Shown here: one piece after another, positions 1 through 25,124 of the stretch
Numbering within the stretch: the stretch's first letter is position 1
Layout: every line of letters begins with the position of its first letter
IMG/VR virus record: IMGVR_UViG_3300004448_001056
Coordinates: 1 to 25,124 of that record
Reading direction: 5' to 3' (one strand)
From: a virus
Length of the DNA stretch: 25,124 nucleotides
Notes under the pieces: model-generated
The model's input: only the letters and a program-made list of their open reading frames with translations
What the model was told of the DNA's origin: nothing
Database searches by the model: none
Program-made: the position numbers and the translations under genes

Positions 1-1138
1 TAAAGTCTGCAGTTGCAGGTAAACCAAATGATTCTGAAGTATCTTCAAGACCAATATCAGTAGAACCAAAACCACTTCTTGTAGTCTGAGTTGCACTCAT
101 AATTGGTACATCAAATTCTACTGCAAGTCCTCTAAGTTCTTCTGCAATACTCTTCACTAATGTGTATGAGTTTGCACCTGCACCTGGTCTTATTCTATGT
201 GAAGAACAAATGTTTAGATAGTCAATGAATATCATATCAGGTTTGAAATCTTTTTTGATTTCTAGTTCTTGTAATAGATGTCTAAAATGACCGACATGTG
301 CCGATGCAGTAGGATATTCTTTGATGATAAGTCTGCCTTTAGTTTTTTGTGCAATCTTTTCAATCTTTTTATCATACTGTTTCTTAGATAAATCAGGTAA
401 ATCTTTCATAGGAATGTTCAATGTATTTGCATCGATTCTCTCTGCAATTCTTTCTTCTGACATTTCAAGTGTAATGTATAGTATGTTCTTGTTCATCATC
501 AAACCAGCAGATGCCATATGACACATGAATAAGGACTTACCAACACCAGTACCTGCAAGACATATATTAAGTGTTTTGTTTGGAAGACCACCTTTAGTAA
601 TCTTGTTAAAGTATTCTAAGTCAAACGGAATCTTCTCTTCTTCCGTATGGTAGAATTCAAATCTTGCTTCTGCATCTTCAATCTGGTCATGACCAATATT
701 TTGGTCAAATGATACAGATAATGCATCTTTCAAAAGTTCAGGTATTTCACCAGTAGACCTTTGAGATTTCTTATCGATAACCTCAATAGAATCCATGACT
801 GCAATATAGATTGCTCTATCTTTGCACCACTTCTCAGTCTCTTCAACGAGCCAATCCATTGGAGTTGTCTCTTTGTCGAATTGACTGATTACGGTTTTAG
901 ACATTTTCAATTCATTCTCGTTAATAGAAGTATTGTTGTCTAAGTTTATGAGAAGTGCTTCCGTAGTAGGTGGTTTAGTATACTTTAAGAAATACTCTTG
1001 TATCTCTTTAAATACTACCTTCTCGTCACTCTCGGTGAAATACTCTGATTTTAGGAAAGGTAAAACCTTCCTAGTAAAGGGTTCATTCTGAATCAGATTC
1101 TTCAGGATTGTCTGTTCTAATCTCGCTATTGCTTCCAT
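1..1138 (-). CDS. 41: Replicative DNA helicase gp41 (DnaB family), C-terminus cut by window edge
   Basis: This is the 5' part of the T4-type replicative helicase, which unwinds DNA ahead of the polymerase and recruits primase. About 379 codons are visible; T4 gp41 has about 475. Reading the minus strand from the ATG at 1138 gives a start like [16 protein letters not shown], then the [17 protein letters not shown] segment. The Walker A motif is AGTGVGKS (around 540-560) and the Walker B-like segment is [10 protein letters not shown]. The start is chosen because the frame stays open and a purine-rich AAAGAG lies about 7 nt upstream. It lies inside uvsX, so the two genes overlap by 56 nt in different frames. 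It would be transcribed with uvsX from the promoter at 2180-2208. The family call is secure; the C-terminus is not in the window. Confidence 0.93.
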
Positions 1139-2141
1139 ATTTAAACTCTTTATTAACTGCTTGTTCTAATGATTCCATAACTTCTGGTGTGAAGTATTTT
1201 TCAGGATTATTGTTGATGGTTTTACCGAATTCGGTTTTGCCATTTGGTAATTTAACTCTCGTTGATGATTTCTCAAAAACACCATGTTTGAGTGCAAGGT
1301 CTAGTAGACCATAATATCTATCAAGACCAGTGTCATATGATAATCTCACATCAACAACTTTGTTCTCAACAGTAAGTCTGGACTTTGCATTCTTACAGTG
1401 AATGATATTACCGATAATATCTGTTCCGTCTTTTTCTTTTCTCTTAGAGAGATAGATAATTGATGATGCAGCGTATTTAAGACCACTACCACCACCCATT
1501 TCTTTTTGTGGGAACATAGAACCAATTACATCGTAAGTATGGTTAGTGACAATCATAGGAACTTTTGCTCTACCGAGTTTTAAAGTTAACACTCTGAATG
1601 CACCTTTTACAATTTGGGCACGAGTCATATCTTTTGTCTCTTTGCCCTCTGCGGTATCTTCGATTTCTTTAGTAGTTGATAACATACCAAGTGAATCTAA
1701 TACAAACATCATAGGTGGTCGTTCTGACTCATCTGTTTCTAAATATTTGTCTAAGATACTTATTGATTGAGTTCTGAACTGTTGAACAGTCACAACTGGT
1801 ACAATAACGATTCTCTTTGAATCTATACCTCTGTCTTCAATCATTTCTTTTGTGATTGCAGATTCAGATTCAAAGTAAATTACTGCAGCGTCTGGATTAT
1901 CTGAAAGGAATTGTTTCACTATTCCTAATGCAAAGAAAGTTTTTCCTGTTGCTGATTCACCTGCAATTGCAGTAATTTTATTTTTGGGAAGTCCACCGTG
2001 TAGTGAACCGGAAAGGAGTGCATTGAATATATAACTGCCTGTGTCTACAAACGAGTCTACATCTCCTGCTTGAACTCCGTCAGCAACAATACCTGCGTAC
2101 TCATTGCCTGTTGATTTGATTAAGTCTTTCAAAAAACTCAT
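1083..2141 (-). CDS. uvsX: UvsX recombinase (RecA-like)
   Basis: This is a 352-aa RecA/UvsX strand-exchange protein for recombination-dependent replication and repair of phage DNA. The Walker A motif GESATGKT is at residues 61-68 and the hydrophobic Walker B strand MMFVLDS ends near residue 150. The segment [20 protein letters not shown] corresponds to the DNA-binding loop region of T4 UvsX. The C-terminus is acidic, ending in EESDSE, as is common for RecA proteins. The start codon at 2141 has GAGAGG about 8 nt upstream. The gene is first after a good sigma70-type promoter, with a leader of about 32 nt. The helicase gene begins inside its 3' end. Confidence 0.96.
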
Positions 2142-2179
2142 AACTATACACCTCTCATAATGTTTTTAATCATAACTCT

Positions 2180-2208
2180 ATTATAGAGGTATCTATGAGA
2201 TTTGTAAA
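2180..2208 (-). promoter_or_regulatory. Sigma70-type early promoter for uvsX-gp41
   Basis: On the minus strand, -35 TTTACA (2208-2203) and -10 TATAAT (2185-2180) are separated by exactly 17 nt. The -10 lies in a dyad whose arms ATAcCTCTA and TAGAGtTAT flank TAA. The hexamers and spacing match the promoter upstream of the peroxiredoxin gene. Confidence 0.75.
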
Positions 2209-2216
2209 GGGGTTTT

Positions 2217-2387
2217 TTAGTCTTTTTTGCGGTATCTGTCGGACATGTCTTTCATGGATTCATCACATTTGACATGTTCTTCCATCATCGCTTTGATTTG
2301 AGAAATTTGAACTTCCATGTATAAGAATCCGGCATATAATCCACCGATTAGAAACATATAAACCAAATCTATCGAAGAGAATTCCAT
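2217..2387 (-). CDS. Small membrane/coiled-coil protein, 56 aa
   Basis: This unrecognised small protein begins MEFSSIDLVYMFLIGG and ends in DRYRKKD. Residues 6-24 form one hydrophobic membrane segment. A polar, probably helical or coiled-coil tail with a single Cys follows. Its ATG shares one base with the stop of the nuclease gene (TAATG), which suggests translational coupling. The next element downstream is the uvsX promoter, so this is the last gene of the gp43 unit. A membrane helix plus charged helical tail also occurs in small phage holins, but that architecture alone does not assign a role. Confidence 0.7.
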   Translation of the reverse strand: MEFSSIDLVYMFLIGGLYAGFLYMEVQISQIKAMMEEHVKCDESMKDMSDRYRKKD

Positions 2388-2824
2388 TAATCGTCTAAAA
2401 CAACTGTTGCATTGGCAAGTAATACTTCTCTGTTTGCCATGTGTTGTTCTTCTACTAAGTCTTTGTTCTCACCTGTATATGGTACTGCATGATGGTCTGT
2501 AATCATTTGTTCGTTTACATTAACTTTAATGCCTTCTTCATGAACAAATAGTTCACCAAGTATTCGTCCGAATTTACCTTTATCATGTGAGATTAGAGTA
2601 ATTGATTCTGCAGATTCTAATAATTCTTTAAGATGTTTTTTAGATGCCTTACCGAATTTCTTTTCTACTAAGTCTCTTGTTCTGGATTCAGGAGTATCTA
2701 TGCCCAGCATCCTTACTCTTTGTTTTTTATAAACCATCCCGAAACCAAGGTCGATATCTACATCTACTGTATCACCGTCAACCACTTTTGCAATAGTCAC
2801 ATTGTATTCATATGTATTTTTCAT
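2387..2824 (-). CDS. Thermonuclease-like (staphylococcal nuclease family) protein
   Basis: This 145-aa protein matches the staphylococcal nuclease (TNase) OB-fold, a calcium-dependent phosphodiesterase that cuts DNA and RNA. VVDGDTVDVDID supplies metal-binding Asp16 and Asp18. RMLGIDTPES supplies Arg38, Asp43 and Glu46, spaced like Arg35, Asp40 and Glu43 of the S. aureus enzyme. GKFGRILGEL supplies Arg87. All catalytic positions are therefore present. No signal peptide is visible, so it should act in the cytoplasm, perhaps in host DNA breakdown or nucleotide recycling. The gene lies 4 nt downstream of the IscU gene in the gp43 unit. Confidence 0.88.
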   Translation of the reverse strand: MKNTYEYNVTIAKVVDGDTVDVDIDLGFGMVYKKQRVRMLGIDTPESRTRDLVEKKFGKASKKHLKELLESAESITLISHDKGKFGRILGELFVHEEGIKVNVNEQMITDHHAVPYTGENKDLVEEQHMANREVLLANATVVLDD

Positions 2825-2828
2825 ACTA

Positions 2829-3251
2829 CTATTTAGGATAATTATGTTTTCGGTGTGAAGTCTTCTCTTCCCAATCTTCTATTGCTTTTTTGATGGAGTC
2901 TTCTGCAAGGACTGAGCAGTGTAATTTGATTGCAGGTAATTCAAGGATTTCTGCAATCTCTTTATCTTTAATAAGTTTTGCTTCGTCAATCGTTTTCCCT
3001 GTAAGTAAGTCAACGAACAACGAACTCGATGCAATAGCACTTCCGCATCCGTATGTTTTGAATTTGACATCTATGATTCTCTCATTGTCGTCTAATTTTA
3101 ATTGAAGTTTCATTACATCACCACATGCAGGAGCTCCTGTCATGCCTGTTGCAACCATTGGGTCGTTTGGGTCGAATCTACCCACTGAATGTTTTTCAGG
3201 ATTCCTTAAAACATCCTCGAATCTATCGACTACTTTTTTACTATATGCCAT
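2829..3251 (-). CDS. iscU: IscU/NifU-like iron-sulfur cluster scaffold
   Basis: This 140-aa protein is a full-length IscU-type scaffold on which Fe-S clusters are built before transfer to apoproteins. The ligands are intact: Cys43 and Asp45 in GAPACGDVMKLQ, Cys69 in TYGCGSAIASSS, and His111-Cys112 in LPAIKLHCSVLAED. The chaperone-recognition motif, LPPVK in bacterial IscU, reads LPAIK here. The gene sits between DNA polymerase and the nuclease, 8 nt after gp43. A phage copy could support Fe-S enzymes during infection, for example nucleotide metabolism, or mature a phage Fe-S protein. That purpose is inference; the family call is firm. No cysteine desulfurase gene is in the window. Confidence 0.93.
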   Translation of the reverse strand: MAYSKKVVDRFEDVLRNPEKHSVGRFDPNDPMVATGMTGAPACGDVMKLQLKLDDNERIIDVKFKTYGCGSAIASSSLFVDLLTGKTIDEAKLIKDKEIAEILELPAIKLHCSVLAEDSIKKAIEDWEEKTSHRKHNYPK

Positions 3252-3259
3252 GGTTATAT

Positions 3260-5776
3260 TTATCCAAAGAAACTATCAAGACTTGCAACTGGTTCTACAT
3301 TCCAGTCAATAAGATTGATAATACCTTTGAGTGGTTCAATGAATGCCTTATCAAACTGTAAGTCATAATCAACATACTTCTGTATGTCAAACTCACGAGG
3401 CAGAACCGATAAGAATGAGATAACATTCTCTTTTATTGGGTTTGGTGTTGTAAGATATGTAAAGTGGAGTTTATCTCCGTTCTTTATCAACTCATATCTT
3501 TTATCTAAGTTTAGTTTCTCTAAGTGGTGATTGTAAAGTAAGGCACCTCGGACATGTATGGGTGTACCCTTTGAGTAGATGTTTGAGTTGTCATGATATT
3601 GTTTAATATTATTACACCCTCTTGGTGAGGCAATCTCTTCTACAGGTAGATTTCTGAATTCCTTTCTTGTTGTTTCAACAAATTCCCACAATTCATTCTC
3701 TGTTTTAGTCATTACAATATTCAATGCTTCAGTAAGTTTCTTTCTGACCCATTGTGGAGTTGAAGACTTTGCAGTTTCAATACCCATCATTTTTAATTTA
3801 GGTTCTCTAAGTCTTACACCCTCATTGTCATATACATTTAGAATGTATCTTTTCTTTGCAGTCCAGATACCTCTATCTGCAATTACTTCACGACCCATTT
3901 CCATTTTCTGTTGAAATGAATTTGTGTAATCTTTAAGGTCTTCAAAACCCTCTCTTAATGCCTTCTCAATTTCAACTTCAATCTTACATAAGAAGTCAAC
4001 AACTTTACTCTTATCTTTTTGTTGTTCTGGTGTGAAGATTTGATTTACTAAATCATCAAGTGTGATATAGATTGAATCAGTGTCCATTGCAACGATGTAA
4101 TCTTTGTTTGTCTTTAGAACTTTGTTTAGATAATCATTTGCAGTTTTCTCTGACCACTTAATTACTAATTGACCTGCAGTAGTGACTGACTCTGCAAGTT
4201 GTGGGTCAAAGAATGCAAACCATTGATTAGCAAGAACACCATATGCACTGTTTAAAGAAATCTTTCTGACCTGTTGGTTGTTGTATGCTCGTTTAATTCT
4301 AACTTCGAGTTTTTTCTTTTCAATAGGGTCGTCACATACTTGTAGTTCTTTCTGATAACCAATCATCTTCTGTTTGTATTCCTTTCTCTCATCGTATAAT
4401 GTTTCCATGAGTTCTGGAAGAAAACCTTGTTTGTCTCTTTTGAATTTAACACCGTTTGGTGTGACTGTTAGATTCTGTCTTTTCAATTCAGATAAGTCAA
4501 TCGTCTTGTCTAACATGCCTGCAATCTTGGTGTCCATAAGACCAGTCTTTACCATTTTCTCTGGTGAAATATTAAACTGCATGATTAGATGTGGATAAAG
4601 AGAGTTCAAGTCAAACGACATAACCCAATTATGACCACCGACTTGTGGTTCTTTTACATATGCACCTTCAATACGATGATTCTTTCCGTCTCGTCTTAAT
4701 GCCTGAGGTGGTGTTTGTATGCCTTGTTTCTTCAGATGATTATAGATGATTGTTTCCCAATACTTAACCATACCGAATGTGTCATTGTAATTACACTTGG
4801 CAGAATATGCCATAACGATTGTTAGTTCTAAGAATCCAAGTTTCTCTTCTAGTTCTTCAACAAGAACTGCATCTTTAACATTATATGCAAGGAACTTTGA
4901 GTAGTCTTGTTTGTAAAGTGTGTGTAGATTGCCATACTCTGAGTAATCAATCTTACCTGTATTGAGTTCTACTTGTGAAATGTGTTCTAGTTTATATGAC
5001 TCTTGTGTTTGTGGGGTATGTTTACGATACAAGTCTAAGTAATCTACAATACTGATACCATAAAGATTGAATGTCTGTTGTTTCTGACCAAAGTTAGACA
5101 TGTATTCTCTGACATCTGACATACCCCATGGTGATAATTTCTTATGTTCATCTTGACCAAAAACTTTATCAATTCTATTACAAAGATATGTGATATCAAA
5201 TGAATCTACATTCCAACCTGTGATAATATCAAAAGAGGCCTTTCTCCAGAATTTGATGAACTCTGTTAGAAGTTGTGCCTCGTCTACACAATTATAGTAA
5301 ACACAATTGGCAGGTTTTTCATCCCAAGGACCTAGACCGAAGACATGTGTATTATGACCGAAAGGTTTGATTGCAATTGCATTGACTTTCTCACCTGCAA
5401 TCATTGGTTCTGGAAAACCATCTTCACATTCACACTCAATATCAAGTGTTGCAATTCTTACTTTCTTTGTGTCGTATTCGAAATCTGTTGGGAACTTATC
5501 TGAAATATAAGTGTAAACATATCTATCATAACCATGTATTTCCATACCTGCAGTTTGATGATATTTTTCTCTGAACTTTCTGGCACCACCCATTGAGTTG
5601 AGTTCTACAACTTCAAGTGGTCTGCCGTCTAGTGATTTGTAAGGTGTGTCACCTTTTCTGGAAGGAACAAAATGTTTAGGTCTATAATCGACCTTCATTT
5701 TTACCCTTTTATTGCCTTGATAACCTGTGACTAGTATTTTGTCGCGAGTACGACATACATTTGTATAAAAATCCAT
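3260..5776 (-). CDS. 43: DNA polymerase gp43 (family B)
   Basis: This 838-aa replicative polymerase has a 3'-5' proofreading domain. Exo I carries Asp112 and Glu114 (LDIECE), the same residue numbers as in T4. Exo II is GWNVDSFD (about 187-194) and Exo III is YNVKDAVLV (about 298-306). Polymerase motif A is DLNSLYPHL (389-397), motif B is KISLNSAYG (505-513), and motif C is AMDTDS (563-568) with catalytic Asp565 and Asp567. The C-terminus ASLDSFFG resembles the clamp-binding tail of T4 gp43. It is about 60 aa shorter than T4 gp43 but complete. No Shine-Dalgarno is visible; a hairpin abuts the ATG instead. Confidence 0.98.
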   Translation of the reverse strand: MDFYTNVCRTRDKILVTGYQGNKRVKMKVDYRPKHFVPSRKGDTPYKSLDGRPLEVVELNSMGGARKFREKYHQTAGMEIHGYDRYVYTYISDKFPTDFEYDTKKVRIATLDIECECEDGFPEPMIAGEKVNAIAIKPFGHNTHVFGLGPWDEKPANCVYYNCVDEAQLLTEFIKFWRKASFDIITGWNVDSFDITYLCNRIDKVFGQDEHKKLSPWGMSDVREYMSNFGQKQQTFNLYGISIVDYLDLYRKHTPQTQESYKLEHISQVELNTGKIDYSEYGNLHTLYKQDYSKFLAYNVKDAVLVEELEEKLGFLELTIVMAYSAKCNYNDTFGMVKYWETIIYNHLKKQGIQTPPQALRRDGKNHRIEGAYVKEPQVGGHNWVMSFDLNSLYPHLIMQFNISPEKMVKTGLMDTKIAGMLDKTIDLSELKRQNLTVTPNGVKFKRDKQGFLPELMETLYDERKEYKQKMIGYQKELQVCDDPIEKKKLEVRIKRAYNNQQVRKISLNSAYGVLANQWFAFFDPQLAESVTTAGQLVIKWSEKTANDYLNKVLKTNKDYIVAMDTDSIYITLDDLVNQIFTPEQQKDKSKVVDFLCKIEVEIEKALREGFEDLKDYTNSFQQKMEMGREVIADRGIWTAKKRYILNVYDNEGVRLREPKLKMMGIETAKSSTPQWVRKKLTEALNIVMTKTENELWEFVETTRKEFRNLPVEEIASPRGCNNIKQYHDNSNIYSKGTPIHVRGALLYNHHLEKLNLDKRYELIKNGDKLHFTYLTTPNPIKENVISFLSVLPREFDIQKYVDYDLQFDKAFIEPLKGIINLIDWNVEPVASLDSFFG

Positions 5777-5796
5777 ACTGTAAGTATACTACAGTA
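5776..5796 (-). promoter_or_regulatory. Hairpin abutting the gp43 start codon (possible translational operator)
   Basis: On the minus strand ACTGTA (5795-5790) and TACAGT (5782-5777) form a perfect 6-bp stem around a 7-nt loop. One further A-T pair would involve the first base of the ATG. The stem fills the place where a Shine-Dalgarno should be, within the 23 nt between the upstream stop and gp43. T4 gp43 represses its own translation by binding a hairpin at its ribosome-binding site. The sequence here differs, so equivalence is inferred from position only. Confidence 0.5.
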
Positions 5797-5799
5797 GGT

Positions 5800-6030
5800 C
5801 TATTCTGTCAATGTGGTTTGTGGTTTGTTGTGAATTAAATCGTAGCAGGCCTCATACTTTTCTTTTGCATTTGCATACCTTTCGATTTGAGTGTCAAGTG
5901 CCTGTGCAACATCTGGATGTTCACCGATACCTGCTGGATTGTTTTGATATACATCAATATTGGCCATTGCAATGTCCATTTCACCTTGATACTGACTCAT
6001 CAGTGCTTTTAATAAAGATTCTCTACTCAT
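5800..6030 (-). CDS. Conserved hypothetical protein, 76 aa
   Basis: I cannot name a family for this 76-aa protein. It is soluble-looking and mostly helical, beginning MSRESLLKALMSQYQ. A heptad-like stretch near residues 43-65 (DTQIERYANAKEKYEACYDL) may be a short coiled coil. There is no signal peptide or membrane segment. Its start overlaps the stop of the 101-aa gene upstream by one base (TAATG), indicating coupled translation. It lies 23 nt before gp43. Small helical proteins of this kind are common beside replication genes in marine T4-like phages. Confidence 0.7.
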   Translation of the reverse strand: MSRESLLKALMSQYQGEMDIAMANIDVYQNNPAGIGEHPDVAQALDTQIERYANAKEKYEACYDLIHNKPQTTLTE

Positions 6031-6335
6031 TACTTGTTGCCTCTCTGACCTCTTACTTGATTACCTGTTTCTACTTTGTAGTTTTGTTCTAGTTGAGGTT
6101 TTGCATCGAAAACTGATTGAACTTTATCATGTCTAATTTCAAAAACATATTCTTTTGCAAAGGGTATATAAGGTGCAAGTTGAACTTCCATTCTATTGTC
6201 GTCTAAAGAAACTAGACATTGTTGACAATCTCTTAATTCGTATTTTCCTTTCCACCATAGATTTTTAAAGAAACCAATTAAAATTTCTCCTGTATCTAAT
6301 CTAAGACACTTAACTTCGTCTCTTATATTACGCAC
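6030..6335 (-). CDS. Hypothetical protein, 101 aa, GTG start
   Basis: The gene starts with GTG at 6335, overlapping the lysozyme stop by 8 nt. A GGAG motif lies about 9 nt upstream, inside lysozyme. The protein is rich in alternating hydrophobic beta-strand patterns: VKCLRLDTGEILIGFF, then YELRDCQQCLVSL, then KEYVFEIRHDKV. This could be a small beta-barrel, possibly SH3- or Sm-like, but I cannot confirm a family. Three Cys residues occur in the first half. The C-terminal 25 residues are polar and probably disordered. No signal peptide or membrane segment is visible. Confidence 0.65.
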   Translation of the reverse strand: MRNIRDEVKCLRLDTGEILIGFFKNLWWKGKYELRDCQQCLVSLDDNRMEVQLAPYIPFAKEYVFEIRHDKVQSVFDAKPQLEQNYKVETGNQVRGQRGNK

Positions 6336-6783
6336 TTCTTACCATCTCCTGTAGTTCAACACTTCTTCTTCCTACTTGTCCGAACCATTTAGAGTCTTGC
6401 ATTTCAACAGCAACTTTCTCCCAATCACCTGAGACAACACCTTTCCACATGTTATTAAACTTACTGAATCTTGTTCCACCTAAGTTGAATGTCATGTTAA
6501 CTAATACATGTTGTATGTTTTCTGGTAATGCATAGAAGTCTTCACCACCCTTTGATTCAAATAAATGAATAGTTTCATCTAAATGTTTATCAAAGTCATA
6601 GTCATAGACATCGTCTACTCTTTCTTGTGAGACTGGTGTGCCAACAGGTTGACCATGTTCATCATCACTATCTTTGATTAAGTGTCCGACACCAAAGGTT
6701 AAATAACCTAGTGAATCTTTGTAGACTTCAAGGACTTCTCCTTCATGTCTTTTAATTTCTGCCATCAATTTTTCTCTGTTCAT
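6328..6783 (-). CDS. e: T4-type lysozyme (endolysin, GH24)
   Basis: This 151-aa muramidase cleaves the N-acetylmuramic acid to N-acetylglucosamine bond of peptidoglycan. The segment RHEGEVLEVYKDSLGYLTFG aligns with T4 lysozyme and gives the catalytic triad Glu14, Asp23 and Thr29, equivalent to T4 Glu11, Asp20 and Thr26. GVGHL follows as in T4. The C-terminal domain holds NMTFNLGGTRFSKF and ends near the W-G-VGRRSVEL segment typical of GH24. There is no signal peptide, so a holin or other membrane lesion is needed for release. AAGGAG lies 8 nt before the ATG. It is transcribed with gp43 rather than with the late curli operon, although lysis proteins are normally late products. Confidence 0.93.
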   Translation of the reverse strand: MNREKLMAEIKRHEGEVLEVYKDSLGYLTFGVGHLIKDSDDEHGQPVGTPVSQERVDDVYDYDFDKHLDETIHLFESKGGEDFYALPENIQHVLVNMTFNLGGTRFSKFNNMWKGVVSGDWEKVAVEMQDSKWFGQVGRRSVELQEMVRSA

Positions 6784-6785
6784 TA

Positions 6786-6995
6786 TTAACTCCTTGTTAA
6801 GTCTAATTCTATTTCATCGTCTTCGTTTTCTCTGGCAGCTTCTAGTGCCTCAAATTCACGATATTTAGTTTGTAGTCTATTTTTCTCAGCAAACCAGGCA
6901 TCTGTACCAGGTTCTTCAAATTCACCCATTATGTATATGGTATCTCCGTTAGTTATCACTATCGGATATTGTGTTGGTCTTTCAAAATCAGACAT
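6786..6995 (-). CDS. Hypothetical protein, 69 aa
   Basis: This small acidic protein of unknown function begins MSDFERPTQYPIVITNGD. A possible beta-hairpin (PIVITNGDTIYIMGEF) comes first, then a charged helix, and the tail is very acidic (ENEDDEIELDL). There is no membrane segment. Its ATG overlaps the stop of the upstream gene by 8 nt. Its own 3' end supplies the Shine-Dalgarno of the lysozyme gene, so the two are probably translated in sequence. Confidence 0.65.
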   Translation of the reverse strand: MSDFERPTQYPIVITNGDTIYIMGEFEEPGTDAWFAEKNRLQTKYREFEALEAARENEDDEIELDLTRS

Positions 6996-7281
6996 CTTTT
7001 TCCTCTTTCTGTATTTGTTCTTGCATAATCTCTACAAGAATGTTTCCCATAAGATTATTTAGGTCGTTATTATTTAGTAGATTATCAAGTTCTTCTCCAC
7101 TATCTGGCAACCTTCTAATCGTTCTTTCAAAGTTTATATTTGGTTTTCCGTCTTCGAATCCTACTTTACCATACTGATAGACAAGACCTTTAAAGTCTCC
7201 TTCTATAATTTCTATAGCAGCGTCCTGTTCGTGGGGGTTCTCTACTACTCTAAATGTTTTACCGAATAATGTCAATGTCAT
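6988..7281 (-). CDS. Hypothetical protein, about 97 aa
   Basis: No family is recognised. The likely start is the ATG at 7281 (MTLTLFGKTFRVVENP), with a weak TGAGAA about 5-6 nt upstream. The frame stays open to an ATG at 7326, but those extra residues lie wholly inside the preceding gene and look like frame shadow. The protein has a beta-rich first half (AAIEIIEGDFKGLVYQYG) and a helical Asn/Leu-rich second half (NNNDLNNLMGNILVEIMQEQ). It ends in a charged tail. It overlaps the neighbouring genes by 8-23 nt and belongs to the peroxiredoxin-gp43 unit. Confidence 0.65.
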   Translation of the reverse strand: MTLTLFGKTFRVVENPHEQDAAIEIIEGDFKGLVYQYGKVGFEDGKPNINFERTIRRLPDSGEELDNLLNNNDLNNLMGNILVEIMQEQIQKEEKDV

Positions 7282-8389
7282 CTGGATTCTCATTCCATAC
7301 TTCAAGTGTATCTCGAAGTCTACCATCAGAACAGAGAGTGTTGTATCTATTAGATGCTTTCTTTCTCCACCATTCTGTTAAATTATTTATTGAGTATCTA
7401 TCATGGTTGGATTTCTTTATCAGTGTATCAGTTTTACCCAATATAACATCTTTAGAATTCTCATAACCTAAATCAGATACATAAAATCTTTTTCTTTCAT
7501 TCAATCTTCTTGCATCATCTACTACTTCTGTAAAGGTCTTCTTATCATCTCCATTAAGAGACTTCTTAATAATAGATATCATTTTAGATTGAACTTTCAT
7601 CTTTCTACTTGATGCTCCTTCCCAAACAATCGGACCACCATTCTTTTCTACAAAGAATTTCTCTAAGTCTTTAAAGTAATTGTCATTCATAAGTGGTGCA
7701 AAATTGCTATCAGTTAGACCTTGACCTTTCATAAAAGGTTTTAAACCGTCATACTGTGACATACTCTTAGTTGAACCATATAGTGAGGTAGTTTCAAAGT
7801 GACATAGATTCATGTCATACTTCTCATCTATAATTTGTTTCACCTCATGTGAACAACACATCAATGCAAGTAGTTTACCACCAAGATAATTGAATCCAAA
7901 TGGTTGAGTAGGAACTATAATCATTCCCATGATTGCATGTTTGTTAAATACAGGCATTGCCTCTGCACCTAACACTTCATTAAAATACCTATTTCTAGGA
8001 GCAATGTTCATCATTGGTGAACCTAGTCTTATGAAACCCACAATCTTATTTGTATTTGTTTCATAGACCATTAAAATTAATTTTCTACCAGGATTTGAGG
8101 CCTCAATTGCATGTGATGTAATAATCTCTAAGTAGTTGTGAAAGATTTCGTGGTCTGCAACACCAACTCTAAAGTTCATATCTTCTGGATGCATGTTGAA
8201 GTCTGAAAAGAAATCGTCTGATAGATTAAAACCAAAAAGAGGAGATGGCATTTTTGCCACCCTCTCTAGTTTGATTTTTCTTAAATAGTCTGCCATATTA
8301 CCAAAATTCTGGTAATACTCGGTGATTTTATCAGAAGCAAACTTAGCGTCTTCCTCTGATAAGACTAAATCACATTTGAAATCAGGCAT
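7259..8389 (-). CDS. DUF4338/DruA-like protein
   Basis: This 376-aa cytoplasmic protein has a central region resembling the DUF4338 family, which includes DruA of the Druantia anti-phage systems. Seen here: IVGFIRLGSPMMNI near residues 116-129, GMIIVPTQPFGFNYLGGKLL near 155-174, and ETTSLYGSTKSMSQYDGL near 199-216. These fit the family pattern of a GNAT-like core, a 'leave the surface, list the alleles' Leu-rich helix and a Glu-Thr-x-x-x-x-Gly motif. The last 130 residues are basic (RRLNERKRFYVSDLG, WWRKKASNR) and could bind nucleic acid. The biochemical activity of the family is unknown to me. The gene follows peroxiredoxin by one base. The family match rests on motif memory only. Confidence 0.5.
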   Translation of the reverse strand: MPDFKCDLVLSEEDAKFASDKITEYYQNFGNMADYLRKIKLERVAKMPSPLFGFNLSDDFFSDFNMHPEDMNFRVGVADHEIFHNYLEIITSHAIEASNPGRKLILMVYETNTNKIVGFIRLGSPMMNIAPRNRYFNEVLGAEAMPVFNKHAIMGMIIVPTQPFGFNYLGGKLLALMCCSHEVKQIIDEKYDMNLCHFETTSLYGSTKSMSQYDGLKPFMKGQGLTDSNFAPLMNDNYFKDLEKFFVEKNGGPIVWEGASSRKMKVQSKMISIIKKSLNGDDKKTFTEVVDDARRLNERKRFYVSDLGYENSKDVILGKTDTLIKKSNHDRYSINNLTEWWRKKASNRYNTLCSDGRLRDTLEVWNENPDDIDIIR

Positions 8390-8390
8390 T

Positions 8391-8912
8391 CTATAAGTTT
8401 GCTAATACATTCTCAGGTGATGATACTTCATATGGGTCTGTATCAATGTTGTCACCGTATCCTGCTTCTGCAAACATTCTTTCAATAACACCATCATTTA
8501 CTACCATTGCATATCTCCAACTTCTAATACCGAAACCGAGATTTGCTTTCTTAACTGAAGCACCTATAAGTTGAGTGAATTCACCATTTCCGTCTGGTAA
8601 TGGTCTGACATTCTCTACACCTTGTCCTTCAAACCACGCATTCATTACGAATGAGTCGTTTACTGATAGACAATATATCTCATCAATACCTTTTTCTTGG
8701 AATTGTGAAAACTGAGTTTCAAAACCAGGTAATTGGAATGATGAACATGTTGGGGTGAATGCACCAGGTAATGCAAAGATTACCACTCTCTTTCCAGCAA
8801 ACTGTTCTTTAGTGTTTAACATAACAAAGTCACCATCGACTCTGATAGGCATAACCACTTCAGGTATTTGAGTTTGTCCTTCGACTATTTCTAGTCCAAT
8901 CTTATTATTCAT
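8391..8912 (-). CDS. Peroxiredoxin (Prx5/AhpC-TSA type)
   Basis: This 173-aa thiol peroxidase should reduce hydrogen peroxide and organic hydroperoxides. The active-site segment LPGAFTPTCSS carries Thr53 and the peroxidatic Cys56 in the family pattern P-x-x-x-T-x-x-C. The conserved Arg lies in GFGIRSWRYAMVV. Cys81 (IYCLSVND) is the only other Cys I noticed, so the resolving thiol may come from glutaredoxin or glutathione. The length is normal for the family. GGAG lies 8 nt before the start, and the gene is first after the promoter at 8944-8972. Protecting the infected cell from oxidative stress is a plausible role, but it is inference. Confidence 0.92.
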   Translation of the reverse strand: MNNKIGLEIVEGQTQIPEVVMPIRVDGDFVMLNTKEQFAGKRVVIFALPGAFTPTCSSFQLPGFETQFSQFQEKGIDEIYCLSVNDSFVMNAWFEGQGVENVRPLPDGNGEFTQLIGASVKKANLGFGIRSWRYAMVVNDGVIERMFAEAGYGDNIDTDPYEVSSPENVLANL

Positions 8913-8929
8913 TTACTTCTCCATAATGT

Positions 8930-8967
8930 AAAAAGATACACCCATTATATTACAAATGAGTGTATCT
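8930..8967 (-). terminator. Probable intrinsic terminator after hsp20, overlapping a promoter
   Basis: On the minus strand AGATACACTCATT (8967-8955) pairs with AATGGGTGTATCT (8946-8934), with one G-T wobble and an 8-nt loop. Four to five T residues follow (8934-8930). Transcripts from hsp20 would fold this hairpin. Transcripts starting at the embedded promoter would contain only its 3' arm and escape it. Confidence 0.6.
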
Positions 8968-8972
8968 GTAAA
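8944..8972 (-). promoter_or_regulatory. Sigma70-type early promoter for peroxiredoxin unit
   Basis: The -35 TTTACA (8972-8967) and -10 TATAAT (8949-8944) on the minus strand are separated by 17 nt, the same elements and spacing as the uvsX promoter. The -10 lies in the loop and 3' arm of the terminator hairpin. The predicted transcription start is near 8937, leaving a leader of about 25 nt that includes the GGAG ribosome-binding site. Confidence 0.75.
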
Positions 8973-8981
8973 GGTAGTTTT

Positions 8982-9392
8982 TTAACTAATTTCAATAATT
9001 ACTGGTTTGTCTTCCTCAGGAATAACTTTAACCAGTTTGACATGTAGAATACCATCTTTCATGTCGGCACCTGTGACTTCAACTAAGTCTGCAAGATTAA
9101 AACTTCTTTTGAAAGCTCTTGATGCTAATCCTTTATGAACAAAGTCCTTAGAATCTTCATCTACTTTACCTTCAATCATAAGAACATTTTTCTCCCTAGT
9201 GATTTCAATGTCCTCTCTGCTGAAACCTGCAACTGCAAGTTCTATGCAAAAGTTCTCATCATCTTCCTTTACGATGTTGTAAGGTGGATAATTAGTTTGT
9301 GTGTGATGTGACAATCTTTCGAGGTCTTCGAAGTACCTGTCAAATCCTATTGCGAACGGTCTGAATTGACCAAAAATATCTAAATGCGTCAT
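8982..9392 (-). CDS. hsp20: Small heat-shock protein Hsp20 (IbpA-like)
   Basis: This 136-aa protein with an alpha-crystallin domain is an ATP-independent holdase that keeps unfolded proteins soluble. The N-terminus MTHLDIFGQFRPFAIGFDRY resembles IbpA and cyanophage Hsp20. The crystallin domain runs from about PPYNIVKEDDENFCIELAVA to the A-x-x-x-n-G-iL-like DGILHVKLVKV, with AGFSREDIEI and ASRAFKRSFNL in between. The ATG at 9392 is chosen because TAGGAG lies 7 nt upstream; an earlier in-frame start at 9416 would include the Shine-Dalgarno in coding sequence. It appears to be a one-gene unit with both an early-type and a late-type promoter, ended by the hairpin at 8930-8967. Hsp20 is common in marine T4-like phages. 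Confidence 0.93.
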   Translation of the reverse strand: MTHLDIFGQFRPFAIGFDRYFEDLERLSHHTQTNYPPYNIVKEDDENFCIELAVAGFSREDIEITREKNVLMIEGKVDEDSKDFVHKGLASRAFKRSFNLADLVEVTGADMKDGILHVKLVKVIPEEDKPVIIEIS

Positions 9393-9454
9393 ATGTTTTC
9401 TCCTAAATTTTAGCAAGTTAATATATGTAATCCTCTATTGAGCAATTACAAGGG

Positions 9455-9462
9455 TATTTATA
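9455..9462 (-). promoter_or_regulatory. T4-type late promoter for hsp20
   Basis: The minus strand carries TATAAATA, the exact T4 late -10 consensus read by the gp55 sigma factor. It lies in the gap between the curli operon and hsp20, giving a leader of about 55 nt. It is flanked by GGGTG and TACCC, which could form a weak 5-bp hairpin. Confidence 0.6.
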
Positions 9463-9476
9463 ACACCCATATACCT

Positions 9477-9504
9477 ATTATAAGGTCTTTTTCTGAAATT
9501 TCAA
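9477..9504 (-). promoter_or_regulatory. Sigma70-type promoter for hsp20
   Basis: The -35 TTGAAA (9504-9499) overlaps the stop codon of the preceding gene. A 16-nt spacer leads to -10 TATAAT (9482-9477). The -10 is enclosed in a short dyad, ACCT-TATAAT-AGGT. Together with the TATAAATA downstream it gives hsp20 tandem early and late promoters. Confidence 0.6.
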
Positions 9505-10106
9505 GCGGTTTTTTGTAATCTATAACATCTTTTTGATGCATTGTTTGTGACACTCTTATTATTTAATACAACTACAGCCATAAGAGTATTGACATCTCTC
9601 ATGTCTTCTCGTGTCATTACTGGTTGTTTCATTTCAAGAGTGATTGCTGGATAAAGAATAAGAAACTTTCTTACACCCATTTTCATTACTGAGGGTCTTT
9701 CACCAAAGAGAGGATTCGTTTCATAAACACAATCGTATTTGAGTCCTTTATATGTGGTATACATATCAAGGAATTGAAGTGTTATAAATGTAGTCCACTG
9801 AAAAGTGGATACTGGTTCATATAGTGTAAATTGTGACTTTCTCAGATTTACCTTTGACGAGAATTCTGTCGACTTCAGTGAATGCTCTAGCAGGACACTG
9901 GAGATATGTTTCTTCTGATAACAACAAGTCCACCCCATTATAATTTCTCGTTTGGCCTTCGAGTCTAGCACCAAGGTTGACGGCATCTCCAATGACGGAA
10001 TAGTCAAATCTAAGTTCGCTACCCATGTTTCCGACAATACATTCTCCTGTGCTAATGCCAATACCGACATTGATAGGAGGGAGATTGAGAGGAGAAAGTT
10101 CTTCAT
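9501..10106 (-). CDS. Small membrane protein, possibly DUF5658-like; start uncertain
   Basis: The unique part (9501-9816, about 105 codons) encodes TTFITLQFLDMYTTYKGL, then CVYETNPLFGERPS, and two more hydrophobic stretches. This resembles DUF5658-type small membrane proteins with an L-D-x-x-T-T and a N-P-L motif. The frame is open further upstream through the 3' end of the cyclase gene to an ATG at 10106, with internal ATGs at 10070, 9984 and 9938. No standard start lies just after the cyclase stop: the next ATG (9764) would delete the first membrane helix. The longest form begins MKNFLLSISLLSMSVLALAQ, which looks like a signal peptide, but it lies inside conserved cyclase sequence and may be chance. 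It is the last gene of the curli operon. Confidence 0.5.
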   Translation of the reverse strand: MKNFLLSISLLSMSVLALAQENVLSETWVANLDLTIPSLEMPSTLVLDSKAKREIIMGWTCCYQKKHISSVLLEHSLKSTEFSSKVNLRKSQFTLYEPVSTFQWTTFITLQFLDMYTTYKGLKYDCVYETNPLFGERPSVMKMGVRKFLILYPAITLEMKQPVMTREDMRDVNTLMAVVVLNNKSVTNNASKRCYRLQKTA

Positions 10107-11658
10107 TTAATTCCTTGGTTGCAATTAATATTTCTTCTGCAGACTTTACTGCCAACTCGGCATGATTTGGACAATTCAAAGGAGCATTCCAGAAGGACAT
10201 AATACAGTCCCCCATATACTTATCAATAGTTCCAGAATTATTTAGAATTATTTTAGTCTGAACATCTAAGAATCTATTAATTAAATTTACCAATCCCTCT
10301 GGGTCATCGTTGTTCTTAAATTTCTCGCTTATGGGAGTAAATCCACATATGTCCATGAACATGAAAGTCATCTCTCGTCTTTCACCACCTAGTCTCAATT
10401 TACTAGGGTCTTTTTGTAGTTCTTCAACCATGTCAGGAGATAAATATTTTTGGAACTGCTTTTTGATTTGTTGTTTCTCTTGGTATGTAATATAGTATTT
10501 GTTAAACGAAGCATGTCCAAATATCAACAAGGAGCTTACTGATGAAAAGAAGGTATCGAAAAGAACGAGTTGAGAAGTCCACAAATAATAACCCCCACCC
10601 AGCTGAAGTGCAACTAGTGTTAGACTCATTATCGCCGCAAGAACTGTGGAAAGTTTGTAGACCATCAACAATATCATTAAAAGACTTAACGCCAGAAGAA
10701 CAATCTCGAGCTGTTCAAGATAGTAGGATTGTTGTATTCGAGTGTCTTGCAAGACGGTTTGGATTAGGTTCGCTTGCACTTCATGGGGATACATTACACC
10801 CATTGGGGTTGAAACTGGATTATTCAGACCTTCTGCAGTTAGACCCCATATCAGAATCTTATTATTAAGACCTGATTCAGGTAAGTCTACAGCAGAGATT
10901 CTCTGAAAGGTATTCCAATATGAAATCATTACATCACCTGTAGGTGTTGTAGATATGGGTGGGTTTCTTCCCATTCTCACCCATTCTACACCTAGTTCAG
11001 GTGTGACTTTTAACTGATAAGATTTTTGGTCAAAGAATGCACGAAGAGTTTCTAGTGCAACTGAAGGATATACTTGTTCATTTGCATAGACTAATAGTGG
11101 TGCAGAACGAACTGTTCCGTCAAAGTTTGGTGTTCCCGTAATCGGTGGAGTCGAAGATGACACACCAACACCGTAAGTATTGTCTCTAAGTATGGGAATT
11201 GGTGATACTATCCCACTGTAATTCCATATAAAGTCTTTTGCCTCTGCACCACCTAGTGTGGAAGTTCCCACAAAAGGTGCAACTCCTGAATCTTTTTGTG
11301 GCGATGGCGCACTGCTTAGGATTGAAAGTCTGTTTATTAATCCTTCGGCGAATAGTGCATCTTCATTAGGGGTTCGGTCATTTTCACTAAACACCATACT
11401 AAAAACATGAGTATTACTATAATGAGAATCAAGCATAAGTTGACTGTAATTACCACGAGGTAAGGGATACTGACCAAGAGTCTCCAAAGTTTTCTCATCA
11501 ATGTCGACCAAAACGATGTCGTTAACATAAAATTCTCCTTTTTGTTGATGCAGTGTATCAAACCATGACCACTGTATGTTCTCAACAATGTATGGTGACC
11601 ATATCTTTAACCCTACTAGTAATGATATGCTTACTAGAACTGATTTCCAACTAAACAT
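9817..11658 (-). CDS. CHASE2-domain class III adenylate/guanylate cyclase
   Basis: This membrane sensor cyclase has about 613 aa. A signal anchor (about 5-22) is followed by an extracytoplasmic CHASE2 domain (about 25-300) with DIVLVDIDEKTLETLGQYPL and PNFDGTVRSAPLL. Three membrane helices follow at about 318-335, 340-360 and 365-385, and the class III catalytic domain runs from about 425 to the end. Metal-binding Asp436 (FMDICGFT) and Asp484 (IDKYMGD), Lys480, and the transition-state pair Asn561/Arg565 (VNLGARLE) are present, so it should be active. DYSVIGD has Ser where class IIIb cyclases often have Thr at the base-selecting site, favouring cAMP. The ATG at 11658 overlaps the upstream stop; a GTG at 11679 is an alternative. 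Confidence 0.93.
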   Translation of the reverse strand: MFSWKSVLVSISLLVGLKIWSPYIVENIQWSWFDTLHQQKGEFYVNDIVLVDIDEKTLETLGQYPLPRGNYSQLMLDSHYSNTHVFSMVFSENDRTPNEDALFAEGLINRLSILSSAPSPQKDSGVAPFVGTSTLGGAEAKDFIWNYSGIVSPIPILRDNTYGVGVSSSTPPITGTPNFDGTVRSAPLLVYANEQVYPSVALETLRAFFDQKSYQLKVTPELGVEWVRMGRNPPISTTPTGDVMISYWNTFQRISAVDLPESGLNNKILIWGLTAEGLNNPVSTPMGVMYPHEVQANLIQTVLQDTRIQQSYYLEQLEIVLLALSLLMILLMVYKLSTVLAAIMSLTLVALQLGGGYYLWTSQLVLFDTFFSSVSSLLIFGHASFNKYYITYQEKQQIKKQFQKYLSPDMVEELQKDPSKLRLGGERREMTFMFMDICGFTPISEKFKNNDDPEGLVNLINRFLDVQTKIILNNSGTIDKYMGDCIMSFWNAPLNCPNHAELAVKSAEEILIATKELNEELSPLNLPPINVGIGISTGECIVGNMGSELRFDYSVIGDAVNLGARLEGQTRNYNGVDLLLSEETYLQCPARAFTEVDRILVKGKSEKVTIYTI

Positions 11659-11791
11659 AGAATAAGTAGATTGCACCACCTATTAAAACTGTTGCTAAAA
11701 TTATTCGGAATACTTTCATCCAAAATTTCTTTCTTTCACTTTTTCTATAGTCATTGACCATATCAACGACTCTTTGTGGATAATAACTCAT
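11651..11791 (-). CDS. Small single-pass membrane protein, 46 aa
   Basis: This unrecognised protein begins MSYYPQRVVDMVNDYRKSER. A basic stretch (RKSERKKFWMK) precedes one membrane helix (VFRIILATVLIGGAIYLFYV) that runs to the C-terminus. The topology is therefore a cytoplasmic N-terminus with a C-terminal anchor. The start overlaps the preceding stop (ATGA) and its stop overlaps the cyclase start. Such tight coupling suggests that it is made in step with the cyclase and may be an accessory subunit, but nothing in the sequence proves this. Confidence 0.7.
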   Translation of the reverse strand: MSYYPQRVVDMVNDYRKSERKKFWMKVFRIILATVLIGGAIYLFYV

Positions 11792-12048
11792 GAGAATTTC
11801 TTTTGTATCTTTTTAAACATGTAATATATTGTTAACCCATATGTTGCAAGAACTGTCATTGTAAGTCCAATAGAGATTAATTCTACTGGTCCGAGAAAAA
11901 GAACTTCCCAAACAAATTGTGCAGCTACTTCTGCGTCACCCATTGATTCAGGCATTGCAATATTATTCTCTTCAAAGAGTTCTAATATGTCGTCATACTC
12001 TTCCATAGTGAGACATTCGTAAAACTCAGGTGGACATTCTGATCTCAT
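11788..12048 (-). CDS. Membrane protein, 86 aa, unknown
   Basis: The ATG at 12048 overlaps the stop of the curlin-like gene (ATGA), giving MRSECPPEFYECLTMEEYDD as the N-terminus. The first 35 residues are acidic and contain two Cys. One or two hydrophobic segments follow (VAAQFVWEVLFLGPVELI and SIGLTMTVLATYGLTIYY), then a short basic tail (KKIQKK). A longer frame to 12090 exists but would run into curlin coding sequence. The function is unknown. The coupled position between a curlin-like protein and the cyclase suggests an inner-membrane accessory role. Confidence 0.68.
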   Translation of the reverse strand: MRSECPPEFYECLTMEEYDDILELFEENNIAMPESMGDAEVAAQFVWEVLFLGPVELISIGLTMTVLATYGLTIYYMFKKIQKKFS

Positions 12049-12704
12049 TGTTGTGTTATCGATACTGAACAACCGCCAACTGTTTGACAATTCTGAGTAA
12101 GATTATAAGACTTATTACTAGTACCTTCTTGCAACAGATTAAATGTTGTTGGGTATGCACCAGTTAATGTTATTTGTGAAGTGTGGGCACCAGAACCTCT
12201 CTGCATAATACTTGTATCTGAACCTGAAGTAGAACCATAATAGTATGTGTGGTTGTATTTTGTTCCTGCACCTTCTTGCCACAATTCGTGGTCAACATTA
12301 CTTGCATGTATGTCTAAGTTATGTGTATGAGAACCATTCTGATAGATATCAACATCATTACTATTACCCCATATGTGTCTACCATATGTTGCACCATCAT
12401 ACTGTATTACTGCTTCGTTATTGCCTGTGCCATCGACATCACCACCCCAAGCTTTACCTGAACCCCAATATGAAACCCAAGAAATACTATTTCCTGAACC
12501 GTTTTGTTGAAAGTTAAATGTATTGTTTGCATGGTCAAAGGAGAAGTTTACTGTATTATCTGAACCTATTTGTGTGACATTAATATTTGCATTGTCTCCA
12601 CCACCGACTTGTTCAATATGGACATGATTATCACCAGCGAAAACCATAGGGGTCAATAAGACCCCTAAAGTAAATTTCAATAATGATTTAGTTATATAAT
12701 CCAT
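12045..12704 (-). CDS. Curlin-like secreted amyloid subunit (CsgA/CsgB type), 219 aa
   Basis: A Sec signal peptide (about residues 1-23, MDYITKSLLKFTLGVLLTPM...FAG) precedes a repetitive mature region rich in Asn, Gln, Gly, Ser and Thr. Curlin-type repeats with hydrophobic-x-Q-x-G-x-x-N spacing are visible: HIEQVGGGDNANINVTQIG, FNFQQNGSGNSI, VDIYQNGSHTHNL and FNLLQEGTSNKSY. It ends in a Cys pair and VSITQQ. In bacteria such repeats stack into a beta-solenoid amyloid exported through CsgG. Aromatic and His content is high (YNHTYYYG). The gene lies in the same operon as csgG and csgF. Whether it is the major or nucleating subunit cannot be told. Confidence 0.82.
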   Translation of the reverse strand: MDYITKSLLKFTLGVLLTPMVFAGDNHVHIEQVGGGDNANINVTQIGSDNTVNFSFDHANNTFNFQQNGSGNSISWVSYWGSGKAWGGDVDGTGNNEAVIQYDGATYGRHIWGNSNDVDIYQNGSHTHNLDIHASNVDHELWQEGAGTKYNHTYYYGSTSGSDTSIMQRGSGAHTSQITLTGAYPTTFNLLQEGTSNKSYNLTQNCQTVGGCSVSITQQ

Positions 12705-12841
12705 AGTAATATCATCGTTAAGAAAACCCCTTTACTAAATGCCAACCAATACATATGGTAGTCATCAAGTCTAACAGACTTCTGAAACCCAACTAATTGA
12801 GATTCATGCCATTCTCGGAGTTGTGATAACATATTTATCAT
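12692..12841 (-). CDS. Small membrane protein, 49 aa
   Basis: The start at 12841 (MINMLSQLREWHESQ) is supported by a perfect AGGAGG 4 nt upstream; a second in-frame ATG three codons on would give more usual spacing. The C-terminal third is one hydrophobic segment (HMYWLAFSKGVFLTMILLWII). It overlaps the curlin-like gene start by 13 nt. The AGGAGG lies within a potential hairpin, with ACGAC and GTCGT as arms, which could modulate its translation. The function is unknown. Confidence 0.6.
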   Translation of the reverse strand: MINMLSQLREWHESQLVGFQKSVRLDDYHMYWLAFSKGVFLTMILLWII

Positions 12842-12875
12842 ACGACCTCCTCTTTTTGTGTTGTCGTAGTAGTAT

Positions 12876-14036
12876 TTAGTTAGATTGGTTGATGTAAATG
12901 AAGATTTCATCTCCACCATTTACTGTTATAACACCTTCATAACTTGGTGTAATTGTGTTTAATTGTACTGATGCACCTGGTTGAAATGTTAAAGTTATCT
13001 TTCCCTCAACCTCTCTGTAAAATACAAGGCCACCATCTTCAATAAAAACATTGTATTGTGAATCTTTATTCTTACCAAGTGAAGCACCCTTTATGTTAAA
13101 GTCTGAACTTCCACCCGAAGATGATTGTCTATCTCCCAAATCCTTTGTGGTTTTAATTAGTTCTTCAACAACATCTAACATGTCTACTAAGAAGTCTGCA
13201 TCTAAGAAGTCAATATCAATAGAACTATATCTTGCATCGTAGTCTGGGTCATTTGCATAATCATCGTAGTCTTTTTCCAACTCATTGAACTCTAAGAAAT
13301 CTACATCTAACATTCCTTGGTCTTCATTGTTATCATCTTGAGCTGCTTCTTGTACTGCCTCTGCAACTGCAGGTGGTGGTGCAACAATAAACATATTATC
13401 TATCTGATTAACTGATAGATTTGATATTGTCACAGGACTTGTTGGTGGACTATCTAAACTTGAAACCATTGTTGCCTGAAATGCCTTATCTAAGACTATT
13501 CGACCACCTTCATTTATGACTGTTATTTCTCCTGATGAATCACCAAATCTATCAGGAAGTAGAACTATCAGACTCCTTCCGAGTTCGTCAATGGTTGTTG
13601 TAAAATCTGTCCCACGAATTGCTATTTGTGCCGTAGGTGTTCGTATGTCTATGTTAGACTTTTTAATTTTTTGACCATTTCCAGAAGCAAATCGTGCCGT
13701 GCCTTGCATCATTCTTAAAGACATCTTCGATAAACTTGGATTTGGGTCATAGTATACTTCGTCTATGTATACTTGTGTATGTTCTGTAAGTGCAAGTTCC
13801 TCATCATCAAGGAACTCAATAAGCATTCTGCCGTTGCCTGTTATTGCCTCATCATAGAGAACAATTCCTGTGCCAACATCATTACCTATTTCAGAATTGT
13901 TTCTAAGAACAGAACCAATTCCTGTGGATTCTACAATATCTCCAATGGAGTCTGCGTGAACAGACCCCATGAAGAGTAAACTGCTAAGAATCAGTAGTTG
14001 TGTCTTTCTGATTGATTTGTATAACTGAATTATCAC
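12876..14036 (-). CDS. Secreted FecR-domain protein, 386 aa
   Basis: A Sec signal peptide (about 1-28, cleavage after SVHA) is followed by a FecR domain at about 30-200. The visible pattern is IGSVLRNN, then GRMLIEFLDDEELALTEHTQ, then RMMQGTARFASG, and the hallmark TAQIAIRGTDFTTT. The middle (about 235-310) is very acidic and low-complexity (DDNNEDQG, DYDDYANDPDYD). The end is beta-rich (ITLTFQPGASVQLN). There is no membrane anchor, so it should be periplasmic or surface-exposed. The only start preceding the signal peptide is GTG at 14036, overlapping the upstream gene by 53 nt. FecR proteins often neighbour CHASE2 cyclases in bacteria; here both are in one phage operon. Confidence 0.85.
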   Translation of the reverse strand: MIIQLYKSIRKTQLLILSSLLFMGSVHADSIGDIVESTGIGSVLRNNSEIGNDVGTGIVLYDEAITGNGRMLIEFLDDEELALTEHTQVYIDEVYYDPNPSLSKMSLRMMQGTARFASGNGQKIKKSNIDIRTPTAQIAIRGTDFTTTIDELGRSLIVLLPDRFGDSSGEITVINEGGRIVLDKAFQATMVSSLDSPPTSPVTISNLSVNQIDNMFIVAPPPAVAEAVQEAAQDDNNEDQGMLDVDFLEFNELEKDYDDYANDPDYDARYSSIDIDFLDADFLVDMLDVVEELIKTTKDLGDRQSSSGGSSDFNIKGASLGKNKDSQYNVFIEDGGLVFYREVEGKITLTFQPGASVQLNTITPSYEGVITVNGGDEIFIYINQSN

Positions 14037-14712
14037 TTGTGATGTCCAATGTTATCTCACCTTTACAAGTAGAAATACCTGTTGGGCATGTTCCACTTAA
14101 CTGATTGATGTCTACATCTGCAGAATCACCATTCAATTCAAAAGTGATATTGTGATAGGCACCATCTTTCTGTAATGTGTTGATGTTATTTGAACCACCT
14201 GTGATGTCAAAGTTCCATGTGACATCATCTGATTCTACATCTACATCAAATACATTTGAGTTTCCTATTACAATTAAATCAAAGTCTAACCTCTCTGCTT
14301 GAGCAACTGAACCTTGGTCAAAGTCCATAGTATTAGAATCACCAGTTATATCTACCAACATATTGGAAGAATCTGATGAACCTGTTGAACCAATTAACCA
14401 ATCAAACACATTACTATCACCGTTGAATTCTAGTGTGTATGATGATGAGTCGGCAGTCAATGTTCCATAAAGTAAGTTCTCGTTACCTAACTGGTCGATG
14501 TTAAAAACCAACGAAGTACCTGTGATAGGCATGGCAGCTGAACTACTTGAAAAGTCATTCAGTCCCATTTTGTTACCATAACCGATTTGGTCGACATATA
14601 ATTGTAATGTATCACCAACTTGTGTTATGTTAATTTCGTTGTCATCGTCTGCAGCTGCAAACAGAAAAGGTACAGTCAAAAATAAACTTAGCGCTAATGT
14701 TATTTTTTTCAT
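13984..14712 (-). CDS. Second curlin-like secreted protein (CsgB/CsgA type), 242 aa
   Basis: The ATG at 14712 overlaps the csgG stop (ATGA), with AAGGA about 9 nt upstream. It gives a clear signal peptide (MKKITLALSLFLTVPFLFAA). The mature part has curlin-like spacing: INITQVGDTLQL, YVDQIGYGNKMGL, FNIDQLGNENLL, LEFNGDSNVF, VDITGDSNTMDFDQG and IQINQKD. It is strikingly rich in Asp (for example VFDVDVESDDV), more acidic than the other curlin-like protein, and has a Cys pair near residues 212-220. Its place next to csgG suggests a nucleator or minor subunit, but this is inference. Confidence 0.78.
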   Translation of the reverse strand: MKKITLALSLFLTVPFLFAAADDDNEINITQVGDTLQLYVDQIGYGNKMGLNDFSSSSAAMPITGTSLVFNIDQLGNENLLYGTLTADSSSYTLEFNGDSNVFDWLIGSTGSSDSSNMLVDITGDSNTMDFDQGSVAQAERLDFDLIVIGNSNVFDVDVESDDVTWNFDITGGSNNINTLQKDGAYHNITFELNGDSADVDINQLSGTCPTGISTCKGEITLDITSDNSVIQINQKDTTTDS

Positions 14713-15623
14713 TTTTCTTTTCCTTCTATTTCCCAAAAACCTCTATCGTGTCCTTGGTTTATTAATTCGAACACTGCCGCTTCAACTGCAGACCGTGTCG
14801 CGTATGTCACACTCTCATTATTTCCCACTCCGTCCTCGAATTCGATGAGTTGTGTTCCTTGTTCTATAAATCGGAATACATCACCTCCTCCACCATAAGA
14901 AAGGATAGTCTTTCTTGTTTGGACATTCAATAATACTTCACCAGTTAGAACTGATACTGCTCGTAATGAAACAGTCACAGCATCCTTTCTATACATCCTA
15001 CTAACACCAACTCCAAGAGTTCTGGCACCTCGGCCACCACTCTCTAAATTGGTATCATACCCAATAATTCCACCCTCGATAATCATTCCTGCAAATAAAA
15101 GTGGTGCAACACCTGGAGAATCTTCTCCTTTTTTCTTTGCAATATCATCTCTGGCAGACCTAATAATTTGTCTCTCTCTAACAAGGTGGTCTAAACCTTG
15201 TCTTTCAACCACTCTAAACCATGTGTCTCCACCAGCAGTCTTTAATGCATCAATTAATAACTCAGTTCCACCTTGTGAGACTGCAGTTGAAAATGATGCA
15301 AGGTTATCAACTGCCTTTCTTTGTCCTGTTTTGTCTGAAAAATTATAGACTGCAACTACTGGTTTATTTTTTGCAGGTGGTAATTTAAGTAGTTCTATAT
15401 AACTTGGAAGTTTAACTGCTTCTGGTTCATCAACACAAATGAAAGGCATTGCTCTCTCAAAAGTTCTACCCATTGCTCTGGCATAGTTAACCAAATCATG
15501 GTCGTATTCATCACCCCATGTTTCTGGATTACACTCTTGTGGTTCGTTTGAAAATCTAGGAACCGATGCGCAAGAGGTAAGTATTATTGCTAAACTAACC
15601 GCCGTCAGTAGTCGAACCTTCAC
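14709..15623 (-). CDS. csgG: CsgG curli secretion channel lipoprotein
   Basis: CsgG forms a nonameric outer-membrane pore that exports curli subunits. A lipoprotein signal ends in the lipobox LTSC (Cys18 from the GTG start). The core matches E. coli CsgG closely: VVAVYNFSDKTGQ, FSTAVSQ, ERQGLDHLVRERQIIR, GMIIEGGIIGYDTN, KTILSYGG, FRFIEQ and LINQGHDRGFWEI. Before the core is an extension of about 65 residues with two Cys (31 and 63) absent from E. coli. At the constriction, the Phe of the E. coli Tyr-Asn-Phe ring is kept (ASFST) while the other positions differ. The GTG at 15623 is chosen for GGGAG 8 nt upstream; an ATG at 15653 is also open. It overlaps csgF. Confidence 0.95.
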   Translation of the reverse strand: MKVRLLTAVSLAIILTSCASVPRFSNEPQECNPETWGDEYDHDLVNYARAMGRTFERAMPFICVDEPEAVKLPSYIELLKLPPAKNKPVVAVYNFSDKTGQRKAVDNLASFSTAVSQGGTELLIDALKTAGGDTWFRVVERQGLDHLVRERQIIRSARDDIAKKKGEDSPGVAPLLFAGMIIEGGIIGYDTNLESGGRGARTLGVGVSRMYRKDAVTVSLRAVSVLTGEVLLNVQTRKTILSYGGGGDVFRFIEQGTQLIEFEDGVGNNESVTYATRSAVEAAVFELINQGHDRGFWEIEGKEK

Positions 15624-16098
15624 CTGTATCACTCCCGAAGTTACCACTTCCAATTGGTATCTCTAAAATTGTTTCTGTTCCGTCACTATCAATTATTGTC
15701 ATTCTAATAAATTCTGTTCCATCTAAATTTGTTATAACTTCATATGTGACTGTTGAACCTTCTAATACGAATGAACCGAATCTAACTGGATTATCGTTGT
15801 TGAACATATTTTCAACCAACTGTTTTGCCATTTGGGCATAGATTCTCGATTCTAAATTTCTAATAAATTTTGCTAAGGTTGTATTATTCTCTTCTCTCTC
15901 GGCTGCTTTTCTTGCCGCTTCTAGTGCCTCTTCAATTGCCTTTTTTCTGGAGAACTCTTGGTTTTCCACGGTCAAATAATGAGATGCAGTTCCTACTCCT
16001 GAGAAACTAGGATTTTTAAACTTGTGTACTATCTCTGTTGCAGATAGTGAAAATGATAATAGAAGTGCGATGAAACACATAGGTAAAATTATTTTCAT
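15595..16098 (-). CDS. csgF: CsgF curli assembly factor
   Basis: CsgF docks into the CsgG pore from outside and links the nucleator subunit to the channel. A signal peptide of 19 residues (ending SLSA) exposes TEIVHKFKNPSFSG, matching the E. coli CsgF mature N-terminus (F-x-F-x-N-P-x-F-x-G) that inserts into the CsgG constriction. A helical, charged middle follows (EEALEAARKAAEREENN), then the beta-rich C-terminal part (TYEVITNLDGTEFIRMTI, DGTETILEIPI). It ends in a Gly/Ser/Thr-rich tail that overlaps the start of csgG by 29 nt. Length is 167 aa against 138 in E. coli. Its ATG overlaps the preceding stop (ATGA). Confidence 0.9.
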   Translation of the reverse strand: MKIILPMCFIALLLSFSLSATEIVHKFKNPSFSGVGTASHYLTVENQEFSRKKAIEEALEAARKAAEREENNTTLAKFIRNLESRIYAQMAKQLVENMFNNDNPVRFGSFVLEGSTVTYEVITNLDGTEFIRMTIIDSDGTETILEIPIGSGNFGSDTGEGSTTDGG

Positions 16099-16352
16099 TT
16101 TTCCTTACTCCTTTTCTTTTCGTTCTCTTTGTATTCTAAGACTACATCAACCTTTTGTTGAAGTCTTATAAGGTCTTGGTCTAACATACGCACTTGGTCA
16201 ATTAATCTAATCAATGCCATATGTTGTTTTTCAATTTCAGGTTCTAGTTCGTTACCTACAAACCACCAGATATAGTATATAAAATAGCCTAGACCAACCA
16301 TCATTACGATTGGGAATCCGTATTCGGATATTAATTGGGCAACTTCGGACAT
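16095..16352 (-). CDS. Small membrane/coiled-coil protein, 85 aa (holin-like architecture)
   Basis: One N-terminal membrane helix (about 12-33, FPIVMMVGLGYFIYYIWWFV) is followed by a coiled coil with clear heptads (ALIRLIDQVRMLDQDLIRLQ) and a Lys/Glu-rich tail. The layout resembles BhlA/UviB-type holin-like proteins. It shares this layout and an ISE-x-G-x-PI N-terminal motif with the gene just upstream, so the two may be diverged paralogues. It is coupled to both neighbours (TAATG before, ATGA after). A role as holin or as an inner-membrane part of the curli apparatus is possible; neither is shown. Confidence 0.72.
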   Translation of the reverse strand: MSEVAQLISEYGFPIVMMVGLGYFIYYIWWFVGNELEPEIEKQHMALIRLIDQVRMLDQDLIRLQQKVDVVLEYKENEKKRSKEK

Positions 16353-16648
16353 TAATCCCTCCGTGCGTCAATCTTATCGTCTTCTATAAAGTTCTCTGCT
16401 CTGGCAATTCTCTCTATATCGGGTCTTAGTTCTAACGCTGAACTTACTAAAATGTCTATTTTAATCATTTCGTTAGACATTGTTCTTGCACGATTTTCTA
16501 GTGACTTACAGAACATGGTTAGTGTTTTTATATCGTCTACAACACCTTCTAGTATCTGTTTTATAACAGTGAATATAAAGAAACCCATTACTAGACTACC
16601 AGCAATAGGGGCACCAACTTCACTTATTAATCCAAAGATATCTTCCAT
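16352..16648 (-). CDS. Small membrane/coiled-coil protein, 98 aa; first gene of curli operon
   Basis: Residues 14-36 form a membrane helix (IAGSLVMGFFIFTVIKQILE). A long amphipathic helix follows, with hydrophobic spacing suited to a coiled coil, and the C-terminus is charged (EDDKIDARRD). The start MEDIFGLISEVGAPIAG mirrors the next gene's ISEYGFPIV. There is no Shine-Dalgarno. The TATAAATA late promoter lies so close that the predicted transcription start falls on the A of the ATG, so the first cistron may be leaderless. Holin-like architecture is noted, but function is unknown. Confidence 0.72.
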   Translation of the reverse strand: MEDIFGLISEVGAPIAGSLVMGFFIFTVIKQILEGVVDDIKTLTMFCKSLENRARTMSNEMIKIDILVSSALELRPDIERIARAENFIEDDKIDARRD

Positions 16649-16653
16649 GCCAT

Positions 16654-16661
16654 TATTTATA
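16654..16661 (-). promoter_or_regulatory. T4-type late promoter for the curli-cyclase operon
   Basis: The minus strand carries TATAAATA, the exact T4 late -10 consensus, 5 nt before the first ATG of the operon and just after an intrinsic terminator. Taking -6 as the last base of the element, +1 falls at 16648. Only one other exact match was found in a gap, before hsp20. Confidence 0.7.
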
Positions 16662-16681
16662 CTTTTTGATTTCTCTTGGCG

Positions 16682-16710
16682 AAAAAAAAGGGCACTTTTC
16701 AGTACCCTTT
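16682..16710 (-). terminator. Strong intrinsic terminator closing the replication unit
   Basis: On the minus strand AAAGGGTACT (16710-16701) pairs with AGTGCCCTTT (16696-16687) with one wobble pair, around a GAAA tetraloop. The 3' arm runs into eight consecutive T residues. It lies 20 nt after the stop of the 81-aa gene and 20 nt before the late promoter, insulating the curli operon from early and middle transcription. Confidence 0.9.
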
Positions 16711-16729
16711 AGTGACTTAGAAGTCTATT

Positions 16730-16975
16730 TTATTTCATTTGAGAATGAATAGATTTTATCACTTCTGCTTTTGAACCCGAAACTTTTACCTTTAGGTTTT
16801 CCTTATCTGCAAGTTGAATCAACTGAACTTTAGTTAGTTTCTTTAACTCCGATTGTGAAGGAACTTTCTTTGCAGGTTTCTTTGCAACTGGTTTTACAGG
16901 TGTATCATTTGTAGACTTAGCTAAAAAATGATATGCTAGTAAAAGACCCACGATGCCTAGTATTACATATTCCAT
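16730..16975 (-). CDS. Membrane-anchored protein with SAP/HeH-like C-terminal domain, 81 aa
   Basis: An N-terminal membrane helix (MEYVILGIVGLLLAYHFLA) is joined by a Lys/Pro/Ala-rich linker (KPVAKKPAKKVPSQ) to a compact helical domain (about 42-80). The domain pattern LKKLTKVQLIQLADKENL, then VSGSKAEVIKSI, fits the helix-extension-helix fold of SAP, HeH or Rho N-terminal domains, which often bind nucleic acid. A small DNA- or RNA-binding domain tethered to the membrane could attach phage DNA to the membrane, but this is inference. It is the last gene before the terminator. Confidence 0.7.
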   Translation of the reverse strand: MEYVILGIVGLLLAYHFLAKSTNDTPVKPVAKKPAKKVPSQSELKKLTKVQLIQLADKENLKVKVSGSKAEVIKSIHSQMK

Positions 16976-17000
16976 AATTATACCTCTTGTTTATGTATAC

Positions 17001-17207
17001 TTATTTATCCAACAAAGGATTCTTATCCTTGGCCTTGCCTACTGCTAGTGCAAGAACTTCCAGATACTTGTATACTTTTGCCCAAAGTTTATCGTCTGCT
17101 GGTGTTGGTGTCAAAGCGACAATAACACTACAGATAGAGATAACCACTGGTATTACCATTAATATATTCCAAATTCCCATAATAAAGTTTGCGATTGCTG
17201 TTAGCAT
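17001..17207 (-). CDS. Small membrane protein, 68 aa
   Basis: A long hydrophobic N-terminus (about 4-33, IANFIMGIWNILMVIPVVIS then ICSVIVALT) forms one or two membrane helices. A conserved-looking soluble tail follows: TPTPADDKLWAKVYKYLEVL, then LAVGKAKDKNP. Small proteins with this TP-x-DD and GKAK-type tail recur in marine myoviruses as I recall, but I know no function. The Shine-Dalgarno AAGGAGG is 6 nt before the ATG and is one of the strongest in the window, suggesting high expression. A holin role cannot be excluded. Confidence 0.72.
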   Translation of the reverse strand: MLTAIANFIMGIWNILMVIPVVISICSVIVALTPTPADDKLWAKVYKYLEVLALAVGKAKDKNPLLDK

Positions 17208-17227
17208 AATCCGCCTCCTTATTTGAT

Positions 17228-17653
17228 TTAATCAGGTTTATTTAGGTTTTTATTACTGCCGATTGAGTATTTTGTTGTTAATTTCCATTGCACTTTCTCT
17301 TTGAAAGGTATGATTTTAACTTGTGAAAGTGGTGCAGTTGGTTCTTTTATCTTATCATTGTCTATAACTTTGATAAGACTCCACTGTTGTAATAGATTAC
17401 AGATAGTATTTCTTCTGCCGATATCATTTTCATCTATGTTGGTTGATTTACCGTCAAGAGCAAACAGTTCTTTGAAATGTACAATGTAATACTTGCCTCT
17501 CTTATGTAAGATATGACATGATTGAAAAAGTTCTTGGTCTCTGCGAGATGCAACACCAATTCTGGAAAGTGTTTCTCGGATTTTGAGAAAATCGTCCTCT
17601 TTCTCAAAGGAGATTTCTACTAATTTTTCTACTAAAGGGTCTATTTCATTCAT
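17228..17653 (-). CDS. regA: RegA translational repressor
   Basis: RegA binds the initiation regions of many early phage mRNAs and blocks their translation. The protein of about 141 aa aligns with T4 RegA along its length: KEDDFLKIRETLSRIGVAS, then QELFQSCHILHKRGKYYIVH, FKELFALDG, and the end IIPFKEKVQWKL with KYSIGSN. The N-terminus has about 13 extra residues and the C-terminus a short polar tail compared with T4. The ATG at 17653 overlaps the gp62 stop by 8 nt. The order gp45-gp44-gp62-regA is as in T4. RegA is expected to act on this cluster, including gp44, whose start region is AATTATG. Confidence 0.95.
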   Translation of the reverse strand: MNEIDPLVEKLVEISFEKEDDFLKIRETLSRIGVASRRDQELFQSCHILHKRGKYYIVHFKELFALDGKSTNIDENDIGRRNTICNLLQQWSLIKVIDNDKIKEPTAPLSQVKIIPFKEKVQWKLTTKYSIGSNKNLNKPD

Positions 17654-18038
17654 TATTTTTACCACCAAGTCGCATTCTATTCTTCAACTCACGATACTGT
17701 TTATCAGATAAGAGGGATGCATAATCTTTTGCTTCTCTCGTTGATATCTTATAATACTGTTTAATTACATCGAGTTTCTTAGAGACATATGGTTTACTCC
17801 ATTTGGAGAACCTTTGTCTTCTTCTTAGGGTATTTAGAAAAAATACATATTGAAGACGACCCTCAGTCGAATGCCTGATGTTCATTTCGTTTGTCAAGAA
17901 GATGCAATCTTCATGGTAAGATAATGATTTATTTATTAGGAACGGTTGATATGATTTCTCTTCGATATCATCAACCATGATATCTTTTTTGTCGTAAGAG
18001 ACCGACTTGACAAAATCAAATGGATTTCTTTTGGACAT
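17646..18038 (-). CDS. 62: Clamp loader small subunit gp62
   Basis: This 130-aa protein is the one-copy partner of gp44 in the complex that loads the gp45 clamp. It is shorter than T4 gp62 (187 aa) but resembles the short marine T4-like form. It shows FDFVKSVSYDKKDI, then FLINKSLSYHEDCIFLTNEM, LQYVFFLNTLRRRQRFSKW, and a final helix set (YYKISTREAKDYASLLSDKQ). T4 gp62 has a comparable KRYGKW segment. The start follows the upstream stop without a gap (TAGATG). The order and the RegA gene directly downstream support the call. Confidence 0.88.
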   Translation of the reverse strand: MSKRNPFDFVKSVSYDKKDIMVDDIEEKSYQPFLINKSLSYHEDCIFLTNEMNIRHSTEGRLQYVFFLNTLRRRQRFSKWSKPYVSKKLDVIKQYYKISTREAKDYASLLSDKQYRELKNRMRLGGKNNE

Positions 18039-18305
18039 CTACTTTCCTGTATGTTGTCCGAAGTGTTGTAGTAGTTCATCACCTTCAAGAGATTTACCAA
18101 AGTAAACAATTTCACCTGTCTTTCTAATCTCTCTCATGACAAGACCATCATTGTATTCAGTATCCATTACCGAACCATCGTCGCCTCTGTCATCATACCA
18201 TAATGATGTTAATGAATGTGCATGAAGTGTCTTAACACCCTTTGCCCATTTTTCTGCAAGGATTAATCTCCTTTGTCTATCTACTGTATCGTCATATTGT
18301 GTCAT
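18039..18305 (-). CDS. Conserved hypothetical protein, 88 aa
   Basis: This soluble protein of unknown function begins MTQYDDTVDRQRRLILAEKW. A helical N-terminus is followed by a probable beta-sheet part (MREIRKTGEIVYFGKSLEG) and a His/Gln-rich tail (LLQHFGQHTGK). There is no membrane segment. It lies between a 34-aa gene and gp62 and is coupled to both (ATGA before, adjacent TAG-ATG after). Its fixed place in the clamp-loader cluster suggests a link with replication or regulation, without direct evidence. Confidence 0.7.
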   Translation of the reverse strand: MTQYDDTVDRQRRLILAEKWAKGVKTLHAHSLTSLWYDDRGDDGSVMDTEYNDGLVMREIRKTGEIVYFGKSLEGDELLQHFGQHTGK

Positions 18306-18406
18306 TTATTTCTCCCTTTTAAAAACTGTTTATCTGCATTTCGTTGTAATGATTTTTCTACTTGATTGTCTAACCATCTAAAAAACCATTGTCTTAACTT
18401 TCCCAT
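18302..18406 (-). CDS. Very small basic protein, 34 aa
   Basis: The reading frame MGKLRQWFFRWLDNQVEKSL, continuing to FLKGRNK, fills the gap between two coupled genes. Its ATG overlaps the preceding stop (TAATG) and its stop overlaps the next start (ATGA). The peptide is an amphipathic, aromatic and basic helix (Trp7, Phe8, Phe9, Trp11), as in membrane-surface peptides. Double coupling makes it a likely real gene. Function unknown. Confidence 0.6.
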   Translation of the reverse strand: MGKLRQWFFRWLDNQVEKSLQRNADKQFLKGRNK

Positions 18407-18822
18407 TATGCCTCTTTGTTTGGATTCCACATTACTAAGTTCTTAGTTCTTAGTCTGTTTGCAACAATAGTATATCTGTTTTGTTCTTCTTTCCATTCTT
18501 TTAACCATTTGTGTCCGTCTCTCTCTGCATCTATAAAGATTGCATTAGTGAATGCCATTGGTAATAGTATTGCAACATGAATGATTATACTTATTAAAGT
18601 ATTGTAGTTAAACATACCTAGATAGTTTGCAGCTAGAAATCCAAAGAACACCGACCATATAGTAAACAACACTAACATAAAGTAAGTTTGTAAACTTGGG
18701 TCAGGTATATACTTTAATGGATTGTATCTGACATCCATAACTCTTCTCCACCCATTCACAAGACTCATTATAGTTCTTCTGAATAAACTAGGTTTTTTCA
18801 TCATTGGTTCTATTTTACTCAT
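18406..18822 (-). CDS. Two-pass membrane protein, 138 aa, unknown
   Basis: A basic N-terminus (KKPSLFRRTIMSLVNGWRRV) precedes two membrane helices at about 47-66 (TYFMLVLFTIWSVFFGFLAA) and 77-95 (ISIIIHVAILLPMAFTNAI). A charged cytoplasmic tail (ERDGHKWLKEWKEEQNR) and a basic end follow. The predicted topology has both ends in the cytoplasm. The gene lies inside the clamp-loader cluster between gp44 and gp62. I do not recognise a family. Its start is one base after the stop of the 32-aa gene upstream. Confidence 0.7.
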   Translation of the reverse strand: MSKIEPMMKKPSLFRRTIMSLVNGWRRVMDVRYNPLKYIPDPSLQTYFMLVLFTIWSVFFGFLAANYLGMFNYNTLISIIIHVAILLPMAFTNAIFIDAERDGHKWLKEWKEEQNRYTIVANRLRTKNLVMWNPNKEA

Positions 18823-18823
18823 T

Positions 18824-18922
18824 TCATTCTCCTATGTGATTTCTCACAAACTCTTTTACCACATGAAGTCCAACTGATGCCCATGTAATTACTATTAAAC
18901 TCCATACTAATAACTCAATCAC
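18824..18922 (-). CDS. Very small membrane protein, 32 aa, GTG start
   Basis: Reading from GTG at 18922, which overlaps the gp44 stop (GTGA), gives MIELLVWSLIVITWASVGLH followed by VVKEFVRNHIGE. This is one membrane helix (about 3-20) with a short basic tail. The stop is one base from the next ATG, and its final codons supply a GGAG for that gene. It is too short for most gene callers. Its exact fit between two genes is the main support. Confidence 0.6.
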   Translation of the reverse strand: MIELLVWSLIVITWASVGLHVVKEFVRNHIGE

Positions 18923-19860
18923 TTAAACTGACACTCTGACATAATCTCGGTGAGACATGCAACAAAGTTTATCTCTGAATCCATTGAGAATGCAGATTTG
19001 TATTGATAGTCTGCAATGATTAAAACACATGCAGGTATGGAACTAGGTTCTAATTTAGATTCAAGTGCATTGAAAACTTTTCTGTAAAGTGTATTGAAAT
19101 CATTATCAGAATTCTGACCGACCCATTTTCTCATGTCTGACCATTTCTTATCTTTAAGCATGTTGATTAGTGGTGTAAGTTTCTCTTCTGATAATGTGGA
19201 TAATAATCCACTATCGATAATACCACTTGCACCATATCTCTGAATTTCATTTAGACATCTTCTGAAGTCTGGAAAGAATTTCATAATAAGTTCTGCAAGG
19301 ACTTTATTGTCTGCTTCAATACCTTCTGCATCACAAATCTCGTTGCATCTTTTCATCATTTGTTGTGCAAGGACTGGTTTGTCTGAAGGTTTGATTAAGA
19401 AATCAATTACTGTTGTTCGTGAATGTAAAGGTGGAATAATCCTGTTCTTGTAATTACAAGTAAAGATAAATCTGCAATTAGATGAGAACTCTTCTATAAA
19501 GTTTCTCAATGCAGGTTGCACTGAATCAGCAGATATGTAATCTGCCTCATCTAGTATCACAACTTTAGGTCCACCTGAAAGTGATACTGTTGATGCAAAG
19601 TTTTTGATTTTAGTCCTGAGTGTATCAATCAATCTGCCTTCGTCTGAACCGTTTATAACAATGAAGTCTGCACCAAGTTCATTACATAATGCCTTTGCAA
19701 TGGTTGTTTTACCACAACCTGCAGAACCACATAACATAAGATTTGGTATTTGTTCTTGTTTAACAAACTCTCTGAAAGTAGATTTGATTGATTCAGGAAG
19801 AATCGTGTCCTCAATATTTTGAGGACGATATTTTTCTACAAATAAAAATTCTTGATTCAT
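18919..19860 (-). CDS. 44: Clamp loader large subunit gp44 (AAA+)
   Basis: This 313-aa AAA+ ATPase forms a tetramer that with gp62 opens gp45 and loads it on primed DNA. The N-terminus FVEKYRPQNIEDTILP is typical of clamp loaders. Walker A is CGSAGCGKT (45-53) and Walker B is VVILDEAD (100-107). Sensor 1 is FTCNYKN and the Ser-Arg-x finger motif is HSRTT. The lid and collar domains follow. The ATG has no close Shine-Dalgarno: GGAGG lies about 17 nt upstream, at the end of a structured 121-nt leader. This suggests translational regulation, fitting T4, where RegA represses gp44. Confidence 0.96.
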   Translation of the reverse strand: MNQEFLFVEKYRPQNIEDTILPESIKSTFREFVKQEQIPNLMLCGSAGCGKTTIAKALCNELGADFIVINGSDEGRLIDTLRTKIKNFASTVSLSGGPKVVILDEADYISADSVQPALRNFIEEFSSNCRFIFTCNYKNRIIPPLHSRTTVIDFLIKPSDKPVLAQQMMKRCNEICDAEGIEADNKVLAELIMKFFPDFRRCLNEIQRYGASGIIDSGLLSTLSEEKLTPLINMLKDKKWSDMRKWVGQNSDNDFNTLYRKVFNALESKLEPSSIPACVLIIADYQYKSAFSMDSEINFVACLTEIMSECQFK

Positions 19861-19981
19861 AATTAGATGTTAAAACCCCTCCGAATTAACCGTTGTAAGA
19901 ACTCCTGGCTGATGAGACATCTTACATCCCGAGTATAGAGCTGAGACTAATTTAACCCTATTCACACTATTATATATATGT
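19861..19981 (-). promoter_or_regulatory. Structured 121-nt leader between gp45 and gp44
   Basis: No reading frame fits here, although the rest of the cluster is packed without gaps. A 7-bp stem pairs 19894-19900 (TGTAAGA, plus strand) with 19920-19926 (TCTTACA), and an inner CTC/GAG pairing extends it. A 6-bp outer stem pairs 19869-19874 (GTTAAA) with 19951-19956 (TTTAAC). The motif GCTGA(TGA)GAC occurs twice (19909-19919, 19940-19947). An AT-rich block at 19964-19977 may be promoter-like but lacks a well spaced -35. Translational control of gp44 or mRNA processing is plausible. Confidence 0.5.
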
Positions 19982-20647
19982 CTATTGACCATATTTTGAA
20001 TCAGGTTCAAGTGCAATAAAGTATTCTAACTCTATATCTTTGTTATTGAAATGAGAAATACCTTTAGAAGATACTGAAACTGCATAGTTTCCTTCTAATA
20101 CTTTCAGATTATCAATCTTGAAATTGAAAGTAAAGGGTGTTCCGTCACCTGTGCCTACAGTTCTACTGAATGAATTAGATGTTGTATTCTTTTTATCAGT
20201 CACTAACAATGTCATTGTAGTTCCGTCTGATTTAAGAATCAAATCATTCACTCCTAGAACACTAGCAGCTTTGTTTAAATCATTTAGAAGTGACGATGAA
20301 ACATCAAAAGATACTTCTGCATCTGGCATTGTTATCATCTTTTCTGGTGTTGTTACCATTCCTTCACTTGCGTAGAAGTATGCCAATGCAGAATTTGTAT
20401 CTGAGATTGTCACACTTGCATCACCGAATTGAAAGTCTGCATCTTCTAATAGAGAAGTCGCACCTAAGAATTCAGGTAGATTATAGATTGAGAAATCCTG
20501 TGGGAATTCTTCTTCTATTGTTGCAACTGCCAGAATGTTTTTCATATTTGAAATTGTCTGCAGTTGTTTTCCACTGGTAACTTTAATACCAGAATTTATT
20601 GTTGAGAAATTCTTTAGAACATCCCTCGTATCATTACTTATTTTCAT
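19982..20647 (-). CDS. 45: Sliding clamp gp45
   Basis: This 221-aa clamp forms a trimeric ring that tethers gp43 to DNA; in T4 it also activates late transcription with gp33 and gp55. The N-terminus MKISNDTRDVLKNFSTINSG aligns with T4 gp45 (KLSKDTTALLKNFATINSG). Other matches are FSIYNLPEFLGATSLL, FTFNFKIDNLKVLEGNYAVS and the end YFIALEPDSKYG. The start is the ATG at 20647, overlapping the preceding stop (TGATG); a GTG one codon earlier is also in frame. The two TATAAATA promoters in the window make the late-transcription role relevant. Confidence 0.95.
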   Translation of the reverse strand: MKISNDTRDVLKNFSTINSGIKVTSGKQLQTISNMKNILAVATIEEEFPQDFSIYNLPEFLGATSLLEDADFQFGDASVTISDTNSALAYFYASEGMVTTPEKMITMPDAEVSFDVSSSLLNDLNKAASVLGVNDLILKSDGTTMTLLVTDKKNTTSNSFSRTVGTGDGTPFTFNFKIDNLKVLEGNYAVSVSSKGISHFNNKDIELEYFIALEPDSKYGQ

Positions 20648-20955
20648 CACTTGTTAGCCTCCTTATTTGCTTTGTCGTGAACATGTAGCATGAACAAAGC
20701 ATAATGTAAAACCTTCAACAGGTCTGCTCTATTCTTCCCACCTTTTTTACCATATCGTTGTGCATATTTCATTATGTTTCCGATACAGAACCCCTCACCA
20801 TGTCCAGAATCTATAATAAACTCTGTAGATTGGTATTTGTTAAGAGAGTAATGTTGGTCATAAGTCTTATCGATATAAGAGGCAAGTTCCTTTAGAGAAC
20901 TGTCCTCGTTATATTTGTAGTCGATTGTAGTCTTTTTACCAAACATATTAATCAT
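20647..20955 (-). CDS. DUF3310-family protein
   Basis: This soluble protein of about 102 aa matches the DUF3310 pattern: YIDKTYDQHYS, then a stretch with GHGEGFCIGNIMKYAQRYGK, and DLLKVLHYALFML. In the family the G-N-x-x-K-Y-x-x-R motif is the hallmark. These proteins are widespread in phages and are sometimes annotated as nucleotide-kinase-like, but their activity is not established. The ATG at 20955 overlaps the end of the MoxR gene; a frame open to 20982 exists but lies inside that gene. The gene is coupled to gp45 downstream. Confidence 0.8.
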   Translation of the reverse strand: MINMFGKKTTIDYKYNEDSSLKELASYIDKTYDQHYSLNKYQSTEFIIDSGHGEGFCIGNIMKYAQRYGKKGGKNRADLLKVLHYALFMLHVHDKANKEANK

Positions 20956-22171
20956 TATACTCTGAAGTCTCTGATTCGTCAATGGGGTTTTCCTCAGTTA
21001 GAGAAACACCCTCATCAATTTTAGTGTAGAGGTCAAGAATAGACATTCTAGTCTCTTCATCAAACCTTGAAATACACATTTCAATAGACTTCATTCTATC
21101 ACCAAACATTCTGAATGCATTGACAATGTGAACAAGTCTTCTTGTTGTGATAACATCATCGATAGCACCCTCGTAGAAAGTTTTTCTGATAATGTCTGCC
21201 CAATCTACCAACTTGGTAGTGAACTCTGAATCAACTGCACCAGTTAGTTCCATTTCTTTTTCGAGAATTTTCTTCTCAACTGACACTGGTGGATATTCTT
21301 GTTGCATAGTGATTGCAAATCTTTCTAACATTGCCTCATTCATGATTTGAGTTCCGATGAACTTGCCATCTTCTGAACCTTGACCTTTAGTATTTGCAGT
21401 TGCAAGAACTGTGAAACCTGGTGCAGGTGTTACCCACTCACCAGTTTTCTTGATTAGGTAACCTTTACCTTCAAGAACTGATTGTAGACACATCAACTTG
21501 TTTGAACCAAGGTCAACTTCATCTAATAGAAGAACTGAACCTTTTCTCATTGCTTTGATAACCGGACCTTCTCTGAAGGAAATGTTGCCATTAACAAGTG
21601 TGTGACCACCCATTAAATCATCTTCATCAGTTTCAATGGTCACATTGACTCTGAAAAGTTCCCTCTTTAAAGAGGCACATACTTGTTCAATCATTAATGT
21701 TTTACCATTACCTGAAAGACCAGTCACAAATACTGGAAAGAATATTCCAGATTTGATTATGTTTTTGACATCTTTAAAATGTCCGAAAGGGACATAATTA
21801 GTCATTTTCTCTGGAACAATTTTGACATTGTCTTCGAGTATATTAACCGTCTCTGATTGAGCTGCAACAGGCATGTTGCTAACTGGCATAGATGCCATTG
21901 GCATGACAGGTTGTGGTTTCACTGGCATTGGAATGACATTGGTCATTAATGCAGATAAATCAAATACCGATGCATCAGAATTTCTGAATGGGTATTTGGT
22001 TGATTTGACCCAATATGGGACAGCACCAACATTCTCTAAATCTTCTTTAGAAAATGCAGTTTGGTCTGGATAGACCGATTGTAAAGTCGCGATAAACTCT
22101 TGTCTATCAGGACTCATTCTGAAATCTTTACCATTTACTGATACAGATTCCGTCATAGTTGAATAACTCAT
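20948..22171 (-). CDS. cobS: MoxR/CobS-like AAA+ ATPase
   Basis: This 407-aa MoxR-type AAA+ ATPase is the protein often labelled CobS in marine T4-like phages. Walker A is GLSGNGKT (151-158) and Walker B is SVLLLDEVD (212-220). The segment ETDEDDLMGGHTL is the conserved MoxR/CobS region before the pore insert, and ATANTKGQGSEDG is sensor 1. The first 130 residues have a small N-terminal domain and a Met/Pro-rich linker (VMPMASMPVSNMPV). MoxR ATPases act as chaperone-like motors with VWA partners, and a VWA gene lies two genes upstream. No CobN is present, so cobalt chelation is unlikely to be its role. AAGGAGA precedes the ATG. Confidence 0.9.
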   Translation of the reverse strand: MSYSTMTESVSVNGKDFRMSPDRQEFIATLQSVYPDQTAFSKEDLENVGAVPYWVKSTKYPFRNSDASVFDLSALMTNVIPMPVKPQPVMPMASMPVSNMPVAAQSETVNILEDNVKIVPEKMTNYVPFGHFKDVKNIIKSGIFFPVFVTGLSGNGKTLMIEQVCASLKRELFRVNVTIETDEDDLMGGHTLVNGNISFREGPVIKAMRKGSVLLLDEVDLGSNKLMCLQSVLEGKGYLIKKTGEWVTPAPGFTVLATANTKGQGSEDGKFIGTQIMNEAMLERFAITMQQEYPPVSVEKKILEKEMELTGAVDSEFTTKLVDWADIIRKTFYEGAIDDVITTRRLVHIVNAFRMFGDRMKSIEMCISRFDEETRMSILDLYTKIDEGVSLTEENPIDESETSEYND

Positions 22172-22212
22172 ATAGTCTCCTTTTCTTTGTTATTATTTCT
22201 CATCATTTGGAT

Positions 22213-22242
22213 ATGGTATCAAAAAGTGATACGCATTGGCAA
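22213..22242 (-). promoter_or_regulatory. Promoter for the MoxR-gp45-gp44 unit
   Basis: On the minus strand -35 TTGCCA (22242-22237) and -10 TACCAT (22218-22213, extended by an upstream TG) are 18 nt apart. The 16 nt CACTTTTTGATACCAT are identical to the promoter before the VWA gene, although coding sequence around them is unrelated. Here GTATCA and TGATAC also form an inverted repeat just upstream of and across the -10. Confidence 0.65.
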
Positions 22243-22246
22243 CCGC

Positions 22247-22516
22247 CTACTCGCATATTCTTAGAATCCTCTCTAAGTCTTTTTCAATTGATATCATACC
22301 TTTTACTTTTTTAGAGTATGTTTCCATTTCTCCGTTGTTAACCCAAAATCTGAATGCTTTGCATTCTACCTTTTCTTCGGCACATTGTTTAAATCTTGGA
22401 CAATTAAACTTGACGCAAGGACTTGGTCCTACATCCATAACTGCATCTGCAAATTTGGAATACGATGCATCGTAATTGTGGTAATATGCCTGGTCTACTT
22501 GTAATGGTTCTCTCAT
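22247..22516 (-). CDS. Cys-rich small protein, 89 aa
   Basis: Four closely spaced Cys lie in PCVKFNCPRFKQCAEEKVEC (about residues 34-53), with a fifth at the C-terminus. The spacing C-x4-C-x5-C-x6-C suggests zinc or Fe-S cluster binding. The rest is helical and charged. It starts on the stop of the VWA gene (TAATG) and ends just before the promoter of the MoxR gene, so it sits between the two halves of a MoxR-VWA pair. I cannot name the family. A link to the phage IscU scaffold is tempting but speculative. Confidence 0.7.
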   Translation of the reverse strand: MREPLQVDQAYYHNYDASYSKFADAVMDVGPSPCVKFNCPRFKQCAEEKVECKAFRFWVNNGEMETYSKKVKGMISIEKDLERILRICE

Positions 22517-24897
22517 TATGCTATCTCCTTGATAAATTCATTTGTTAAAAATCTTGATGTTGTTTTAGACTTTTGGTTTTTCTTAAAGGCACTTGTTAGT
22601 TTACCTTTCTTCGCACCGACCAAGTCTTCATTAAGTTCGTCTTCACCAGAAACAACTAAAGTAGTTGAACCAGTGGTGAATAATTTTCCGTACCCTTTGG
22701 TTTCCCAAACAGTACCAGTTTTTCTAGTTTGTAACCAAGCAGAATTATCTGAATAATCCATCTGCTGTCCTATAGAATCCATGAGTTGCATGAAGTCTTG
22801 TTTTCTGCCACAAACAAAGTAACCAGTTGTTATAACTCCTGTCTCTGATTTCAACCACTCTAAAAGATTGGTAGTTTTTTCAAAGTCACTTCTTCCGTAT
22901 CTGTCTTCTTCATAGTCATAAACTTTTCCAGAATATGGGTCAACTAGTTTTCTTTTCTTAGTAGTTCTCCAAGAATCTTCATCACCAAGTTGTTCTTCAA
23001 TTTGTTTGTTTTCTGCTTCATCAGGATAAAGAATGTCTGCTCTATGACTGTAACCATCGGTGACAATCGTTAGAATTGATTTCTCGATTCCGTATGCAGT
23101 GTTGAACTCTGGAATTAATTTTCTCATACCAACTAAACATTGGTCAAGAGGAGTACCACCTAAACCATATCCGTTTGGGTGATTGTATCTTGTGTTCCAG
23201 TAGTAACCATTTGGGTCAATATACTCAATACCGTCAAACCACTCGTTGAATGCGTTTGCTTTATCTTGAAAATTTCTTTGATGATAACTTCCGACATTAT
23301 CAGTATAGAATTCATTATAAAGACCACCAAGTATTGTCAATGCATCTAAGTATTCTTTTGATTTCATTTCGTTGGAGAATATTTCTACAAGTCTAATATT
23401 ACCTTCTTCTCTGTCCCACCCATATCTTGAATTGTGCATGATTTGGTCAGTGAACAAGTATACTCTGAAAGGTATCTCAACTTTCTTACAGAACATTGCA
23501 AGAATCAAAGCTTGTTCTAATAAATCCATAACTTCACCAGAAATAGAACCAGACCAATCAAGTAGAACTTGAACACCATGATTCTTTCCGTCTGGAAGAT
23601 ATGTCATTCTTTTGAAAACATCATCAACAATCTGATACTTAGCAAGTCTATTCATATCTAACTTACCAGTTTTACCAGTGAAGGCATGTGCTTGAGCAAG
23701 AGCAGCTTGTTTCATTTCAAACTCTTTTGCCATATGCATAACTATTCTTTTGTTTTTATCAACCAGATTCCTAGAAGTTCTCTCTGCCATTTTTTGAGTC
23801 TTAGAATTATCAACATCATCAAAATCTGTTCCTAATGCTTCACCTTTTTTGTCTTTACCTTCGAAGAAGTTTTTCCAATCTTGTCTAACTCTCTTATAAG
23901 GATAAACAATATCTGTAATCTCTTTTGATTTCATTTTCTCTTTAAGATTAATATGAGTCATAATCACATTACTATCTGAAATGAATTGTTCTTCATTGTT
24001 ATGTGCATTGTGTTCAGTGATAGACTCTCTAGCACCATCTTTTGAATCGTAATTCTCTGCATCATAACCATGACCACCTTTTGTACCAGTGTCTTTTCTT
24101 TCGTCTGACTCTTCTTCTTCACCTTCTTCTTCACCAGAATCTTCAGTGTCGTCTACATCTGGAAGATTGTCTTCGTCTGAATCTTCTTCAGAGTCCTCAT
24201 AATCATCATCGTATGAATCTGAACCATCTTCGAAGTCTTCATCGTTTTGATTTTCTTCTTCTTCATCTGACTCGTCTTCATCACCTACATCAAACATTTG
24301 AGGAACCATTTTTTCATCTTCATCAGTTCTTGTTTCGTTTTCTTTAGACCATTCGTAAATTGCAGTGGCACATTCTTCGACTTCTTCCCAAGTCTGACAA
24401 GACATTGCCCAATCTAAAAATTCTTGTTCCTTTTCAGTAAGTTTGATGTTGACTCTCTGACCACATTTAGTAATCAAATTGATTTTATCAATCAGTGAAG
24501 TTTCTTGTATGTTTCTTGTATTAACACCGAAGAAATCGATGTCCATTAATTCGTTGTATGCTTTAAAGAATGATTTTCTAAGACCAGGATAAGTCTCTTT
24601 AATCATTCTCTCAATTCTGACATCTTCAACAACATTCAAATACCCTTTAAGAGTTTTGTTTTTTGTCACTGCAGAATGAACACCTTCATAAGGTGTATTC
24701 AATGCATGTGAAACTTCGTGACCCATAAACAAGTCATAAAGTTCTGGTGAAATGTCTTCTTTAAGAATAGGACAACAAAGTATTCTATTCTTCAAATCGA
24801 AGTATGCAGTAGGAACTTTCCTATGCACGATTGTTAAGTTTTCCTTTGCAAGTAATTTTGCAAGGTTGTCTTTTTGTATTAGTAGTTTCTCAGTCAT
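22516..24897 (-). CDS. VWA (CobT-like) protein with N-terminal HExxH metalloprotease-like motif
   Basis: This 793-aa protein has three parts. The N-terminus holds GHEVSHALNTPYEG (His60, Glu61, His64) and, 27 residues later, NVVEDVRIE with Glu91, a gluzincin-like zinc site. Residues about 190-290 are an Asp/Glu/Ser-rich tract (for example DYEDSEEDSDEDN) as in CobT. The C-terminal half is a VWA domain with the MIDAS motif DWSGS (447-451) in HGVQVLLDWSGSIS, plus the Thr region (GLGGTPLDQCL) and the Asp region (LTIVTDGYS). VWA proteins are usual partners of MoxR ATPases such as the one two genes downstream. Its ATG has no Shine-Dalgarno and coincides with the predicted transcription start, so it may be leaderless. 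Confidence 0.85.
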   Translation of the reverse strand: MTEKLLIQKDNLAKLLAKENLTIVHRKVPTAYFDLKNRILCCPILKEDISPELYDLFMGHEVSHALNTPYEGVHSAVTKNKTLKGYLNVVEDVRIERMIKETYPGLRKSFFKAYNELMDIDFFGVNTRNIQETSLIDKINLITKCGQRVNIKLTEKEQEFLDWAMSCQTWEEVEECATAIYEWSKENETRTDEDEKMVPQMFDVGDEDESDEEEENQNDEDFEDGSDSYDDDYEDSEEDSDEDNLPDVDDTEDSGEEEGEEEESDERKDTGTKGGHGYDAENYDSKDGARESITEHNAHNNEEQFISDSNVIMTHINLKEKMKSKEITDIVYPYKRVRQDWKNFFEGKDKKGEALGTDFDDVDNSKTQKMAERTSRNLVDKNKRIVMHMAKEFEMKQAALAQAHAFTGKTGKLDMNRLAKYQIVDDVFKRMTYLPDGKNHGVQVLLDWSGSISGEVMDLLEQALILAMFCKKVEIPFRVYLFTDQIMHNSRYGWDREEGNIRLVEIFSNEMKSKEYLDALTILGGLYNEFYTDNVGSYHQRNFQDKANAFNEWFDGIEYIDPNGYYWNTRYNHPNGYGLGGTPLDQCLVGMRKLIPEFNTAYGIEKSILTIVTDGYSHRADILYPDEAENKQIEEQLGDEDSWRTTKKRKLVDPYSGKVYDYEEDRYGRSDFEKTTNLLEWLKSETGVITTGYFVCGRKQDFMQLMDSIGQQMDYSDNSAWLQTRKTGTVWETKGYGKLFTTGSTTLVVSGEDELNEDLVGAKKGKLTSAFKKNQKSKTTSRFLTNEFIKEIA

Positions 24898-24903
24898 AAG
24901 GTA

Positions 24904-24933
24904 ATGGTATCAAAAAGTGCGTGGCAATGTCAA
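24904..24933 (-). promoter_or_regulatory. Promoter for the VWA gene
   Basis: The -35 TTGACA (24933-24928), overlapping the stop of the 58-aa gene, and -10 TACCAT (24909-24904) are 18 nt apart. The 16 nt CACTTTTTGATACCAT match the MoxR promoter exactly. Counting -7 at 24904 puts +1 at 24897, the A of the VWA start codon. Confidence 0.65.
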
Positions 24934-25106
24934 CGCTTGAGTTGAATAAATTTTCTCCTTGATTTGGAGAACTGTTTCATAGGTGATTTGAAGATGATTT
25001 CTTCTTTAGTTCCTGTCTTAATATAACCAACTAGATGTCCAGCATCATTGACCATATATGTGTGATTGGATATTTCCCAATCTGTAATCTCTTTAAGATA
25101 TTTCAT
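24930..25106 (-). CDS. Conserved small phage protein, 58 aa
   Basis: This basic soluble protein begins MKYLKEITDWEISNHTYMV. A beta-rich part follows (MVNDAGHLVGYIKTGTKEEI), then a strongly basic end (MKQFSKSRRKFIQLKR). The K-x-F-S-K-S-R-R-K-F ending is one I associate with small proteins common in marine T4-like phages, function unknown. The Arg/Lys-rich tail could contact nucleic acid. AAGG lies about 11 nt before the ATG. The stop codon overlaps the -35 of the VWA promoter. The 18 bases beyond it to the window edge show nothing further. Confidence 0.72.
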   Translation of the reverse strand: MKYLKEITDWEISNHTYMVNDAGHLVGYIKTGTKEEIIFKSPMKQFSKSRRKFIQLKR

Positions 25107-25124
25107 TATACTATTACCTTTTGT

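Follow-up and report, generated by a model that had tools for sequence, protein, structure and literature searches.

Curli-type genes are already known from phages of SAR11 bacteria, and the module treated here is not new as such, its gene set and order having been published (Zaragoza-Solas 2020; Buchholz 2022, PMC9004378; and above all Wittmers 2022, PMC9599517). As described by Wittmers 2022, the type VIII secretion (T8SS, curli) module comprises one or two small genes, CsgF, CsgG, CsgA/B, FecR, a second CsgA/B and an adenylate cyclase, is without CsgC, CsgD and CsgE, occurs in podo- and myoviruses, and was detected in metatranscriptomes as well as at 65 stations in the ocean (PMC9599517). 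The function of curli genes in phages that infect the ocean's most abundant bacteria has been a question since 2020, and the present locus bears on it.

The window, meaning the whole stretch of DNA that was analysed, is 25,124 nucleotides long and comes from a marine phage, IMG/VR record IMGVR_UViG_3300004448_001056. A terminator-like hairpin, followed by an exact match to the T4-type late promoter, precedes an operon whose main genes encode, in order, two small membrane proteins, CsgF, CsgG, a first curlin, a FecR protein, a second curlin and a CHASE2 adenylate cyclase. The features are as follows.

16687..16710, minus strand: terminator-like hairpin, predicted to end the upstream transcript
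16654..16661, minus strand: T4-type late promoter TATAAATA, which opens at -13 relative to the first gene's ATG
16648 to 9501, minus strand: the operon run
16352..16648, minus strand: sm1, 98 aa, with a single membrane segment at its N-terminus and a C-terminal half rich in charges; phrog_18771
16095..16352, minus strand: sm2, 85 aa, a relative of sm1
15595..16098, minus strand: CsgF (Pfam 1e-14), CsgG-binding motif F-x-N-P-x-F-x-G kept
14709..15653, minus strand: CsgG outer-membrane pore lipoprotein (Pfam 5e-54), lipobox LTSC at residues 25-28
13984..14736, minus strand: curlin 1, a conserved, secreted, predicted beta-solenoid; likely start ATG 14712
12876..14036, minus strand: secreted FecR-domain protein (Pfam 2e-8) with a signal peptide; neither a membrane part nor a cytoplasmic one was seen
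12692..12919, minus strand: small membrane protein of 49 aa if read from its probable start, ATG 12841, which lies behind AGGAGG
12045..12704, minus strand: curlin 2, a hypervariable, allele-swapped, predicted beta-solenoid with conserved ends
11788..12090, minus strand: 100-aa ORF from the ORF list, C-terminal membrane segment
11651..11791, minus strand: 46-aa ORF from the ORF list, membrane segment
9817..11679, minus strand: CHASE2 class III adenylate cyclase (CHASE2 9e-31, Guanylate_cyc 9e-16)
9501..10106, minus strand: overprinted gene, 201 aa, in the +1 frame within the cyclase gene and then a DUF5658-like membrane domain

An earlier sequence-only reading had claimed a tightly coupled run containing CsgF, CsgG, FecR and a CHASE2 cyclase, and in this it was right: all ORFs lie in place on the minus strand, most of them with overlaps of 1-60 nt, and the Pfam matches listed above identify the four families. 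Its remark that CsgE and CsgD are absent holds for the scanned ORFs, as Pfam and PHROG scans of the module genes other than the 100-aa and 46-aa ORFs gave no match to either; CsgC was not found in the module. No CsgE-type gate was found in the scanned ORFs, an observation that speaks against a fibre. The same two scans placed the small membrane protein at 12692..12919 in no family. Since a Megablast search of phage records gave no match, relatives were taken from IMG/VR. There, the succession of curlin, FecR, curlin and cyclase follows CsgG in all 34 loci of sufficient length, and an independent query with sm1 retrieved CsgG in 60/61 loci and the curlin-FecR-curlin series in 43/44. Among 50,697 phage records, neither the small proteins nor FecR occurred outside the six HTVC008M and Melnitz records that likewise have CsgG. 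The refuting outcome named earlier, that the genes never occur together in related phages, is clearly contradicted.

By count alone the motif TATAAATA is not rare, with 2 seen against 2.3 expected, and it is the position that is telling. Of 68 distinct upstream regions, 50 have kept the late promoter (background 2.8%), and the commonest spacing is exactly 13 nt ahead of the ATG; in many relatives a similar hairpin with a T-run sits just 5' of it. The insulating terminator claimed for the operon is present as the terminator-like hairpin at 16710-16687, and the claimed exact T4 late promoter holds as an exact match of conserved position, assigned from the consensus rather than from mapped 5' ends. 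Because the promoter lies 13 nt before the ATG, the operon mRNA is predicted to be leaderless, with its +1 at the A of the ATG, and the -13 spacing (NATAAATA-N5-ATG) gives the same prediction for the late mRNAs of these phages. The conserved position of this putative late promoter is among the new points of the analysis.

CsgG combines the Pfam family with the lipobox and an FSTAV conserved behind the constriction loop, and it matches solved pore chains; its true start is probably inside the ORF. The CsgF profile, built from three sequences, found no solved structure. As for the two curlin-like subunits proposed from the sequence, each single protein falls below the Pfam cut-off (Curlin_rpt 0.004 and 0.07), and the families to which they belong match Curlin_rpt in 42/49 and 23/43 members, while the curlin 2 profile finds the solved E. 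coli CsgA (8enq, E 1.5e-4). For both, structure prediction gave a regular beta-solenoid (pLDDT 81 and 79). No solved curlin was matched by the curlin 1 profile. Two further observations speak against a fibre: canonical Q-x-G-x-x-N repeats are scarce in curlin 1, at about 1 per protein, and what curlin 2 matches by structure are beta-solenoids of a generic sort. The Foldseek solenoid matches are weak, and the amyloid FapC among them is not diagnostic. Purifying selection acts on curlin 1 and most other module genes (dN/dS about 0.05-0.25), which argues that the curlins are not debris.

Among the small proteins at the head of the run, the C-terminal half of sm1 is likely a coiled coil, and sm1 appears to be part of what Wittmers 2022 calls a "histidine kinase". 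That label looks wrong for the published genes, because their products here are about 90 aa long, belong to no kinase family, have no kinase domain or D-x-G-x-G motif, and usually are without histidine, which is absent from 80/89 sm1 proteins. An identification of sm1 and sm2 as holins was rejected as too weak (phrog_4898, E 5e-5 over 20 residues, and no Pfam family); they occur almost only with CsgG, which further argues against generic holins. The FecR protein, for its part, is not built like the FecR iron regulator, which has a cytoplasmic N-terminus, a membrane segment and a partner sigma factor: it has a signal peptide and no further membrane segment, and no sigma-factor partner was seen in the module. 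The cyclase carries the class III residues, namely the two metal-binding Asp, the Lys/Asp specificity pair and the transition-state Asn/Arg (D443, K487, D491, D565, N568 and R572), conserved in 41/41 loci bar one N to S change. A FecR gene was the neighbour of just one of eight bacterial CHASE2 genes in seven genomes, in which some upstream genes were cut off or unscanned; a general bacterial habit of pairing the two was therefore set aside, and their pairing here is kept as a suggestion.

The ORF at 9501-10106, at the 3' end of the run, has to be corrected to an out-of-frame gene that overlaps the cyclase by ~290 nt. Its signal-peptide-like start and ~97 codons lie within the end of the cyclase gene, and its membrane domain follows past the cyclase stop. 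The +1 frame is open, beyond chance, in 38/38 replicate loci having the downstream domain, synonymous change is depressed in the overlapped part of the cyclase, and synonymous-codon simulations ruled out that the signal peptide in the overlap arose by chance. A programmed frameshift may instead carry the cyclase into the +1 frame, but that frame opens just ahead of a conserved ATG, which here has AAGGA upstream. This hidden second gene appears to be new, and is a well-controlled example of a long same-strand gene overlap.

Curlin 2 differs from the rest of the module in its variability. Operons that are near-identical, with CsgG 99% identical, have curlin 2 proteins only 26-46% identical, and curlin 2 alone is replaced while curlin 1 is conserved. 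The ends of curlin 2 are conserved and its core is variable, a pattern replicated in separately fetched loci. On the backbone tree its class changes 26 times, compared with 31.0 when labels are shuffled and a possible minimum of 14. Such repeated swapping between otherwise near-identical phages appears to be new. It could reflect a recombination hot spot with no selection on the protein, as gene-tree correlations are low overall and recombination also affects other genes and the stretch that follows the cyclase. We regard this as improbable, however, given that in many pairs both flanks of curlin 2 are mostly >90% identical, that the swapped pieces always retain a curlin, most with conserved ends, and that distant phages have alleles in common.

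From these features we infer that the infected cell most likely comes to bear a curli-like fibre whose outer subunit is exchangeable. It is fairly probable that the locus, as the pelagimyophage version of the type VIII secretion module of phages, builds a variable coat there. Late in infection, transcription driven by gp55/gp33/gp45 from TATAAATA would cover the whole run. The CsgG lipoprotein would form the outer-membrane pore and CsgF its cap, and both curlins would cross by the Sec system and then the pore. The conserved curlin 1 would serve as the fixed base or nucleator, and curlin 2, with its conserved first and last repeats and variable core, may stack on it as the exposed major subunit. 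A periplasm-facing sensor pair that produces cAMP could be formed by FecR and the CHASE2 cyclase, with sm1, sm2 and the overprinted DUF5658-like protein as dedicated membrane partners. The benefit to the phage would most plausibly be that the coat alters what binds the infected cell, be it rival phages, neighbouring cells or grazers, and exchange of curlin 2 alleles would be favoured for that reason. The interpretation given in the sequence-only reading is partly borne out: the curli-type export module is complete, both of its curlins are true relatives of the family, a late promoter controls it and a cyclase goes with it. More tentatively, and somewhat short of an even chance, the locus encodes a polymorphic surface amyloid in which the outer curlin cassette is swapped like a variable surface antigen and every infection has a coat of its own that decides which rival phages or cells bind, the cyclase gene also holding the overprinted +1 gene.

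Other roles have been put forward for these genes. In the lysis-timing proposal of Buchholz 2022, CsgG and CsgF form a hole, either gated or resembling a pinholin, by which the envelope is depolarised or made permeable, with the curlins as plugs or passengers; the late promoter, the very weak holin resemblance of the small proteins and a published structural argument (PMC9004378) would suit it. Yet both curlins are retained in every complete module, curlin 1 under purifying selection and curlin 2 diversified, which would be unexpected if the pore alone mattered, and HTVC008M has two annotated endolysins elsewhere, so this reading seems quite unlikely. Still harder to credit is an uptake channel, proposed by Zaragoza-Solas 2020 and Wittmers 2022 (PMC9599517), in which the CsgG pore admits large nutrients and FecR and the cyclase sense them: the lack of a CsgE gate in the scanned ORFs fits, but CsgF, two curlins and the swapping of curlin 2 are left unexplained, and the FecR protein here is secreted, without the regulator's membrane anchor. 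A further published idea is aggregation or "sibling capture", whereby fibres glue infected cells to neighbours and progeny find hosts; curlin 2 alleles would here pick the cells that are glued. The complete curlin set and the exchangeable outer subunit agree with it, although no clumping of Melnitz-infected cells was seen (Buchholz et al. 2022, PMC9004378) and the present data do not separate it from exclusion of rival phages; we hold it to be unlikely. Returning to the variable coat, swapping of the second curlin points to selection on the exposed part of the fibre protein, and not on the pore alone, and the role of phage curli therefore becomes a testable question of recognition at the surface of the infected cell.

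Among known systems, the pelagiphage module of Wittmers et al. 2022 (PMC9599517) has an identical gene set and order. In the parts of that paper covered by text searches, the late promoter, the swapped second curlin and the overprinted DUF5658-like gene were not found reported, and its "histidine kinase" label is unsupported for the corresponding small genes here. The curli operons of HTVC008M (NC_020484) and Melnitz (MZ577097) share the gene order, with CsgG identities over the matched part of 50% and 46% and cyclase identities of 40% and 35%, respectively; they are without the overprinted gene and occupy another genomic site, between gp32 and tail genes and not between regA and hsp20. The C-terminal membrane domain of the overprinted protein is like Pfam DUF5658 (PF18902; best relative 1e-5, this phage's copy 0.003), to which it adds an N-terminal portion that comes from out-of-frame reading of the cyclase gene. 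With the E. coli curli genes (csgBAC/csgDEFG), the phage module has in common relatives of CsgG and CsgF and the curlin repeats; unlike them, it is without detected CsgC, CsgD and CsgE in the scanned ORFs, and has instead a linked FecR and CHASE2 cyclase and putative phage late control.

The curli operon put forward by the sequence-only reading is already known, since csgF, csgG and their operon had been reported in pelagimyophages (Zaragoza-Solas 2020, PMC7029224), the operon of the pelagiphage Melnitz had been treated as a lysis regulator (Buchholz 2022, PMC9004378), and this very module, curlins, FecR and cyclase included, had been described in two phage families (Wittmers 2022, PMC9599517). 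The last study also detected the module in metatranscriptomes and at 65 ocean stations, and suggested that it came from Alphaproteobacteria. On the minus strand of the window, the genes run in the following order:

sm1, small membrane protein
sm2, small membrane protein
CsgF
CsgG
curlin 1
FecR
membrane protein of 49 to 75 aa
curlin 2
two small membrane ORFs
CHASE2 cyclase
overprinted gene (9501-10106)

The gene set described by that reading is indeed shared, together with its order, by related phages. Gene order was constant across 97 loci fetched by CsgG similarity, and curlin-FecR-curlin-cyclase was present in all 34 that extend more than 6.5 kb past CsgG. An independent sm1 query recovered CsgG in 60 of 61 loci and curlin-FecR-curlin in 43 of 44; because both sets were picked by similarity, these fractions apply to this clade and not to all phages. 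Of those 61 loci, only L204, around 6001, had the sm1/sm2 pair with CsgG and the curlins absent within 6 kb. CsgG retains its lipobox and FSTAV stretch, CsgF retains F-x-N-P-x-F-x-G, and the six class III catalytic positions of the cyclase are present in 41/41 loci, except for one N to S that appears to belong to Melnitz. FecR of the module is a secreted protein, not a membrane-anchored iron regulator. The published "histidine kinase" occupies the position of sm1 and sm2, which have about 90 aa and one membrane segment each. Neither matched a kinase family, histidine is absent from 80 of 89 sm1 proteins and D-x-G-x-G from all 89, which suggests that these genes, equated with those of the authors by position, were misnamed.

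Sequence comparisons indicate that curlin 2 is swapped between phages. The operon DNA of the window and of the related locus L003 is mostly 83-99% identical, falling to 58-69% in curlin 2, and protein identities are 99% for CsgG, 94% for curlin 1, 86% for FecR and 46% for curlin 2. Other pairs of loci gave FecR 97% and curlin 2 42% (window/L009), CsgG 98% and curlin 2 41% (L013/L023), likewise 95% and 20% (L019/L028), and FecR 99% and curlin 2 about 34% (L079/L070); conversely, L034 and L051 share a curlin 2 that is 84% identical and a FecR that is just 57% identical. The pattern recurred in 33 further loci found via sm1 (L158/L206, CsgG 99%, curlin 2 26%; L164/L166, FecR 96%, curlin 2 27%). 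When the 15 classes of curlin 2 are mapped onto a tree built from CsgG, curlin 1 and FecR, 26 changes are required (minimum 14; shuffled mean 31.0). In most of the swapped pairs examined, the two termini of curlin 2, often 60-70% alike, are clearly better conserved than the core, which is near 28% or less; in the most divergent pairs the ends are less conserved too. Most genes other than curlin 2, curlin 1 among them, are under purifying selection. Models in which the module acts only as a pore leave facts unexplained, as they account neither for the maintained curlin 1 nor for the swapped curlin 2; the most economical reading would be that a two-part curli-like fibre is exported and displayed late in infection. 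Such a coat may serve in rival exclusion, cell aggregation or something else, roles that the sequence does not separate. A terminator-like hairpin just inside the curlin 2 start (12647-12667, minus) could be an attenuator.

The T4 late promoter claimed for the start of the operon, TATAAATA, occurs twice in the window, which is not above chance, but both times directly upstream of minus-strand genes. Among 68 distinct sequences preceding sm1, 50 contain NATAAATA, versus 2.8% of random stretches. In box-less loci an ORF usually ends right before sm1. Among the distinct upstream regions, the first base of the box lies most frequently 13 nt before the sm1 ATG, and with initiation roughly one turn of the helix past the box (PMC2988020), transcription would begin at or beside the ATG. 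In the pelagiphage HTVC008M, 31 such boxes lie no more than 120 nt from an annotated start, 9 of them at exactly 13, and TATAAATA-N5-ATG has 3-6 copies in five of six pelagiphage-like records and 1 in the sixth (T4 1, P-SSM4 2, Syn9 0; reversed pattern 0 in all records compared). Leaderless late mRNA, with the start codon at the predicted +1, appears to be common in these phages (HTVC008M, as L124-L126, and the L013, L028 and L080 records); no published report of it in such phages turned up in the literature. The second TATAAATA of the window (9455-9462, minus) precedes an Hsp20-like gene (8982-9416), which has an ordinary leader as well as an AGGAG site.

The operon span of that reading, 9501-16661, needs qualifying at its first coordinate, which is the end of an overprinted ORF of 201 codons, about 97 of which overlap the cyclase gene and are read in its +1 frame. 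Of 37 distinct loci, 26 keep this frame open over 96-137 codons; with the cyclase protein fixed and codons redrawn 300 times per locus, about 5-18 codons are expected, and no draw reached the observed length. Where the overprinted gene is present, differences within the overlap drop from 0.56 to 0.38 at four-fold sites and from 0.41 to 0.235 at two-fold sites, and loci lacking it show no drop (0.60 to 0.63 and 0.45 to 0.46). In 28 loci a DUF5658-like domain comes after the cyclase; L048, L052 and L054 carry it ahead of the cyclase, and their +1 frame is closed. A query with the cyclase added 51 new loci, in which the frame was open for at least 96 codons in 38/38 with the domain after the cyclase and under 85 codons in 13/13 without it there (L276 at 81). 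In many loci a signal-peptide-like segment begins the ORF right after an in-frame stop, and AAGGA precedes its ATG in the window. The comparison for this gene of about 200 aa covered the window, L048, L052, L054 and L221-L300, and replicated it in 38 further loci.

The window is a T4-like phage fragment of 25,124 bases from IMG/VR, whose minus strand also encodes the gp45 clamp, the clamp-loader parts gp44 and gp62, gp43 polymerase, a UvsX-like recombinase, Hsp20 and peroxiredoxin. Inside the replication block, a 376-aa protein (7259-8389, minus) matches the Druantia defence domain DruA (PF14236, 6e-11). A number of MAG contigs that bear bacterial titles (L098-L107 and L123; Planctomycetaceae, Flavobacteriales, Synechococcus, Pelagibacter and others) carry the module and are probably mis-binned phage contigs, because it stands there in phage order. 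In the window, and likewise in more than 50 relatives, the gp44/gp62/regA block lies on one side of the module and hsp20 on the other, and in still other phages the module is found in the vicinity of exo/phoH or gp59. These differing sites show that the module has moved between phage genomes as a unit; in HTVC008M and Melnitz, it sits between gp32 and the tail genes, in contrast to the gp44/gp62/regA-hsp20 site of the window.
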